A DNA stretch of 64,000 bases from Methylocaldum szegediense (GTDB lineage Bacteria > Pseudomonadota > Gammaproteobacteria > Methylococcales > Methylococcaceae). The stretch covers positions 3,754,001 through 3,818,000 of the forward strand of contig NZ_OX458333.1 in NCBI RefSeq assembly GCF_949769195.1. Reading direction: 5' to 3'. A program made the position numbers and the translations under genes. The notes under the pieces were generated by a model. It did no database searches. It was given only the letters and a program-made list of their open reading frames with translations, and was not told where the DNA came from. The first letter of the stretch is position 1, and each line of letters begins with the position of its first letter. Shown here piece by piece: positions 1 through 64,000 of this stretch.

Positions 1-698
1 TTCAGCGGGATTTCCTCCGCGAGTTTTGCCAGGTCGAAGTCGAATTCGCCGATGATTTCGCGCAGCGCTTCACGGGCATTGTCCACTTGATTCTCGGCCT
101 GTATCACATTGGCGTGGGCCTGATCGTACCCGGCTTGGGCTTCGTGCACATCGGTTATGGCGATCAGGCCGACCTCGAACCGAGCCTTAGCCTCTTCGAG
201 TTGGTGCTCGATGGCGCGCTGTTCGGCCCGCGCGAACTCAAGGCTGTCTTGGGCGAACAGCACATCGAAATAGGCGCGTGCGGTGCGCAGCATCAGGTTT
301 TGTTGTTCGGCGGCGTAATTGGCCTCGGCCTCGGCGATTTGGTTGTCCGCCTGGCTGAGTTGCACCCAGTAATCGTGGTGATAAATCGGTTGTGTCAAAT
401 TGATACTGGCCGCGCTGTTCCAGAAGCCGAGATTCCTGCCGCCTGCGATGAAAGCCAGTATAGAGTCTTCGAACTTTGACAGCACCGAGTTGCGGTTGAG
501 CTCTCCGGTAATCGACAAAGTCGGCAACAGGCGGGCAACGCTTTGAGGCTTGGCTTCCAGCACGGCGTTGCGGGTAGCTTCCGCTTCGCGCAGCCTGGGA
601 TCGCGTTGCAGCGCGAGTTCCAAGGTTTGTAACAGATCCTGGGCGTTCGCGACTGCGCTCGCCAGCAAGGACACAGCAAGCAAGAGGCTTTTTTTCAT
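1..698 (-). CDS. tolC: TolC-family outer membrane efflux protein (3' end beyond window)
   Basis: Outer-membrane channel protein of type I secretion and tripartite efflux systems. The minus strand reads from an ATG at 698 to the window edge without a stop (232 codons). A signal peptide comes first (MKKSLLLAVSLLASAVANAQ), then DLLQTLELALQRDP, the usual start of the OEP repeat. Alanine- and glutamate-rich coiled coil follows, including LRTARAYFDVLFAQDSLEFA, typical of TolC tunnel helices. The ATG overlaps the dnaE stop as ATGA, so the two are probably translated together. The family is usually about 430-480 residues, so roughly half is missing. Whether it serves protein secretion or drug efflux cannot be told from this piece. 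Confidence 0.88.
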   Translation of the reverse strand, partial: MKKSLLLAVSLLASAVANAQDLLQTLELALQRDPRLREAEATRNAVLEAKPQSVARLLPTLSITGELNRNSVLSKFEDSILAFIAGGRNLGFWNSAASINLTQPIYHHDYWVQLSQADNQIAEAEANYAAEQQNLMLRTARAYFDVLFAQDSLEFARAEQRAIEHQLEEAKARFEVGLIAITDVHEAQAGYDQAHANVIQAENQVDNAREALREIIGEFDFDLAKLAEEIPL

Positions 699-3600
699 TG
701 GTAGTGCAGTTTCACCTTGTCCGCTCCAACACGCTTTTGCAGGCGCGCGATCAATTCGTCGCCAGGATGCACGCGCCAGCTTTCGCCGAGCTGGATCGTC
801 GTCTGTGCGGCCTTTCCCCGATATTCGATGTAAATCGGACAGGAACCCCCGCGGAACGGCGTGAGTAGATCGACCAGCTCGTTTACCCATTGGTCGCTCG
901 GGCGATCGGTGCTCGTCCCGGCGGATGGCCATTGAATAAAAAGATGTTTGGCAAAGTGCGCGCGCGCCTCCGCCATGGTAAACAGATTTTCGGCCGTGAG
1001 ACGAAGCTGGCCTGCATAGTCGTCGAAGCTCAAATTGCCCTCGACGACGAGCAGGGTGTCCTTCACCAAATGTTCGCGGTATTTTTCCAAGACTTCCGAG
1101 AACACCGCGACTTCCAGCCTTCCCGTCCGATCGTCCAGAGTGGCGAAAGCCATGCGCTTGCCGTTCTTGTTCTGCCGCGTGCGAAGCTCCACGACCAGCC
1201 CTGCGACCACCACGCGCATTTCCCGCCGTCCCGTTGCCCCCCGCTCGTTGTCGAGCGACAACTTCCCGAGACGCGCGGTAACGAAGTGCTGGATCTCGGA
1301 TTCGTAAGGGCCTATAGGATGGCCGGTGAGATAAAGCCCCAGTGTCATTTTTTCATACGCCAGTCGCTCATCTTCCGGCCAAGGTTCGACGACCATCTCT
1401 GCACGCGGCGTATCATTGGTTACTGCCAAGCCTCCGAGCCCGAATAGATCATCCTGTCCAGTCGCGGCCATGGCGCCGTGCTGTTCGGCGGCCTTGATCG
1501 CATCCGACAGCTCCGCCATATGGCGTGCGCGATTCGGATCGATGGAATCCAGCGTGCCGGAACGGATCAGGGCTTCGATGACCCGTCGATTAACCTTGCG
1601 CAGATCGACCCGACGGCAGAAGTCGTACAGATCCACAAACGGGCCGCCCTTTTGTCGCTCTTCAAGAATGTCGCGGATCGCTGTTTCGCCGACGCCCTTG
1701 ATCGCGCCGAGACCGTACAGGATCGTGCGGTCGTCGAGCACCGCAAACCGGTATTCGGAGCGATTGATATCGGGCGGCTGAACCGTCAACTTCATTTCCC
1801 GGCACTCTTCGATCAGCACAACGACCTTGTCGGTGTTGTCCATGTCCGAGGATAGCACCGCCGCCATGAATGCAGCCGGGAAATGGGCTTTGAGCCAGGC
1901 GGTCTGGTAGGACACCAGGGCATAGGCTGCCGAATGCGACTTGTTGAAGCCGTAGCCGGCGAATTTCTCCATGAGGTCGAAGATGTAGCCGGCGATGCTC
2001 TCGTCGACACCCTTCTGGATTGCGCCGGACACAAAGATCTCCCGTTGTTTGGCCATTTCCTCGGGCTTCTTCTTGCCCATGGCGCGGCGCAGAAGGTCGG
2101 CACCGCCGAGGGTGTAGCCGGCCATGTCGCGGGCGATTTGCATCACCTGTTCCTGGTAGACGATGACGCCGTTGGTGGGTTTCAGGATGGGCTCGAGAAT
2201 GGGATGCGGGTATTCCGCCTTGGTGCGGCCGTGCTTGACATTGATATAGTCGTCGACCATGCCCGATTGCAGCGGTCCCGGACGGAATAGCGCCACCAGG
2301 GCGATGATGTCCTCGAAGCAATCCGGCTGTAGGCGCCGGATCAGGTCTTTCATGCCGCGTGATTCGAGCTGGAAGACGGCGGTGGTTTGGCAGTTTTTCA
2401 GCAGCCTGTAGGTATCGGGGTCGTCAAGGGGGATTTGAGCGATATCGATGGGCGGCTCGCCTTTCTCGGCCCGTTGTTTGTTGATGGATTTCACGGCCCA
2501 GTCGATGATGGTCAAGGTTCTAAGTCCCAAGAAGTCGAACTTGACCAGGCCGACGGCTTCGACGTCGTCTTTGTCGAACTGGGTCACCAGGTTTTCGCCA
2601 CCCGGCTCGCAGTACAGCGGGGAAAAATCGATCAGCCGGGAAGGCGCGATGACGACGCCGCCAGCGTGCTTACCGGCGTTCCGCGCGAGGCCTTCGAGCG
2701 ATTTGGCGAGGTCGATGAGCGTTCGGACCTCCTCGTCGCTCTCGTACAACTTTCTGAGGTCTTCGCTGTCGTTGAGAGCCTTGTCCAAGGTGATCCCCAG
2801 TTCGAACGGGATCAGCTTGGCGATCTTGTCCACGAAACTGTAGGAATGGCCCAAGACCCGGCCTACGTCGCGCACCACCGCCTTGGCCGCCATGCTGCCG
2901 TAGGTGATGATCTGGGACACGCGGTCGCGTCCGTATTTACGCGCCACGTAGTCGATGACCTCGTCTCGGCGCTCCATGCAGAAATCGACGTCGAAGTCGG
3001 GCATGGACACGCGTTCGGGGTTCAAGAAGCGCTCGAATAATAGATCGAACTCGATCGGATCGAGATCGGTGATTTTGAGTGCGTAAGCCACCAGCGAACC
3101 CGCGCCGGACCCGCGTCCGGGCCCCACTGGAATGTCGTTTTTCTTGGCCCATTGGATGAAATCGGCCACGATCAGGAAATAGCCGGGGAAATCCATTTGG
3201 TTGATCACCGAAATTTCCATTTCCAGCCGTTCCTCGTAGCGCTTGCGCCGTTCTTCCAACGTTCCTTTTCCGGCGGGTGGGCGCACGGCGAGACGCTCCT
3301 TCAACCCTTTGCGTGATTGCTCTGCGAAGAACTCCGCCGTCGTCATGCCCTCGGGCACTGGGAATTGGGGCAGAAAGTTCTTGCCCAAGGTGAGCTCAAG
3401 ACTGCAGCGCTTGGCAATTTCCACCGTGTTTTCCAGGGCTTCCGGAATATCGGCGAACAACTGTTCCATTTCCTCTGGACTCTTGAGGTACTGTTGTTCG
3501 CTGTAGTCTCGCGGGCGGCGCGGATCGTCCAATACCCGACCCTGATGAATGCATACCCGGGCCTCGTGCGCTTCGAATTCCGAGGGGCTGATGAAACGCA

Positions 3601-4213
3601 CGTCGTTGGTGGCGACCACCGGCGCATCGAACTCGATCGCGAGGTTCAAGGCGCCTTCGATGTATTCCTCTTCGTTCGGTCGTCCGGTGCGTTGTAGTTC
3701 CAAATAAAAGCGTTGGTCGAAAACTTCGAGCCAATGTTCTAGTAGGCGCTTGGCTTCACCGGTGTTGCCTGCCAGCAAAGCCTGACCGATATCGCCCCGG
3801 CGTCCCCCGGATAATGCCAAGAGCCCTTCGTTCTTTTCTTCCAGCCACTCTGGCATCAACTGTGGCACACCCTGATGCTGGTTCTCTTGATAGCTGCGGG
3901 AAATCAGTTCTGTCAGGGTGCGGTAACCCACGGCATTCTGCACGTACAACGTGAACGCGTATGGCGAAGCCGGATCCACGTGGTTGTAAAGCAACACGTC
4001 GGCTCCGGCGACGGGTTTCACACCTTCGGCCAAGGCGGCTTTGTAGAACTTGACCAAGGCAAACAGATTGGACTGGTCTGTCACCGCTACCGCCGGCATG
4101 CCGAGTTCCGCCGTTCGCTTGACCAGGGCCTTCACGTCGATCAGGCCGTCAACTAGGGAATACTCGGTGTGGACGCGGAGGTGAATGAAACGGGGATCGA
4201 GAGCTTCTGTCAT
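695..4213 (-). CDS. dnaE: DNA polymerase III subunit alpha
   Basis: Replicative DNA polymerase catalytic subunit, 1172 residues, close to the usual proteobacterial length of about 1160. An N-terminal PHP domain (HLRVHTEYSLVDGL, AVTDQSNLFALVKF) is followed by the polymerase palm with the catalytic PDFDVDF near residue 400, the fingers (FQLESRGMKDLIRRLQPD), a helix-hairpin-helix region (GLGAIKGVG) and an OB-fold near the C terminus (VVVAGLVVELRTRQNKNGKRMAFATLDD). The next gene downstream overlaps it by 4 bases and is a TolC homologue, an unusual partner for dnaE. Start is the ATG at 4213. Identification is secure. Confidence 0.98.
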   Translation of the reverse strand: MTEALDPRFIHLRVHTEYSLVDGLIDVKALVKRTAELGMPAVAVTDQSNLFALVKFYKAALAEGVKPVAGADVLLYNHVDPASPYAFTLYVQNAVGYRTLTELISRSYQENQHQGVPQLMPEWLEEKNEGLLALSGGRRGDIGQALLAGNTGEAKRLLEHWLEVFDQRFYLELQRTGRPNEEEYIEGALNLAIEFDAPVVATNDVRFISPSEFEAHEARVCIHQGRVLDDPRRPRDYSEQQYLKSPEEMEQLFADIPEALENTVEIAKRCSLELTLGKNFLPQFPVPEGMTTAEFFAEQSRKGLKERLAVRPPAGKGTLEERRKRYEERLEMEISVINQMDFPGYFLIVADFIQWAKKNDIPVGPGRGSGAGSLVAYALKITDLDPIEFDLLFERFLNPERVSMPDFDVDFCMERRDEVIDYVARKYGRDRVSQIITYGSMAAKAVVRDVGRVLGHSYSFVDKIAKLIPFELGITLDKALNDSEDLRKLYESDEEVRTLIDLAKSLEGLARNAGKHAGGVVIAPSRLIDFSPLYCEPGGENLVTQFDKDDVEAVGLVKFDFLGLRTLTIIDWAVKSINKQRAEKGEPPIDIAQIPLDDPDTYRLLKNCQTTAVFQLESRGMKDLIRRLQPDCFEDIIALVALFRPGPLQSGMVDDYINVKHGRTKAEYPHPILEPILKPTNGVIVYQEQVMQIARDMAGYTLGGADLLRRAMGKKKPEEMAKQREIFVSGAIQKGVDESIAGYIFDLMEKFAGYGFNKSHSAAYALVSYQTAWLKAHFPAAFMAAVLSSDMDNTDKVVVLIEECREMKLTVQPPDINRSEYRFAVLDDRTILYGLGAIKGVGETAIRDILEERQKGGPFVDLYDFCRRVDLRKVNRRVIEALIRSGTLDSIDPNRARHMAELSDAIKAAEQHGAMAATGQDDLFGLGGLAVTNDTPRAEMVVEPWPEDERLAYEKMTLGLYLTGHPIGPYESEIQHFVTARLGKLSLDNERGATGRREMRVVVAGLVVELRTRQNKNGKRMAFATLDDRTGRLEVAVFSEVLEKYREHLVKDTLLVVEGNLSFDDYAGQLRLTAENLFTMAEARAHFAKHLFIQWPSAGTSTDRPSDQWVNELVDLLTPFRGGSCPIYIEYRGKAAQTTIQLGESWRVHPGDELIARLQKRVGADKVKLHYQ

Positions 4214-4374
4214 GAAGGGTGGTTAGCTTCCGGGTTGTTGTTCGACTCTGTCGATACAGTCTTGCAATGTACGTTGTTGGTGTTGTCCTTGAAAAAAGTC
4301 AAAAAAGGCACTTAACCTTAACCGACAGGCACGACAGCCGTGGGCGACATGTCTATGCGGTCGTCGCGCGTGGC

Positions 4375-4733
4375 TTAGTCTCTCAGCAGATCGTCGTCCG
4401 GTTGATCCGCTAACGATTTGGCGGCGGCCAGGATCTTAGGCACGTGGTTGACCGCTACGTCCCAAATAATGTTGGCGTCCAAGGCAAAATGATGGTGAGC
4501 GATGATACCCTTCAGCCGCGGCGCTTTTGGCCAGTCGATTTCGGGGATCGCCGCCCGGACTGCCTCCGGCAGATGCTTGACGGCCTCTCCGATCACCTGC
4601 AGGTTGAACAAGACCGCATCGAACCGGGTTTCATCGGCGGTGAATTCATCGAAGGTCCGGTCCTTTACGACTCGGCCGATTTTCTCTGCCGCTGCGATCA
4701 AATCGTCGAGGTAAAGCAGCCATCACGCGACAT
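4375..4733 (-). pseudogene. hepT: HepT-like HEPN toxin of a HEPN/MNT pair, frameshifted at its 5' end
   Basis: HepT proteins are HEPN-fold RNases paired with an MNT nucleotidyltransferase antitoxin. The long frame carries the HepT core (FDAVLFNLQVIGEAVKHLPEAVR, IIAHHHFALDANIIWD) but opens only at an internal TTG at 4701. The expected N terminus is present in another frame: ATG at 4733 gives MSR, then after a one-base gap near 4723 the frame WLLYLDDLIAAAEKIG continues. The motif normally written RX4-6H followed by XY here reads HHH, so the usual tyrosine is histidine. It overlaps the mntA frame by 11 bases. Probably decayed; a sequencing indel cannot be excluded. Confidence 0.75.
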
Positions 4734-5030
4734 GGATTAAATCCTTCTCCACCCAGCGGCGCGCTCTAGGCTTGAAACCGCTGCTGGTTACGAGATCCAC
4801 CTTTTTCCGAACAGCTGTTCGAGATAGGACAGTAAGCCCATGTAGCCGTCGAAAGTGGGCGCAGTCTCGAAATCGACCAACACATCTACGTCACTGTCCT
4901 CTCGCGCTTCGTCTCGCGCGGTCGAACCGAACAAGGCCAGATGTTTGACGCCGAATCGACGCTGCATGTCCTCGCGATGCTCGCGCAACAGAGATAATGC
5001 CTGTTCCCGCTTCATAGGGCGGCAAACCAT
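4723..5030 (-). pseudogene. mntA: MntA-like nucleotidyltransferase antitoxin, frameshifted near the 3' end
   Basis: Minimal nucleotidyltransferase that in intact systems AMPylates the HEPN toxin partner. The active-site signature GSTARDEAREDSDVDVLVDF is intact. The start is taken as ATG 5030 because AGGAGG lies 7 bases upstream. The frame stops early at 4788 (LFGKRWIS). Restoring one base in the T5 run on the plus strand at 4802-4806 gives KKVDLVTSSGFKPRARRWVE and then KDLIHVA with a stop at 4723, which is the normal MntA C terminus and overlaps the hepT ATG. It therefore carries a one-base deletion in a homopolymer, either real decay or an assembly error. Confidence 0.78.
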
Positions 5031-5144
5031 GGCAAACCCTCCTGTGTGATTCGGTATAGCAGCGTATTTTCTCACGCAATCCGTTGCGATCAGTATCGTC
5101 TCATGCCGTTATCGCTGCGCCATCTTGGAACCCGGGAAATGCGA

Positions 5145-6047
5145 TCAGTGTCTGAATTCTTCCAGGCAGAAGCGGAGCGCCTGGTCCCAGTCGGGCAAGG
5201 CTAGGCCGAACCGGTCGAAGAGCTTTTCGTTGGAAAGCACGGAATAGTTCGGGCGCCGCGCCGGCGTCGGGTAATCGGAACTCGGGATCGGTTCCAGTCT
5301 CGCGGCGGATTCCGGCAACAAGCCTAGTCGTAAGGCTTGGTCCCGGATTCGGCAGGCGAAGCCGAACCAGCTGGTCTGTCCGGCACAGCTCAGATGATAA
5401 GTCCCTTGCCGATCGCCCGGCTCGAATCGCCCATGCGAGGTGGACTCGGCGATCATCAAGGCCGTGGCTTCGGCGATGAGCCGGCTCCAGGTCGGAGCGC
5501 CGAGTTGGTCGTCCACGATGCGTACACATTCCCGCTCTCGCATCAGCCTCAGCATCGTGAGTAGAAAATTCTGTCCGCGCCGTCCATAAACCCAGGCGGT
5601 GCGGAGAATGAAGTGAGGCACTCCGACATGACGGATGGCTTCTTCGCCGGCCAGCTTGCTTCGGCCGTAGGTGTTTTGCGGCCCAACTGCATCGTCCTCG
5701 CGGTAAGGCCTTCGACTATCGCCCGGAAAGACGTAGTCGGTAGAGTAATGGACCAGTCCAGCGCCGATGGCGAGCGCTTCCTCGGCCAGAATACCGGGAG
5801 CCACTGCATTGATCCTGAACGCGAGATCGCTTTCCTGCTCCGCTTTATCCACGGCAGTATAGGCGGCCGCGTTGACGATCAGACCGGGTCGGGTTTGGCG
5901 TATCGTTTCTCGAATGGAGTTGGAATCGGCCAGATCCAGGACGGGCGTCGACCGCCGACCCAGCGCTACCGTTTCGCCCAAGCAGGCGAGCGTCCGGCGC
6001 AGCTCCCAGGCCACTTGCCCATCGCATCCGATCAGGAGAATCTTCAT
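5145..6047 (-). CDS. rfbD: dTDP-4-dehydrorhamnose reductase
   Basis: Last step of dTDP-L-rhamnose synthesis, an NADPH-dependent reduction in the cytoplasm. It has a Rossmann nucleotide site ([16 protein letters not shown]), the HYSTDYVFPG strand and the catalytic YGRSK (Tyr-X3-Lys). The length of 300 residues is normal for RfbD. The ATG at 6047 overlaps the rfbC stop as ATGA; the frame stays open far upstream but that part is antisense-like and lacks family homology. It is the last gene of the rhamnose run, about 110 bases before the decayed mntA. Confidence 0.95.
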   Translation of the reverse strand: MKILLIGCDGQVAWELRRTLACLGETVALGRRSTPVLDLADSNSIRETIRQTRPGLIVNAAAYTAVDKAEQESDLAFRINAVAPGILAEEALAIGAGLVHYSTDYVFPGDSRRPYREDDAVGPQNTYGRSKLAGEEAIRHVGVPHFILRTAWVYGRRGQNFLLTMLRLMRERECVRIVDDQLGAPTWSRLIAEATALMIAESTSHGRFEPGDRQGTYHLSCAGQTSWFGFACRIRDQALRLGLLPESAARLEPIPSSDYPTPARRPNYSVLSNEKLFDRFGLALPDWDQALRFCLEEFRH

Positions 6048-6601
6048 GCTTGGAAGGTGGGGAGCGCGTCGCGGGGAAAGTCCTTCAAAAAACGGGCGGA
6101 CTGGTCCTTCGCCGACAAGACGGGGGTTTCGATCGGCCAAGTGATGCCGAGATCCGGATCGTCCCAGCGCAGGCTGTATTCCGTATCCGGATTGTAGAAA
6201 TCGGTGCACTTGTAAGAAAAAAGTGCGGTTTCGCTCAGAACGCAGAAACCGTGAGCAAAGCCCTCTGGCACATAAAGCTGAAGGTGATTTTCGCCCGAGA
6301 GGTGCACTCCGAACCAACGGCCGAAAGTCGGCGAGCCAACGCGGATGTCCACCGCCACATCGAAGACCTCGCCTTGTAGGACCTGCACGAGCTTGCCCTG
6401 GGGATTCGGGTTTTGAAAGTGCAAGCCACGCAGAATGCCCTTGCGAGATAAAGACATGTTGTCCTGGACGAACTCTTGGTCCAGGCCGGCGGCGTGGTAG
6501 CGGCGCCGGTTCCACGTTTCCAGAAAGAAGCCGCGGGAGTCCCCGAAAACATCGGGCTCGATCAGCAGCACTCCTGGTAAGGCGGTCGATTCTATTTTCA
6601 T
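6044..6601 (-). CDS. rfbC: dTDP-4-dehydrorhamnose 3,5-epimerase
   Basis: Converts dTDP-4-keto-6-deoxyglucose to the L-configured 4-keto-rhamnose. The 185 residues show the RmlC cupin features: [20 protein letters not shown] near the N terminus, the catalytic-histidine region [19 protein letters not shown], and [15 protein letters not shown]. It overlaps rfbA upstream and rfbD downstream by 4 bases each, so the three are likely translationally coupled. Confidence 0.96.
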
Positions 6602-7488
6602 GTGGGCCGGCCGAGTTGAAGAAGTCTGATCAAATATTCACCGTAACTGCTCTTGTTCAGCTTCATGGCGTGCTTTTCCAGATCGCCGGCGCTGATCCAG
6701 CCCTGACTCCAGGCGATTTCCTCGGGGCAGCAGATCTTGAGGCCCTGGCGTTCTTCTATCGTTTGAATGAAATTGGAAGCCTGCAGCAAGGAGTCGTGAG
6801 TTCCGGTGTCTAGCCAGGCGATGCCGCGGCCAAGTTTTTCGACCCGAAGCCGTCCTTGCTGCAGATAGAGGTTGTTGATGTCGGTGATTTCGAGTTCGCC
6901 CCGTGCCGAAGGCTTCAGGTCGACGGCCATGTCGATCACCTGGTTGTCGTAAAAATAAAGGCCGGTGATGGCGTAGTTGGATTTTGGGTGCTTAGGCTTT
7001 TCCACCAGACCGACGACCCGGTCGTTTTCGTCGAACTCCGCGACACCGTAGCGTTCAGGGTCCTTGACCCAGTAACCGAAGACCGTGGCGCCAGTTTGGC
7101 GGCCTACAGCGTTTTCCAAATAAGTTTGCAGGCCGTGGCCGTAGAAGATGTTATCGCCCAGAATCAGGCAGCAGCGATCCGTGCCGATAAAATCCCGTCC
7201 GATGATGAAGGCTTGGGCGAGTCCTTCGGGTTTTGGTTGAACCGCGTAATGGATCGACATGCCCCACTGCCCACCGTCGCCCAACAGGCTTTGGAACAAG
7301 GGCGCGTCCTGCAGCGTGGTAATGATCAGTATGTTGCGGATACCCGCCAGCATCTGGACCGATAGCGGGTAATAGATCATCGGTTTGTCGTAAACCGGCA
7401 GCAACTGCTTGCTCACGACATAGGTCAGCGGGTGCAGGCGGGTACCCGAGCCCCCGGCCAGAATAATCCCCTTTAGATTATCGGACAC
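6598..7488 (-). CDS. rfbA: glucose-1-phosphate thymidylyltransferase
   Basis: First step of dTDP-rhamnose synthesis: glucose-1-phosphate plus dTTP gives dTDP-glucose. The nucleotidyltransferase loop [14 protein letters not shown] is at the N terminus, followed by [26 protein letters not shown] and [20 protein letters not shown] take the GTG at 7488 as the start: it is preceded by a GGGGGG tract at good spacing and gives the normal family N terminus (296 residues). The longer frame from 7548 adds 20 residues without homology. It overlaps rfbC by 4 bases and follows rfbB after 69 bases. Confidence 0.95.
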
Positions 7489-7557
7489 AATAGTATCCCC
7501 CCTTATGTGCTGTTCATTCCGAAAGACCGGCTTTGGCCGCCGGCCCATCCGTGGTGC

Positions 7558-8628
7558 TCAGGAACGTTCGATTCCTAGCCGTTCTCCCCGGTAGCTTCCG
7601 TCCATCACACGCTGGCTCCAGGTCTGGTTTTCCAGGTACCACTGCACGGTCTTGCGCAGTCCGGTTTCAAAGGTTTCGTGCGGTTCCCATCCCAGTTCCC
7701 GGCGGATTTTGCTGGCATCGATCGCATAGCGAAAATCGTGTCCGGGGCGATCCGCGACAAACGTAATGAGTTTGCGGTGTGGGCGGAACTTCGAGTTCGG
7801 CAGTAATTCGTCCAGCAGGCTGCAAATGGTCTCGACGACTTCCAGGTTGGTTTTTTCGTTGTTGCCGCCGATATTGTAGACTTCGCCAGGCTTGCCTTCT
7901 TCGATGACGCGCTCAAGTGCCCGGCAATGGTCCTCGACGTAAAGCCAGTCGCGCACATTGGCGCCGGTTCCGTAAACCGGAAGGGGTTTGCCGTTGATGG
8001 CGTTATGGATCATCAAGGGAATCAGCTTTTCCGGGAATTGGTACGGCCCGTAATTGTTGGAGCAATTTGTAGTCAGGGTCGGCATTCCGTAGGTGTGGAA
8101 ATAGGCCCTGACCAAGTGGTCGGATGAGGCTTTGGACGCCGAGTAGGGCGAATTCGGACGATAAGGGCTTTCCTCGGTGAAGTATCCCTCGGAGCCCAGC
8201 GTTCCGTAGACCTCGTCGGTGGAGACGTGGAGGAAACGAAACGCTTTGTGCGCCTCGGGAGAGAGCGAGCGCCAATAGCGGCGAGCTGCCTCGAGTAGTT
8301 GGAACGTACCGAGTATGTTGGTCTGGATGAAAGGCTCCGGCGAGTCGATGGACCGGTCGACGTGGCTTTCCGCGGCGAAGTTAACGATGACGTCCGGCTG
8401 ATAGCGTTCCAGTAGGTAATCAACTAGGCTGCGGTCGCCTATGGATCCCAGGATGAACACATGGTTGGGGTTGTCCTTGATGCTGTCGAGCGTATCTAAA
8501 TTGCCGGCATAGGTCAGGGCGTCCAGGTTGACGACCTGAAGATTCGGGCGGCGCATCTGTCGAAGCACGAAATTCCCGCCAATGAATCCGGCGCCCCCTG
8601 TTACCAATATCGTCTTCCGTCTTGTCAT
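7558..8628 (-). CDS. rfbB: dTDP-glucose 4,6-dehydratase
   Basis: Second step of dTDP-rhamnose synthesis; an NAD-dependent extended short-chain dehydrogenase of 356 residues. It shows [12 protein letters not shown] for NAD binding, the STDEVYG strand, and the [12 protein letters not shown] catalytic Tyr-X3-Lys. The ATG at 8628 overlaps the stop of the ABC permease gene as ATGA. The longer frame running to 9129 lies inside the permease gene and is rejected. Coupling to an exporter gene is notable and is discussed as a finding. Confidence 0.96.
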
Positions 8629-9434
8629 GCGGCTGCCCCCCCTTTGCGTTGCATCATGCCTCTTGAGGGATTGTATCCGATGATCGCGACGATCAGGAAA
8701 ACGATCAGCGCCACCGACGTGTAAACACAGGCGTAAGGATTGAACTGCCCGTAAAGCGCGAAACGGATGAGCTCTACAGCCTGGGAAAAGGGGTTGTAGG
8801 AGGCGAGAACATAAAGGAGCTCGCTCGATTCCTGAATTTTCCACAGCGGATAGAGCGCCGTGGACAGGAAAAACATCGGAAAGATTACGAAATTCATGAC
8901 GCCGGCGAAGTTTTCCAGTTGCTTGATGACGGAGGACAGCAACAGGCCGAGAGCGCCGAGCATCAAACCGGCGAGGATAAGTGCCGGCAACACGGTCAGA
9001 TAACCTTCCAGAGGAGCCTGGACGTCGTAGAACCAGGCAATGAGCAGAAACGTATAAGCCTGCAAGACTGCAACCAGTACGCCTGCCAGCAGCTTGCCGA
9101 CCAGCAGATACCAACGGGGCAGGGGGCAAACCAGGAGCGTTTTCATGCTCCCCATCTCGCGGTCGTACACCATGGACAAGGAACTTTGCATGCCGTTGAA
9201 CAGCAGAATCATCCCGAGCAGTCCGGGTGTGATGTAGACCTCGTACAGGATATACGTTTCATAGGGCGGAATGATGGCGACACCGAGTGTGGAACGGAAT
9301 CCGGCGGCGAAGATGAACAGCCAGACCAGAGGGCGCACCAAAGCCGAGACGAACCGTTCGCGCTGATGGACGAAGCGCAGCAGCTCCCGCCCCATGATGC
9401 CGCGCAGCGCCCGGACGTAGTGCATGAGCCTCAT
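8625..9434 (-). CDS. ABC-2 type transporter permease of a PQQ-associated ABC cluster
   Basis: Membrane component of an ABC exporter, 269 residues with about six predicted helices ([56 protein letters not shown]) and the ABC-2 hallmark [19 protein letters not shown]. Its start overlaps the ATPase stop and its stop overlaps the rfbB start, 4 bases each. The whole set (binding protein, beta-propeller, ATPase, permease) matches a group known next to PQQ-dependent alcohol dehydrogenase genes. No dehydrogenase is in this window, so the substrate is unknown. Confidence 0.88.
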
Positions 9435-10174
9435 GCGGCCTCCCGTGTCAAGATATGGAAGGCATCACCCACGGTTTCGACGCCGGCGGTTTTCAGTACC
9501 TCCGAGACCGAACCTTCTGCCTGGACGGCTCCTCGATGCAACACGATCAGGCGGTCGTCCTCATAGATTTCATCGATAAGATGGGTCGCCCACAGCACCG
9601 CGATTCCACTATCCGAACACAAGCGATGCACGTAATCGACGATAGCCTTTCGGCTCGGAACGTCCAAGCCCACTGTGGGCTCGTCCAAAAGCAGCAGCCG
9701 TGGGTTGTGCAACAAGGCGCGAGCGATTTCGACCCGGCGCCGGTGGCCGCCGTTGAGCTGGCGAACCTTTTCTTTGCGGCGTTCGTACATGCCTTGCCGT
9801 TCCAATTCTTCCCGGATGCGCGCGTCGGCCTGGCGCCGACTTAGACCGTGCAGCGAAGCATGGTAATGAAGATTCTGTAGCACGGAGAGGTCGAGGTCCA
9901 GGGTCGGTTGCTGAAATACGACGCCGAGTTGCGCAAGGGCGCGGCTAGGTACTTTTTTGACGTCGTATCCGGCGATTTCGATGCGCCCTTCGCGACTGGC
10001 GTAAAGCCGGGTGATCAGGGAAAACAGGGTGGTTTTGCCGGCGCCGTTAGGACCGAGCAAGATGGCGCACTGCCCCGGCGCGACGGCAAAGCTCACTCGG
10101 TCTAGAGCCTTCTTTTTGCCGTAGGCGTAGGAAAGCCCGGTCACGCTCAGGGCAGGCGAGGGATTTGAAGTCAT
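9431..10174 (-). CDS. ABC transporter ATP-binding protein, PQQ-associated type
   Basis: Cytoplasmic ATPase of the adjoining permease, 247 residues. Walker A is GPNGAGKTT, the Q-loop region is VVFQQPTLDLDLS, Walker B is RLLLLDEPTVGLD, and a switch histidine follows in WATHL. The signature loop reads [16 protein letters not shown] rather than LSGGQ; a GGH signature is characteristic of the PQQ-associated ABC ATPase group (TIGR03864 in my memory). It overlaps the propeller gene upstream and the permease downstream by 4 bases. Confidence 0.92.
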   Translation of the reverse strand: MTSNPSPALSVTGLSYAYGKKKALDRVSFAVAPGQCAILLGPNGAGKTTLFSLITRLYASREGRIEIAGYDVKKVPSRALAQLGVVFQQPTLDLDLSVLQNLHYHASLHGLSRRQADARIREELERQGMYERRKEKVRQLNGGHRRRVEIARALLHNPRLLLLDEPTVGLDVPSRKAIVDYVHRLCSDSGIAVLWATHLIDEIYEDDRLIVLHRGAVQAEGSVSEVLKTAGVETVGDAFHILTREAA

Positions 10175-11136
10175 GGTTTAACAACGAGTCCCCAAGGGTA
10201 TTGGCCGACGGCCACCGACTTCAACACCTTTTGCTGTTTGAGGTCGATGATGGATATGTCATTGCTCACGCCGTTGGTGGTATAAAGCCGCGACTGATCG
10301 GGCGAAAACTCGAGATTCCACACCCGCTGACCGACCAGGAAATAATCGACGACTTCCAATTTTTGCGCATCGATGACGGCGACCCGGTTCGCCGGTCCTA
10401 AGGCGACATAGCCGTAACGCCGGTCTTTGTCGATGCGTATCCCGACCGGCTGGATTTTTTCCTGGGTGACGCCTGGAATCTTGAAGCCGATCTTCTTGAT
10501 CGGTTGCCGGGTATTGACGTCGAACACGGTCAAGGTGCCGGCGATTTCCGAGGTGACCCAGAGCTGCTGGCTGTCGTCGGTGAACGCGCAGGCACGGGGG
10601 CGCGGGTCGACCAGGGTGTTGTCCACGATCTCGAGACGCTGGCGATCTATCCAATGAGCCATGTTGGTGGTTTCGCTGGTGCTGACTACCCATTTTCCAT
10701 CCGGGCTGACCGCGATCCCTTCCGGCTCGACGCCGACCGGAACGGTTTTGATCGCCTTTTTGCTAGCGATATCGATTACGGTCACTTCGTTGTCATCTTC
10801 GTTCGAGACATACAAGAATCGGCCTTCAGGGTCCATCGCGAAAGTTTCCGGGTCATCCCCGGAAGGCAGTTTGCCGACAACTTTCAGGCTTTCCGCGTCG
10901 ATGACCTGAATGGTATTGTCGTCGCTCGCCGCCACGTACACGTGCCGTTGATCTTTGCTCAGCACGATACCGCGCGGCCGTTTGCCGATCTTGGCGGTTT
11001 TCACGAGTTTTCCTTGCTCGGCATCGACCACGGCTAGGGCGTTGTCTTTCTCCAAGGTGACGTAAATGGTTTCGCCGAGGGCAGAGCCCGAGACCATTCC
11101 TCCCAGCAGAAGCGCCGACATCAGTAGTTTTTTCAT
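10171..11136 (-). CDS. periplasmic YVTN-type beta-propeller protein, PQQ-associated type
   Basis: Secreted propeller of 321 residues built from repeats such as AVVDAEQGKLVKTAKIGKRP, QVIDAESLKVVGKLPSGDDP and TVIDIASKKAIKTVPVGVEP, about seven blades. A signal peptide is clear (MKKLLMSALLLGGMVSGSALG). I choose the ATG at 11136 because of the signal peptide and an AGAGGA ribosome site; the frame open to 11244 adds a charged, non-secretory leader. It overlaps the ATPase start by 4 bases. Family members occur with PQQ-dependent dehydrogenases; here the linkage is to rhamnose genes. Confidence 0.9.
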   Translation of the reverse strand: MKKLLMSALLLGGMVSGSALGETIYVTLEKDNALAVVDAEQGKLVKTAKIGKRPRGIVLSKDQRHVYVAASDDNTIQVIDAESLKVVGKLPSGDDPETFAMDPEGRFLYVSNEDDNEVTVIDIASKKAIKTVPVGVEPEGIAVSPDGKWVVSTSETTNMAHWIDRQRLEIVDNTLVDPRPRACAFTDDSQQLWVTSEIAGTLTVFDVNTRQPIKKIGFKIPGVTQEKIQPVGIRIDKDRRYGYVALGPANRVAVIDAQKLEVVDYFLVGQRVWNLEFSPDQSRLYTTNGVSNDISIIDLKQQKVLKSVAVGQYPWGLVVKP

Positions 11137-11231
11137 CAAGTCTGTCCTCTCGCGAGTCGTAAATTTTTGCGATGTGTTTTCCTGTAGGAAATCGGTTGTG
11201 ACGCGCTTATAAAGCTTGCGCCCGCCCCGCC

Positions 11232-12455
11232 TTAGAAGCGGCATTTCGACTCAGGTTCATCGTAACCTAGGGTATCCAATTCGTTCCTGGGATGAATGAA
11301 GCCTTCTACCGGAGCGACGGCTACCAACGATCTCGACCAGGCGAGCAGCACCGGCTGCCGCAATTGTCCGTTCCAGCGCCGGAACGACAAAGGCACACCC
11401 TTGAATCCCGCAAGCGCGAATTCCTCCCCCAGCATAAACGTTTTCACCTTGTCAAAATCGACCGATTTGGTGCGCGTGGCGGACTCGCCGATCGCCCGCA
11501 CCGCTAGCCAGGCGCCGTAATCTTCCTCGGTCATCCAGCGGCCGGCCTGGTCGCGGAAGCGGTTCTGGAGCTGCAATGCGCCCCAGGCTTCGTGCGTCTG
11601 ATGCCAGGCAGCCGCGACCAATCCCTGGGTGCCGGCCACCGGGCGCGGTTGCCAAGTGCGATAAGGGAGATAATCGCCAAACAAGCCCGACTCGTCGGCG
11701 ACGACGAGAACGTCGTATTGGATGCCCTGGGTGAAAACCGGCACCTCGGACTCCGGTGTGCGGCGTTCGTCGAAGGTGTGTTGCCATGTTTTTTCAGCAA
11801 CAATCTTGGATCCGAAGCGCTTGGCGGCACGTTTGATCGCATCGGCATAGAGTTTGTCACCCTCGCTAGGACCGACCGCCAAGAACCACTTGTTCCAGCG
11901 TTTTTTTGCGAAGTATTGCGCCAAGGCGTCGGCGCGCATCGCTCGGCTGGGCAGGAGGTGCAGCACGTTTGGGCGGCAGGACTCTCCGCGAAGCTGGTCG
12001 TCCCGGCTGGCGATGTCGTAAAGCAGGACGTTTTGCGACTCAGGGAGAGCCGCAAGCTCCAAGATTTTGGCGGCGTCCAGGTTTACGAGGATGTGTCTGT
12101 ATCCGTCCGCGAGCACGGATTTGAACGCCGCGGTGACATCACCGTCCGGTGGGACGATGTTTTCGCGCAGGGTGAAATTCTGGCCGGTAAAGCGGCCGGT
12201 GGTATTGTTGTCGCGTATACCTAAGCGGGCGCCCTGTATCCCCCGGTCGGTGATCACCTCGTCGAAAAATGGCAAGGTCGGTTGGCTTTGAGGCTCCTGT
12301 GCGAGATAGGCGATGGACAGTTGATCAAGCTTCGCCTGGGCGGTCTCCTTGGGTTGCTGTTTCGGAGCCGGTTTCTTGGCCGCGTAGGCCGGCGTAAGGG
12401 CGGCGAGAACGAGACTGAAAACAATAAGGACAGATCTTTTTGAATTTCGAAGCAT
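11232..12455 (-). CDS. ABC transporter substrate-binding protein, PQQ-associated type
   Basis: Periplasmic binding protein of 407 residues with a signal peptide (MLRNSKRSVLIVFSLVLAALTPAYA) and a type I periplasmic-binding fold reminiscent of branched-chain amino acid receptors (ILVNLDAAKILELAALPE, NVLHLLPSRAMRADALAQYF, EDYGAWLAVRAIGESATR). It is the promoter-proximal gene of the binding protein-propeller-ATPase-permease set, 95 bases before the propeller start. The ligand is unknown. An importer-type receptor with an ABC-2 exporter-type permease is a known oddity of this cluster. Confidence 0.86.
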   Translation of the reverse strand: MLRNSKRSVLIVFSLVLAALTPAYAAKKPAPKQQPKETAQAKLDQLSIAYLAQEPQSQPTLPFFDEVITDRGIQGARLGIRDNNTTGRFTGQNFTLRENIVPPDGDVTAAFKSVLADGYRHILVNLDAAKILELAALPESQNVLLYDIASRDDQLRGESCRPNVLHLLPSRAMRADALAQYFAKKRWNKWFLAVGPSEGDKLYADAIKRAAKRFGSKIVAEKTWQHTFDERRTPESEVPVFTQGIQYDVLVVADESGLFGDYLPYRTWQPRPVAGTQGLVAAAWHQTHEAWGALQLQNRFRDQAGRWMTEEDYGAWLAVRAIGESATRTKSVDFDKVKTFMLGEEFALAGFKGVPLSFRRWNGQLRQPVLLAWSRSLVAVAPVEGFIHPRNELDTLGYDEPESKCRF

Positions 12456-12549
12456 GATTCCTCACTGTCGGACCGGGGCATTATACCGAAACCGACTCTC
12501 ATCCGGGGAAACGCGGGACTGCATATCCACGTTTTCCGGCGTTTAAGGC

Positions 12550-13407
12550 CTAATTCAGGTCTCTATGCCGGACGAGGATGTCGTAAGAGGCCGAACGGAA
12601 ACACTGCGCCAGCGCTTCCACCAGATACACCGAACGGTGCTGTCCGCCGGTGCAACCGATGGCGGCGGTCAGATAGCTGCGATCTTCGGCCGCGAACCGA
12701 GGTATCCAGCGTTGCAGCAGAGCTGCGACATCCTCCAGATAGTTTTGCACCTCGGTAATATTGGCGAGAAACTCGATGACCTCCGGATCTTTGCCGGTCT
12801 TGCAGCGGAGGCTGGGCTCCCAATGCGGGTTGGGCAGACAGCGCGCGTCGAAAACGAAGTCCGCATCGAGCGGGATGCCGTTTTTGTAACCGAACGACAG
12901 GAAATACAGAGACATCAAGTGGTCCTGCTTCGCGGCGAGGCGCCCTCTGATCAGCTCGCGCAACTGATGAATATTGGTATAGCTGGTGTCGATCAGAAGA
13001 TGAGCGCGGCTGGCGACGGGCTCCAACAGCTTGCGTTCCAACTCGATCGCCTCGCTTAGCGGGTGCGAGGAATCGGTCAACGGATGCCGGCGCCGGGTTT
13101 CGCTGAAACGCTTAAGCAGTGTGTCCGTTTCCGCCTGCAGGAACAGAATCTGGCACTCGATTCCGAACTTGTCGGCGAGCTCCAAAGTCAAGGGAAACTG
13201 TTCGAGGCTTGCGGTCTGATTTCGAGCGTCGATGCTGATCGCAGTTTTCCGGAACGCACCCGGGTTACTGATCACGGCCTGCCGGATAAACGATTCGAAT
13301 AGTGAGACCGGCAGATTATCAATGCAGTAATAACCGGCGTCTTCCAGCGTCTCCAATGCGATGCTCTTGCCCGATCCGGACAGTCCGCTGACGATGACGA
13401 GTTTCAT
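12550..13407 (-). CDS. rapZ: RNase adapter protein RapZ
   Basis: Nucleotide-binding adapter that in Escherichia coli steers RNase E to the GlmZ small RNA, tuning glucosamine-6-phosphate synthesis. Length 285 matches the family (284 in E. coli). Walker A GLSGSGKS is at residues 8-15, with DNLPVSLFESF, the middle part SFGYKNGIPLDADFVFDARCLPNPHW, and the conserved C-terminal IGCTGGQHRSVYLVE. Start is ATG 13407. In many gammaproteobacteria ptsN lies between hpf and rapZ; it is absent here. Confidence 0.96.
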   Translation of the reverse strand: MKLVIVSGLSGSGKSIALETLEDAGYYCIDNLPVSLFESFIRQAVISNPGAFRKTAISIDARNQTASLEQFPLTLELADKFGIECQILFLQAETDTLLKRFSETRRRHPLTDSSHPLSEAIELERKLLEPVASRAHLLIDTSYTNIHQLRELIRGRLAAKQDHLMSLYFLSFGYKNGIPLDADFVFDARCLPNPHWEPSLRCKTGKDPEVIEFLANITEVQNYLEDVAALLQRWIPRFAAEDRSYLTAAIGCTGGQHRSVYLVEALAQCFRSASYDILVRHRDLN

Positions 13408-13465
13408 GTCGACATCTCGTTTACGCCCCAAGAGCAGAAAACAATCACCGTAAAAAGGGGCAAAC

Positions 13466-13753
13466 TCAGTGCTTCTGGATTTTTTCCTTGTGTTTGATGA
13501 TTTGCCGGTCCAGTTTGTCGACCATGCCGTCGATGGCGGCATACAAGTCCTCGTGTTCCTCCCGAGCGAACAAACTGGCGCCGTCGACCTGCACCGTCGC
13601 CTCCGCTTTCTGTACCAGCTTTTCCACGGCGAGCACCACGTGCACGTCGACGATCCTGTCGAAATGACGTTCGATTCGCTGCATTTTTTCCAGGACGTAA
13701 TTTCTCAAGGCTTCCGTGACCTCGACGTGATGGCCGGTGATGCTGATCTGCAT
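13466..13753 (-). CDS. hpf: ribosome hibernation promoting factor, short form
   Basis: Binds the small ribosomal subunit and promotes inactive 100S dimers in stationary phase. The 95 residues equal the short gammaproteobacterial form. Recognisable parts are MQISITGHHVEVTEALRNYV, KAEATVQVDGASLFAREE and DLYAAIDGMVDKLDRQIIKHK. Start is the ATG at 13753; the longer frame has no homology and runs into rpoN. It lies 34 bases downstream of rpoN, as in related bacteria, and is probably cotranscribed. Confidence 0.96.
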   Translation of the reverse strand: MQISITGHHVEVTEALRNYVLEKMQRIERHFDRIVDVHVVLAVEKLVQKAEATVQVDGASLFAREEHEDLYAAIDGMVDKLDRQIIKHKEKIQKH

Positions 13754-13787
13754 GAAGCTCTCCTTGACTCTTGGATTTGTAAGAAAA

Positions 13788-15251
13788 TCAAAAAACGCGC
13801 TTTCGTTCGTTGGATGGCGGGATGGCCATGGCTTCCCGATATTTGGCGATGGTACGGCGCGCGACGTTGATGCCACGTCCCTTCAGCATGGCGGCGATCG
13901 TGTGATCGCTCAGGGGTTTCTGCGGATCCTCGCTTTCGATGATTTCTTTCAAATACGCCTTGATCGCTGTCGCCGAGCATTCTCCCCCACCATTGGTCGA
14001 GACATGGCTGGAGAAGAAATACTTGAACTCGTATACGCCGTTCGGGGTATGTATGTATTTTTGCGTTGTCACCCTGGAAATGGTGGATTCATGCATACCC
14101 ACTTCTTCGGCGATATCTCTCAGGACGAGCGGCTTCATGGCGGTCTCGCCGTACTCGAGAAAGTCTTTCTGGCGTTCGACGATGCACCGAGCCACTTTCA
14201 GCAGGGTCTCGTTGCGGCTTTGAAGGCTTTTGATGAACCAGCGTGCTTCCTGCAAATGGTTCTTCATGGTGATGTTGTCGGCGCTGTTGTCGGCGCGCTT
14301 AATCATGCTCGAATAGAAGGGATTGACGCGCAGTTTGGGCGAGATCTCCGGGTTGAGGGCGACGACCCAATCATTTCCCTGCTTGACGACAAAGACGTCG
14401 GGAATTACGTATTGAGATTCCGGGGTGGAGATCTTGCGGCCGGGTTTGGGTTCCAAGGTCCGGATTAAGGCCACCACGCGATTGAGGTCTTCATCGGACA
14501 GCTCCAGGAGGCGTCTGAGCTTGGCTAGGTCTCGTTTGGCCAACACTTCTAGATGCCGCGTCACTAGGGTGAGGGCCTCCTTTCTCCAAGGCGTGTCTTC
14601 CGGCAGCTGATTCAACTGAATCGCGAGGCAAGTCGCCAAATCCGGTGCGGCTACTCCCGGCGGATCGAAGTTCTGGATCCGGTGCAGTACGGCCGTCACC
14701 TCCTCGATTTCTAGATCTTTAATTTGGCTGGCGAGACCCTGGTGGATATCTTCCACGCTGGCCGTCAGATAACCGTCGTCGTCGATCGCGTCGATGATCG
14801 CGGTGGCGATGGCGTAGTCCTGCTCGCTGAACGGTGTCAATTCCATCTGCCAGCGCAGGTAATCCTGTAAGGTCTGGGCTGGCGCCCGCTGAAAGATGAA
14901 ATCGTCGTTATCGGAATCGGCGGATCCGGCCGAATAGCTCTGAAGGCTGTCGTACACCTCCTCCCATGACGTATCGACCGGCAATTCCTGCGGAATATCG
15001 GTCTGCGCGTCGAGATTCGACAGTTCCTTGAAGTCCGACTCGCTGGCGACGGCCGGTGCTTCTACAGCGTCCTGAAATTCCCCCGGGATTCCATCGTCTT
15101 CCGCTACCTCGAGCATCATGTTCGAGTCTAGCGCCTGCTGAATTTCCTGCTGTAAGTCCAGGCTCGACAACTGCAGCAGCTTGATGGCCTGTTGCAATTG
15201 GGGGGTCATGGTCAGCTGCTGACCCAACCGGAGTTGCAGAGTTTGCTTCAT
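13788..15251 (-). CDS. rpoN: RNA polymerase sigma-54 factor
   Basis: Alternative sigma factor for -24/-12 promoters, active only with AAA+ enhancer-binding proteins. The 487 residues contain the Gln/Leu-rich region I (LRLGQQLTMTPQLQQAIKLLQLSSLDLQQEI), an acidic region II, the core-binding and helix-turn-helix parts (DIAEEVGMHESTISRVTTQKYI) and the RpoN box ARRTIAKYREAM near the C terminus. It sits in the standard lptB-rpoN-hpf order. Confidence 0.98.
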   Translation of the reverse strand: MKQTLQLRLGQQLTMTPQLQQAIKLLQLSSLDLQQEIQQALDSNMMLEVAEDDGIPGEFQDAVEAPAVASESDFKELSNLDAQTDIPQELPVDTSWEEVYDSLQSYSAGSADSDNDDFIFQRAPAQTLQDYLRWQMELTPFSEQDYAIATAIIDAIDDDGYLTASVEDIHQGLASQIKDLEIEEVTAVLHRIQNFDPPGVAAPDLATCLAIQLNQLPEDTPWRKEALTLVTRHLEVLAKRDLAKLRRLLELSDEDLNRVVALIRTLEPKPGRKISTPESQYVIPDVFVVKQGNDWVVALNPEISPKLRVNPFYSSMIKRADNSADNITMKNHLQEARWFIKSLQSRNETLLKVARCIVERQKDFLEYGETAMKPLVLRDIAEEVGMHESTISRVTTQKYIHTPNGVYEFKYFFSSHVSTNGGGECSATAIKAYLKEIIESEDPQKPLSDHTIAAMLKGRGINVARRTIAKYREAMAIPPSNERKRVF

Positions 15252-15342
15252 GAGGCGTTACGTCCAGAAATGCATATTGGCAGCGTCAGTGTGAAAATCG
15301 GCTTCATTCTAGTGCACAGGTATCAAGCATGAAAGGGAGTGG

Positions 15343-16068
15343 CTATAGGGAAAAATGCTCGCCCAGGTAAACTTGGCGCACTTCTTTGTTCTGTACGATA
15401 TCTTGTGCCGTGCCTTCGGCGATCACGACGCCTCCGCTCAAGATATAGGCTCGGTTGCATATTCCGAGCGTCTCGCGCACGTTGTGCTCGGTGATCAGGA
15501 TGCCGATGCCTCGGTCTCTCAGGTGCTCGATAATCTTTTGGATATCGATGATGGAGATCGGGTCGACCCCGGCAAACGGTTCGTCCAAGAGCATGAATTG
15601 CGGCTCGCAGGCCAATGCCCGTGCGATTTCCACGCGTCTGCGCTCTCCGCCTGACAGCCCTAGCGCCGGTTGATTCCGAAGATGAGTGATACTGAATTCG
15701 TCGAGAAGTTCCTCGATCACCAGTTCTCTCTGCCCATTGGTCAATCCCCTGCGCAATTCCAACACGGCTCGCAAATTGTCGACTACGGTTAGCTTCCGAA
15801 AGATCGAAGGTTCCTGAGGAAGATAGCCTACGCCGAGTTGTGCCCTGGCATGCATGGGCAGACTCGTGATGTCGTGATCGTCGAGGTAAATTGTACCGCC
15901 ATCCGGGCGTATTACCCCCACGATCATGTAGAACGTAGTTGTTTTACCCGCTCCGTTCGGGCCTAGCAGTCCGACGACCTCACCGCTGCGGATTTGCAGC
16001 GAGACCCCGTTGACGACGTTGCGCTTGTTGTAGCGCTTGTGTAGATCGCTTGCAGCCAGAATCGCCAT
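15343..16068 (-). CDS. lptB: LPS export ABC transporter ATP-binding protein LptB
   Basis: ATPase that powers lipopolysaccharide extraction from the inner membrane with LptF/G. The 241 residues show Walker [10 protein letters not shown], the Q-loop at [15 protein letters not shown], signature [15 protein letters not shown] and Walker [14 protein letters not shown], all diagnostic of LptB. The start is 3 bases after the lptA stop. Partner permease genes are not in this window. Confidence 0.97.
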
Positions 16069-16071
16069 GGT

Positions 16072-16674
16072 TCACTCTGATTTTTCTTTTGGCTGCATTT
16101 TTACGTGGACGCGCTTGCTGCCAGTGGTGGGACTTCCGGCTTTAAACAAACCATTCTTGGTGTCGTATTCGATGATGTCACTGGCGGTCGAATTCTGTCC
16201 CTGCCAGACCAAGGCTTTGTCATACAGAATCAGAATTCCAGTGTCCGGAAAATAATCGGCGCGCTGCGAGGTCCCGTGAATGTCTTCCTTGCCGCCTTCC
16301 GGCGTTTGTTTCAATTTGGTCGGATTTCCGGTAACGACGATTTTTTCGGTCCGACCGCCTTTCTGATAAACAACCATTTTATCGCCCTGGACTTCGAGGC
16401 TGCCCTGAGTGGCTTTCACGTCGCCTATGTACACGGTTTCGCCTTTTCTCTCATCGTATGTTGCGGTGTTGGCTTCGATATAAATCGGTTGTTTTGAATC
16501 GCTGTCGAGCGCGAGGACGTTTTCGCTTGCCCAAAACCACGACAGGAAAACGATCAGGCTTAGGGCGAGGCGGCCGAGACGTCCTGCGAGTTCCTGTCGA
16601 GAACGGATCGGCAAAGAAACGTAAGTGTTACCGCTATGAACTAGGGAGTTACTGCGGTTAATTGGGAATTTCAT
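16072..16674 (-). CDS. lptA: LPS transport periplasmic protein LptA
   Basis: Forms the periplasmic beta-jellyroll bridge that carries LPS. After an N-terminal leader with a hydrophobic stretch (LALSLIVFLSWFWASENVLA), the OstA-type domain reads KQPIYIEANTATYDERKGETVYIGDVKATQGSLEVQGDKMVVY across the first strands and ends in a basic tail. Start is uncertain: ATG 16674 is used, ATG 16689 is equally open. Either start lies inside the lptC 3' end, so the two genes overlap by 17-32 bases. The leader is longer than usual (about 50 residues). Confidence 0.9.
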   Translation of the reverse strand: MKFPINRSNSLVHSGNTYVSLPIRSRQELAGRLGRLALSLIVFLSWFWASENVLALDSDSKQPIYIEANTATYDERKGETVYIGDVKATQGSLEVQGDKMVVYQKGGRTEKIVVTGNPTKLKQTPEGGKEDIHGTSQRADYFPDTGILILYDKALVWQGQNSTASDIIEYDTKNGLFKAGSPTTGSKRVHVKMQPKEKSE

Positions 16675-17236
16675 GCTTTCTTCGTACATCGGAAAGTATC
16701 GTGACCTTTAGATCATCGCCGAAATGAACTTTTGCACCTTTGCCGGTCAGTTCGTCCGGTGGGCTGAGTACCTGTATGAACTCGTCGGTTTCGGCATAGT
16801 TGTTGTCGGGTTGGACTCTGGCATTCTGCGTGATGATCTTTAACGTCCGGCCATTTTCGTCCCGCTCGCGCAGAATTAGGACATTTCCGTTCAAAAATAT
16901 GGTATCGCTGTCTCCTGGTATGACAGCGCGATCCGAATGAATAACCCAAGGTGGTCCGTTTTCTCCGTAGAGTGTTAGGATCGGCTCGGTCAATTCGCTA
17001 CGGTCGCCGTCCACGTAATGGGTAAGGTTCACCGTAAACAGCAGTTGCTTGGGCTTGCCGTTTTCGTCCATCAAGGTTCGACTCAAGTTTTTCGCATAAT
17101 AATCGACCGTGCCCAGCGCGGCGGATTCCACGGATTCCTCATCGGGTGTCAAAATGCCGGCGAGCCACCAGGTCGACAAGGCCAGGGCAGCCAGTGCCAG
17201 ATAGGTCACCAGCGAACGCAGAGCAAAACTGCTCAT
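16658..17236 (-). CDS. lptC: LPS export protein LptC
   Basis: Single-pass inner-membrane protein linking LptB2FG to LptA. The 192 residues begin with one transmembrane helix (SLVTYLALAALALSTWWLAGIL) followed by a periplasmic jellyroll with NLTHYVDGDRSELTEPILTLYGENGPPWVIHSD, typical for LptC. Its start codon shares one base with the kdsC stop (TAATG), and its 3' end overlaps lptA. Confidence 0.93.
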   Translation of the reverse strand: MSSFALRSLVTYLALAALALSTWWLAGILTPDEESVESAALGTVDYYAKNLSRTLMDENGKPKQLLFTVNLTHYVDGDRSELTEPILTLYGENGPPWVIHSDRAVIPGDSDTIFLNGNVLILRERDENGRTLKIITQNARVQPDNNYAETDEFIQVLSPPDELTGKGAKVHFGDDLKVTILSDVRRKHEIPN

Positions 17237-17775
17237 TAGAAATGACTCTCGATCACGCCTTGCAGGGTGTCTTGGGCTTTCATGATGAGATCGCAGACTT
17301 CGCGCGCGGCGCCTGCTCCGCCGGGGTTGGCAGTGATCCAGTGGGCGTGCTGTCGAATGCTGAAGTGGGCGTCGGCCACTGCGACCGCCAGTCCGACCCG
17401 TCGCATGATCGGGAGATCCAGGAGATCATCGCCGACATGAGCTATCTCGTCCGGCGCCAGCGCCAGTTCCAGGCGAAGCTGGTCGAACGCTTCCAGTTTG
17501 TTTTCGCACCCTTGAAAGATGTGGCGAATTCCGAGGCTTTCCATGCGCAAAGCCACCGATTGTGAGCGGCGGCCGGAGATGACTGCCGTAGCCACGCCCG
17601 TTCTCTGGAGCAGCTTAATGCCATGACCATCGCGGGCATGAAAGCTCTTGTATTCCCGGCCGTCCTGATCGAAGAACAGCCTGCCGTCGGTTAGAACGCC
17701 GTCCACGTCGAAGATGACCAGACGGACACGGGCCGCACGGGCCAGCACCTCTTGCGGTACGCTCTCGGACATCAA
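17236..17775 (-). CDS. kdsC: 3-deoxy-D-manno-octulosonate 8-phosphate phosphatase
   Basis: HAD-type phosphatase releasing Kdo from Kdo-8-phosphate for LPS inner core. The 179 residues carry the nucleophile motif [14 protein letters not shown], the second motif [14 protein letters not shown], and [13 protein letters not shown] with the Mg-binding aspartates. It overlaps the kdsD stop by 4 bases and touches lptC, fitting one operon for Kdo synthesis and LPS transport. Confidence 0.97.
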
Positions 17776-18782
17776 ACTACCCCGGCTCTCAGCAAATCGT
17801 GCATATTGAGTGCGCCGATCAGCCGGTTCGTCTCGTCCACCACCAAAAGAGCGTTGATCCGCTTATCTTCCATGATGCGTACCGATTCGGCGGCCAACAA
17901 CTCGGCTGAGACTTTGGTGCAATCTCGTGTCATGACTTCGTTAATCGGGGTGGTATGAATGTCGCGAGCCTTTTCGAACAAGCGCCGGAGGTCGCCGTCG
18001 GTAAAAATGCCGAGCACGCGGAAGTCGTTATCGACAATAGCGGTCATTCCTAGTTTTTTCGCAGTCATCTCCAAAACGGCATCGCGCACCAAAGCGTGTT
18101 CCGGTACCGCCGGGATTTCCACGCCGGTGTGCATGATGTCTCGTACTCGGGTCAGCAGCTTTCGTCCGAGGCTTCCGCCCGGATGGGCGAAGGCAAAATC
18201 TTCTCGGGTAAATCCCCGCGCTTCCAACAGAGCCACCGCCAAAGCATCCCCCATTGCCAGTGTCGCAGTTGTACTCGAGGTAGGGGCAAGACCGAGCGGA
18301 CAGGCTTCTTCTTTCACCGACGTGTCGATATGCACCAGCGATTGCTTGGCCAGTGTGGACTTGGCGTTACCGGTCATGGCGATCAACGGAACGCCGAGTC
18401 GCTTGATGAGATGCAAAATAGCCAGGATCTCAGGGGTCTCCCCGGAATTGGACAAAGCCAGAACGACATCGTGCACGGTGATCATACCGAAATCGCCGTG
18501 GCTGGCTTCGCCCGGATGCACGAAGAACGCGGGGGTGCCGGTGCTCGCCAGAGTCGCGGCGATCTTGCCGCCGATATGGCCGGATTTTCCCATCCCGGTC
18601 ACGATGATGCGCCCCTTGCAGGCGAGCATGAGTTTGCAGGCTGAAGCAAAGCTCCCGTCGATGCGCTTGGCCAAGGCCGCTACCGCTTCGGCCTCGGTCC
18701 GTACGACTTTGAGGCCGGTGCGACACAGGCTTTCCTCGTCGTAGGTCGTGGTGAATCTACCGCGTTGTAAGCTCGACGTCAT
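17772..18782 (-). CDS. kdsD: arabinose-5-phosphate isomerase
   Basis: Converts ribulose-5-phosphate to arabinose-5-phosphate, the first step of Kdo synthesis. The 336 residues contain a SIS sugar-isomerase domain ([41 protein letters not shown] as successive motifs) followed by two CBS domains ([35 protein letters not shown]). It is the first gene of the kdsD-kdsC-lptC-lptA-lptB-rpoN run. Confidence 0.97.
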
Positions 18783-18880
18783 GCGTGTGAACCGCTAAGA
18801 ATGGGCCAATTATGCCACGAATACGGTGTGGCGATCCCGGATTTTCCCGAGAACCCCGGTTTTCGGAGTATCGGGAGCGG

Positions 18881-19288
18881 TCACTCGCGGGTGATGAAGG
18901 CCAATTTGGTGATGCCTGCCTTGTGCGCAACAGCCATGGCTTCTGCGACCCGGCCGTAGGGAACGGCGGTGTCGGCCTGGAATTGGACGATTAGTTCCGG
19001 GTCGGCCTGCTGCAGGTCGCGCAGCCCTTGCTCCAATGTCTCAAGAGGCTGCGGTTGATCGTTCAGGGTAATTTGGCCTTGGGCGTCGATGGCGATAGTC
19101 GCGAGGTGTTCGTCGGGGGCGGGATCGGTTTTTTCGGTTTTCGGTAGATCGACCTTCACGGCCTGGGTTAATAGCGGCGCAGTGACGATGAATACGACCA
19201 GCAATACCAGCATGACGTCGACCAGCGGCGTCACGTTGATTTCGCTCATCGCCTCCCGATCGGAGGAAGAGTCAGTCTTGAACGCCAT
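18881..19288 (-). CDS. exbD: biopolymer transport protein ExbD
   Basis: Proton-channel subunit that energises TonB. The 135 residues have one N-terminal helix with the essential aspartate (NVTPLVDVMLVLLVVFIVTAPLL) and a periplasmic domain ending near TKLAFITRE. The start is 2 bases from the exbB stop. It is the last gene of a tonB-exbB-exbD operon, 98 bases before the kdsD start on the same strand. Confidence 0.95.
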   Translation of the reverse strand: MAFKTDSSSDREAMSEINVTPLVDVMLVLLVVFIVTAPLLTQAVKVDLPKTEKTDPAPDEHLATIAIDAQGQITLNDQPQPLETLEQGLRDLQQADPELIVQFQADTAVPYGRVAEAMAVAHKAGITKLAFITRE

Positions 19289-19290
19289 AG

Positions 19291-19953
19291 TTATTCGCTC
19301 CCGTCACCCTTGAGGCCAGTTTTTACAGCGAGGTTGAGGAAATCGGTGGCGAAGTATTCGAGATCCGCTTCGCACAGCTTGATGCGCCGTAGGAAGAAGT
19401 TATAGGCCAACACGGCCGGAATGGCCGCCGCGATGCCGATGGCCGTGGCGATGAGTGCTTCGCCGATAGGACCGGCGACCACGTCGAGGCTGGCCGATTT
19501 AGCCTCACTGATGTCCTTCAACGCGTGCATGATGCCCCAGACCGTGCCAAACAGCCCGACAAAGGGCGACGTGCTACCGATGCTGGCCAGCATGGACAGC
19601 CCTTGTTCGAGATCCTTGCGCTCCTTGCTGATTTGTTGCCGCAGCGATCGTTCCAGCACCGACTGAATATCACCGCTCCACTCCAGCATGCGCGAGGTAT
19701 TGCTGCGCACGTCCTTGAGCACGCCGAATCCTGCTCCCGCGATGCGTCCCAGCGCGCTAGTAGCATGTTCTAGGCTGGAGGCTGCGGCGAGATCGGGGGC
19801 AGCCCAGAAAGCTTTGCTGTATCCGCGGTTGCGCTTGCCGATGTTCCAGAGCGTCCAGCTTTTGAAAAAGATGATGCTCCAGGTGATGATGGAAAACGCG
19901 ATCAGAACCCAGAGGGTGATCTGAACGATATCGGCGGAGGATAAGTGAATCAT
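19291..19953 (-). CDS. exbB: biopolymer transport protein ExbB
   Basis: Inner-membrane MotA/TolQ/ExbB proton-channel protein of 220 residues with three helices: VQITLWVLIAFSIITWSIIF near the N terminus, and two in the C-terminal half within GLFGTVWGIMHALKDIS and IGEALIATAIGIAAAIPAVLAYN. It lies 13 bases after the tonB stop. It works with ExbD to drive TonB-dependent receptors; no receptor gene is in this window. Confidence 0.95.
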   Translation of the reverse strand: MIHLSSADIVQITLWVLIAFSIITWSIIFFKSWTLWNIGKRNRGYSKAFWAAPDLAAASSLEHATSALGRIAGAGFGVLKDVRSNTSRMLEWSGDIQSVLERSLRQQISKERKDLEQGLSMLASIGSTSPFVGLFGTVWGIMHALKDISEAKSASLDVVAGPIGEALIATAIGIAAAIPAVLAYNFFLRRIKLCEADLEYFATDFLNLAVKTGLKGDGSE

Positions 19954-19966
19954 GCGACAACCTTTC

Positions 19967-20689
19967 TCATCTTTTTAGCTTGTACTCGATCGGGATGATA
20001 ACCCAGGAGACCACGGCGCGGTCTCCGCGGCGCGCGGGCACAAAGCGCCAGTTCTTGACTTGTTCCACGGTCGCTTCGTCCAAAATCCCATAGCCGCTGC
20101 TACGCTCAATTTTGATTTCGCCCGGCGAACCATTCGGCATGACCTGAACACGCAGCGTGACTTTGCCTTCCCAACGTCTTTCCAGCGCGATGCGCGGATA
20201 ACGCGTCGGCGGATTGTTCAGTCCCGGCGCCTTGTAACTGGCTTCCACGAAAGGCGCGGGTGGAGCCGCAGCTTTGCCTTTAACCGGAGCGGTCGGGGCC
20301 TCGACCGGCGCCGTGGGTGCGTTGTCTTGTGCCGGTTCGGGCTCGGCTCGCGCCACGGGTTTAGGTTGGGGCTCAGGCTTGGGTTTGGGTTTCGGCTTCG
20401 GTTTTGGTTTCTCCGGTTTTTTGGGTGCAGGTTTTTCCGGCGCCGGCTCCGGTTTGGGCGGCGGCTGTTGTACCTGTGGTTGAGGCGGTTCCGGAGCCAC
20501 TTCCGGCTGTGCCGCGACCAGCGAGACTTCTACCAGCCTGGGCGGCGTTTCAGCCGGCTCGCGATCCGCCGGGGCGGCGAGCCAGGCGGCCCAAACCGCA
20601 GCATGAAGCGCCGCCGCGGTAACGATCGAAAAAGCCGGCTCCAGCCACGAGCGACATCCCTGCTTGGTGTCGGCGGACATCGAGATCAT
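19967..20689 (-). CDS. tonB: energy transducer TonB
   Basis: Couples the proton gradient to outer-membrane TonB-dependent transporters. The 240 residues have an N-terminal anchor with an internal histidine (FSIVTAAALHAAVWAAWLA), a long Pro/Lys/Glu spacer (EPPQPQVQQPPPKPEPAPE, KPKPKPKPKPKPEPQPKP) and the C-terminal TonB fold (RYPRIALERRWEGKVTLRV, SSGYGILDEATVEQVKNWRF). Start could also be the ATG at 20680. First gene of tonB-exbB-exbD. Confidence 0.95.
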   Translation of the reverse strand: MISMSADTKQGCRSWLEPAFSIVTAAALHAAVWAAWLAAPADREPAETPPRLVEVSLVAAQPEVAPEPPQPQVQQPPPKPEPAPEKPAPKKPEKPKPKPKPKPKPEPQPKPVARAEPEPAQDNAPTAPVEAPTAPVKGKAAAPPAPFVEASYKAPGLNNPPTRYPRIALERRWEGKVTLRVQVMPNGSPGEIKIERSSGYGILDEATVEQVKNWRFVPARRGDRAVVSWVIIPIEYKLKR

Positions 20690-20788
20690 ATGCGGATGAT
20701 GGTTTTCGGTAGACGCGGGAAAATGCGGCTTACAAAATGCGAATAATAACGAGAATTTTTACTGACAACCGTATTTTACATACGGAGA

Positions 20789-21361
20789 TCAAGCTGCGAT
20801 ACTGGCACCGGCCTCTCGCATCTTCCGTCGCGCCGCTTCTCCGCCCTGAGGAGACACCGGACGGGTAGCTTCCTGGATCACCATGACGTCGAAGCCTTCC
20901 CGACGTGCGTCCAACACCGTGGCGAGCACGCACACATCTTCTGCGAGGCCGCCTACCCAGAGGCGTTTGATGCCCTTTCTGCGGAGGTGCTGACCGAGCC
21001 CAGTCTGGTCGAAGGCGGAGTTCTGATCCTGGTCGAAGCGTACGCCCTTAGTCACGACTATCGTCGAATCAGGGAGCTTCAGGTCGGGATGGAAACGCGC
21101 GCCCGCGCTGTCCTGGATGCAGTGAGGCGGCCAGGGACCGCCGTTTTCTCTGAAGGAGACATGTTCGAAAGGATGCCAGTCGCGCGAGGCGTAAACTGGA
21201 ACGTTTCGCCGCGTGGCCGCCGCGATCCAGCGGTTCAGAACTGGAATCACCGCGTCGCCGTTTTCGATCGGCAGCGCTCCGCCCGGACAGAAATCGTTCT
21301 GCACATCCACGACGAGCAAGGCATCGCCGGGGGCGAACAGGCTATCGATGTCGGTGGTCAT
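20789..21361 (-). CDS. pncA: nicotinamidase / pyrazinamidase
   Basis: Hydrolyses nicotinamide to nicotinate in NAD salvage. The 190 residues show the catalytic triad: Asp19 in VVDVQNDFCPGGAL, Lys105 in VVTKGVRFD, and Cys144 in GGLAEDVCVLATVLDA; metal ligands are Asp61 and His63 (SRDWHP) and His80. The start ATG 21361 matches the family N terminus; the frame open to 21547 runs into the macro-domain gene. It lies 46 bases downstream of that gene on the same strand, so the two are probably cotranscribed. Confidence 0.94.
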   Translation of the reverse strand: MTTDIDSLFAPGDALLVVDVQNDFCPGGALPIENGDAVIPVLNRWIAAATRRNVPVYASRDWHPFEHVSFRENGGPWPPHCIQDSAGARFHPDLKLPDSTIVVTKGVRFDQDQNSAFDQTGLGQHLRRKGIKRLWVGGLAEDVCVLATVLDARREGFDVMVIQEATRPVSPQGGEAARRKMREAGASIAA

Positions 21362-21407
21362 GTTCCTTGTCCTTTGTTTATCGCCCGAATGAGGTGTCGC
21401 CACAGCG

Positions 21408-21959
21408 CTAGCCTTCAGGCCTGCGTTCCGAGATCTCGTCGAGGATTCTCTCGTGCAGCTCTCGGTCTTTCGCTTGGAACAGGACGAAGCGTATGTGCTT
21501 GACTGAGGTGAGTTTCGGCGCTTCTTCGAGGATAGTTTCAAAGGCAATGCGCGCCGCCGCTTCCATAGGATAGCCGAAGGCGCCGGTTGAAAGAGCGGGA
21601 AAGGCGATGGACCGAATGTTATTCTGCTCGGCCAGGTGAAGCGCGTTGCGGTAGCAGGATGCCAGCAATTCGGCGGCGGGTTCGTCGCCCCCGTAGACTG
21701 GACCGAGACAGTGAATCACGTAACGGTTAGGCAGCTTATGGGCGCCCGTTATGACGGCTTCACCGGGGCGAATGGGAGCCAATGGCCGGCATTCCTGCTC
21801 AAGTCCAGGTCCTGCCGCCCGATGGATAGCGCCGGCTACGCCTCCGCCCGTGCGTAACGCGGCGTTGGCGGCGTTAACAATCGCCTCCATGTCGGGCTGA
21901 TCGGCGATGTTTCCCTGTAGGCATTCAATCGTTGTGTCGTGGATGACGCGCTGAGACAT
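21408..21959 (-). CDS. macro-domain ADP-ribose hydrolase (YmdB-like)
   Basis: Macro domains bind ADP-ribose and remove O-acetyl or protein-linked ADP-ribose. The fold motifs are CLQGNIADQPDMEAIVNAANAALRTGGGVAGAIHRAAG, split as the adenosine and GGGV loops, GEAVITGAHKLPNRYVIHCLGP, and the distal-ribose loop FPALSTGAFGYP. I use ATG 21959 because GGAGG lies upstream at usable spacing, whereas the same GGAGG overlaps the ATG at 21977. It pairs with a nicotinamidase gene, so both relate to NAD and ADP-ribose turnover. Confidence 0.9.
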   Translation of the reverse strand: MSQRVIHDTTIECLQGNIADQPDMEAIVNAANAALRTGGGVAGAIHRAAGPGLEQECRPLAPIRPGEAVITGAHKLPNRYVIHCLGPVYGGDEPAAELLASCYRNALHLAEQNNIRSIAFPALSTGAFGYPMEAAARIAFETILEEAPKLTSVKHIRFVLFQAKDRELHERILDEISERRPEG

Positions 21960-21977
21960 CGATATCAAATCCTCCAT

Positions 21978-22773
21978 TGGCCGTTCGCGAAGACGGAATA
22001 GCGTGTGTTCCGGAGTCGGAACAACTCAAGCTACTATGGCCTATACTGGGTATTTTGTAACTCAAGGGTACGGTCAGTAGAGACAGAACCGTAGCACGCG
22101 GGTTCCCGCACCAAGCCGGTAGTTCACGCAAACCATAACGATGTGTCCTCGCGCATGACGATTTTGAAGAGACGAACGTTTTCCTATCAAGCTATTCCGC
22201 TCCCGTCTCCCCGAGCGCAAGCCCAAATTACAGAGGTTCCCCTACCACCTCCCCAACCCGGTTACAGCAGTTGCTGCCAATCATCAAGGTCCAGCCTGGA
22301 ACTCCCTAGCGCGATGCAGCCAAGCTTAAGGCTCGCAAGGCGACGGAGTTTTGCCAAAAAGACCTCACGGAAGCCAATGCGTTTTGGGATGTATTCCTTG
22401 CCGACCTGGGTACTGTACAGTTAGAAAAAAGCGCGAATACCAAAGAGCGGAGGTCTGTTCGCAATGGAACCGCAAACGCTGCGGCGCGATCACCGCCTTG
22501 AAATCTTGAGCTAAGGAAATCGCCGCCGCCAGCCCCCGATTCGGCATAAATCATCATCGAGCTCAATCTCGTGAGGATGCCACCGCAGGCATTAGGTCCA
22601 TCGCCGATACCCTGGAGCTATCCCGCCTGAGAAGCCTACGAGCACGGGGACTGTTCAGCCAGCCTGAAAAAACCATAGAAGACCTAGAAGTGGTGCTGGG
22701 CCACGAAGGTCTGGTGAAGCTGAGGAAAAATTGGAATTGAATTGGAATGAGGGACAATTAAATCTCTGCCCAC
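21978..22773. other. about 800-base gap without a convincing gene
   Basis: All frames are broken by stops. The plus-strand frame ending at 22740 (ARGLFSQPEKTIEDLEVVLGHEG, then LVKLRKNWN) looks protein-like over about 60 codons, but I cannot assign it to a family and it has no clear start. It may be the worn 3' end of an old gene. The short stretch before 22774 would hold the promoter of the autotransporter gene; no clear -35/-10 pair was identified. Confidence 0.4.
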
Positions 22774-25625
22774 ATGTTAATAAATGGGAAATTAATTAAC
22801 TTTAGAGCGCTGCTCGTCAGGTGGGAAATCGCATTTTATGGCCCACTCTTGGTCTTTGCTCCCTTCACCTTGCAGGCGGCTATTCTCGCCGATACGGTAA
22901 GCTGGAATGTGATCGGCCGAGAGGTTCAGATTTTCAATCCTCATTTCTCCTCGGTGGGGGGAGAAGGTCAAGGCGAGGGAATCATCCATGGCAATTCAGC
23001 TATCGTAACCGGAGGCGCCTTTGTCGGTGTGGCCGGCAATTACCACATCCAGGAAAACGACACCAGCTATTGTCCGGGCTGCATCATCCAGCTCTATACC
23101 GCCTGGATAGCGCCTGCCCCTGCGGGGTCTCAGGCATTTTACAATGGTGGGATCCCGCCTGGTTTTGGCACTCAGATCGGGGTGATCCCCAATAACTTCG
23201 CCGACAGCGCCTTATATGCGCCGACTGAGCCTGGGGTTTACTACATCGGGTTCGCGTTTACCCTGCAATACCAGATTTTCCCTAATCGGCAAGGCGTGTT
23301 CGGAACCCTTCCAGGCGGAAGCGTGGCGAATTACGCTCCGTTTCGGGTGACGGTCATCGGTGAGTCACTGCCAGACAATCCCCAGGGCAATACCCTCAAC
23401 CTCGCGTCCGGGGGAGGCTACGGTATCCTGAGCGACTACACCAATAGGGGTACGCTTAATAATGCTGGCGCCACCCTCGTTGTTCCCGGACTCACCAATT
23501 TCACCAATGCCGGCGTTTTCAACAACAGCGGCAACGTCCAGATTTTCGGATCTTTTACCAATGCCGGGAACCTGAAGATTTCCGGGGGGGCGATGGCGGA
23601 CGGTGCCATTGATGAGCTGGAACCCGGCGGCTTTGTCCAGATGGCCGGGAGTACCACCATCACTGGTGGTGGCACACTCAGCACCAATCATCTCGATCTT
23701 CGGACTGGCGATCTGAACCTGGTAGATGGCAATCTGACGGTGGGCCACTTCGACAACCAGGGCAATTTCAATTATTCCGGCGGCAGCTTCCAAGGCGAAC
23801 TGAATAACCTCGGCACAGTCAATGTAAGCGGTTCGGGTACTCGCATTTTCAATGGCAATGTGACCAATCAGGGGACTTTCAAGATTACCGATACCCAGGT
23901 TCAGTTCAATGGGACTTTTACCAACAGCGGCGCCTATATCAGCGACCCTTCCACCAATCAGTTCAATAACCTGGTAGTGGGGCCCGAAGGCTATTTAGTG
24001 GGTGGGAGCGGCGATACTTTCATCATCACCGGCGATTTTCTCAACGCCAGCACCCAGAGCACTCTGTGGAACACGACCAAGGCCGAGCTGATTTTTGCCG
24101 AAAGCGAGTTGGGGAACTCTGAGCACATCCTGCAATTGGCCGGCGAGGACCGGGGTGCTCAGGCTGCAGGATTTCTCAACAATTTCGCCTGGGGCTCGCT
24201 TACCCTGAATCCGGGCCAAACCCTGATCCTGCAGGATGGCAACAACACTGCGGGTGCAGCCCTTTATGTGCGCACCATCAATCTTCCCGGCGGTATGGCC
24301 CAATTGGCCGGCATCAGCGGCGACTACAACATCTATTTCGATCCGACCGTAGAAGCTAATCAGGCCTTTCTGAACGGCGCTTCGTTTGGCTCAGGTAGCG
24401 GCCAGCTTTTGCCCTGGAGCTTCGTGCCCGATCTGGTAGAAACTGAAGGTTTAACCCTCGATCAGCAGAACTTCTCCGCCGCCCTCGATGAGGCCTGTCT
24501 CAACCCCAGTGAGGCTTTGGGGCTGCGTTGCGCGGAACTGCAGTCCATGACGCCGGAACAGAAACAGCAGGCTATCCAGTCTTTGACTCCAGATCAGGTG
24601 CCCAATCAGGCCGGCATCCCGGTGAAATTCAATTCCACCCGCATGGACGCGGTGTTCACCCGTCTGACCGGCCTGCGGCGAGGGACCACTCCGGCCTTTT
24701 CGCTTAATCTTAACGGTCTGCAATTCTCCAAGAACTTGCTGCTGAAGGCCAATGAGGATGCCGGATCGCCGCTCCGCGACAGTCCTTTGGGGATGTTCAT
24801 CCAAAGTCGTTTCAACATCGGCGGCGTAAACGGCAATGCTTTCGAGCGCGGATCGGATTTTGAGACTCGCAATGTGACCTTCGGGATGGATTACCGCTTT
24901 ACCGATAACCTAGTGGCGGGTGTGGCGGTGAATTACACCAATACTTCTTCCCGCTACCATTGGGGCGCTGGTTCCTTGGATAGCGATACCTTCCTAGGGA
25001 GCTTCTACGGCGGTTACTACCTGCCCCAGGATTTCTATGTGGACTGGCTGGCCAGTTATGGCGGCACCGATTACACCTTTAACCGCCGTTTCCGCTATCC
25101 GGGCTTCGCCGGCCATACCCACGCGACGCCCTCGGGTGATCAGTTCACTATCGCTTTGAGCGGGGGCGGGATTTCAATTTCGGGGCTTGGCAGATTAGTC
25201 CCCAGGTTCGCTTCGAATACCTCAACCTGCACATTGATGCCTACCAGGAAAAAGGCGGCTCCGGATTGGCCTTGTCGGTGGGCGGGCAGCTGAATCACTC
25301 CCTGGTTAGCGACGTCGGCCTACAGGTTAGTCGGGTTTTCAGCACTCCGTTCGGAGTTATCACGCCGTCCATACGGGTGGAGTGGGAGCACCAATATCTC
25401 AACGACAACCGTCCGATCGCCATGCGCCTGTCCAATACCTCCAGCAATCTCGGCAACTTCGCCATCTACACCGGCAAGCCAGATCGAGACTATGTCAACC
25501 TAGGTGGCTCGCTGAGTCTCGCTTTGCAGGAAGGCAACGGCCTGTACCTACGTTACGAAAGCCGATTGGGCCAATCCAATCTCGACCAACATATCGTCGA
25601 GGGCGGCGTCAAAATCAGTTTCTAG
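22774..25625 (+). pseudogene. autotransporter with beta-barrel domain, one frameshift
   Basis: Type V secreted surface protein of about 950 residues if repaired. A leader with a hydrophobic stretch (YGPLLVFAPFTLQAAILA) precedes a passenger rich in Asn-Gly repeats of the right-handed beta-helix kind (TNRGTLNNAGATLVVPGLTN, FTNAGNLKISGG, FDNQGNFNYSGGSF). The C-terminal barrel begins near GMFIQSRFNIGGVNGNAFERG and ends in an aromatic residue (GVKISF). The first frame stops at 25293; the rest lies in another frame to 25625. Adding one G to the G5 run at 25162-25166 joins them as ALSGGRDFNFGAWQISPQ. Either a real inactivating or phase-variable slip, or an assembly error. Passenger function unknown. 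Confidence 0.82.
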
Positions 25626-26003
25626 CCAAAGGTTACGTTCCCTGGAATCTGCGGCTTCAGGCCTGATGACGTTTTGTACTAGCTAGACGTGGCGGGTAGG
25701 GCAATGCGGGCTGCGGCATTACGGTCACCTGAGGAAGGACGTGGCGGTACAGACCATCACAGTACCCTGCATCTTAGGCAAGGACGCGCTGTTTCTGTGC
25801 TCCTTGATTCTTAAGGATGCCTTGAGCCGCCCCTACGCACGCCTGGAACTGCTGAGCGAGAATTTCGACGTGAACCTTGGCGCATAGATCAGAACCGCCA
25901 TGTCCCTTGTGCTCGACTTGCCCGAGAGCCGCAAACGGTATACTGGTCGCTGAGATCGAACATATCGACACCAACGTATCACTCGTTTCGGACCAGACCA
26001 TTC
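25626..26003. other. gap holding a vgrG remnant, otherwise empty
   Basis: Between the autotransporter stop and the CysZ-like gene. Apart from the vgrG-like fragment listed separately I see no gene, and frames are interrupted throughout. Confidence 0.5.
25741..25887 (+). pseudogene. N-terminal fragment of a VgrG (type VI secretion spike) gene
   Basis: A 48-codon frame from a GTG at 25741, with GAGG upstream, to TAG at 25887. It reads ITVPCILGKDALFLCSLIL then KDALSRPYARLELLSENFDV. VgrG N termini have the same pattern: a basic or hydroxyl start, a GxDxLxL element, then LSRPFxxxLELLSEN. The remaining several hundred codons of a VgrG are absent. I infer a deletion remnant of type VI secretion cargo. 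Too short to be functional. The match is from memory of the family and rests on about 35 residues. Confidence 0.6.
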
Positions 26004-26774
26004 ATGAATGCTCCAGTCAATACCAAAAAGCTCAACAATCTACATCTTTCCGCCGCCTGTTTGCTGCGAGGGCTTCGTATGCTCGCAAAGCCGGGCCTGC
26101 GCCATCTGGTAGGGATTCCCCTGTTGATTAACCTGGTGCTTTACGGCGTGGCTCTCGCCGCTGGATTTTATTACTTTTCGGCTTTCGTCGATTGGCTGGT
26201 GCCGGCTTGGCTGGATTTTCTGCGCTGGCTGCTTTGGCCTCTGTTCGGGCTGAGCTTTTTGATGATCGTGTATTTCACGTTTACCCTGCTGGCCAATCTG
26301 GTTGGAGCGGCGTTCTACGGCGTCCTGGCAGAAAAGACGATCGTCTTGCTAAAGGGCCAAGAAGCCCCTGCCGCTGAGGTCTCGTTGGGCAAGTCGCTGG
26401 TAGCTGATTCTCTGTCAGAGGTAAAACGCTTGCTTTATTTTCTGGTCCGCGCCGTTCCGCTGCTGGTGCTATTCCTGATCCCGGGCCTCAACCTCATCGC
26501 GCCGTTCTTTTGGGTGGCGTTCAGCATCTGGTTTTTGGCGCTCGAGTATCTAGCCTATCCGCTCGAAGCTTATGGTTATCGGTTTGACGAACAGCGCCGC
26601 ATCGCACGGAAACTGCCTTTGGGGGTGTTCAGCTTCGGTGGTTTGGTGACGCTGGGACTCACGATTCCGGTGTTGAATGTCCTGATCCCGCCGGCCGCGG
26701 TGATTGGCGCGACGCTCTATCTCTTGGAAGGAGGGCTCGGGGAGCAATCCGATACCGCTTCGGCGAGTACATGA
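26004..26774 (+). CDS. cysZ: CysZ/EI24-family membrane protein
   Basis: Multi-pass inner-membrane protein of 256 residues. The family includes the sulfate-uptake protein CysZ. Helices are seen at HLVGIPLLINLVLYGVALAAG, LLWPLFGLSFLMIVYFTFTLL, FLVRAVPLLVLFLIPGLNLI and further along. GLRHLVGIPLLINLVL is typical of the EI24 N terminus, and YPLEAYGYRFDEQR of its C-terminal half. Its last 58 bases overlap the 3' end of mtaB on the other strand. Sulfate transport is family inference; the paralogue function may differ. Confidence 0.82.
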   Translation: MNAPVNTKKLNNLHLSAACLLRGLRMLAKPGLRHLVGIPLLINLVLYGVALAAGFYYFSAFVDWLVPAWLDFLRWLLWPLFGLSFLMIVYFTFTLLANLVGAAFYGVLAEKTIVLLKGQEAPAAEVSLGKSLVADSLSEVKRLLYFLVRAVPLLVLFLIPGLNLIAPFFWVAFSIWFLALEYLAYPLEAYGYRFDEQRRIARKLPLGVFSFGGLVTLGLTIPVLNVLIPPAAVIGATLYLLEGGLGEQSDTASAST

Positions 26775-28036
26775 TCGCCCGGGTCGGCGACAGCCGTCAG
26801 CCGAACCGTAGTGATGCGGTTCGTCAAAGATTCACCCGGTTCGGCTCGAACGGCAACCCGGAGATAATTCGGCGTATAACCGAAGGCTTCAAGGGGCTGA
26901 TTTGGGGCCGAGTGCTCGGTTTCCCAAAGAACAGGAAATTCGCGGCCCAGGAATCGCTCGAAGGTTTTCCGCTTCTGTTTTTCAGAAACCTCGTGTAGCG
27001 CACGGCTCCTTGCTTTCTTGATCTCGGCTGGTATATGGCCCGGCATTCCCGCGGCTTTGGTGCCGGAGCGGGGCGAATAGGCGAAGATATGGATATGACC
27101 GAACCCGATCCCTTCGATGAAGGTCAAACTCTCCTCCCATTCCGCTTCCGTTTCGCCGGGAAATCCGACGATCACGTCGGTGGTGATATTGATGTCGGGA
27201 ACGTCCTTCCGCAATTGCTCCACCAGGCGGGCGAAATCGGCGGTCTTGCAGCGCCGCGCCATGCGTCTCAACACCGAATCGGACCCGCTCTGCAGAGGAA
27301 GATGAAGGTGCGGCATGAACCTCGGATTTTCGAAGAGTTCGCTGAAGGATTCCGGTAAGTCCCAAGGTTCTAGGGAACCGAGGCGTAGGCGCGGAATGTC
27401 GGTGCGTTCGAGCAGGGCGCGAATCAATTGATCTAACCCCAAGCCGAGATCGCTGCCATATCCACCCAGATGAACGCCGGTGAGCACTGCTTCCTGGACG
27501 CCTTGGGCATGCAGCTCGGCAATCTCGGCGACAATCTCGTCGATGGTGCGGCTCCGTTCTTCGCCCCGCGCGACCGTGACGATGCAGAACGTGCAGCGGT
27601 AACGGCAACCGTCCTGAACCTTTACGAAAGCGCGCTGGCGGCCGAGCCGGAATAGGGCAGACTCGCCCGGATCGGTCGAAAACGCCGGCATCACTGGTAG
27701 ATCGAGTTCTTTTTTGGCAATGTCGATCAGTTGCGCTTTGTGCTCATTGGTGACCACGAGATCGACACCCAAGTTTTCGGCTTCTTCGCGGTTCAAAGTG
27801 GCGTAGCATCCGCTTAGGACCACCTTTGCTTTTGGATTCTCGCGCGCCGTGCGGCGGATCAAATGCCGGGACTTACGTACAGCCTCCTGGGTGACCGCAC
27901 AAGAATTAAGCACGATGAGATCGGCTTCCTCGGTGTCGCCGACGATGCGATACCCTTCTCGCTGAAATTGTCGGGCCCAGGATTCGAGTTCCGCCTCGTT
28001 GAGGCGGCAGCCTAAGGCTTTCAAGTTGACGCGCAT
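26717..28036 (-). CDS. mtaB: tRNA t6A37 methylthiotransferase MtaB
   Basis: Radical-SAM enzyme that adds a methylthio group to N6-threonylcarbamoyladenosine at tRNA position 37. The N-terminal UPF0004 domain has Cys10, Cys46 and Cys77 for one iron-sulfur cluster; the radical-SAM motif CRYRCTFC supplies Cys144, Cys148 and Cys151; LHLPLQSGSDSVLRRMAR and TDVIVGFPGETEAEW follow, with a C-terminal TRAM-like end. Numbering uses the ATG at 28036, which gives the family N terminus MRVNLKALGC; the TTG at 28051 is a less likely start. It converges on the CysZ-like gene with a 58-base overlap. Confidence 0.94.
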   Translation of the reverse strand: MRVNLKALGCRLNEAELESWARQFQREGYRIVGDTEEADLIVLNSCAVTQEAVRKSRHLIRRTARENPKAKVVLSGCYATLNREEAENLGVDLVVTNEHKAQLIDIAKKELDLPVMPAFSTDPGESALFRLGRQRAFVKVQDGCRYRCTFCIVTVARGEERSRTIDEIVAEIAELHAQGVQEAVLTGVHLGGYGSDLGLGLDQLIRALLERTDIPRLRLGSLEPWDLPESFSELFENPRFMPHLHLPLQSGSDSVLRRMARRCKTADFARLVEQLRKDVPDINITTDVIVGFPGETEAEWEESLTFIEGIGFGHIHIFAYSPRSGTKAAGMPGHIPAEIKKARSRALHEVSEKQKRKTFERFLGREFPVLWETEHSAPNQPLEAFGYTPNYLRVAVRAEPGESLTNRITTVRLTAVADPGDHVLAEAVSDCSPSPPSKR

Positions 28037-28043
28037 GATGTTT

Positions 28044-29276
28044 TCAACCAAAGAATCGATAGGTAATCACAATGGCCGCGAGCACTCCGGCCAGATCCGC
28101 CAAAAGCCCGCAGCCTATCGCATATCTGACGTTTTTGACACCGGCCGCTCCGAAATACACCGCAAGCACGTAGAACGTCGTCTCGGTGCTGCCCTGAATG
28201 ATGGTCGCGAGGCGTGCCGGAAAGGAATCGACCCCAAAGGCGCGCATGCTGTCTAGCATCATCGCGCGTGCCCCGCTGCCGCTGAAGGGCTTGATCAACG
28301 CGGTCGGCAGGGCGTCGACGAAGCGTCCGTCGATTTGCGCCGCCTCGCAAAGAAAACGCATTCCGGACATGATGGCATCGAGCAATCCGCTCGCTCGCAA
28401 TACACCGACGGCAACCAGCATCGCCACCAGATAGGGCAGGATGGTGATCGCGGTGTGAAATCCTTCTTTGGCGCCGTCGACGAAAGCCTCATAAGCGTTG
28501 ATGCGATGACGAATCGCACCGGCCAGGAACAGGGCGATCAGCGAAAACAGCAAGAGATTGCTAAACGACGCCGAGTTCCGCTGCATCTCGTCCTGATTCA
28601 GGCTGCCAAAATAGAACGCCAAGCCGATGATCGCCAGGCCGAATCCGCCGATATAAGCCAGAACGACCGGATCGCGTAGGCCAATGTGCTGCCGTAGGGC
28701 GACACTTGCAAAGCCTGCGAGCGTGGAGCAGAAGGTCGCCATCAGGATCGGAACCACGACATCCCCTGGATGGGCTGCGCCCATCTGTGCCCGAAACGCC
28801 AGAATCGAGATCGGAAACAGAGTGATGGACGACGCATTGATCACGAAAAAGAGAATCTGGGCGTCGCTGGCCGTATCCGGTTTCGGGTTCAGGCTTTGCA
28901 GTTCCCGCATAGCCTTGATACCCAGGGGGGTCGCGGCGTTGTCCAGTCCCAGGATGTTCGCCGAGAGATTCATTACAACCGCTCCCATGGCCGGATGATT
29001 CGGGGGGACTTGCGGCATCAGGCGGTGAAGTAACGGCGTCAGCCCGCGGGTAAGCAGCTTGAGAAAGCCGCCACGCTCGCCGACCCGTAGGATTCCGAGC
29101 CAAAACGTCAAGGCTCCGGTCAGTCCTAAGGCGATTTCGAACGCGGCCTTGGCGCTGTCGAACACCGCCTGCATCAGGCGTGCAAATACCTCGGCGTCGT
29201 CCAGCCACAGCCACTGAACCAGTCCGGAAACGAAGGCGGCCAGGAAAAAGCCGACCCAGAGATAATTCAATAACAA
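28044..29276 (-). CDS. SpmA/SpmB-like nucleoside-recognition (Gate) membrane protein
   Basis: Polytopic membrane protein of 410 residues that corresponds to SpmA fused to SpmB. The first half has FEIALGLTGALTFWLGILRVGE and the conserved MGAVVMNLSANILGLDNAATPLGIKAM; the second half has EGFHTAITILPYLVAMLVAV and the conserved GSTETTFYVLAVYFGAAGVK. Both are hallmark Gate-domain segments. In Bacillus SpmA and SpmB are needed for spore core dehydration; the role in a non-sporulating gammaproteobacterium is unknown. It ends 7 bases upstream of the chosen mtaB start on the same strand, so the two are probably one transcript. Confidence 0.86.
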   Translation of the reverse strand: MLLNYLWVGFFLAAFVSGLVQWLWLDDAEVFARLMQAVFDSAKAAFEIALGLTGALTFWLGILRVGERGGFLKLLTRGLTPLLHRLMPQVPPNHPAMGAVVMNLSANILGLDNAATPLGIKAMRELQSLNPKPDTASDAQILFFVINASSITLFPISILAFRAQMGAAHPGDVVVPILMATFCSTLAGFASVALRQHIGLRDPVVLAYIGGFGLAIIGLAFYFGSLNQDEMQRNSASFSNLLLFSLIALFLAGAIRHRINAYEAFVDGAKEGFHTAITILPYLVAMLVAVGVLRASGLLDAIMSGMRFLCEAAQIDGRFVDALPTALIKPFSGSGARAMMLDSMRAFGVDSFPARLATIIQGSTETTFYVLAVYFGAAGVKNVRYAIGCGLLADLAGVLAAIVITYRFFG

Positions 29277-29287
29277 AGCGTCAGCTT

Positions 29288-29465
29288 GTAGGGCAGGTTA
29301 GGTGCACACCACATCGAGTCTGGAAAGTTCCTTTGGCATTTCGGCGCGCCGTAACCCACAAATTCGGTGGCATGCTTCATGGGTTGCATCTTGGTGGGTT
29401 ACGGCGCACGGAAACGTCAAAGAAACCTTGCGAATTCCTTGCGATGCGCGCCTAACCCACCCTAC
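29288..29465. repeat. nested inverted-repeat element, MITE-like
   Basis: About 178 bases between ftsK and the Gate-domain gene. Outer arms at 29288-29307 and 29446-29465 pair at 16 of 20 positions (GTAGGG..GGTTAGG.GC.C). Inside are perfect 14-base arms GCGCCGTAACCCAC at 29346-29359 and its complement at 29394-29407. The GTGGGTTACGGCGC and TAACCCACCCTAC motifs are typical of dispersed repeats in proteobacteria. No coding capacity. Probably a non-autonomous mobile repeat that could also act as a terminator. Confidence 0.75.
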
Positions 29466-29505
29466 ATCTGATACATGCATCGGCACTCTGGTTTCGGCCA
29501 TGTGC

Positions 29506-31842
29506 TCAGACATCCGGCGGTGGTGGAGCCAGGACCTCGCGGCTTCCATTCGATTCGGCGGGGCCGACAATGCCCGCTCTCTCCATGTCCTCGATCATCC
29601 GCGCCGCGCGGTTATAGCCCACCTTGAACCGGCGCTGCACGCTGGAGATAGAAGCCTTGCGCGATTCCGTGACGAAGCGGACGGCTTCATCGTAGAGAGG
29701 ATCCAGATCTTCCCCGTCTCCGCCGCCGGACGATTTACCGCCGGAAAAATCGCCGCTGTCCTCGGAGAAGCGTGTGATCTCGTCGATGTATTCGGCGCGC
29801 CCCGTTTTCTTCAGGAATTCGACCACGTTGTGCACTTCCTGGTCGGAGACGAAGGCGCCGTGCGCCCGCATCGGCAGCCCCGTGCCTGGCGGGAGGAAGA
29901 GCATGTCGCCGTTGCCTAGCAATGTTTCTGCCCCGCCTTGATCGATAATGGTTCGCGAGTCAATGCGCGACGAGACCTGGAAAGCGATACGGGTCGGGAT
30001 ATTGGCCTTGATCAAACCGGTAAGGACATCCACCGACGGCCGCTGGGTGGCCAGAATCAAATGCAGGCCGGCGGCGCGCGCCTTTTGGGCGAGGCGAGCG
30101 ATCAGTTCCTCCACCTTCTTGCCCACGATCATCATCATATCCGCCAACTCGTCGATGACGATGACGATATAGGGCAGGGGGGCGAGGGTAGGGGGCTCTT
30201 CGCCTTCCAAAGCTTGTTCGGCGGACCAGGTGGGATCGAGAATCGGCTCGCCGGCTTCGATGGCCTCGCTGACCTTCTGATTGAAACCTGCCAGATTGCG
30301 GACACCCATCATGGACATCAGCTTGTAGCGCCGCTCCATTTCCGCTACGCACCAGCGCAGGGCGTTGGCGGCTTCCTTCATGTCGGTCACGACCGGGGTC
30401 AAGAGATGGGGAATGCCTTCGTATACGGACAGTTCCAGCATCTTGGGGTCGATCATGATCAGGCGGACCTCGTCGGGTCGGGCCTTGTACAATATGCTGA
30501 GGATCATGACGTTGATGGCGACCGACTTGCCGGAACCGGTGGTGCCGGCGACCAGGAGGTGAGGCATGCGGGCTAGATTGGCCACTACCGGCTGGCCGCC
30601 GATGTCCTTGCCGAGCACTAGGGTCAAGGGCGATGTGGATTGCTGGTAAGGCTCAGACGAAAGCACCGAATGGAGCAATACGGTTTCGCGTTCCTCGTTA
30701 GGGATTTCGAGACCGATGACCGACTTGCCGGGAATGATTTCCACCACTCGCACGCTGGTGACGGACAAGGCACGCGCCAGGTCCTTCGCCAGTCCGCTGA
30801 TGCGGCTCACTTTGACACCGGCCGCCGGTTGAATTTCGAACCGCGTGATGACGGGGCCAGGGTGTACCTCGGTGACCTCGACCTCTACGCCGAAATCCGC
30901 GAGAATGGACTCGACCATTTGAGACATTTCCTCCAATGCCGCATCGGAGTAGCCCTTGATCTTCGGCGCGACACTGTTGAGGAGATCGAGGGGCGGTAGT
31001 TCGCCCTCGTTGGGCAGAAGTGTCTTGGTCGAGGTCGTAGCCCTGTGGAACCGTAGCGGTCCCCTAGGTTCCTTGGCGTCCTTGATTTCCGGTGCTTGGG
31101 ATTTGCGTTTGACTGTGGGTTCGATCCGCTTGGGCTTGATTTTCTCCCGCGGCGGGTCGATCCGTGCTTGGCTTTCCTGATTGTTTGGCTCCCCTCGGGA
31201 TGCTCCGCCGAGCGCCTGGAAAGCGGCGAACAAGCCGTTGGCGATCATCAATCCGCCTTTTCCCACCGCGTCCAGCAAACCCAGCCAGGAAAGGCTGGTG
31301 TAGAGCGAAACCCCGGCCAGGAAAAATGAAACGAGCAGTACCGTCGCACCGGTCGTGCCGAAGGCTCCGATCAATAGCCCGGCCGCTTCCTGGCCCAGGA
31401 TTCCGCCGGCGGTTTCCGGAAGGGGAAAAGGCACGCGCAACAGATGAATATCGGCCAACGCGGAGCCCGACGCCATCGCGGCTCCGAAACCGAACCAGCG
31501 CAACAGATAATTCACGGCACCGTAGGGTTCTTTCGACGCGGGGCCTTTGTAGACGGCGTAACCGTAGCCTGACAGCAGGAACGGAAACAAAAAAGCCGGA
31601 AGCCCGAACAGGGAAAGGGCAAAATCTGCAAGCCAGGCTCCGACCGCGCCGCCGCCATTGGCGATAGGGCGTCCCGTGCCAGTGTGAGTCCAGCCCGGAT
31701 CGCTCGCGTCGAAAGTCATCAAGGAGATCAGGAAAAACAATGAAATGGCCAGGTAAATCAAAAAGGCTGCCTCGCGCAGCCCTCTGACCAATACCGAGCC
31801 CAGATCCTGACCGATCGTGAGCTTTTTGTGAAATTGCGACAA
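29506..31842 (-). CDS. ftsK: DNA translocase FtsK
   Basis: Septal motor that pumps chromosome ends apart during division and activates XerCD at dif. Four N-terminal helices ([40 protein letters not shown] and others) are followed by a short linker, the RecA-like motor with Walker [10 protein letters not shown] and Walker [13 protein letters not shown], and the C-terminal gamma winged-helix domain ([32 protein letters not shown]). About 778 residues, a short-linker form. Start is uncertain: TTG 31842 with GGTGAG upstream is preferred; TTG 31887 extends the frame by 15 codons. Confidence 0.95.
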
Positions 31843-31903
31843 AATTCTCACCAAATCAAAGAAATAAATAACCGCGGTATTGTTCAAAATCAGCGTGATT
31901 TAA

Positions 31904-32944
<1,041 letters not shown>

Positions 32945-33049
32945 GCGCCGCATCGTCTTGTTCTAAAGATGCCGGATGGGCGAGGCACTCATGCCGGCTT
33001 GGGGGACACTTTCACTTTTCATAAGAATAACTAGAGGAGCCGTTACCCT

Positions 33050-33220
33050 ATGTCCCAATATCGAAAGTTCATTTGTTCCGCTTGCGGTTATGTCTACGAT
33101 GAGGAGCTAGGCGACCCCGATTCCGGCATAGCCCCGGGCACGCGATGGGAAGACATTCCGGACGACTGGGTGTGCCCGGAATGCGGCGTGGACAAGAGTT
33201 ACTTTGATGTCATGGAGTAA
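33050..33220 (+). CDS. rubredoxin
   Basis: Small electron carrier of 56 residues with one iron held by four cysteines: [19 protein letters not shown] near the N terminus and [13 protein letters not shown] near the C terminus, in the usual CXXC spacing. GAGGAG precedes the ATG by about 11 bases. It lies 105 bases downstream of trxB on the same strand; cotranscription is plausible. Partner enzyme unknown; rubredoxins serve alkane hydroxylases and oxygen-defence enzymes, neither of which is here. Confidence 0.95.
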
Positions 33221-33568
33221 TCGGGGAACACCAACAGATTCGTCCGCAATTGGTTAAAACCACGGATGGTAGGAGTAAGGTGGCGATTAGGTCAGGAATT
33301 CTTTACCAGCACAACTCGCCGGTAAACATGGCGTAGTGTCGGCAAGGGAAGGTCGACCTACGATCGTGGCGTGTAGTCTCGAATCCCTACGCGGTGTCGC
33401 GTAGCCCGCTTTGGGGAGATGTCCAAGACGGTTCGTGCGTCATTTCCAAGTGCACGGATTGCCGTTCGACGCACATTCCTTGCCAGCACCTTCTGAGCCC
33501 TGTTCAATTCCAAAGCGCTTTCATTGGCGCATTCTTAAAATGCCGCGCCGCCGAACCATAAAAAAAAG
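33221..33568. other. intergenic gap, nothing recognised
   Basis: About 350 bases between convergent rubredoxin and GTPase genes. Frames are broken on both strands; no convincing terminator hairpin or repeat was found. Confidence 0.4.
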
Positions 33569-35245
33569 CTAGCCCGTGGTTTTCTGACGAATGCGGGCGG
33601 ATGCCGGGAGGACCCGTTCCAGCAATTTCGAGCCCTGAACGGCGGGCGTTTCGGTTGGTGCCGAAAGGTTGGCGATGCGACGGCCCTCTTCGACCAGGAT
33701 CTGTCGTTCTTTCTCCATCTCCCGGAGTTGCTCCACCACGCGGTCGCCGCTCAGATCCAAGCCTAACGCGATGCCGTCCCGAAGGCCTTTGATCGCCGTT
33801 CGTTCGGCTGAGGGTTTCAGTTTTCGATAAAGGAAATAGGGGAGCAGCCAGGATAGGACGATGAGCAAGGCGCTGTGTATGGCGAAATCGGTGCCCAGAT
33901 AGCCTAGGTGATAAAGCGCGCTTTCGTAATAGCCTTTGACGACTTGATAGGACACCCAGCCGATGGCGATCAGAGGCAGGAGGACCGACAAGAAGCCGGA
34001 AAGTTTCAGGAAAAAGCGCTGCAACGCGTTTCCCGGATTGGCCAGGGCCAGCCGCAGCGATCGCTGTCCTTCCGCGAGAACGGTGCGGCCTACGCCGTTC
34101 CCCACCGCATCCAGTCTCGCTTTGAGCGGGATCACGGCGAGTCCCCGTTCGCCGGCTTCGACGATCAGGCGATCTTGCGCATCTTGATACCGGCTCTCGG
34201 CCCACTCATCCCATAAGATCGATTCCGGTCGCGCTTTTTCGGATCGTGGTTTCTCGTCGGGCGTCTTGGTCAAGTCGATACGCCGGCGCAGCACGCTGGC
34301 CTCGTGAGTCACGAAGGCGCGGGCGACCTCCTGGATCGGCCATTCCAACCCTTTCATCAAATCCTCACGGGTTTCCCTCCAGATGCCGGACCAGTTGGGT
34401 TCGAGTCCGGTGTAGCCGTCGCGGTTGCCGAGCTTTTCGAGGCAATCGTTCAAAGCCTTCCGCAGCGCATCCAGGCGCAGGGCTTCCGCTCGCAGTTCCA
34501 GTTGATGGATGACGTGGCGGTCAGCCATATCCTGGAGTATGGCCTGTAAAGTCTCGAAATCATCAAGCTTGCGTTCACCTTCGATTTCACGGCTGTCGGT
34601 GCGGAGCAAAATGGGATTTCTGAATCCCGCCTTGGCCAGGAGTTTGGCGAAATCCTCGACCTGGGCGGGATGGCCGCGATCCCACTGGTTCATCACGAAC
34701 AGCCAGGCATGTTCACCGCCGTGTGCCTGCAGCAAGCGCCAGCCTTTGTCGTCGCGATAGCGTTCGGGGCTGACCACGTAAATCAAGACGTCGATGTGGG
34801 GCAGCCAATCCAGCACGAGCTGACGATTGCTCAGTTCGGTGCTGTCGATGTCGGGCATGTCGATCCAGAGGACTTGTCTGCGTCGGTCGTCGTGGTGATA
34901 GGCGATACGCACCCGGTCGGTAGGGAAGTCTTTCGGAAGATGTTGGATCTTCACCGAATCGTGGAGATAGAGGGATACCTCGCGAGATGTCGGGCGTTCG
35001 ACGCCAGTTCGGGCGATGGACTGGCCGGCGAGCCGGTTCAGCAGGGTACTCTTGCCGACGCCCGTGCCGCCGAAAAAGGCCGCGACCAGGGGACGGTGTG
35101 TTCCGGACTCGAACAAAGCTGCCGGCGTCCGGACCTCCATTTCGTACAGGGACTGGACGTCTCCCGACGTCAGCCACCCCCCGGATTGGGCTTTTTCCGC
35201 CCAGCTTCTTGCGGTCGAAAGTAGCTGTTCGAAAGTTATTTGCAT
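33569..35245 (-). CDS. dynamin-like GTPase with a two-helix membrane segment (partner 1)
   Basis: Membrane-associated large GTPase of 558 residues, family role unknown. G1 is GGTGVGKST (59-67), a G2-like threonine lies in ERPTSREV, G3 is DMPDIDS (129-135) in place of the usual DTPG, and G4 is NQWD (186-189). Behind the GTPase domain come a helical region and two hydrophobic helices (LSVLLPLIAIGWVSYQVVKG and FAIHSALLIVLSWLLPYFLY), then a charged coiled tail. The start is 3 bases after the stop of the paralogous GTPase gene, so they are surely one operon. Bacterial dynamin pairs act in membrane remodelling or defence; that is inference here. Confidence 0.72.
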   Translation of the reverse strand: MQITFEQLLSTARSWAEKAQSGGWLTSGDVQSLYEMEVRTPAALFESGTHRPLVAAFFGGTGVGKSTLLNRLAGQSIARTGVERPTSREVSLYLHDSVKIQHLPKDFPTDRVRIAYHHDDRRRQVLWIDMPDIDSTELSNRQLVLDWLPHIDVLIYVVSPERYRDDKGWRLLQAHGGEHAWLFVMNQWDRGHPAQVEDFAKLLAKAGFRNPILLRTDSREIEGERKLDDFETLQAILQDMADRHVIHQLELRAEALRLDALRKALNDCLEKLGNRDGYTGLEPNWSGIWRETREDLMKGLEWPIQEVARAFVTHEASVLRRRIDLTKTPDEKPRSEKARPESILWDEWAESRYQDAQDRLIVEAGERGLAVIPLKARLDAVGNGVGRTVLAEGQRSLRLALANPGNALQRFFLKLSGFLSVLLPLIAIGWVSYQVVKGYYESALYHLGYLGTDFAIHSALLIVLSWLLPYFLYRKLKPSAERTAIKGLRDGIALGLDLSGDRVVEQLREMEKERQILVEEGRRIANLSAPTETPAVQGSKLLERVLPASARIRQKTTG

Positions 35246-35248
35246 GGT

Positions 35249-37111
35249 TTAATCCAGTTGCGCCTCGGCCGAGTCGATAGCCTCGCGGGGAATGTTGAAC
35301 TGTCGGGAGGTGTCCATTTGTTCCGGCAGACTGTTCAAATAGGTATGAACAGTCTTGTTGAACAATTCTTCCACGGCTTTGAACTGTTGCTGCTTGAGCT
35401 CGGCTGCCGCTTTGTTCATGTAACGCCCCAAGGCGCTCTCGGTCAGCATGGTGGTGAGGGAGAGCATGGCCGGTGCGATGATGAAATCCTGCACACCGAT
35501 GCCGCCCGTATGCAGGGCTACCGCTAGGGCTGCTGCATCGGTGGTGACGCGTGTTGCCCTGAGGCTGTTCAGAACCGCCGGATGTTCCCGCAGCCGATCG
35601 TACAGTCCGTGCGCTGTTTTTTCGATCTGCGGCTGGAAGGCTCGCAGGTATTGGTCGACGGCCACGGCATAACGGTTGGCTAGAACCGGTCTGGCGCTTC
35701 GGAGCAATTCCGCCAGCTCCTTCCACCAGGCTTGCCGGAAGGGTTCCTCTTCCCGTTTTAAGAGTATGGTCTCGCTGAGACGGATGAACAGATGTTCAGC
35801 TGCCTGGTGCAAGATCGCCGCTTCGCCGCTGACACTTTGTTGGCGGCGACCACCTACGGCTCGGCCGAGTTTGACGATCTGTCGAACCGGCCAGGTGACG
35901 ATCTTGCGTGCAGTGAGCAGCGTACCAGCGAGGCCGGGAATCTCGAGCAGGGTCAAGAGTTCCGCTAGCGCCCTCTGAAACGTTTCGTAATGGTGCGGGT
36001 GATTGAGATAGTCCCGCTTGTAGATGTTCAAGCTGTCGCGCACGGCCTCGTCGACCAGGTTGCGCCACTCGGCCTTCAGGTTGTGCTCGGCTTTGACCGG
36101 CACCAGCCAGTCGCGCCAGTGAATTTGGACGAAGCGCTTGGCGCTTTTCGCGTGTTGCTTGCGGTGAACTCCGCGGATCGCCCGATCTACGGCGTTGAGG
36201 AGCTGTGCGCGCTCGCTGTGCAACAGGGCAAAATCATCCGCTTGGATATTTTCTAAATATGGAACGGTGATGATGGGAGGCGGCGGATCCCGTCTGGCAT
36301 TTCGCCATTTCTCCTGCAGCGACTCCGCCAAAGTCTGGTAAGACGCTTTCTCGATCTTGTTCAAGCAGATCACGGTGGGTTGAGACAGCGGTTCCAACAG
36401 GCCGATCAACTCCCAAACCGACAAGTCGGCGTACTTGTCCTTGCTCAAGATCAGCAATACCACGTCCGCTAGGGCGGCTACGCGAAGCACGGCCTGCCGG
36501 TACTCATCGGCATCGACGGAATCGAAATCCGGAGTATCCCAAAGTACGGTACCGCTCAAGGGGTGCCGCGCATCGGTCGTCGTTTCAACGAGCGCAAAGC
36601 AGTCATAACGGTCCGACGGTAAGGCATCCCGAGGGCAGCGCTGATAGTGACGGAAATACCCGTCGATCCATTCCACACGGTCGGGAGAGAGATTGATGTA
36701 AAAGCCTTGCGGATGAACGGTAAAACCGGCCAGAGGACTGACCTCAGCGAGTTTTTTTTCGAGCAACCAATTGATGACCGAGCTTTTTCCGGCCTGGGTG
36801 GGGCCGAGAACGGCGACCTGCAGCGGATGATGCTCTTTCGTTTGAATCAACTCGCTTTTTTCCAGCACTGCCTCGCCGAAGCTGATTGATTGCAGATTTC
36901 GCCGCAGTTCGAGAAAGCGTCCCTCATCGTCCGGCGGGATATGCTTCAAAACACTTTCGTAACTGTGCTTCAAGCGGCGGATAAAGGAAAGCATGGTCGG
37001 GGTCGCTGGCGAGCCATCCAGATTGCTGAAAGGAAGATTGTACACGATGGCGTTTCGCACGCGCGGGTCCTGAGATTGGATGACCGGACCTTTCCGATTG
37101 CTGAAAGACAT
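35249..37111 (-). CDS. dynamin-like GTPase (partner 2)
   Basis: Large GTPase of 620 residues paralogous to the next gene. G1 is GPTQAGKSS (103-111), G3 DTPDFDS (192-198) and G4 NKIE (251-254). Both proteins share the W-D-x-P-D-x-D-S form of G3, which supports common descent. The long helical C-terminal part has no obvious transmembrane helix, but LHTGGIGVQDFIIAPAMLSL looks like an amphipathic or hairpin membrane-insertion segment. Upstream is a 900-base gap that must hold the operon promoter. The paired organisation resembles two-component bacterial dynamins such as those in Campylobacter, but no assignment to a named family is made. Confidence 0.72.
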   Translation of the reverse strand: MSFSNRKGPVIQSQDPRVRNAIVYNLPFSNLDGSPATPTMLSFIRRLKHSYESVLKHIPPDDEGRFLELRRNLQSISFGEAVLEKSELIQTKEHHPLQVAVLGPTQAGKSSVINWLLEKKLAEVSPLAGFTVHPQGFYINLSPDRVEWIDGYFRHYQRCPRDALPSDRYDCFALVETTTDARHPLSGTVLWDTPDFDSVDADEYRQAVLRVAALADVVLLILSKDKYADLSVWELIGLLEPLSQPTVICLNKIEKASYQTLAESLQEKWRNARRDPPPPIITVPYLENIQADDFALLHSERAQLLNAVDRAIRGVHRKQHAKSAKRFVQIHWRDWLVPVKAEHNLKAEWRNLVDEAVRDSLNIYKRDYLNHPHHYETFQRALAELLTLLEIPGLAGTLLTARKIVTWPVRQIVKLGRAVGGRRQQSVSGEAAILHQAAEHLFIRLSETILLKREEEPFRQAWWKELAELLRSARPVLANRYAVAVDQYLRAFQPQIEKTAHGLYDRLREHPAVLNSLRATRVTTDAAALAVALHTGGIGVQDFIIAPAMLSLTTMLTESALGRYMNKAAAELKQQQFKAVEELFNKTVHTYLNSLPEQMDTSRQFNIPREAIDSAEAQLD

Positions 37112-38035
37112 AGATTGTGCCTGGACGTTCTCATTTTAGACAGTGAAGACCCTGCATTCCCGCACTTTATTGTTGGACGGGGAATTCGGCGAGAGTTCAG
37201 CCTCTGTAGTGGAGATGAGCGCTCTAAATATGCGATTTTACACGTATATTCGCAGCCGTTCCGACATTGGTCGAGCTACATCGTTTAGACTCCGCAAAGT
37301 TGGGGACACAATGTGCGAAAACAGGCAAGGATGAAGTATGGGGGAGTGTTTGGTACCGACTATCGGTTGGGTAGGGTATGTGTGGGGCGCGCGGCATATG
37401 GCCGACGATATAACACGCTGTGGTGGAATAGGGGACTTTCTTGCGGGTACGAATAAATCGCCCCTGAAGAGCCTGTTCAAGAACAATTCGGTACTGTTTA
37501 AATCCTGCTGCGCCATGGCTGTAAACCCAAAGACGCACAGGCTTCCGTGAATCACGTCGCGGGCACGAAAGGACAAAGACAATTGCCGAAGTTAAGGGGC
37601 GGGCAATGGCTCTACCGGGACGTTCTTCCTTTTCAGGAGAGATCCGAGCGATCGCTTGGACGGAACCAACCCCCTGACAGAATTGCCAAATTTTAGGAAG
37701 CTCTGATTCAGTCCTCTTCCCTTGGGGCAAATTGCAGGGCGAGGCACTACGCGACGACCGGGTGGCTGGAAATGGGCTGTCCCGGATTCGCGGGTAAAGC
37801 GGGACAGCGCAGCGAGGCCGATCGGCACGCAGGCGCCGCAAGCGGTTTCGCATAGGATGCGCGGCGTGTTCAGTTGAGGCCTTTAGGGTTAATTAGTTAC
37901 ACAGGTTGCTTCTTCGAATCGGAAACCCGATCAGAGCTTCCTCGAGAGGATCATCCTTATCCGGAAACCGATATCATGGGGACAGCAGTGTCGCCGATGG
38001 TCTCGGTCCGGTCATCGTAACAGGGAGATGTCGAT
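37112..38035. other. long intergenic gap, nothing recognised
   Basis: About 920 bases between the divergent GTPase operon and the GlsB-like gene. A 209-codon minus-strand frame (37224-37853) exists, but its composition (Arg/Pro/Ser/Cys-rich, no homology I recognise, no ribosome site) looks non-coding. It must hold promoters for both neighbours; none was resolved. Confidence 0.4.
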
Positions 38036-38287
38036 ATGTTGCTTTGGATTATTTTCGGCGGGATTGCCGGCTGGGTCGCCAGTCTGATTGTCGGACGAGG
38101 GGATCAGATGGGCATTTTGGCCAATATCGTAGTCGGTATCATCGGCGCATTTATCGGAGGTTGGATCGCCGATCGTTTGGGATTCGGAGGAAAGCCGGGT
38201 GTCGAGCGTCCGACAACTTTGGTAAGCTTCGCTACGGCCGTGTTTGGCGCCGTGATTTTGTTGGTGATTTTGAACGCCTTGTTTTAG
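38036..38287 (+). CDS. GlsB/YeaQ/YmgE-family stress membrane protein
   Basis: Small, very hydrophobic protein of 83 residues with three helices and glycine zippers: LLWIIFGGIAGWVASLIVGRG, NIVVGIIGAFIGGWIADRL and LVSFATAVFGAVILLVILN. This is the transglycosylase-associated (YeaQ) pattern. AGGGAG precedes the ATG. The family is often induced in stress or stationary phase; biochemical function unknown. Confidence 0.92.
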   Translation: MLLWIIFGGIAGWVASLIVGRGDQMGILANIVVGIIGAFIGGWIADRLGFGGKPGVERPTTLVSFATAVFGAVILLVILNALF

Positions 38288-38512
38288 ATCGGTCTCCGAA
38301 TCGCCATAATCGCGCAATTTCCGACTAGGGCGGGCCCGTTCGTCCGCCGCGGGTTATTTTGACGGCAGCGATTCCGACGATGAGCGTTGGCGTTCGAGAG
38401 TAACGCCGGCGTGAGTCACGTCCGGGAATCGCGACAAGGTTCCAGGGCTGAATGAACACCAAAGCGTATGCCCCTTATCGATGGGCGGACTCGTACAGTC
38501 TTTTCGCGGGGG

Positions 38513-39094
38513 ATGATGGTGAACAATTGGACAAAGAAGGCTCTTGGGGGAATTCTCGTCGCATGGACGTTTTCCGGACCGGTCCTGGCTCAGAATTTAG
38601 GTTCGGGACCGGCCGAGGACGAGCCCGAAGAAACGAAACCGGTTGCCCTACATGATGTCGAGCTCGAATTCAGCGAGGATCAGCGGGCGCTGCTAAAAGA
38701 ACTGAGAGCCTGGCTGCATCAGCGCAAGCTCGAAAGAGCGCGATCCGCGGTATACCGTTCCGGGGACATGGATGACGCGGGCCGGCTCGATTCCGATGCC
38801 GTGTACCGATACGTGCGTCCGCCTCGACTCCTGCATGATGCACGCAATTGGCAAGCCAGACCGCAACCGCGGCTGCGTGTCGGCAAGATACCGGACGAAC
38901 GGATTCGCGACACCTACGGAGTTGGCGGTCTGAAACCCGAGGAATCCCGACGGCAGACTCTAGGTTTAGGCTCCGGCGCCGAACATCAAGCCCCGGTTCT
39001 CCGTTCCTCGACGCCGGCCGAGACCAAGGCTAAAAGTCGCGTCAGACTGGTCTGGACGACCGATCTGGCGCGCCACAAACCTGATTCACGCTAG
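38513..39094 (+). CDS. secreted protein of unknown function
   Basis: Predicted 193-residue exported protein, not recognised. A signal peptide is clear (MMVNNWTKKALGGILVAWTF, then SGPVLAQ), followed by an acidic stretch, a helix (SEDQRALLKELRAWLHQRKLERAR) and a basic Pro/Arg-rich remainder with no domain I know. ATG 38513 or 38516 is the likely start because of the signal peptide and a GGGGG tract just upstream; the frame also opens at 38468. No cysteines are visible in the mature part. Confidence 0.55.
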   Translation: MMVNNWTKKALGGILVAWTFSGPVLAQNLGSGPAEDEPEETKPVALHDVELEFSEDQRALLKELRAWLHQRKLERARSAVYRSGDMDDAGRLDSDAVYRYVRPPRLLHDARNWQARPQPRLRVGKIPDERIRDTYGVGGLKPEESRRQTLGLGSGAEHQAPVLRSSTPAETKAKSRVRLVWTTDLARHKPDSR

Positions 39095-39358
39095 ACCGCA
39101 GTAGATTAAGATCCCGGCATCATTTCCGTCGCTGTGGAGGGAGTATGCACTAATCGAAAACACATCACCTCGCAGTGCTCACACCCTCTGCAATAAAACG
39201 GTCGCTTCGGGAAGGGGCCCCCGGCGCTTCCAGCCAGGTCGTTTGCGATCGGAGCGCCGAAGCGATCTTATCCATCGAGCGATCGCCAACCCAGTCCACC
39301 CGGGTAAGTGAATATCCGCAGCCTCCCCAGGCTCGCAACTTCGGAACACGAACCTTCG

Positions 39359-41716
39359 CTATCTGGGCCCGACGAACGGTGGTCGTCCGAACTGAACATA
39401 GCGCATGTTGGCGGTACAACCCACGGTGGCGCAGGTGCCGCTGGGCACGCCCGGCGGCAGAGGGTTGAGGATCACGTCGTAGCCCAGGGTGGCGAATTGA
39501 TCGTCGGTTCCGGGAATGAGTCGGGCAGAGAAGTAGTCGCCGAAGCGGGTAATCTGGGTGGCGTCGCTCGATGTCACCGGGTAGAGCACAAAGTCGTCCT
39601 TGAAGCCCACGGAGATCTGGGGATACCCCAAAGTACCGCCGCCCACCGCCACCACGATGGCGATGTCCGGCCTCACCAGACCCCGGCCGCTGCCCAGGGC
39701 AGCAACTGCGAAAGCATAATTGTTATTCCAGATATCGTATTCGCTGGAAACCCGGTAGCCGTTGTCGCCGGACGGAGTGAGAGTCTCTAGCCGAACATAG
39801 GCTTGGGGCCGGCCGCCGCCGGCGTTTGTGCCCGCAGTGAAAGCAAACACATACTCCGGCCGGGACGATACGCCGAGACCCGGGATGACGCTGCGGTAAG
39901 TCGCGCCGCTGATATTGCCGGGGAAAGACACTGCGACCCAGTCGCTGCCGTCGGGAGCGGTCGAGGTGTAGCTCGCGCCCTGCTGAATCTGGCTGATGCC
40001 CACGGTGCTGGGGGAGGGGATGGAATCCTCCCCGTCCATCCAGGTGAACACCCGCAGGGTGCTTGAATTGTCGAGGGAACCTACTACCATGCGGCCGGGC
40101 GCGTTCTGGACGAAGTGGGTCTTGTTGAGGCCGTTGGACCCCGTCAGTTCGGCGAAACGGTAATTCACGGCGGTCGCCGCGGGGTTAGCCATGTCGGCCA
40201 GCGACAATCGGGGCACGATGCGCCGTCCGGTGTAGACTTGGCCGGGGGTGGAGAATCCGTGGTCGACGCCTACGTACAGAAAGGTGTCGGACCAGGCTAG
40301 ATCGGGGTAGTCCAGCCATTCGTTATTGTTGATGCCGAGTCCGTCGGAAACGCCGGCCACGTTGGTGCCGGTGAGATCGACGTAGGTCCACGCATTCCAG
40401 AAGTCGTTCCTGATGGCGGCAGGGGTTGCCCAGGCAATGCGAAGCCGGTTGGGCGAGGTGATCACGTTGGGGGTTACCGCGGTGTTCACTACCGGCTGGT
40501 ACTGGAGCAGCCAGACGAACAGGTTTTGATTTCGCAGGTACACCACCACTTGGTCGCAGCATAGGCCACCGTCGTCTTGCGGGAAGAAGGAGGTGCGGGC
40601 GGGATTGCCCGGCTGCGGACTGAAGAGATTTACGTCGGTGAGTTTCGCTCCGCCATCAGTGGAATAGCTGATGCCCGTATTGTAGGTGGCGAGTACCACG
40701 CCATTGGGCGCATCGGCGGCCACGTTGGGATCCGGCGGTACGCCGGCGCTGCGCATGCTGGTATTGCGCGGGATCCGAACCGCTGCTCCGCCTTGGCTGG
40801 TGCCGAGGTCGGTGGCAACGATGTTGTTGGGATTGATGGGCGCGGGCAGGAGGCGCGGCGGCCCCAAGGGCACGAAGATGGGCGATTCGGCGTTGGGACC
40901 GAAAGTGGCCGGCGGCGGAGCGGGCGGGTAGACGGCCTCGCTGGGTTTCTGCACTGTGGCTTGGCCCGACCGACTCTCAAAAGGTCCGGGTGGCGCAACG
41001 TTCGGAGCGATCGTGCGGCTTTCGACGAAGGTTTCGGGAAACGAGCCGCACCCGTATTCGCCCTTCACGACCAACTCGTTCTCGCTCCCATCGACCGGCA
41101 TCTTCAGTAAGCTGTCGAACCGGGCGTCCTTTCCTGCCTCCAGGATGCCAAGGGAAATGGGCAGAGTGGCGGGGCCGGCGTAGCTGCCGTTGCTTACGGT
41201 GATCTCGGTCACTTGTACAGTGCAGGCGCTCTCATCTCCGGTATTGCGCAGCAGAATCTGGGCGCTGGCAGTTTCCTCGTCGTCCCAGGCAGAGACCGCC
41301 ACGTCCTCGACGACGATATTGGCAGGCAGGAAAGATACCGAGTCCGACCCAGCCAGAGCCTGCGCGGTGCCGACGAAGAACACGAAGAGAACGAAGGCTA
41401 GCCGTTCGAAAAGGCGAAGCCCGGAATCGGATTGTCTGTTGCCTCTTGGGAACCCGACTCGGGCTCCACATTGACAGTACTGTACCGGGGATTGAAAAGC
41501 GCGGCGGCGGTGCCCGCCTTTTTTCGCCTGGTCGCGACTGATGATATTCGCCGTTGGAGTTCGACCTTCGAATCTTGTCCCTGCCTCCGGGCGGAGATGG
41601 ATATCATCGAACCGGTGATCGAACCGATAGGAAGGACTGAAAGCTCGTCCCAATCGGGATTGAGTAAACGCCTTGCTTTTGGTTCCCTTCGCTTCCGTGA
41701 CGTCTTGCGTCGCCAT
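39359..41716 (-). CDS. large secreted or membrane-anchored protein of unknown function, possible propeller
   Basis: Frame of 785 residues. About 100 basic residues come first, then a hydrophobic segment (RLAFVLFVFFVGTAQALAG) that looks like a signal peptide, then an extracellular-type region. DEETASAQILLRNTGDESA resembles an Ig-like repeat; a Pro-rich linker follows; the rest (GISYSTDGGAKLTD, NEWLDYPDLAWSDTFLYVGVDHGFS, FTWMDGEDSIPS) looks like a beta-propeller of the sialidase/BNR kind, without clear catalytic residues. No in-frame start codon lies close to the hydrophobic segment, so the annotated ATG 41716 (with AGAGGA upstream) leaves an unusual leader. An upstream frameshift or an uncommon start is possible. 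Confidence 0.6.
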   Translation of the reverse strand: MATQDVTEAKGTKSKAFTQSRLGRAFSPSYRFDHRFDDIHLRPEAGTRFEGRTPTANIISRDQAKKGGHRRRAFQSPVQYCQCGARVGFPRGNRQSDSGLRLFERLAFVLFVFFVGTAQALAGSDSVSFLPANIVVEDVAVSAWDDEETASAQILLRNTGDESACTVQVTEITVSNGSYAGPATLPISLGILEAGKDARFDSLLKMPVDGSENELVVKGEYGCGSFPETFVESRTIAPNVAPPGPFESRSGQATVQKPSEAVYPPAPPPATFGPNAESPIFVPLGPPRLLPAPINPNNIVATDLGTSQGGAAVRIPRNTSMRSAGVPPDPNVAADAPNGVVLATYNTGISYSTDGGAKLTDVNLFSPQPGNPARTSFFPQDDGGLCCDQVVVYLRNQNLFVWLLQYQPVVNTAVTPNVITSPNRLRIAWATPAAIRNDFWNAWTYVDLTGTNVAGVSDGLGINNNEWLDYPDLAWSDTFLYVGVDHGFSTPGQVYTGRRIVPRLSLADMANPAATAVNYRFAELTGSNGLNKTHFVQNAPGRMVVGSLDNSSTLRVFTWMDGEDSIPSPSTVGISQIQQGASYTSTAPDGSDWVAVSFPGNISGATYRSVIPGLGVSSRPEYVFAFTAGTNAGGGRPQAYVRLETLTPSGDNGYRVSSEYDIWNNNYAFAVAALGSGRGLVRPDIAIVVAVGGGTLGYPQISVGFKDDFVLYPVTSSDATQITRFGDYFSARLIPGTDDQFATLGYDVILNPLPPGVPSGTCATVGCTANMRYVQFGRPPFVGPR

Positions 41717-41925
41717 GACATCCTCTGGCTCGATAGCCCAACAGCATCTTAAGTAACTGAGGGACTACGACTCGGACCGAAAGTTCAATCGCCGACCGGC
41801 CGCCCGGAAAAGCCCGTCGCTAAGTACCGGACCTCATGCGGCAGCCAGTTGGGAAAGAGGGATGCGGGCCGGGTCGGCGTCGGGAATTAGGCGGTGTTAT
41901 TTGTCAGAAAGACATGAGCTTTCGT

Positions 41926-43350
41926 CTATACCTCGTTCGTTTGGGCTTCTTCCGTCTTCGCGAGCTTGCTGTGGCGCACCGAGTATAGGAAATAGACGAT
42001 TAGCCCAATGCCTAGCCAGATCGTGAAACGGTACCAGGTGGTAGCTGGTAGAAAGACCATCAGCGCACCGCAGCAGAGAGCGCCCAGTGTCGGGAGTACC
42101 GGATTGGCGGGTGCCTTGAAGGGCCGGTGCATGTCGGGTTCGGTGATGCGGAGGATGATCACGCCGACACAGACCAGCACGAATGCGAACAGTGTACCTA
42201 TGTTGACCAATTCGGCGAGTTCGCTGAGCGGCACGAAACCAGCCACGGACGCAATCAGAAATCCGCACAATATGATGACTCTCACCGGAGTTTGGGTTTT
42301 CGGATTCACGGTCGAAAACCACGGTGACAGGAGACCGTCACGCGACATCGCAAAGATGATGCGGGTCAGCGCGTAATAAAGCACCAGCATGACCGTGGTT
42401 AGCCCGGTAATGACGCCGGTCGCGACCAGTGCCGATGCCCAGTTCAGCCCTAGGAGCTGGAGCGCATGGGCTACCGGAGACGACACGTTGAGTTCCGTAT
42501 AGGGGACGACCGCCGTCAGCAGTCCCGCCACCACGATATAGATCAGCGTGCAGAAAACCAGTGCCGCGACGATGCCTATAGGTACGTCTTTTTTTGGATT
42601 GCGCGCCTCCTCGGTAGCCGTGGAAACGGCATCGAATCCGACATAAGCGAAGAACACGATGGACGCGGCCGCGAAAATGCCGATCGGCTTGCCATCGGTG
42701 GTGTGATCGAACCAGCCGAAAGGCATGAAGGGATGCCAATTTGCGGGATTGATGTTGAACATCGCGACCGAGACGAACACGGCTATGGTCATCACCTTGA
42801 TGAAGACCATGATCGAGTTAAGCCGGGCGCTTTCCTTGACGCCGATGATCAGCAGGATCATCAGAACCATCACGATGCCCGCCGCCGGGAGATTGATGAT
42901 GCCGCCCAATTCTGGCGCGCGGGTTAGATAATCGGGAAGCGGCAAGCCGATAGCCGTTAGAGCGTTGTTGAAATAGCCGGACCAACCGTTCGCCACGGCT
43001 GCCACCGAGAGCCCGTATTCCAGGATCAGGTCCCAGCCGATGATCCAGGCCGCCAATTCGCCGAACGCGGCATAGCTGTATCCATAGGCGCTGCCACACC
43101 CGCCCACGCTCGAAGCCAGCTCGGCGTAGGACAGCGCGGCGAATGCGCAGGCAAAGCCCGCAATCACGAAGGAGATGATCACCGCCGGTCCTGCCTGAGT
43201 TGCCGCCGCGATGCCGGTCAACACGAAGATGCCGGTGCCAATGATGGCTCCGATTCCGAGGAGGGTCAGATCCATCGCGCTGAGACAGCGTCTTAGTCCA
43301 CTCTCCTGAAAATCGTCCGCAGTGGTTTTCTTGGTTCGTAAAATCTGCAT
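41926..43350 (-). CDS. APC-family amino acid permease
   Basis: Inner-membrane amino acid transporter of 474 residues with about 12 helices. The amino acid-polyamine-organocation pattern is clear: LLGIGAIIGTGIFVLTGIAAA, AGFACAFAALSYAELASSVGGCGSAYGYSY, and VFFAYVGFDAVSTATEEARNPKKDVPIGI. This is the YfnA/CAT-like branch; the substrate cannot be told. Stand-alone gene with 550 bases of leader and no obvious partner. Confidence 0.93.
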   Translation of the reverse strand: MQILRTKKTTADDFQESGLRRCLSAMDLTLLGIGAIIGTGIFVLTGIAAATQAGPAVIISFVIAGFACAFAALSYAELASSVGGCGSAYGYSYAAFGELAAWIIGWDLILEYGLSVAAVANGWSGYFNNALTAIGLPLPDYLTRAPELGGIINLPAAGIVMVLMILLIIGVKESARLNSIMVFIKVMTIAVFVSVAMFNINPANWHPFMPFGWFDHTTDGKPIGIFAAASIVFFAYVGFDAVSTATEEARNPKKDVPIGIVAALVFCTLIYIVVAGLLTAVVPYTELNVSSPVAHALQLLGLNWASALVATGVITGLTTVMLVLYYALTRIIFAMSRDGLLSPWFSTVNPKTQTPVRVIILCGFLIASVAGFVPLSELAELVNIGTLFAFVLVCVGVIILRITEPDMHRPFKAPANPVLPTLGALCCGALMVFLPATTWYRFTIWLGIGLIVYFLYSVRHSKLAKTEEAQTNEV

Positions 43351-43909
43351 GTTCGAGTTCTCGCACGCTGGTTTTATTCGGGAAATTATGCCTGATAAAC
43401 CCGGTTGGCGACGATTACACTGAATGTTTGTTTATACGAAAAAGTTCGAGCGGAAGGACGGTACCGTCGATTCGAAAGAGCTCTGAATACGACGAGTCCG
43501 GCGATGCTTTGACCAAACCTGCCCCGAGCCGAGGCGAAGGGTCTGTCCTGAGTTCGGCCGAAGGCCTTGATCGGAGCATTCGTAATGGCGTTGGGAGGAC
43601 GGGGACTTCTTACCGATACGTTTGGCGGCGCTTGGACCGGTCGGCAGTCTTTTGCCGAAGAGCGTATCCGTTCTCCGAGGGAAAGCGTGCCGTTGCTTGC
43701 GTTCGCCCTCCCCAAGCGCCTTGTGCAGCTGATCGGGTAAGACGACTCTGGGAGGGCGGCGTGAAAGAAGGCGAAATCGACGGGAAGGAGAGTTGGCCTG
43801 CTTAGACTTGGCTCCTTCGCGTTTCAGAGGGAAGGCGGTGATTCCTTAGGACCGTAATTACGACGCGGTATGCCATCGTCTTTCGAGGAGTCCCGCCGAA
43901 ATCGCAGGC
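43351..43909. other. gap with a dispersed-repeat copy
   Basis: About 560 bases with no gene recognised. Near 43521-43570 the text CCGAGCCGAGGCGAAGGG followed by CTGTCCTGAGTTCGGCCGAAGG belongs to the same repeat family as the copy at 59904-59947. Confidence 0.5.
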
Positions 43910-44359
43910 TCAATGGAGTTCTCCCCGCCAGGCGCCAGTTTCGTGTCCGCGCGACTCAATGAAATCCCTGAAGTTCTGCAGGTCTTTTTCCACATTGGAC
44001 GACACCATCCCGAGCATGGCCCCGACCTTTTCCATCGCAGTTTCAGGTTGATATTCGATGTCGACGCTGACGCGGGTACGGTCGGTGGCAATCGGCTCGA
44101 ACGTCACCACGCCCTGATTCTCCGATCCCGCCATGCTGCGCCACGCGATGCGTTGATCCGGTATTTGCTCGACGATTTCGGTGTCCCATTCCTTGTGCTT
44201 ACCGGCGATCTCGGCGTGCCAATGAACATGGCTATCATCGATCTGGCGAACCTCAACGAGGTTTTCCATAAAATTTGGAAAATCTTCAAACTGCGTCCAT
44301 TGGTTGTAGGCAACCTTTACCGGTACGTTGACTTCGATGGATTTGTGCAGCGTAGCCAT
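43910..44359 (-). CDS. SRPBCC (START/polyketide cyclase-like) family protein
   Basis: Soluble 149-residue protein of the cyclase/dehydrase group with a hydrophobic ligand pocket. Diagnostic pieces are SIEVNVPVKVAYNQWTQFED at the N terminus, FPNFMENLVEVRQIDDSHVHW and a long C-terminal helix ending in FRDFIESRGHETGAWRGE. AAGGAG lies six bases before the ATG at 44359. Ligand unknown; no neighbours suggest one. Confidence 0.9.
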   Translation of the reverse strand: MATLHKSIEVNVPVKVAYNQWTQFEDFPNFMENLVEVRQIDDSHVHWHAEIAGKHKEWDTEIVEQIPDQRIAWRSMAGSENQGVVTFEPIATDRTRVSVDIEYQPETAMEKVGAMLGMVSSNVEKDLQNFRDFIESRGHETGAWRGELH

Positions 44360-44706
44360 CGCATACTCCTTGAATCTAGTCTATTTGGTTGTCCGGAATG
44401 CACCGGCCGAACCGGTACATGGAGCCTATGAGTCCTTGCCGACAGATGCTTGAAGCGCCACCGGCGCCGTTTGATCACCAATCGGCTCAGAAATTAGACA
44501 CCGGGCGATTGACACGGTTCGAAAGGAATTTGGACGCCAGGCGACATCCGTCTGGACAGAATTCTTTTGTTTCTGACGCCGGTACCGTCTTGCTGCAAAG
44601 CTGCGTCCGGAACGACTTTGGATTTGAGAGTAAAAACGGACGTGGTTATTTGCTGCGGCGCATTAGCTAGAGTGTATTTTTGAAGCGTCTTTGAACTTGC
44701 GAGTTT
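44360..44706. other. intergenic gap, nothing recognised
   Basis: About 350 bases between the SRPBCC gene and the broken muramidase gene. No gene, repeat or RNA signature was recognised; it should contain the upstream control region of the muramidase-like gene. Confidence 0.35.
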
Positions 44707-44791
44707 GTGTTTCTTGAAAACCCAAAGGCTGCTGGAGCCGAACCAATATACGAAATTGCGGCATTTTCGGATGTTACCAAATATTCAGCGC

Positions 44792-45757
44792 TTATCTGTC
44801 AAGTCCCGCAAGATCGTAAACCTTCTTTCGAAAAAGATGAGGATGGGACAGTTGCCAGTTTTTGAGAGCCTGGATCGGGGTGAGATGGCGTAAGGCCTTT
44901 TGGGGAATGTGATGATTGTACAGCTCGACATAGCGGTGCAGGGTGGTGTCCAGATCGGCGGTTGAATCGAAGTGATGGGTTTGCAACACCTCCTCGATGC
45001 GGCCATTGAAGCGTTCCACCAGGCCATTCGTTTGGGGCCGGCCCGGCGGAATCAGGCGATGTTCGATGCCTTGTTCAGTACAGAGGCGGTCAAACTCATG
45101 CGTCCCCGAGGGCTGCCGAGTTCGGGTCAGGAAACGGTCGGTAAACTCCGAGCCGTTGTCGGTCAGGCATTTCTGGATGCGGAAAGGCGCGGCCTGAATC
45201 ACCGCTTTGAGGAAGTCCTTTGCGCTTAAGGCGGTGCGGTTGGGCTTGAGGGCGACATAGACCCAGCGGGTGGCGCGGTCGATGGCGACGAACAGGTATC
45301 GGCGGGGTTCGCCGTCGATGGCGGGCAAGTACTTAACATCCAGGTGAAGGAAGCCGGGCTCATAGGCCTTGAAGGGTTTGACCTTCGCCTTCTCTGTAGG
45401 CGGAAGCAGGGTCTTGAGGGACGCCACCCCGTGGCGGCGCAGGCAGCGGTCTAGCCCGGAACGGGACACGGCGGGATTGAGAAATTCCCGGGTCACGGCC
45501 AGGAGATCATCCAAGGGGAGGAGCAGAGCTTGGCGGAGGTAGACCACGATGGCTTCCTGGGCGGGCGTGAGCGTGGTTCTGAGGGTGTGGGGCCGGTGTG
45601 AGGCATCTTCGACCGAGGAGCGGTGTTTCCACTTGCGGACGGTCGTTCGGCTAATGCCATGCTTTTGGGCCAAGGCGCGCTCGCTCAACGTGGACGCTTG
45701 AATGGCCTGCCGAACGGCCGGGGTGGTACGGGCGTTCTTATGAAGACGAATCTGCAT
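44792..45757 (-). CDS. IS481-family transposase, copy 1
   Basis: DDE integrase-type transposase of 321 residues. An N-terminal helix-turn-helix (LSERALAQKHGISRTTVRKWK) is followed by a catalytic core with Asp in GFLHLDVKYLPA, Asp in KCLTDNGSEFTDR and Glu in GLVERFNGRIEEVL. ATG 45757 is preferred over 45772. The frame has no stop of its own: it runs through the IS end and uses TAA formed at the junction with the target duplication at 44792-44794. Confidence 0.93.
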   Translation of the reverse strand: MQIRLHKNARTTPAVRQAIQASTLSERALAQKHGISRTTVRKWKHRSSVEDASHRPHTLRTTLTPAQEAIVVYLRQALLLPLDDLLAVTREFLNPAVSRSGLDRCLRRHGVASLKTLLPPTEKAKVKPFKAYEPGFLHLDVKYLPAIDGEPRRYLFVAIDRATRWVYVALKPNRTALSAKDFLKAVIQAAPFRIQKCLTDNGSEFTDRFLTRTRQPSGTHEFDRLCTEQGIEHRLIPPGRPQTNGLVERFNGRIEEVLQTHHFDSTADLDTTLHRYVELYNHHIPQKALRHLTPIQALKNWQLSHPHLFRKKVYDLAGLDR

Positions 45758-45861
45758 GGAGAGAAACCTCACTTGGACGAACCGAATATCTCCTGGAGAA
45801 GGCTCCGGGCTTCGAACAGAGCATAACTCCTTCTCGGTAAATAATCACACGAGACGCGACA
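44797..45861 (-). mobile_element. IS481-family insertion sequence, copy 1
   Basis: 1065 bases. Ends are TGTC...GACA with imperfect inverted repeats (TGTCAAGTCCCG and TGTCGCGTCTCG). It is flanked by a perfect 6-base target duplication CTTATC at 44791-44796 and 45862-45867, which shows a simple insertion. It splits the muramidase-like frame. The second copy at 47591 has the same length and opposite orientation. Confidence 0.93.
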
Positions 45862-46208
45862 CTTATCGACCGAGTTGCAAGAGAAACGGGCGTAGAGGCG
45901 CGGCTTATCCGCGCTATTATGTATATGGAAACTACTCACGGTTATTACGACGCGTCATTACGCCTGATTAGCTAGAATAAGGCGATTCTTCCGATGAGTA
46001 TCAATGTGGAATACTGGGGCAGTGCATTTAGTGATCGGAAGTCTTTAGCTGATCTGTACAATAACATCAAAGCTGATGCTAAAATTCTCAAACGGATAAT
46101 TTCAAATCTGCCTGTCGGATCATCAGTCCGTCAGATAGCGACCCTTTACAACAATATTAATGCGCATTACGTCAGCAACTACGGCGCTCGCGTTGAAGAA
46201 ATATATTA

Positions 46209-47242
46209 GAGTTGTACCTGATGCTAATGCATGGTATTGATAGCCCACTTGTTTCTCAAACAAATCCGAATATAAAAACCTTCCGTGATCTACGACAAAT
46301 TTAGCCAAATAACCGATGACCGTATCGTGGCATCGTTGATTGGAATGCCCAAGGCGAAGTTCACAGCCCTCGTCAAAGTATTCGAGTCGGCCGCTCTCGC
46401 CATCGATCGAGAGCGTGTCGAAAAGGGCGAGATAAAACACGTCAAACAGGGCGGCCCTAAAGGTTATCTTGATTCTTACGAGAAAAAGCTGTTTTTCGTT
46501 TTGTACTATTTGAAAACCTATCCCACTTTTGACGTTCTGGGCTTTCATTTCGGTTTTAGTGGCGGACATGCCCATGCCCATATCGACCGGTTGCTGCCGG
46601 TTTTAGTGCGAGCGTTGACAAGCCTCAACGTCATGCCGGAGCGCACACTAACAACCCCAGAAGAATTCTCTCAACTCATTGATCAATATAAGAACATAGT
46701 GATCGATGGCGTAGAGGTCGCTTGCGTTCGACCCCAAGATGAAACTGAACAGGAAAAGCATTACAGCGGAAAAAAAAAGACATACGCTCAAATCCCTCGT
46801 AATCTCCGACTTTAATCGAAGGATATTGTTTTTGTGCTGCATTGTGGCAGGCAGCGTACATGACTACACACTCATGAAAGACGTCTTCACACCGGGTTCA
46901 GCGTGGTTCGAGAAGGTCAATTTATGGCTTGACTTAGGATTTCTGGGCGCGGACAAAGATTATCAAAGTACCCAAATATATCTACCCCACAAGAAACCCA
47001 GAAAATCCAAGAAAAACCCTAATCCGACATTGACGCCTGAGCAGAAGAAACAGAACAGAAAACAAGCCGCCACGCGGGTCATCGTTGAGCATGCCATCGG
47101 TGGCATGAAGTTCTTCCACTGCTTGATGCATCGGATTAGAAATCATCTGGGTCACTTCGTGGATTATTTTTTCTCACTTTCCGCCGGTCTTTGGAACTAC
47201 AAAATCTGTTGATTTACAATTGTTTAGCATCAGAAACAACTC
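46209..47242 (+). mobile_element. IS5-family-like insertion sequence
   Basis: About 1034 bases with terminal inverted repeats GAGTTGTacCTGATGCTAA and GAGTTGTttCTGATGCTAA (17 of 19 match), flanked by a TA direct repeat at 46207-46208 and 47243-47244. It carries a DDE_4-type transposase in two frames. It interrupts the 3' part of the muramidase-like gene. Its AT-richer composition differs from the chromosome. Confidence 0.85.
46285..47212 (+). CDS. IS5-like (DDE_Tnp_4) transposase in two frames
   Basis: First frame 46285-46815 has an N-terminal helix-turn-helix type region (LFFVLYYLKTYPTFDVLGFH, FGFSGGHAHAHID) and the first catalytic Asp in NIVIDGVEV. The second, to 47212, starts with KKRHTLKSLVISDFNRRILF and holds Asp in LGFLGADKDYQ and Glu in RVIVEHAIGGMKFF. 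The frames meet at an A9 run (46770-46778); removing one A gives the expected YSGKKRHTLK. Either programmed slippage, known in some IS5-group elements, or inactivation. Confidence 0.8.
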
Positions 47243-47277
47243 TATTCCACGCAGCCTTGGCTAAAAGGCAGCAAGAA

Positions 47278-47577
47278 ATGAAGAATATATGCGTACAACT
47301 CGTAGCGGTCTCGCTTGCCTTCGGAACGGCTAGTGGATTTGCCTTCCTGTGGCTGGGTATAACTCACAACGCTCAGTCCAAGTTCTACTTGCCTACCGGT
47401 GACCTTGATTATATCTACTGTATTAAATTATTCGCTTCGTGCTTTATTATCGGTGTATTTGCGGGAGGAGGGATATTTGTGGTTTGTAGGATGCTATTAC
47501 GCCTTTTTGCACGGGAAGATCGGAATACATTAAGAAAGCGTTCAAATGGGTTTCCCTGCTGCGCAGGAGAATTTTAG
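47278..47577 (+). CDS. small two-helix membrane protein, candidate immunity partner of the broken muramidase
   Basis: 99 residues, family not recognised. Two hydrophobic helices are visible: VQLVAVSLAFGTASGFAFLW near the N terminus and LFASCFIIGVFAGGGIFVVC in the middle, then a basic tail. Its ATG (47278) overlaps the restored stop of the muramidase-like frame as ATGA, so both were one translational unit before the IS insertions. Position and membrane location fit an immunity or holin-like protein; this is inference only. It is now separated from its original promoter by the IS5-like element, and IS481 copy 2 begins 13 bases after its stop. Confidence 0.5.
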   Translation: MKNICVQLVAVSLAFGTASGFAFLWLGITHNAQSKFYLPTGDLDYIYCIKLFASCFIIGVFAGGGIFVVCRMLLRLFAREDRNTLRKRSNGFPCCAGEF

Positions 47578-47590
47578 GTTAGCCGTTATA

Positions 47591-48655
47591 TGTCGCGTCT
47601 CGTGTGATTATTTACCGAGAAGGAGTTATGCTTGGTTCGAAGCCCGGAGCCTTCTCCAGGAGATATTCGGTTCGTCCAAGTGAGGTTTCTCTCCATGCCG
47701 ATTCGTCTTCATAAGAACGCCCGTACCACCCCGGCCGTTCGGCAGGCCATTCAAGCGTCCACGTTGAGCGAGCGCGCCTTGGCCCAAAAGCATGGCATTA
47801 GCCGAACGACCGTCCGCAAGTGGAAACACCGCTCCTCGGTCGAAGATGCCTCACACCGGCCCCACACCCTCAGAACCACGCTCACGCCCGCCCAGGAAGC
47901 CATCGTGGTCTACCTCCGCCAAGCTCTGCTCCTCCCCTTGGATGATCTCCTGGCCGTGACCCGGGAATTTCTCAATCCCGCCGTGTCCCGTTCCGGGCTA
48001 GACCGCTGCCTGCGCCGCCACGGGGTGGCGTCCCTCAAGACCCTGCTTCCGCCTACAGAGAAGGCGAAGGTCAAACCCTTCAAGGCCTATGAGCCCGGCT
48101 TCCTTCACCTGGATGTTAAGTACTTGCCCGCCATCGACGGCGAACCCCGCCGATACCTGTTCGTCGCCATCGACCGCGCCACCCGCTGGGTCTATGTCGC
48201 CCTCAAGCCCAACCGCTCCGCCTTAAGCGCAAAGGACTTCCTCAAAGCGGTGATTCAGGCCGCGCCTTTCCGCATCCAGAAATGCCTGACCGACAACGGC
48301 TCGGAGTTTACCGACCGTTTCCTGACCCGAACTCGGCAGCCCTCGGGGACGCATGAGTTTGACCGCCTCTGTACTGAACAAGGCATCGAACATCGCCTGA
48401 TTCCGCCGGGCCGGCCCCAAACGAATGGCCTGGTGGAACGCTTCAATGGCCGCATCGAGGAGGTGTTGCAAACCCATCACTTCGATTCAACCGCCGATCT
48501 GGACACCACCCTGCACCGCTATGTCGAGCTGTACAATCATCACATTCCCCAAAAGGCCTTACGCCATCTCACCCCGATCCAGGCTCTCAAAAACTGGCAA
48601 CTGTCCCATCCTCATCTTTTTCGAAAGAAGGTTTACGATCTTGCGGGACTTGACA
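47591..48655 (+). mobile_element. IS481-family insertion sequence, copy 2
   Basis: 1065 bases, nearly identical to copy 1 and in inverted orientation, with the same TGTC and GACA ends. Flanking 6-mers differ (GTTATA on the left, GAAACT on the right), so there is no target duplication. That suggests an adjacent deletion or recombination after insertion; a truncated gene begins right after the right end. Confidence 0.92.
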
Positions 48656-48729
48656 GAAACTACTTGTCGCCTGAATATAATCTACAGTGCAGTTGGCTAA
48701 AGCGGGAGAATTCTCGACTTGGCTGCTGA
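47695..48729 (+). CDS. IS481-family transposase, copy 2
   Basis: Differs from copy 1 at few positions (MPIR against MQIR at the start, NRSALS against NRTALS). Catalytic Asp, Asp and Glu motifs are intact (GFLHLDVKYL, TDNGSEFTD, VERFNGRIEE). GAGG lies 8 bases before ATG 47695. The frame leaves the element and reads 24 codons of flanking DNA (NYLSPEYNLQCSWLKRENSR, then LGC) before a stop at 48729. Confidence 0.92.
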   Translation: MPIRLHKNARTTPAVRQAIQASTLSERALAQKHGISRTTVRKWKHRSSVEDASHRPHTLRTTLTPAQEAIVVYLRQALLLPLDDLLAVTREFLNPAVSRSGLDRCLRRHGVASLKTLLPPTEKAKVKPFKAYEPGFLHLDVKYLPAIDGEPRRYLFVAIDRATRWVYVALKPNRSALSAKDFLKAVIQAAPFRIQKCLTDNGSEFTDRFLTRTRQPSGTHEFDRLCTEQGIEHRLIPPGRPQTNGLVERFNGRIEEVLQTHHFDSTADLDTTLHRYVELYNHHIPQKALRHLTPIQALKNWQLSHPHLFRKKVYDLAGLDRNYLSPEYNLQCSWLKRENSRLGC

Positions 48730-48878
48730 CTGGTACGGCGGCGATTCTTGGCGCAGTAGTCGCCAACATTGATCCCATAGCAAAAGTGATGGATGCGAGC
48801 AACTTTCGGTGGGAACCTGCACTACTCGTAGGCTCGACGTGTGCGGGGCGGTTGTTTGCCGGTTGTGCCTCATGTTAA
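48687..48878 (+). pseudogene. truncated membrane-protein fragment next to IS481 copy 2
   Basis: A 63-codon frame starting 31 bases after the IS end: EFSTWLLTGTAAILGAVVAN, IDPIAKVMDASNFRWEPALL, then VGSTCAGRLFAGCAS. The first hydrophobic helix and the IDPIAKVMD loop look like real protein; the end looks frameshifted. No start codon with a ribosome site and no known family. I read it as the remaining middle of a membrane protein cut by the IS or by a deletion at its edge. Confidence 0.45.
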
Positions 48879-48992
48879 GGACGAGCGTGTAGCTCTCGAC
48901 AAAACAATACGAGGCCAATTCGTTCAGACACTCTGGCTACCCGATAGATTGGAATTCGCACTAAGCGCCGATGATTCAGAAGGTGGGGGCAA

Positions 48993-49436
48993 GTGTCCAA
49001 AGCAAAACTCAGCTATTCCGAACTCCTTGATGCCTTCGAATTCGTGAGCGCCAGCGCGCCCATGGACAACAGGGCTTTCATTGATCGGGGAAACGGAAAG
49101 ATTCACTACTTGGCATCCGAGCTCGACTTCGAAGAAAAGATTCCAGACGATCTCGAATCATCGAACAGATACGTCGAGGTTCCTCACAAGTATGATCTGG
49201 ACTTGGGACGTAACTTTATATTGTCATTCATACAGCAAGAACTCCCCGACGAATACGAAACCGTTTCCGAATTCTTTCGAAGGAAAGGCGCTTACCGCCG
49301 CTTCAAAGATTTCTTGGACAGCCGAAACCAACTCGAACGTTGGTACGAATACCAATCCCGCGAGACTGAAAAGGCGTTGCGCCTTTGGTGCGACGAAAAC
49401 GGCCTCGAGCTCATCGATGATTCATCTACGCCCTGA
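48993..49436 (+). CDS. UPF0158-family protein
   Basis: Soluble 147-residue protein of unknown function. The family pattern is clear: YSELLDAFEFVSASAPMDNRAFIDRGNGKIHY at the N terminus as two motifs, PHKYDLDLGRNFILSFIQQELPDEY in the middle and RRFKDFLDSRNQLERWYEYQS towards the end. The start is GTG 48993, preceded by AGGTGGGGG. It is the first intact gene after the IS-rich island. Confidence 0.85.
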   Translation: MSKAKLSYSELLDAFEFVSASAPMDNRAFIDRGNGKIHYLASELDFEEKIPDDLESSNRYVEVPHKYDLDLGRNFILSFIQQELPDEYETVSEFFRRKGAYRRFKDFLDSRNQLERWYEYQSRETEKALRLWCDENGLELIDDSSTP

Positions 49437-49579
49437 GTTCTCGGTCGCTCGGGCGGTCTGCCGGTTACGCTCGCAGGTTTTCGCCGCCGTATCCGCTTCG
49501 GTTCGATCGGGAATTCCAACTCCGCGTAGTGCGACTGGCGAGAGAGGAGCGTATTTTCTTCCGTCTCGCGAGGCGGCCA

Positions 49580-49858
49580 TCAATCGCGCCGGACGAGTTT
49601 GAAGAAACGGCTCACTTCTCCGCTCTGTGTCCTTTCTTGATATAAAAACGCCAGTTTCTGCTCCTCGAATTTGTCGAAGAACGCCTCCCAGGAGATCCGC
49701 TCCAGCGTTTCGCCGCCTTCGGTGAAACCGATGCGCAGGATGCCGGCTTCGTCGCCCTTGGCGGCAGTGCCTTTCACGGTGGCGGGCCAGCCTCCCCGTT
49801 CTTCCACCCAGCGGCGAATCTCGTCGTGATTCGTCGTTTTTTTCGATTCGTGCGACAT
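49580..49858 (-). CDS. small conserved protein of unknown function
   Basis: 92 residues, hydrophilic: TTNHDEIRRWVEERGGWPATVKG, GDEAGILRIGFTEGGETLE and ISWEAFFDKFEEQKLAFLYQ. Proteins of this pattern are widespread in bacteria, sometimes mislabelled as glucan branching enzyme; no function is established to my knowledge. GGAGG precedes the ATG. Isolated, minus strand, 110 bases upstream of the glycosyltransferase genes in the direction of transcription. Confidence 0.75.
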   Translation of the reverse strand: MSHESKKTTNHDEIRRWVEERGGWPATVKGTAAKGDEAGILRIGFTEGGETLERISWEAFFDKFEEQKLAFLYQERTQSGEVSRFFKLVRRD

Positions 49859-49968
49859 AACGACACCTCCATGGTCGTTGGTAATGCGCCGTTCGCGGCG
49901 AAAACATTTTTTAGTGCGGTGTAAGGGGCCATAGGCAGCCGGTTCGCTACACCCTAGTAAAAAACGTT

Positions 49969-51078
49969 CTAGCCGTAGCTATGGATGATGCGAGGTCTAG
50001 GGCATCCCCCGCGTGCTCTGCGCACGTGGTTTTCCAGCTCTATCGCGCGATGGATCGACGTGTGCGCGGCAAGCACCCTGGCGCGCGCCCGTTCGCCAAT
50101 TCGGGTCCGTTCGGTTTCCGACAGCTCGTGCAGATAACGCAGAACATCTTCGGCGCGTTCCGCCACTAGAATTTCCTCGCCGATCTTGAAGAAGCTATTG
50201 AGGCCCTGCCAGTAATCGGAAATGACCGGCGTCCCGCAGGCGGCGGCCTCGAACAGTCTCACGCTAGGCGAATAACCGGCACGTATCATTTCATGGCGGG
50301 TGACGTTCAGAGTGAACCGCTGCGAGGTGTAAAAACGCCGGTGAGCGGCGGGCGGCAAGTGGTCGATACGGTGAACGTTCGGGGGCCAGGCTATGCTCTC
50401 CGGATATTGCGGCCCGGCTACAGCAAAACGGCCTTTTTCCCACTGGCGCGCGGGTTTCAGCAGCAGTTCCTGAACCGCCGGCTGCCGATCCTCGCTGTAA
50501 GTGCCCATGTAACCGAGGTCATATTCGATGGGGCCGAAGTCGGAGGAATGCAAATCCGGATCAACCGAGCAGTAGAGCGGCTCCACCCTTTGCGCACGGT
50601 ACGAACGTTTGAGCCAGGACAGTAGCGGACCGCCGGTAAACGAGAGATAGAGCTCGTATCGGGGGATCAGATCCGGGTGCAGGTATTCGTAGTCGCCATG
50701 CACCAGTTTCGCCAGCGTGACCGGCGTATCGATGTCGTAGAACGCGGTGACTCCGCGCGCCGTGTCGACCACCCATCTGCCCACCTCGACGCCATCCGGA
50801 ACGTACGAGCCGACGATAACCAGATCAGCTTGCGCGACCTCGTCGGTGAAGCGGTCCTTCAATTCATCGAGATCGTTGTAGAGGTAGGTTGTACCATAAG
50901 GCGGATTTGGGAGATCACGGTTTTTCGCATACCACGGTTGGTCGCGTTCGAGAAATAGGACATTATGGCCGCGCGTACTCAGGCCGTGCACGAGTGCCCG
51001 ATACGTTGTGGCGTGTCCATTGCCCCAGGATGACGTAATCGAGAGTCCCAGTATGACGATGTTCAATGGCTCGGACAT
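49969..51078 (-). CDS. CgeB-like glycosyltransferase (1 of 3)
   Basis: GT-B fold glycosyltransferase of 369 residues resembling the CgeB group. The N-terminal half has NIVILGLSITSSWGNGHATTYRALVHGLSTRGHNVLFLERD; the C-terminal half has FTLNVTRHEMIRAGYSPSVRLFEAAACGTPVISDYWQGLNSFF, the nucleotide-sugar binding region with the conserved Glu in RLFEAAACG. AGGAG precedes the ATG. It follows copy 2 after 2 bases. Donor and acceptor unknown; part of the surface-glycan operon. Confidence 0.85.
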   Translation of the reverse strand: MSEPLNIVILGLSITSSWGNGHATTYRALVHGLSTRGHNVLFLERDQPWYAKNRDLPNPPYGTTYLYNDLDELKDRFTDEVAQADLVIVGSYVPDGVEVGRWVVDTARGVTAFYDIDTPVTLAKLVHGDYEYLHPDLIPRYELYLSFTGGPLLSWLKRSYRAQRVEPLYCSVDPDLHSSDFGPIEYDLGYMGTYSEDRQPAVQELLLKPARQWEKGRFAVAGPQYPESIAWPPNVHRIDHLPPAAHRRFYTSQRFTLNVTRHEMIRAGYSPSVRLFEAAACGTPVISDYWQGLNSFFKIGEEILVAERAEDVLRYLHELSETERTRIGERARARVLAAHTSIHRAIELENHVRRARGGCPRPRIIHSYG

Positions 51079-51080
51079 GA

Positions 51081-52256
51081 TTAAGCTCCTGTTTGTGGGT
51101 TCAAGGAAATTTCGAGAAGTGCGTTCTCTCCAGCATTAGATCGAAGCGAAGTCGAGTTGCTCGATCTGCCGTCTGACGTTAGACCGTTCAGAATTCGGTG
51201 GACCAGCGCCGCCCGGTGCGCGTAGGTGTGTTCCGAGATCACCCGGCGCATAGCGGCAGCACCGATCGCTCGAGCGCGCTGTTCGGAAATCGATTCCAGA
51301 TGGCGAGCGACATCTTCCCCGGTGTGAGCGACCAGAATCTCCCGGTCCGGTTCCAGAAACCGTTCGATACCCTCCCAGGCGTCGGTAACGATGCAGGCAC
51401 CGGCACCGGCTGCCTCGAAGATGCGGGTGGCAGGAGAGTGGCCAAACCGCGCCATGCTGCTGCGGTTGATATTGAGGACCATGCGCGAACTGCAGTTGAA
51501 GGCGTTGTGATCATGGGCGTACACATGGCCGAGACAGCGGAGGTTGGGGAGCTCCGGCAAATTGCTTTCCCACCCGTTTCCGCCGAGCAGGAAATCGGCT
51601 TTCGGTAGTTCGGCTGCGGGCTTGAAGAAGAATTCGTGCACCCGCGCTTCCCGATCCGGGAGACGGTTGCCCAGAAAGGCCAGTGTGGCGGCAAAGCGGG
51701 GCTGCGCCGCTACGGGGTAATGGGTCGCCGGGTCCAGCGCGTTGTAGACCGGTACGCAATCGCGCGCGCCCAGCGCGCGGTAGGCGTCTATCACCGGCGG
51801 GCCGCCACCGTAGGTCAGGACCAAATCGTAACGGGGGATTAGGGCAAGGAATGGATCGCTCGGGTTGCGTTGAATCCGCTCCAGGGTTGCCGGTGCATCC
51901 ACGTCCCAAAAGATGACCGTTCGATTCGGTGCCTGAAGACTCAGGATTTCGCGTTCGAGCCAGTCGTCGAACACGCCGACGCCGCTCGCCTTGACCAGGA
52001 TGTCCGCTTGTCGGGCAGCGTCGAGCGCGGCTGAAACGCCCTGTTCGGTTGCGGGATAAACCACGACCTTTGCCCAGGTCGGGTTGGCGATGTCGCGATG
52101 TTGCTGGCGCTCGAAAGCGTCCGGTTCGTAGAAGGTGGTGCGGTACCCCAGCACGCTCAAAGCGCGAATCAGCCCGCGGTAATAAGTGGCTGCGCCGTTC
52201 CAGTAGGTCGAGACCAAGCTGGAGCCGAAGAATGCGACGTGGGGTCGATGTTTCAT
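51081..52256 (-). CDS. CgeB-like glycosyltransferase (2 of 3)
   Basis: 391 residues, paralogue of its two neighbours. It opens VAFFGSSLVSTYWNGAATYYRGLIRALSVLGY and has the C-terminal binding motif MVLNINRSSMARFGHSPATR then IFEAAGAGACIVTDAWEGIE. The start is ATG 52256 with GAGAGG upstream; the GTG at 52262 would overlap that site. It lies 9 bases after the third copy. Confidence 0.85.
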   Translation of the reverse strand: MKHRPHVAFFGSSLVSTYWNGAATYYRGLIRALSVLGYRTTFYEPDAFERQQHRDIANPTWAKVVVYPATEQGVSAALDAARQADILVKASGVGVFDDWLEREILSLQAPNRTVIFWDVDAPATLERIQRNPSDPFLALIPRYDLVLTYGGGPPVIDAYRALGARDCVPVYNALDPATHYPVAAQPRFAATLAFLGNRLPDREARVHEFFFKPAAELPKADFLLGGNGWESNLPELPNLRCLGHVYAHDHNAFNCSSRMVLNINRSSMARFGHSPATRIFEAAGAGACIVTDAWEGIERFLEPDREILVAHTGEDVARHLESISEQRARAIGAAAMRRVISEHTYAHRAALVHRILNGLTSDGRSSNSTSLRSNAGENALLEISLNPQTGA

Positions 52257-52265
52257 AACCACCTC

Positions 52266-53402
52266 TCACAGGACAGCGGGCTCTTTCCTCGATTTGCGCT
52301 TTGCGGAACGGGACAGACGAAGTTCCCGACAGATGTCGAGCAACTCGTCGACGCGGTGCGCGCAGGTATGCCGTTTCAATATGGCGGCGCGGCCGTGTTC
52401 GGCCAGCGTCCGCGCGAAGCTCCGATCGTTGAGGATGGCCGCGATGGCCTCCTCCATTTCACGGCGGGTGTGGGCGACCAGAAAATCCTGTCCCGGCGTG
52501 AATAAATGTTCGATGTCGTCCCAAGGGGCACTAACCAAAGGAATGCCGCAGGCCAACGCCTCGAAGGGGCGTATCGTCGGTATTCCGGGCAAAGCCCGGG
52601 CATACGGCCGCCGCGGGACATGGACTGTCACCTTGAAGCGGGCGAACACTCGCGGGACTTCGTAATTCGGCAGCCATCCGCCATATTCGATTCCGGCCTC
52701 AGACAAGACTTTGAGCGCCCGTTCCGGATAGCGCACACCGTAAACCCGCGCTTGAAGCCCGAGGGTTTTGGCCGGCTCGAACAGGAATTCCTCGAGTTCA
52801 CGGGTGCGCTCGTCGTCGCCCCAATTGCCGATCCAAACCAAATCGCCTTCCTCGGGCTCGCACGGTATCGGCCGGAAGACCTGGGTGTCGGCTGCTTCGT
52901 GCCAGGTCCAGGCGCGCGCGGCCCAGCCGCGGTCCAGGTAGATGTCCCGTAGCACCTTGCCGAATGCCAATACGCCATCGTAGTGTTCGAGGTCGTATCG
53001 GGCGATCGACTCCGGATCGGTCACGGCACGATGGTGGGTGTCGTGGAACAACAAGAGATAGTGTCCCGAACGAGCGCGATGGCGCCCGATCTTCTTGACC
53101 AGGGCCGGATCGTTCCACTCGTGCACGATGACGACGTCGGCGTCGGCCAGGACGGCTCCGGGATCGAGTTGGTCGACGTCGTAGAACCGGCTGAGCAGGT
53201 GTGGATAGGCTTCGAAAAAGCCCCTGAGTGAACCGGGTGGCCTCTCGGCGCGGAGGTTGCGAAGACTCCAACCGTCGGTCGGCTCATACACTTCGACGCA
53301 GTGGCCGCGCTGCATCAGCTCGGTGACGATGCCCCGCAAGAAATGAGCATTGCCGTGATTCCAGTCGGAAATCAGAGAGTGATAAAAAAGTACAAACTTC
53401 AT
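52266..53402 (-). CDS. CgeB-like glycosyltransferase (3 of 3)
   Basis: 378 residues, first of the three tandem copies in transcription order. N terminus KFVLFYHSLISDWNHGNAHFLRGIVTELMQRGH; middle VVIVHEWNDPALVKKIGRHRA; C-terminal motif TIRPFEALACGIPLVSAPWDDIEHLFTPGQDFLVA. It shares the W(N/G)(H/G)xA(H/T) opening with both others, which suggests tandem duplication and divergence. It lies 84 bases after the GT4 gene. Confidence 0.85.
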   Translation of the reverse strand: MKFVLFYHSLISDWNHGNAHFLRGIVTELMQRGHCVEVYEPTDGWSLRNLRAERPPGSLRGFFEAYPHLLSRFYDVDQLDPGAVLADADVVIVHEWNDPALVKKIGRHRARSGHYLLLFHDTHHRAVTDPESIARYDLEHYDGVLAFGKVLRDIYLDRGWAARAWTWHEAADTQVFRPIPCEPEEGDLVWIGNWGDDERTRELEEFLFEPAKTLGLQARVYGVRYPERALKVLSEAGIEYGGWLPNYEVPRVFARFKVTVHVPRRPYARALPGIPTIRPFEALACGIPLVSAPWDDIEHLFTPGQDFLVAHTRREMEEAIAAILNDRSFARTLAEHGRAAILKRHTCAHRVDELLDICRELRLSRSAKRKSRKEPAVL

Positions 53403-53486
53403 CCTGGACTTCCACTTGTTAATGTCGAATGGAAGAGCGTGACCGTATCGGTATCGGTTGTCTTGCGGCGCTTAAATTCGCTCGCT

Positions 53487-54614
53487 TCATGGCGATAGTC
53501 CCCGGTGCGATGTCGCTCTGGCCGCAGTGCCGGCCCGGTACTCGGCCGCCCGGTGATCGGTGGTCAGCTCCCGGTAAATTTCCCAATACGCGGCCGCCAT
53601 CCGTTCCGGTGTAAACCGCGCCGCTCGAATGCGGGCTTTGACCGCGTACTCGTGTCTCAGGTCCGGCCGGTCGATTAGTTCCTGAAGAGTCGAAGCCAGC
53701 CGCTCGGTATCGTCCGGCGGTATAAATAAGGCAGCGTCCTGCCAAATTTCGCGTAGACTCGCGATGTCGCCGAGCACCAGCGCGCATCCCGCCGAGGCTG
53801 CTTCCAGGATCGACAGTCCGAAGGGCTCGTAACGGGCGGGAAGGGCATAGATCGACGCATGGGCAAACCAGTTCTCGAGCCGCTTCGCGGAAAGCGGCCC
53901 CAAGCAACGCAGGTTCGGGAACTCGGCTGTGGCGCCGTCTGGATGCCGGGCTTCGCCGGCGACATAGACGGGCCAGGACAAGCGAGGCGCAATCCGGGCG
54001 AGGCCGGCGATGTTCTTCCCCGGGTCCCAGAGACGGCCGGCCGAGAGGATGAAAGCCTTTTTTTTCCGCTGCGGTTGGACGGTGCGCCCGTTGAAAATCA
54101 CTCGGGCGGCTAGCAAAGGGCCGTACAGCCTGTGCAGTTCGGCGAGCATTGCGGCGGTCGGCGCTATCACGCCGTTTGCCGCCCGGAGCCCGGTTCGAAC
54201 TGCGTCTCGATAGCGGTCCAAGCGTGCCGGTGCTGGTACCCCGTGCACCGCCTGCCACCATGAGAGCACACACGAATGGCCGACCATCAGCACCGGCGCC
54301 GACCACGGCAGAGCGCCGTGGGGATAGTCGTTCAAATGAATCAGCGCGGGTTTGAAGTTTTCCGCGAGTCTCAGCAGCCAGTCGCCTGCCGCTTCGATGT
54401 CTGCCCAGGGATCGTCCATCCAAACCAGTTTGTACCGGCTCTCTGTGACGCGGACATGGCGCAGCGCCGCAACCTCGCGCCGTTGCTCGGTGGACAAGGG
54501 CGCGCCCATGGTGGCCAACAGGATGTTGACACCGAACGGCTCCAATCCGCGTGCCAGCTCCAGCGCGTACCGCCAGACCCCGCCTATTGTGTCGGCCGTC
54601 ATCAGAATGTTCAT
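53487..54614 (-). CDS. GT4-family glycosyltransferase
   Basis: 375 residues with the GT-B retaining pattern: TADTIGGVWRYALELARGLEPFGVN at the N terminus, FILSAGRLWDPGKNIAGLARI for the donor domain, and PFGLSILEAASAGCALVLGDI with the two conserved glutamates of the EX7E motif. The ATG at 54614 overlaps the stop of the oxidoreductase gene as ATGA; the longer frame has no homology. Sugar specificity unknown. Confidence 0.9.
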   Translation of the reverse strand: MNILMTADTIGGVWRYALELARGLEPFGVNILLATMGAPLSTEQRREVAALRHVRVTESRYKLVWMDDPWADIEAAGDWLLRLAENFKPALIHLNDYPHGALPWSAPVLMVGHSCVLSWWQAVHGVPAPARLDRYRDAVRTGLRAANGVIAPTAAMLAELHRLYGPLLAARVIFNGRTVQPQRKKKAFILSAGRLWDPGKNIAGLARIAPRLSWPVYVAGEARHPDGATAEFPNLRCLGPLSAKRLENWFAHASIYALPARYEPFGLSILEAASAGCALVLGDIASLREIWQDAALFIPPDDTERLASTLQELIDRPDLRHEYAVKARIRAARFTPERMAAAYWEIYRELTTDHRAAEYRAGTAARATSHRGLSP

Positions 54615-55639
54615 CGTCCGTAAATCCTGTCGACTACGGCGGCGACTTCCACGAACTGTCGGGCCTCCGGGGCGAAGCGGCCGTTTTCGCCCAGCCGTCG
54701 TACCCAATCGATGAGCGCCCGTCCGCCCCAGGCATCGGGATAGCTGGCGACAACTTCACGCCGCGTGCCATGGAAGCGCTCGACGACGAAATCCCAGAAC
54801 GAACCGTCGACATTGCGGAGCGCGGCGGCACCCTTAGTGCCGTAAAAGGCGAAATCGATCACCGCGTCGCGGCCAGCCGAGAGCCGCCACGAACAGGCGA
54901 TGCGCGCGACGGCACCGCTACGGAATTCGATTTCGGCGACGGCGTAGTCTTCGACCTGAGTTGCCGGTTTCGCCACAGGTTTCCCCTGAGCGTACAAACG
55001 GCTCGTCACATGTCCGACTTCCGGGAAATCCAGCATCCACAGCGCCAGATCGACCAGGTGAGTGCCGAGGTCCATGACGCAGCCGCCACCTGATTGGGCG
55101 AGGTCGTAGAACCAGGGCTTGTCTGGTCCGTAGGCGTTGTGGAAGCTCAGATCTAGTGCATAGATTTCGCCGAGTTCGCCGCGGCGGATGGCCTCGCGAA
55201 CCTCCGCCATGCCGCGCACATGGCGATAGCTCAGATCGACGCTCAACAATCTATCCGCGCGCCGCGCTGCATCGACGACGTTTTGCGCCTCCTGCCGGGT
55301 GCGAGCCAGCGGTTTCTGGCAAAACACCGCGAGCCCGCGTTCGAGTGCCGCCGTTGTCTGGTGCGCATGCACGGCGCTGGGCGTCGCGATGACCACGCCG
55401 TCGATGGCGCAATCGAACAAATCGTCCGGACGGTCGCTCAGCAGGGCACCGGGGGCGAGGCGCGAAGCCTCGCGCAGGGCGTCCGTCGCAGGGTCGGCAA
55501 TGGCAACGATCTCGGCGCAATCCTCGTTCACCAAGGCGGCCATCCGGTCGCGGCCGATCCAGCCGACGCCCAGAAAACCTAGTCTAGGACGGTTCGGGCG
55601 AAGCTGCGGGCCTGTCTCTCGCGCTAGATTGGTGCTCAT
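54611..55639 (-). CDS. Gfo/Idh/MocA-family oxidoreductase
   Basis: NAD(P)-dependent sugar oxidoreductase of 342 residues. The Rossmann part reads RLGFLGVGWIGRDRMAALV and DGVVIATPSAVHAHQTTAALERG; the catalytic lysine is in VFCQKPLARTRQEA (family EKP); a C-terminal fold has GGGCVMDLGTHLVDLALWML with the conserved Asp-X3-His. It overlaps the neighbours on each side by 4 bases. Substrate unknown; in such loci these enzymes often oxidise or rearrange a nucleotide sugar. Confidence 0.92.
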   Translation of the reverse strand: MSTNLARETGPQLRPNRPRLGFLGVGWIGRDRMAALVNEDCAEIVAIADPATDALREASRLAPGALLSDRPDDLFDCAIDGVVIATPSAVHAHQTTAALERGLAVFCQKPLARTRQEAQNVVDAARRADRLLSVDLSYRHVRGMAEVREAIRRGELGEIYALDLSFHNAYGPDKPWFYDLAQSGGGCVMDLGTHLVDLALWMLDFPEVGHVTSRLYAQGKPVAKPATQVEDYAVAEIEFRSGAVARIACSWRLSAGRDAVIDFAFYGTKGAAALRNVDGSFWDFVVERFHGTRREVVASYPDAWGGRALIDWVRRLGENGRFAPEARQFVEVAAVVDRIYGR

Positions 55640-56643
55640 GGCAGTACCACCGCTTTCAAAAAACCCTCGGGGCGCGAGCCCATCAGATCGAAAGCCCGGG
55701 GTAGTTCCGTGAGCGAGAAACGATGGGTGAGAAGCGGCGACGGATCGAATCGGCCGGTGCTCGCGGCTTCGATCGCCGCGTAGAGTCCCTCGGCGTACCG
55801 CTTCGGATCGCGTTCGTGGGCGTTGATGACGTCGAGGCCGCGCCAGTTCCAAAGTTGCATGTTCACCGTGCGCGAGCCGTCCTGATGGTAGCCCGCGATC
55901 ACCAACCGGCCGCGCACACGGGTTAGTTCGCTGGCCAGATCCAGGGTGCACTGCTCGCCCGCGGCTTCGATCACGCAATCGCAACCCGCGCCATCGGTCA
56001 GTGCCTTGACCCGGTCCAGCGCCGCTTGGAAATTGCCGACGTCCAGGGTTTCGGCCGCACCTTGACGGCGCGCGATGTCGAGCGAGTAGGGGCGGCGGGA
56101 GAGAGCCACCACGCGGGCGCCGGCCGCAGTAGCCAGGCCGACGAGCAGAGCGCCCATGAAGCCGACGCCGACGACCGCCACCGTTTCTCCGGGCCGGATG
56201 CCGCTGCGCTGAAACACGTTCATGGCGCAGGCCAGCGGTTCTCCCGGGAAAAACCAGCCATCAAGCGCGGGCGGAAGAGGGATGGCAGCGTGGCGATCGA
56301 CCAGTTCGTATTGGGCATAGGCTCGGTCGGACAAAATCGCGACTCGGGTGCCTATGGCCGGGTAGTCGACATCCTCGCCGACCGCTTCGACGCGTCCCCA
56401 GCCTTCGTGTCCAGGGGCGCCGGGCGGGAAAGGATAATCGAACCACGGGCGTCCTTCCCAAACCGGCAGATTCGAAGCGCAGACGCCGCAGCCTTCCAGC
56501 TTGACCCGAACCTGCCCCGGCCCCGGTGGAGGTACCGTGACGAGGGTTACTCGAATGTCTCTTGGTCCATTGAAAACCGCCGCCATGCAGCGAACCGGAT
56601 CGGCGGTTTTTCGTACACACGTCAGTTCCGTTGCCGGTGCCAC
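55636..56643 (-). CDS. zinc-type medium-chain dehydrogenase
   Basis: 335 residues of the MDR superfamily with catalytic-zinc ligands in GCGVCASNLPVW and APGHEGWGRVEAVG, the coenzyme loop VAVVGVGFMGALLVGLATAAGA and C-terminal SLTELPRAFDLMGSRPEG. The structural-zinc cysteine lobe is missing. Start is GTG 56643, chosen because AAGGAGG stands just upstream; ATG 56586 is where family homology begins and ATG 56724 is also open. It is first in a run of four genes (dehydrogenase, oxidoreductase, GT4, then CgeB-like genes). Confidence 0.87.
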   Translation of the reverse strand: MAPATELTCVRKTADPVRCMAAVFNGPRDIRVTLVTVPPPGPGQVRVKLEGCGVCASNLPVWEGRPWFDYPFPPGAPGHEGWGRVEAVGEDVDYPAIGTRVAILSDRAYAQYELVDRHAAIPLPPALDGWFFPGEPLACAMNVFQRSGIRPGETVAVVGVGFMGALLVGLATAAGARVVALSRRPYSLDIARRQGAAETLDVGNFQAALDRVKALTDGAGCDCVIEAAGEQCTLDLASELTRVRGRLVIAGYHQDGSRTVNMQLWNWRGLDVINAHERDPKRYAEGLYAAIEAASTGRFDPSPLLTHRFSLTELPRAFDLMGSRPEGFLKAVVLP

Positions 56644-56796
56644 GCGTAACTTTCCTCCTTGTACTGACTCATCCGTGCTGAGCCGTGGCGGGTGTCGGCG
56701 GATGAACGGCTCGATGCATTTCATGCCGACCCGCTTTGCTTCCGCTCCTGCCGGCGATTTCGAAAAACCGTCTTCCCGAAGGTTTTTCTTATTAAG

Positions 56797-56928
56797 CCGG
56801 CCTTTAAATATCGGCCGGGTTAATCCGGGGCAGGGATGCCCCGGCGCGGCAACAGGCCGCGTGAGCCCAGGCCGGGCGTGTGCCGGCCTGGGCGGTAGCC
56901 CGTGAACACCAGGAGGGTATTTACGGGC
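56797..56928. repeat. cluster of five consecutive perfect stem-loops
   Basis: Arms: CCGGCC 56797-56802 with 56813-56818; CCGGGGCA 56825-56832 with 56837-56844; GCGGC 56846-56850 with 56856-56860; CCCAGGCCGG 56866-56875 with 56883-56892; GCCCGT 56898-56903 with 56923-56928. All are perfect within 132 bases. This could be a structured untranslated RNA, a clustered palindromic repeat or a transcription attenuator ahead of the minus-strand dehydrogenase run. No known RNA family recognised. Confidence 0.7.
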
Positions 56929-57024
56929 CTGATTAATAATCAGCGCTTCCGCATTTCGCCTCTTCTCCCTCCGGGACAAGGTCGGGATGAGGGGGTCGAA
57001 AAGGAAGCTCCTTTATTTCATCCC

Positions 57025-57060
57025 CCTCACCCTAACTCTCTCCCTGAGGGAGAGGGAACC
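57025..57060. repeat. palindromic dispersed repeat (CTCACCCTAAC / GGGAGAGGG type)
   Basis: CTCACCCTAACTCTCTCCCT leads into a palindrome with arms CTCTCCCT at 57038-57045 and AGGGAGAG at 57047-57054. Repeats of this wording are scattered in many bacterial genomes, usually between genes. Confidence 0.6.
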
Positions 57061-57342
57061 GAAAGCACTTCGGTGTAAGTCCTGTCAATGTGTCATAAAA
57101 GCCGGCGACACTCTCTGTTTTGGCGAAAGGGCGGATGAAGATCCTCCGTCCCCGCTGCTTATTCAATCCTTAAGGTCCGAGCCGGGATTTACCGTTTTTC
57201 TGGTCGCGGTCACAAGGCCGGTACACGATCAAATTCGGCTTACGCGGCTTGCCGTCGAGTCGGGTTAACCTCCTTCCCGGATTGGTTCGGCCGTTTGTAG
57301 AGCGGGTGAATGAAGGGCGAACGGATTCTCGACTTTCGTTAA

Positions 57343-58473
57343 TCAACGTTTCTCCGACCGCACCTCAACTGCCCTTTGGCGGTTGTACCGCGTCTCTCCC
57401 TCGAAGTACATTAGTAACCATTCGTATGTTGCCGCTATCCCATCGGGAACGGTGATCTCGGGTTGCCAGCCTATCGCTCGATTTAGCTTGCGCGTGTCGG
57501 AAACATAGTATTTCTGATCGCCGGTACGCCACGGGGCGAATTTCAGCTCCGGACGGCGGCCGTGCAATTCCTCGATCAACTTTACCAGTTCGATCAGACT
57601 GATCGCTCTGGCCGGTCCGCCACCGATATTGAAGGCCTGTCCACGCAAGCGCTCGATGTTGTCTCCCGCGAGCCGCAGGGCTTTCACCAGGTCGTCGACG
57701 AACAGAACATCGCGGACCTGGAGGCCGTCTCCGTAAATCGTGATCGGCTGATCCTGCAAGGCCCGAGTTAGAAAGTGAGCCACCCAACCTTGGTCCTCGG
57801 TACCGTACTGGTGCGGCCCGTAGATGCAGCTCATGCGGAATACGGTGGTGGGCAGCCCGTAGCTGCGCGCGTAATCGAGTACGTATTGATCGGCTCCGCC
57901 TTTCGAACATCCGTACGGGCTATGAAAATCCAGGGGCCGGTTTTCGCCGACGCCGTATCGCGCGGTGTCCTCGTCGCGCGGCACGTAGCGATCGCCCTCG
58001 CGGCAGACGGTGAGATCCTCGAGATTGCCATACACCTTGTTGGTGGAGGTGTAGAGCATGGGCGGCGGGTTTCGGGCGGAGCGCATGGCTTCAAGTAGGT
58101 TGAGCGTGCCGCGGAGGTTCACTTCGAAATCGGTAGCGGGATCTTCGACGCTGGTGGTGACCGCTACCTGGGCGGCGAAATGAAACACCTGCCGGGCTCG
58201 ATGCACGGCGCTCCGTATCGCCTGGGCATCGCGTATGTCGGCGATGGCGATCTGGACCCGATCTCCGTGGACAGATTTGAGCCAGTCGAGATTGTGCTCG
58301 ACGCCCGGCCGTCCCAGATTGTCGAAGATCAGCACCGGGATGCCGTCCTCCAGCAGATTGTGGGCGAGATTGGTGCCGACGAATCCCGCTCCGCCGGTGA
58401 TCAACACCGGCCTCGAGTCGCCGGCCGCAAAGCTCGGTTCGGAAATGGTCGATGCCTGGCGCTTGGTCTTCAT
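57343..58473 (-). CDS. CDP-paratose 2-epimerase-like nucleotide-sugar epimerase
   Basis: Extended SDR of 376 residues. NAD loop PVLITGGAGFVGTNLAHNLLE, then the tyvelose-epimerase style FDNLGRPGVEHNLDWLKSVHG, catalytic FHSPYGCSKGGADQYVLDYARS (Tyr-X3-Lys) and SCIYGPHQYGTEDQGWVAHF. These last motifs are characteristic of CDP-paratose/CDP-tyvelose 2-epimerases, although the real substrate here may differ since no CDP-dideoxysugar genes are visible. It overlaps the next epimerase gene by 4 bases. Confidence 0.85.
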   Translation of the reverse strand: MKTKRQASTISEPSFAAGDSRPVLITGGAGFVGTNLAHNLLEDGIPVLIFDNLGRPGVEHNLDWLKSVHGDRVQIAIADIRDAQAIRSAVHRARQVFHFAAQVAVTTSVEDPATDFEVNLRGTLNLLEAMRSARNPPPMLYTSTNKVYGNLEDLTVCREGDRYVPRDEDTARYGVGENRPLDFHSPYGCSKGGADQYVLDYARSYGLPTTVFRMSCIYGPHQYGTEDQGWVAHFLTRALQDQPITIYGDGLQVRDVLFVDDLVKALRLAGDNIERLRGQAFNIGGGPARAISLIELVKLIEELHGRRPELKFAPWRTGDQKYYVSDTRKLNRAIGWQPEITVPDGIAATYEWLLMYFEGETRYNRQRAVEVRSEKR

Positions 58474-59585
58474 AGCCGAAGCCCTCGCTGCGAAAGTTCT
58501 TCGTTTGCCGCTTCGAAGCGGTCTAACGTCGCCTGCGTCTTAAGCCATTCCGTGAGTTCGCCCATACCTTCTTCGAGATCAACGCGGGGCTGATAGCCGA
58601 GGACGCTTCGGGCCTCGCCGATATCGGCAAAGCAATGGCGGATATCGCCCACTCGGTACTGCCGGGTAATCACCGGCCGGATCTCTTCCCGGCCGAGCAA
58701 GCGGCCCATGCGCTCGGCAATCTCGCGCACCGTATGGCTGCGGCCGCTGCCGACGTTGAATACCCGACCGGCGGCTTCGTCGCGCTCCAATGCGAGCACG
58801 CAGGCTTGAACTACGTCTTGGACGTTGACGAAATCGCGCTTCTGTTCGCCGTCCTCGAAGATGAGCGGGCTGTTGCCGTTGAGAAAACGGGACGCGAAGA
58901 TGGCTAGCACGCCGGTGTAGGGATTGGACAATGCCTGCCGGGTGCCGTAGACGTTGAAGAAACGCAGAGCGACCGTGGGAATGTTGTAGGCTTGGCCGAC
59001 CAGCAGGCACAGACGTTCCTGGTCGTATTTCGACAGCGCATAGACCGATGCCGGCGAGGTAACCTTGGATTCCGGCGTGGGCAAGGGGTGGAGCGGATCG
59101 CCGTTTTCGTCGAGCAGTTCCCAGCTCCCTTGCTGGAGCTGCGTCAGCGGTCGCTCCGGTGGCGCACAGGGTCGGCCGTCAGCGGTGCGATAGAGTCCTT
59201 CGCCGTAAACGCTCATGCTGGATGCCACGACCAGCTTTTTCACCGGTTGTTCGATCAGGCATTGCAGCAGGACGGCCGTGCCGCGATTGTTGATGTCAGT
59301 GTAGCGCTCGATCTGGTACATGCTTTGGCCGACGCCAACCGCGGCGGCGAAGTGGAAGACCGCGTCCACGTTGAGCAGCGCGTCGCGGACCGAGCTGGCA
59401 TCGCACACGTCGCCATGCACAAATTCGACAGCGGGATTCAGGTAATCCGGCGGCCGCCGAATATCGCCGTGGACCTGTTCGCTGAGCGCGTCGAGCACCC
59501 TGACTCGGTATCCTTGGTTGATCAATCCATCGGCGAGGTGTGAGCCGATGAACCCTGCTCCTCCGGTGATCAAGATCCTGTCCAT
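58470..59585 (-). CDS. NAD-dependent nucleotide-sugar epimerase/dehydratase
   Basis: Extended SDR of 371 residues with [31 protein letters not shown], catalytic SVYALSKYDQERLCLLVGQ and FVNVQDVVQACVLALERDEAAGRVFNVGSG. GalE-like, substrate unresolved. The start is ATG 59585 with AGGAG upstream; GTG 59591 is a longer alternative. Its stop overlaps the start of the CDP-paratose-epimerase-like gene, so the two are coupled. Confidence 0.9.
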   Translation of the reverse strand: MDRILITGGAGFIGSHLADGLINQGYRVRVLDALSEQVHGDIRRPPDYLNPAVEFVHGDVCDASSVRDALLNVDAVFHFAAAVGVGQSMYQIERYTDINNRGTAVLLQCLIEQPVKKLVVASSMSVYGEGLYRTADGRPCAPPERPLTQLQQGSWELLDENGDPLHPLPTPESKVTSPASVYALSKYDQERLCLLVGQAYNIPTVALRFFNVYGTRQALSNPYTGVLAIFASRFLNGNSPLIFEDGEQKRDFVNVQDVVQACVLALERDEAAGRVFNVGSGRSHTVREIAERMGRLLGREEIRPVITRQYRVGDIRHCFADIGEARSVLGYQPRVDLEEGMGELTEWLKTQATLDRFEAANEELSQRGLRL

Positions 59586-60041
59586 GGTCACTCCTGTCTA
59601 TCCGTCGTTTCCGTTATGTTGCGGTGTCGTCGAAATTCATCGTCGGCAAAAGCCGTGAACGCTATGTAGGGTGCGGCAGGAACCGCACCAATTTTTTGTC
59701 CTCGATCGATGCCTGTCCTAAGCCTGGCTGAAGGGCGGTTCGCTTCGCTCACCACATCCTACAACCAATATTCCGTAGGGTGCGGCGAGGAACGACAAAC
59801 CGGCAGGAGAGCCGGTTTGCACGAAGCCCGTAGGGTGCCGGACAAGGATAGTCCGGCACGAGCCGCACCGGTCGCGGCCTCGAATATGGTATCCGCGAAT
59901 GATGCCTGTCCTGAGCCGAGTCGAAGGGCCTGAACCGAGCCGAAGGGACGAAGCCCCGCCTGATCTACGTTTTGCCGGAAACACCGCGCGTATTCCGGCC
60001 TACGATTTACGCGTGCAGCCTCTGCCAGTCGCATACTGGAA
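59586..60041. repeat. repeat-rich gap with hairpins
   Basis: Three copies of GTAGGGTGC start at 59666, 59775 and 59830. Two perfect hairpins follow: AAACCGGC 59797-59804 with 59811-59818, and GTGCCGGAC 59835-59843 with 59851-59859. At 59904-59947 lies CCTGAGCCGAGTCGAAGGG next to a near copy ending in CGAAGGGACG, the same dispersed family as at about 43521-43570. No gene. Likely accumulated small repeats, some able to act as terminators for the UDP-glucuronate decarboxylase gene. Confidence 0.65.
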
Positions 60042-61040
60042 TCAACTGCCGGTCATGGCTTTCGAGTGGGTGTGTCCCTTCGCCATCAGCGTGCGCTCGA
60101 AATAGTCGATGGTGCGTTTCAAGCCCTCGACCAGAGGGGTGGACGGGGACCAGCCGAGTTTTTCTCGTGCATGGCTGATGTCCGGACAGCGCCGGATTGG
60201 GTCGTCCACCGGCAGCGGTCGGAACGTGATTCTTGAACGGGATCCGGTCAGGTCGATGATCGTGTCGGCCAGCTCGAGCATGCTGATTTCGACCGGGTTG
60301 CCGAGATTGAGTGGGCCCGTAACGTCTTCAGGCGTTGCCATGAAGCGCTGCATCGCCTCGATCAGGTCGTCGACATAGCAGAACGAACGTGTCTGATTGC
60401 CGTCGCCGTAGATGGTCAGCGGACGGTTCCGGAGCGCCTGACCGATCAGGTTCGGAACCACGCGGCCGTCGTTGGGCCGCATGTAAGGTCCGTAGGTATT
60501 GAAGATCCGGCCGACTTTGACGGGTACTTTGTGCTGGCGGTGATAGTTGAGAAACAGGGTTTCCGCGCAGCGTTTGCCCTCGTCGTAACAGGCACGGGGC
60601 CCCACGGGATTGACCGATCCCCGATAGCTCTCGCGCTGGGGATGGGCTTCGGGATCGCCGTACACCTCGCTGGTCGACGCCTGGAAAATTCTAGCGTTGG
60701 AATAGCGCGCCATTTCCAGCAGATTGAGTGAGCCGTGCACGCAGGTTTTCAGGGTATGCACTGGATCGGCCTGATAGTGAACAGGCGAAGCGGAGCAGGC
60801 GAGATTGTAGATTTCGTCGACGTTTTCGATAGCCACCGGCTCAGTAATGTCCTGGCGAACGATGTTCAAGGTTCCCAATTCTGCTAGTTTGCGAAGGATG
60901 TCCATGCCGCCGGTTCGGAAATTGTCGACGCAGGTGACCACGTGTCCCTGCATCAGCAGGTGGCGGCAAAGGTTCGTTCCGAGAAAGCCGGCTCCGCCGG
61001 TTACGACGATGTGTTTCCTTCCACGATCTATCATATCCAT
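60042..61040 (-). CDS. UDP-glucuronate decarboxylase
   Basis: Makes UDP-xylose (or the 4-keto intermediate) from UDP-glucuronate with recycled NAD. The 332 residues match bacterial UXS: HIVVTGGAGFLGTNLCRHLL, VDNFRTGGMDIL, YNLACSASPVHYQADPVHT, ASTSEVYGDPEAHPQ, catalytic GPRACYDEGKRCAETL, and NTYGPYMRPNDGRVVPN. ATG 61034 has better ribosome-site spacing than ATG 61040; both are possible. First minus-strand gene of the glycan locus. Confidence 0.94.
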   Translation of the reverse strand: MDMIDRGRKHIVVTGGAGFLGTNLCRHLLMQGHVVTCVDNFRTGGMDILRKLAELGTLNIVRQDITEPVAIENVDEIYNLACSASPVHYQADPVHTLKTCVHGSLNLLEMARYSNARIFQASTSEVYGDPEAHPQRESYRGSVNPVGPRACYDEGKRCAETLFLNYHRQHKVPVKVGRIFNTYGPYMRPNDGRVVPNLIGQALRNRPLTIYGDGNQTRSFCYVDDLIEAMQRFMATPEDVTGPLNLGNPVEISMLELADTIIDLTGSRSRITFRPLPVDDPIRRCPDISHAREKLGWSPSTPLVEGLKRTIDYFERTLMAKGHTHSKAMTGS

Positions 61041-61849
61041 GATCTCCGCTTCAAGAGTGCATCCCTGACGTTCTCAAACAAATAGCATGCCGACTTCGGA
61101 ATCGCCGGGCTTTTCGGGGGTTGTCCCATGCGCCGTTTGGTGTGCCGGTAGAGGGATCGGCCGTGCTCGCCGAGGACGGCCCGAGAGACTGGGCGGAAGT
61201 TACGGGCCTCTTAAATCGCTAGGCAACAGGGAGGAGTCGCGTTCCATGCGCTCGTTTATCGGGAGACGGATTAACCGAAAGCTGACGAGAACTGACTCTT
61301 CCCTGCTAAAAACCTAAAACATTCCATGTCCCACATGTATTACCGGTCACTAAAATTTTGGTCCATACGCTTTGACAAAAGTTCAGTGACATCAATGTAG
61401 ATGCGGCTGCCCGATTTACCTCTACGCGTCATTCCGGTATACGCGCTTCCGGCGGAGTGTACCTGCTCGCCGGCCTCGATGACGACGAGAGTTAGCTGAA
61501 CGTTTTCTTAAGTTTTCCGGCAACCGTTTTTCATTCTTCTTGAAACTGGATGGACCGGCGCCGGAGGCCACAGGCCGCTAGGTCTTCGCCTGAGGGATCC
61601 GCCCGCACTAGCCGTCCTTGCTAAGCCCGAGTGCTTGCGAAGCGGTGGGGCGACTCGCCCTGTGGACGTAGTACTCTGCGTAAGGAAGGCAAAGAAGCCT
61701 GGCTTGTGTGTCCGGAGATAGCCCTAGCCATCTCATTGAGAAGATCGCAACCTGAGCCTGCCCTCGTACACAACGTTTGACCATTTTTTTCGCCACAAGC
61801 CCAACAGTTCTATCGAAATCGGCGGGCGACTTAATCTCTGGCGTCCACG

Positions 61850-62065
61850 ACTATCAATCGACCTCACGCTTTGCACTATTCGAACGAACGGATCGTGATC
61901 TTGGTGGATGGGACCGGGTGGCAAAAGAGCGAGCTGTTTCTAATTTTCTGCCTGATCTCCAGGTCGCGTTCTTGCCCCCTTAACATGTCCGAGTGGAACC
62001 TGGTTGAGGATCTGTGGGATGGGACGTGCGAGATATCTTTTTACAACCGGGTACCGGGTATCTGA
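61850..62065 (+). pseudogene. degenerate C-terminal part of an IS630-family transposase
   Basis: Read across two frames, the plus strand gives ERIVILVDGTGWQKSELF in one frame, then NFLPDLQVAFLPP in the next, then SEWNLVEDLWDGTCEISFYN, RVPG back in the first. Intact IS630 transposases have the same order: DGAGWH, IPxNLxLxFLPPYSPELNP, VEHLWDE and a final F/YNRV. Two frameshifts and a lost YSP segment make it dead. The N-terminal half is not recognisable. It is probably a very old insertion. Confidence 0.72.
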
Positions 62066-62424
62066 CAGTTTCAGTGCGTCGGAAGGCCGATTGCAGCAAG
62101 TCCATGTGGGGTAATGAAAACGTTCCAGAACGCGCGTATTCCATCACCAACTGGCTGTGAATAACTAATGCCATTGATTGAAAAATGGAATCATTGGAAA
62201 AGGACTGTCAAAAAATTTTACAAGCAGCAGATCGAATAGAGAGTCACTCCCGAACCCGATGAAACGGTTTCCATATCAATAAGTTACTCGCTCTAAGTCA
62301 GTCCGGTGCGCGTCGGCAAGTGGGTTACGAGGGCGGGAGACCGAATCAAGTGTTTCAAGGAGCTTACGAAAACAAACTTGGCAGCGTTTCATAAACCCCT
62401 TGATTAACAAACAGATGCCTATCT

Positions 62425-62440
62425 GGCACAAAGATTGATA
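62425..62440 (+). promoter_or_regulatory. weak sigma-54-like promoter candidate
   Basis: TGGCAC, six bases, then five bases, then TTGAT. The -24 element is perfect and the spacing correct, but the -12 element lacks the normally essential GC. It is 75 bases upstream of the glycosylphosphotransferase start. The rpoN gene is in the same window. Confidence 0.2.
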
Positions 62441-62515
62441 AATGTCTATTGGCGCTTAGCCGAATGTTCTGGGTGAGCAGCATGGAATCGATACATATTC
62501 GGAGGGAGGTCGAAT

Positions 62516-63943
62516 ATGCCACTCAGTGTGGGTCATGTCTTTAGAGGTCTTTTCAAGCAGTATACGCACACGGCGATTGTGCTGCTGAGGTATCTCGATG
62601 CTGCCATGCTTCTTGTCGGAGGCTGGATCGCCTACTACCTCGTGATCGGATCCTGGAATGTCGATCAGTATCATCGTGCCGTCATGGCCATCGGGATCTT
62701 GGCGGCCATCATATTTTTCGAGATCGGACACATTTACCGACCCTGGCGGCATCATGCGATGGCCAGCGAGGTCACGCGGATTCTGACGGCTTGGTTACGC
62801 ACACTTATATTGGTGGCATTACTTGTCACCCTAATTAGACAAGAGAACTGGTTTGAGTCCGACTACTACTGGACGGCAATTTGGGGTGTGGCCGGATTCC
62901 TGTTCGTCTTGGTCGCCCGCCTGTCGCTCTCACTGGTTTTGCACTGGCTACGGATTCATGACAATTCTCCGGGCCGCATTATCCTGGTCGGACTGAATGA
63001 GATGGCCATTGCCGCGAGCCGGCATCTGAACAATTCACCTTGGACACGGTTGAAAGTGATTGGATACGCGGATGACCGTTCGGCACCGCGTTTTTCTGTC
63101 GGCGAATTCGCCTTGCCTCGGTTAGGTGCGCTGAAAGATCTGCCAACCATCATATCCCAGGAGGCCATCGACGAAGTCTGGGTGGCGTTTCCGTTCAAAG
63201 GCGAGCAGCGCGCGGAGCAGGTTCTTCACGAGTTGCGCCATCTGCCGGTCAGCATTCGGCTGGTGATCGACTGCTTCGCCTTCAAGATGAGCAAGTTCCT
63301 CAATCTGAACGAAGTCGCCGGCATACCGACCCTCGATATTTCAGTCTCGCCTCTGCACGGCATCAATCGCTACATCAAGGAAATCGAAGACCGTTTGCTC
63401 GCGCTGATCCTTTTGATCCTGGCAAGCCCGCTGATGCTGCTGATCGCCATTGGGGTGAAACTGAGCTCGCCCGGCCCGGTGTTCTACCGGCAGGAGCGGG
63501 TGGGCTGGAACAATCGCAAGTTCATCATGCTGAAGTTCCGGTCCATGCCGGTGGATGCGGAGGCGAAGACCGGTCCGGTCTGGGCCAAGCCCGGGGAGAA
63601 ACGGGCCACGCCGTTCGGAGCCTTCCTGCGCAGGACCAGCCTGGACGAGTTGCCGCAGCTCATCAACGTGCTCAAAGGCGAAATGTCGCTGGTGGGTCCT
63701 CGCCCTGAACGTCCGGATTTTGTGGAAGTGTTCAAGGATCAGGTGCCGAACTACATGAAGAAGCACATGGTGAAGGCCGGCATCACCGGTTGGGCCCAGG
63801 TGAACGGCTGGCGAGGCGACACCGATCTCGTCAAGCGCATCGAGCACGATCTTTATTACATCCAGAACTGGTCGGTGTGGTTCGACCTGGAAATTATCCT
63901 ACGGACGTTTGTCTGGGGCTTCGTCAACAAGAACGCCTATTAA
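62516..63943 (+). CDS. polyprenyl glycosylphosphotransferase starting exopolysaccharide synthesis
   Basis: Transfers a sugar-1-phosphate to undecaprenyl phosphate on the inner membrane, the first step in exopolysaccharide or O-antigen assembly. The 475 residues have four N-terminal helices (LLRYLDAAMLLVGGWIAYYL, AVMAIGILAAIIFFEIGHIY, LRTLILVALLVTLI, VAGFLFVLVARLSLSL), a CoA-binding-like domain (GRIILVGLNEMAIAASRHL), another helix (LALILLILASPLMLLIAIGV) and the catalytic WcaJ/WbaP-type domain (PGPVFYRQERVGWNNRKFIM, LKFRSMPVDAEAKTGPVW, RTSLDELPQLINVLKGEMSL, VGPRPERP). GGAGG precedes the ATG. It probably starts a further glycan operon outside the window. Confidence 0.95.
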   Translation: MPLSVGHVFRGLFKQYTHTAIVLLRYLDAAMLLVGGWIAYYLVIGSWNVDQYHRAVMAIGILAAIIFFEIGHIYRPWRHHAMASEVTRILTAWLRTLILVALLVTLIRQENWFESDYYWTAIWGVAGFLFVLVARLSLSLVLHWLRIHDNSPGRIILVGLNEMAIAASRHLNNSPWTRLKVIGYADDRSAPRFSVGEFALPRLGALKDLPTIISQEAIDEVWVAFPFKGEQRAEQVLHELRHLPVSIRLVIDCFAFKMSKFLNLNEVAGIPTLDISVSPLHGINRYIKEIEDRLLALILLILASPLMLLIAIGVKLSSPGPVFYRQERVGWNNRKFIMLKFRSMPVDAEAKTGPVWAKPGEKRATPFGAFLRRTSLDELPQLINVLKGEMSLVGPRPERPDFVEVFKDQVPNYMKKHMVKAGITGWAQVNGWRGDTDLVKRIEHDLYYIQNWSVWFDLEIILRTFVWGFVNKNAY

Positions 63944-64000
63944 CGCGCGTTCAAGAGTCTTTGGGAACGTCGTCCCGAATCGGCAATAAGCGGTTTTCAA

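Follow-up and report, generated by a model that had tools for sequence, protein, structure and literature searches.

A near-obligate tandem pair of variant dynamin-like GTPases in Methylocaldum szegediense and its relatives

Computational comparison of a 64,000-nucleotide stretch of the Methylocaldum szegediense genome (the window) with related genomes reveals two large GTPases, here named A and B, that are conserved, occur almost obligately together and are asymmetric in their nucleotide-binding motifs (Table 1). The models of both proteins have a dynamin fold, and B carries a hydrophobic hairpin. Our favoured reading, held with moderate confidence, is that A and B constitute a heterotypic dynamin-like machine at the inner membrane, in which pairing of the two G domains would activate hydrolysis in the service of a housekeeping membrane process. 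An earlier reading of the sequence alone had described tandem GTPases 3 bases apart, which is confirmed, both ORFs lying on the minus strand. The A and B ORFs also abut or overlap in most related loci, and translation of the two may be coupled, judging from the gene layout. That no other gene belongs to the operon finds support downstream, where the next gene after B is a rubredoxin by sequence (33050-33220) on the strand opposite to the pair; on the upstream side of A, none of the 40 conserved neighbour clusters listed is located in the window.

Table 1. Position of the tandem GTPase genes and of their motifs and hydrophobic segments in the window
Feature	Position	Strand	Description
Gene A	35249..37111	minus	620-aa dynamin-like GTPase, first of the pair (ORF, predicted fold)
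A G1/P-loop GPTQAGKSS	36779..36805	minus	residues 103-111
A G3 DTPDFDS	36518..36538	minus	residues 192-198; D-x-P-D-x-D-S in 128/128 distinct A strings
A G4 NKIE	36350..36361	minus	residues 251-254; NK in 128/128; D at the fourth position in 17/128, position not conserved
A conserved hydrophobic stretch	35444..35548	minus	residues about 522-556, between long C-terminal helices; candidate membrane-binding tip
A-B gap	35246..35248	minus	3 bases, from TAA of A to ATG of B
Gene B	33569..35245	minus	558-aa dynamin-like GTPase with two hydrophobic segments, second of the pair (ORF, predicted fold)
B G1/P-loop GGTGVGKST	35045..35071	minus	residues 59-67
B G3 DMPDIDS	34841..34861	minus	residues 129-135; D-x-P-D-x-D-S in 119/119 alignable B strings (120 total)
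B G4 NQWD	34679..34690	minus	residues 186-189; among 119 alignable strings N in 119, D in 118, Q in 101, H in 17, K in 1
B hydrophobic segment 1	33959..34015	minus	residues 411-429; Kyte-Doolittle 2.02; within helix 407-445; probable membrane helix
B hydrophobic segment 2	33830..33886	minus	residues 454-472; Kyte-Doolittle 1.93; within helix 452-476; probable membrane helix

The motifs were compared across 128 A and 120 B strings, which include some genes twice (from two collections with different ends), so that independent genes are fewer than strings, and whose loci were taken from best-hit lists, so that close relatives are favoured. Both proteins possess a P-loop of the type GxxxxGKS/T and a switch-I threonine, the latter assigned by position. 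G103, K109, S110 and T131 of A are invariant (128/128), and G59, K65 and S66 of B are present in 120/120 strings, T86 in 119 with one gap. The canonical G3 motif DxxG is usual in the dynamin superfamily without delimiting it, and the canonical G4 motif is (N/T)KxD. The former is absent from the pair, its glycine being replaced by aspartate in every A (128/128) and every alignable B (119/119). The latter is incomplete: A has NK without a conserved aspartate and B has N..D with glutamine or histidine in place of lysine, such that the G4 motifs of the two proteins are complementary halves. Thus, the sequence-only reading was right about DxPDxDS in place of DTPG and about the difference in G4, whereas the word aberrant does not fit a motif that is a family trait and recurs in an actinobacterial tandem pair. 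Its term paralogous is borne out for the G domain only (hhalign E 1.3e-12, 149 columns).

Because of the replaced G3 glycine, we file A and B as variants rather than canonical members of the dynamin superfamily. As this glycine is missing from both proteins and the G4 aspartate from A, their activity could be weak or their nucleotide a different one. The shared non-canonical G3 together with the complementary halves of G4 might even mean that A and B need to form a heterodimer before nucleotide can be properly recognised or hydrolysed. Methanotrophs could have recruited such a split-site GTPase for cutting or sealing the inner membrane during formation of intracytoplasmic membranes, a speculation to which we assign a rather low likelihood.

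The designation dynamin-like is borne out by the predicted fold. Single-protein AF2 models reached a mean pLDDT of 85.2 (A) and 84.7 (B), and in both of them the GTPase domain is flanked by N- and C-terminal helices forming a long neck and trunk. For A and for B alike, the first 30 Foldseek rows were dynamin-superfamily or EHD proteins, at low query-normalised TM-scores (0.20-0.36 in the rows shown). The best solved structural matches of both models were Fzo1 and mitofusin, with Z 19-22. Fzo1 (VIA) aligned with A at Z 21.6 and rmsd 5.8 (325 aligned, over residues 39-620) and with B at Z 21.8 and rmsd 3.3 (residues 1-537, 291 aligned). With only the G domain matched, Era, EngB and EF-Tu, GTPases outside the superfamily, scored Z 14-17.5. 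Taken together, the models support a dynamin-superfamily fold for A and B. Sequence searches of the PDB, run with single sequences at E 1 and with profiles at E 0.01, returned GTPases of a general kind along with a small number of further P-loop proteins; since no solved dynamin was among these matches, a sequence link to solved dynamins was rejected. A characterised housekeeping GTPase family, the competing assignment named in the sequence-only reading, was not found either. Measured against the NCBIfam curated cut-offs for Der, Era and YsxC, both proteins scored far too low, A with 35.3 bits against 306.7 for Der and B with 26.2 against 237 for Era.

Dynamin-superfamily proteins bind lipid through a tip on the trunk and remodel membranes with GTP hydrolysis that assembly stimulates. 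For A and B, membrane contact is suggested by the hydrophobic segments, whose position at the tip was read from the order of secondary-structure elements rather than from coordinates. The hydrophobic hairpin of B sits where mitofusins carry tip helices and is a probable, putative membrane anchor; the corresponding stretch of A is a candidate lipid-binding site. The model of the latter is of low confidence (block means 57-73), and R518 and R521 just before it and D525 inside it are invariant in 128/128 strings. In the A protein of the window, the hydropathy of the tip is at most 1.48 and the maximum of 1.65 is located inside the G domain. Across the family, the A tip reaches 1.6 in 73/127 alignable strings and the G domain, too, in 50/128, so that A is not cleanly marked off by hydropathy. 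Both tip segments of B are at or above 1.6 in 72/120 strings, and at or above 1.2 in 117 and 118 of the 118 alignable ones. The claim that only one protein has clear transmembrane helices is hence valid for the window proteins by hydropathy and less sharp for the family.

The two segments of B, lying between long C-terminal helices, and the long neck and trunk helices of both models also argue against signalling GTPases that would act without membrane remodelling, in the manner of RdcA/RdcB, the activators of a diguanylate cyclase in E. coli. RdcA is described as a dynamin-like GTPase that is soluble and works as a switch (PMC6510439), and a non-canonical G3 combined with an incomplete G4 in both proteins would suit such a role. 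Nevertheless, no cyclase was found among the recurrent neighbours, as far as these were named by family search, and we consider a signalling function very unlikely.

A membrane-remodelling pair, one half of the sequence-only reading, is the best interpretation. In the heterotypic machine that we favour, A and B would be the two subunits of a heterodimer at the inner membrane. B would be anchored via the membrane hairpin at the tip of its trunk, and A would be recruited, its conserved hydrophobic tip touching or entering the bilayer. Pairing of the A and B G domains would switch on hydrolysis, and the ensuing movement of neck and trunk could tether, constrict or fuse small areas of the inner membrane. 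We infer that the process would be a housekeeping one, most likely acting at the septum or preserving membrane integrity, as for DynA/DynB of Streptomyces.

The distribution of the two genes is consistent with joint function. Among 61 order-level genomes searched, A was found in 52 and B in 52, and 51 of the 53 having either gene have both. At E <= 1e-20, a threshold applied to a listing reported at 1e-3, both genes are present in 26 of the 28 genomes with either in the class sample (369 searched); in the two exceptions (G423 and G364) the gene is found at a contig end. Co-occurrence is near-obligate and persists where linkage has been lost. For instance, one genome (G017) keeps both on one contig at a distance of about 0.8 Mb. 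In four others (G014, G022, G027, G033) the contig carries a further 1.8 to 10 kb beyond A in which B is missing, B being located on a different contig. Two more (G011, G036) have A and B on different contigs with A near a contig end, so that the genes may still be linked there. A further genome (G013) has a whole B and an A only as two pieces with stops. Eight of the 81 rows of the locus comparison are without B, and three or four of these have a contig that stops shortly beyond A (L064, L066, L067). No second full-length copy of A or B was seen among the matches listed for the 61 order-level genomes. In a tree with 20 rows each, A formed one clade (100/99) and B another (98/99), and vertical inheritance of the pair is the best reading. 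The pair is absent from 341 of the 369 class genomes and from two families of the order (f6 and f7), and is therefore not needed for division in general. Any claim as to its width is tempered by a draw of 398 genomes from the phylum, in which A at E 1e-10 appeared only in the window's own genome, in contrast to 27/369 genomes in the class draw; the two draws sample differently.

Almost all of the best 80 named loci of 351 relatives bear labels of Methylococcales groups, a methanotrophic endosymbiont or unresolved MAGs, the exception being L061, whose label is probably wrong. Such labels would be expected of a pair that builds or shapes intracytoplasmic membranes, the site of methane monooxygenase. 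In PMC9445010, biogenesis of these membranes is called unknown and their origin from the inner membrane is shown, and one genome with reaction-centre genes (G316) also carries the pair. The profiles in the class draw of 369 mostly mismatch, however: only 3/11 genomes with the AMO/pMMO family and only 1/6 with reaction-centre genes contain the pair, and 23 of the 27 genomes with B contain neither. Moreover, a genome of the same order (G041) lacks the pair despite having AMO-family genes. On account of these profiles, the idea that the pair served intracytoplasmic membranes ancestrally was rejected as unsupported, and we judge a dedicated role of this kind to be unlikely. The pair may have been recruited for intracytoplasmic membranes in methanotrophs, and it provides a concrete candidate gene set for the formation of their internal membranes.

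The conserved-neighbourhood search proposed in the sequence-only reading kept A and B together and yielded no third gene common to most families in the related loci compared. Clusters common to most other families amounted to A, B or an antisense ORF within or next to these genes. Two neighbours recur in a subset of the order, a divergent 143-aa lipoprotein-like gene (59/81 rows) and a DUF2959 gene (38/81). Given this restriction, and as neither cluster includes a window ORF, both were rejected as operon partners. The ftsK gene lies 1.7 kb from B in the window and near the pair in only 3/81 rows; a conserved divisome gene beside the pair was not found in the 81 rows.

The other half of the sequence-only reading, phage or stress defence, is not supported. 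An anti-phage or stress-response dynamin system would be Leo-like or resemble DynA of B. subtilis, which limits phage spread and is described as conferring phage resistance (PMC8844932). In line with this, PADLOC matched LeoA (B 1.8e-6, A 3.4e-7) and LeoBC (A 5.2e-7), albeit weakly and short of full-length profiles, the best stretches to LeoA being 81-119 for A (27.7 bits) and 50-256 for B (25.3 bits); a mad8 match of the pair was likewise weak and partial. The FtsK neighbour itself matches the PADLOC models SspH and mad8, which we take as shared motor domains. The presence of the pair across most of the order, with no second full-length copy among the matches listed, speaks against defence. 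Furthermore, ten neighbouring ORFs chosen from 22.8 to 45.8 kb contained no defence set, those matched by Pfam being mostly housekeeping or transport genes. Viral contigs yielded no relatives of A or B by tblastn or with the A and B profiles, and phage records, searched with A, yielded no relative of it. Among plasmid records at E 1e-3, A had no relative and B matched only one chromosome-sized Nonomuraea record. At E 10, plasmid-borne GTPases and dynamin-family proteins appeared for B with E 0.03 and above, which we take as general GTPase similarity. A defence island was rejected because the ten ORFs scanned lacked a defence set and these viral, phage and plasmid searches gave no relatives beyond the chromosome-sized record. 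Phage defence is unlikely, and we give a defence or stress-response system as a whole very little chance.

The majority of the gammaproteobacterial methanotrophs sampled retain the pair, and it has a scattered presence in other families of the class. A search of open-licence literature by title or abstract start found no publication on it, and no functional study was found there. It would provide a simple heterotypic dynamin pair from bacteria, with one subunit that seems anchored in the membrane and another that resembles the paddle type; elsewhere, mitofusins and BDLP exemplify this difference. The conserved loss of the G3 glycine to aspartate and the complementarity of the G4 motifs lead to testable predictions on divided catalytic labour in a dynamin pair.

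The sequence-only reading could name no matching system. This is partly answered by a tandem GTPase pair of the actinobacterium Nonomuraea gerenzanensis (L141, 5851-7917 and 7914-9806) and, by description, by a characterised look-alike, DynA/DynB of Streptomyces. The Nonomuraea genes overlap and follow the A-B order, and both products contain D-x-P-D-x-D-S (DAPDIDS and DLPDHDS). The first protein resembles A in its incomplete G4; the second resembles B in NQVD at G4 and in two hydrophobic segments near the C-terminus, and B matches it with 35% over 28% of length (E 3e-10). In contrast, the helical parts are hardly alignable by sequence. One-to-one orthology, attractive by motifs and gene order, is not supported, since the two proteins from Nonomuraea cluster with each other in 66% of bootstraps, on long branches, and A scores slightly better with the second protein than with the first; the tree does not resolve each of A and B with its positional counterpart.

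In Streptomyces, dynA and dynB are neighbouring genes whose products localise to FtsZ rings and stabilise them. A and B present the same trait, adjacent partner genes of which one, B, encodes two hydrophobic segments. DynB, listed as vnz_12105 in PMC8748795, is described as having two membrane segments and as the partner of DynA at the divisome (PMC8748795, PMC6104087), and it is at this level of published description that the gammaproteobacterial pair resembles the Streptomyces one. Mitofusin 1 and Fzo1, the best structural matches, are eukaryotic and mitochondrial, with 11-16% identity in the matched rows; the membrane helices described at the mitofusin tip probably have a counterpart in B, whereas BDLP is described as carrying a paddle where mitofusins carry permanent tip helices (PMC6104087). 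BDLP1 of Nostoc and IniA of Mycobacterium share the bacterial dynamin fold (Foldseek E 1.2e-8 to 2.9e-7) and do not appear in the PDB sequence searches with A and B described above. A dynamin-like gene of Pseudomonas pseudoalcaligenes is described as needed on fungal hyphae (PMC6344628). Finally, Cj-DLP1/Cj-DLP2 of Campylobacter jejuni resemble A/B as a heterotypic dynamin pair in an operon and by fold match, and differ in a Campylobacter-specific assembly domain and a cytosolic location; in the account cited, the two have negligible activity apart and are activated on assembly (PMC6104087).

Genes A and B, two tandem dynamin-like GTPase genes, may well encode a self-contained machine that acts as a heterodimer to remodel the inner membrane and is passed on vertically. 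We lean towards this reading because of the dynamin fold, the vertical inheritance, the self-contained pairing and the probable membrane anchoring of one member. As to the exact process, a housekeeping role of the pair, either at the septum or in preserving membrane integrity, is suggested far more tentatively. In the window the two genes are separated by 3 bases. The proteins matched MMR_HSR1 of Pfam above cut-off and Dynamin_N weakly, slightly below cut-off, and searches with NCBIfam and PADLOC returned sub-threshold or partial matches only. The AF2 models (mean pLDDT 85.2 for A and 84.7 for B) found top matches in Foldseek from the dynamin superfamily, namely OPA1, IniA, BDLP and DRP1 for A, with Cj-DLP at rank 10, and BDLP, IniA, Cj-DLP, DRP1 and mitofusin for B. 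In VIA-align, Fzo1 and mitofusin 1 were closest to both models. B aligned with Fzo1 over 291 residues across 1-537 (Z 21.8, rmsd 3.3), including helices on either side of the G domain, and with mitofusin 1 at Z 21.2; A aligned with Fzo1 over 325 residues across 39-620 (Z 21.6, rmsd 5.8) and with mitofusin 1 at Z 19.3 (rmsd 7.2). As GTPases outside the superfamily score Z 14-17.5 from the G domain alone, the dynamin assignment rests on the helices.

Motifs were compared in 128 distinct A strings and 120 distinct B strings from the order Methylococcales and ten other family labels, sets that hold some genes twice and hence fewer independent genes than strings. Since D-x-P-D-x-D-S occupies the G3 position in 128/128 A strings and in all 119 alignable B strings (1 of 120 is gapped there), the Asp that closes G3 instead of Gly is a trait of the family. 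Both proteins retain an intact P-loop and candidate switch-I Thr. G4 is split between them: A has NK in 128/128 strings, the fourth residue being Asp in just 17, while B has N in 119/119, Asp in 118 and Lys in only one. Guanine is read by the Asp of G4.

B, the dynamin-fold member with hydrophobic segments at 411-429 and 454-472 between its long C-terminal helices, would probably sit anchored in the inner membrane. In B strings, a segment with a Kyte-Doolittle hydropathy of 1.6 occurred in neither of two other regions tested. The hydrophobic stretch 522-556 is among the most conserved parts of A and was modelled at low confidence. Family-wide, with tip positions taken from helix order and not from coordinates, its median best hydropathy was 1.65 versus 1.70 and 1.93 for the B segments. 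Because this tip is nearly as hydrophobic as that of B, A too may insert into the membrane, and the division into an anchored B and a paddle-like A is a proposal.

The host is very probably a methanotroph of the Methylococcales: its genome has 4.9 Mb and carries two members of the AMO/pMMO A-subunit family, and its near relatives bear the labels of Methylococcales groups. Given the labels of these relatives, that of a MAG named Methyloversatilis universalis (DYIL01000004.1), whose A is 92% identical to the window A, is probably wrong. Among 61 relatives at the order level, the window's own genome included, A and B were each found in 52 and together in 51. A stands without B in G035 (83% complete) and B, in two pieces, without A in G029 (78% complete). 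Eight genomes have neither, seven from families f6 and f7 plus G018 (89% complete). Contrary to the rule, A of G013 (C14:26596-28178) consists of two pieces with internal stops (one TGA, one TAA) adjoining a whole B, which may reflect decay or a draft error. A draw from the Gammaproteobacteria (n=369, E ≤ 1e-20) gave A in 27 genomes, B in 27 and both in 26; in the two single-gene genomes the gene lies at a contig end, and the 28 genomes with either gene are spread over 13 family labels. In a phylum draw (n=398, E 1e-10) A was found in the window genome only. In a tree of G domains (20 A, 20 B and two actinobacterial rows), A formed one clade (100/99) and B another (98/99); both lineages therefore predate the divergence of the sampled families.

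Linkage of A and B is usual, not obligatory. Judged by ORF bounds, they touch or overlap in 73 of the 81 rows, which comprise 80 loci plus the window, and the same holds for 17 of the 19 two-gene loci from ten other families. They are about 0.8 Mb apart on the same contig in G017; in G014, G022, G027 and G033 the contig runs on beyond A, with B on a different contig; and other genes lie between them in G316 and G411 of family f152. That the pair stays in the genome after its genes have separated argues for a shared function.

Pfam names eight of ten chosen ORFs near the pair, and two are without a match. A role of A and B in defence is unlikely, as no defence set is found among these ten. In the window there is no tRNA, no Rfam family reaches its gathering threshold, and promoter-like and terminator-like sites are not commoner than in shuffles. 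Within the order, 59/81 rows have, immediately upstream of A, a divergent gene (e.g. L128:9466-9894) for a lipoprotein-like protein of 143 aa whose single match, to DUF6694, is sub-threshold, and a DUF2959 gene (PF11172, 3.5e-75) is upstream of A in 38/81 (e.g. L137:8742-9428); both are missing from the window. In the ten other families, every cluster present in at least six was A, B or an ORF antisense to one of them. At the G411 locus (L148:14625-16165), kinase-like and PP2C-phosphatase-like ORFs, named by eye, follow directly after A on the same strand, before B.

Genes A and B and neighbouring features in the window
Feature	Position	Strand	Description
Gene A	35249-37111	minus	ORF, 620 aa
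Gene B	33569-35245	minus	ORF, 558 aa
Rubredoxin	33050-33220	plus	by sequence; convergent with B
785-aa ORF	39359-41716		no Pfam match at 1e-4
Integrase-core (rve) transposase-like gene	44795-45772		Pfam; about 7.7 kb upstream of A
Autotransporter			chosen ORF, Pfam
CysZ-like			chosen ORF, Pfam
Radical-SAM/UPF0004			chosen ORF, Pfam
Nucleoside-recognition (Gate)			chosen ORF, Pfam
FtsK			chosen ORF, Pfam
Pyridine-nucleotide disulphide oxidoreductase (thioredoxin-reductase-like)			chosen ORF, Pfam
Amino-acid permease			chosen ORF, Pfam

A role confined to intracytoplasmic membranes is not supported: in the class draw, 3 of the 11 genomes carrying the AMO/pMMO family had the pair, as did 1 of the 6 carrying reaction-centre genes. 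The pair may have been recruited for these membranes in methanotrophs, a testable idea; their biogenesis is called unknown in one paper (PMC9445010).

The nearest relative from outside the class came from a tblastn search of plasmid records with B, which gave one chromosome-sized record of Nonomuraea gerenzanensis matching 28% of B at 35% (E 3e-10). This record (NZ_LT559118.1, 11.85 Mb) is listed as a plasmid and is, by its size, evidently a chromosome. It holds two overlapping GTPase genes in succession, and both proteins carry D-x-P-D-x-D-S as A and B do. The second resembles B in having NQVD and two hydrophobic segments close to the C-terminus; in the first, G4 is incomplete (DRVP). Profile comparison ties these G domains to those of A and B, the strongest link being between B and the second protein (E 4.8e-16). 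For A, the score with the second protein (4e-12) was slightly better than that with the first (5e-11), a result that counts against simple one-to-one orthology. The G-domain tree does not resolve the two actinobacterial proteins, which grouped with each other in 66% of bootstraps.

No paper on the A/B pair was found among the open-licence papers searched, which does not prove its absence from print. The heterodimer reading is drawn by analogy with the Campylobacter pair and Streptomyces DynA/DynB. The Campylobacter proteins have negligible GTPase activity when apart and are activated upon assembly (PMC6104087), DynB has two membrane segments, and DynA and DynB both stabilise FtsZ rings (PMC8748795). 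Bacterial dynamin pairs are already known, and A/B is a variant distinguished by a non-canonical G3 that is conserved and by G4 halves that complement each other.
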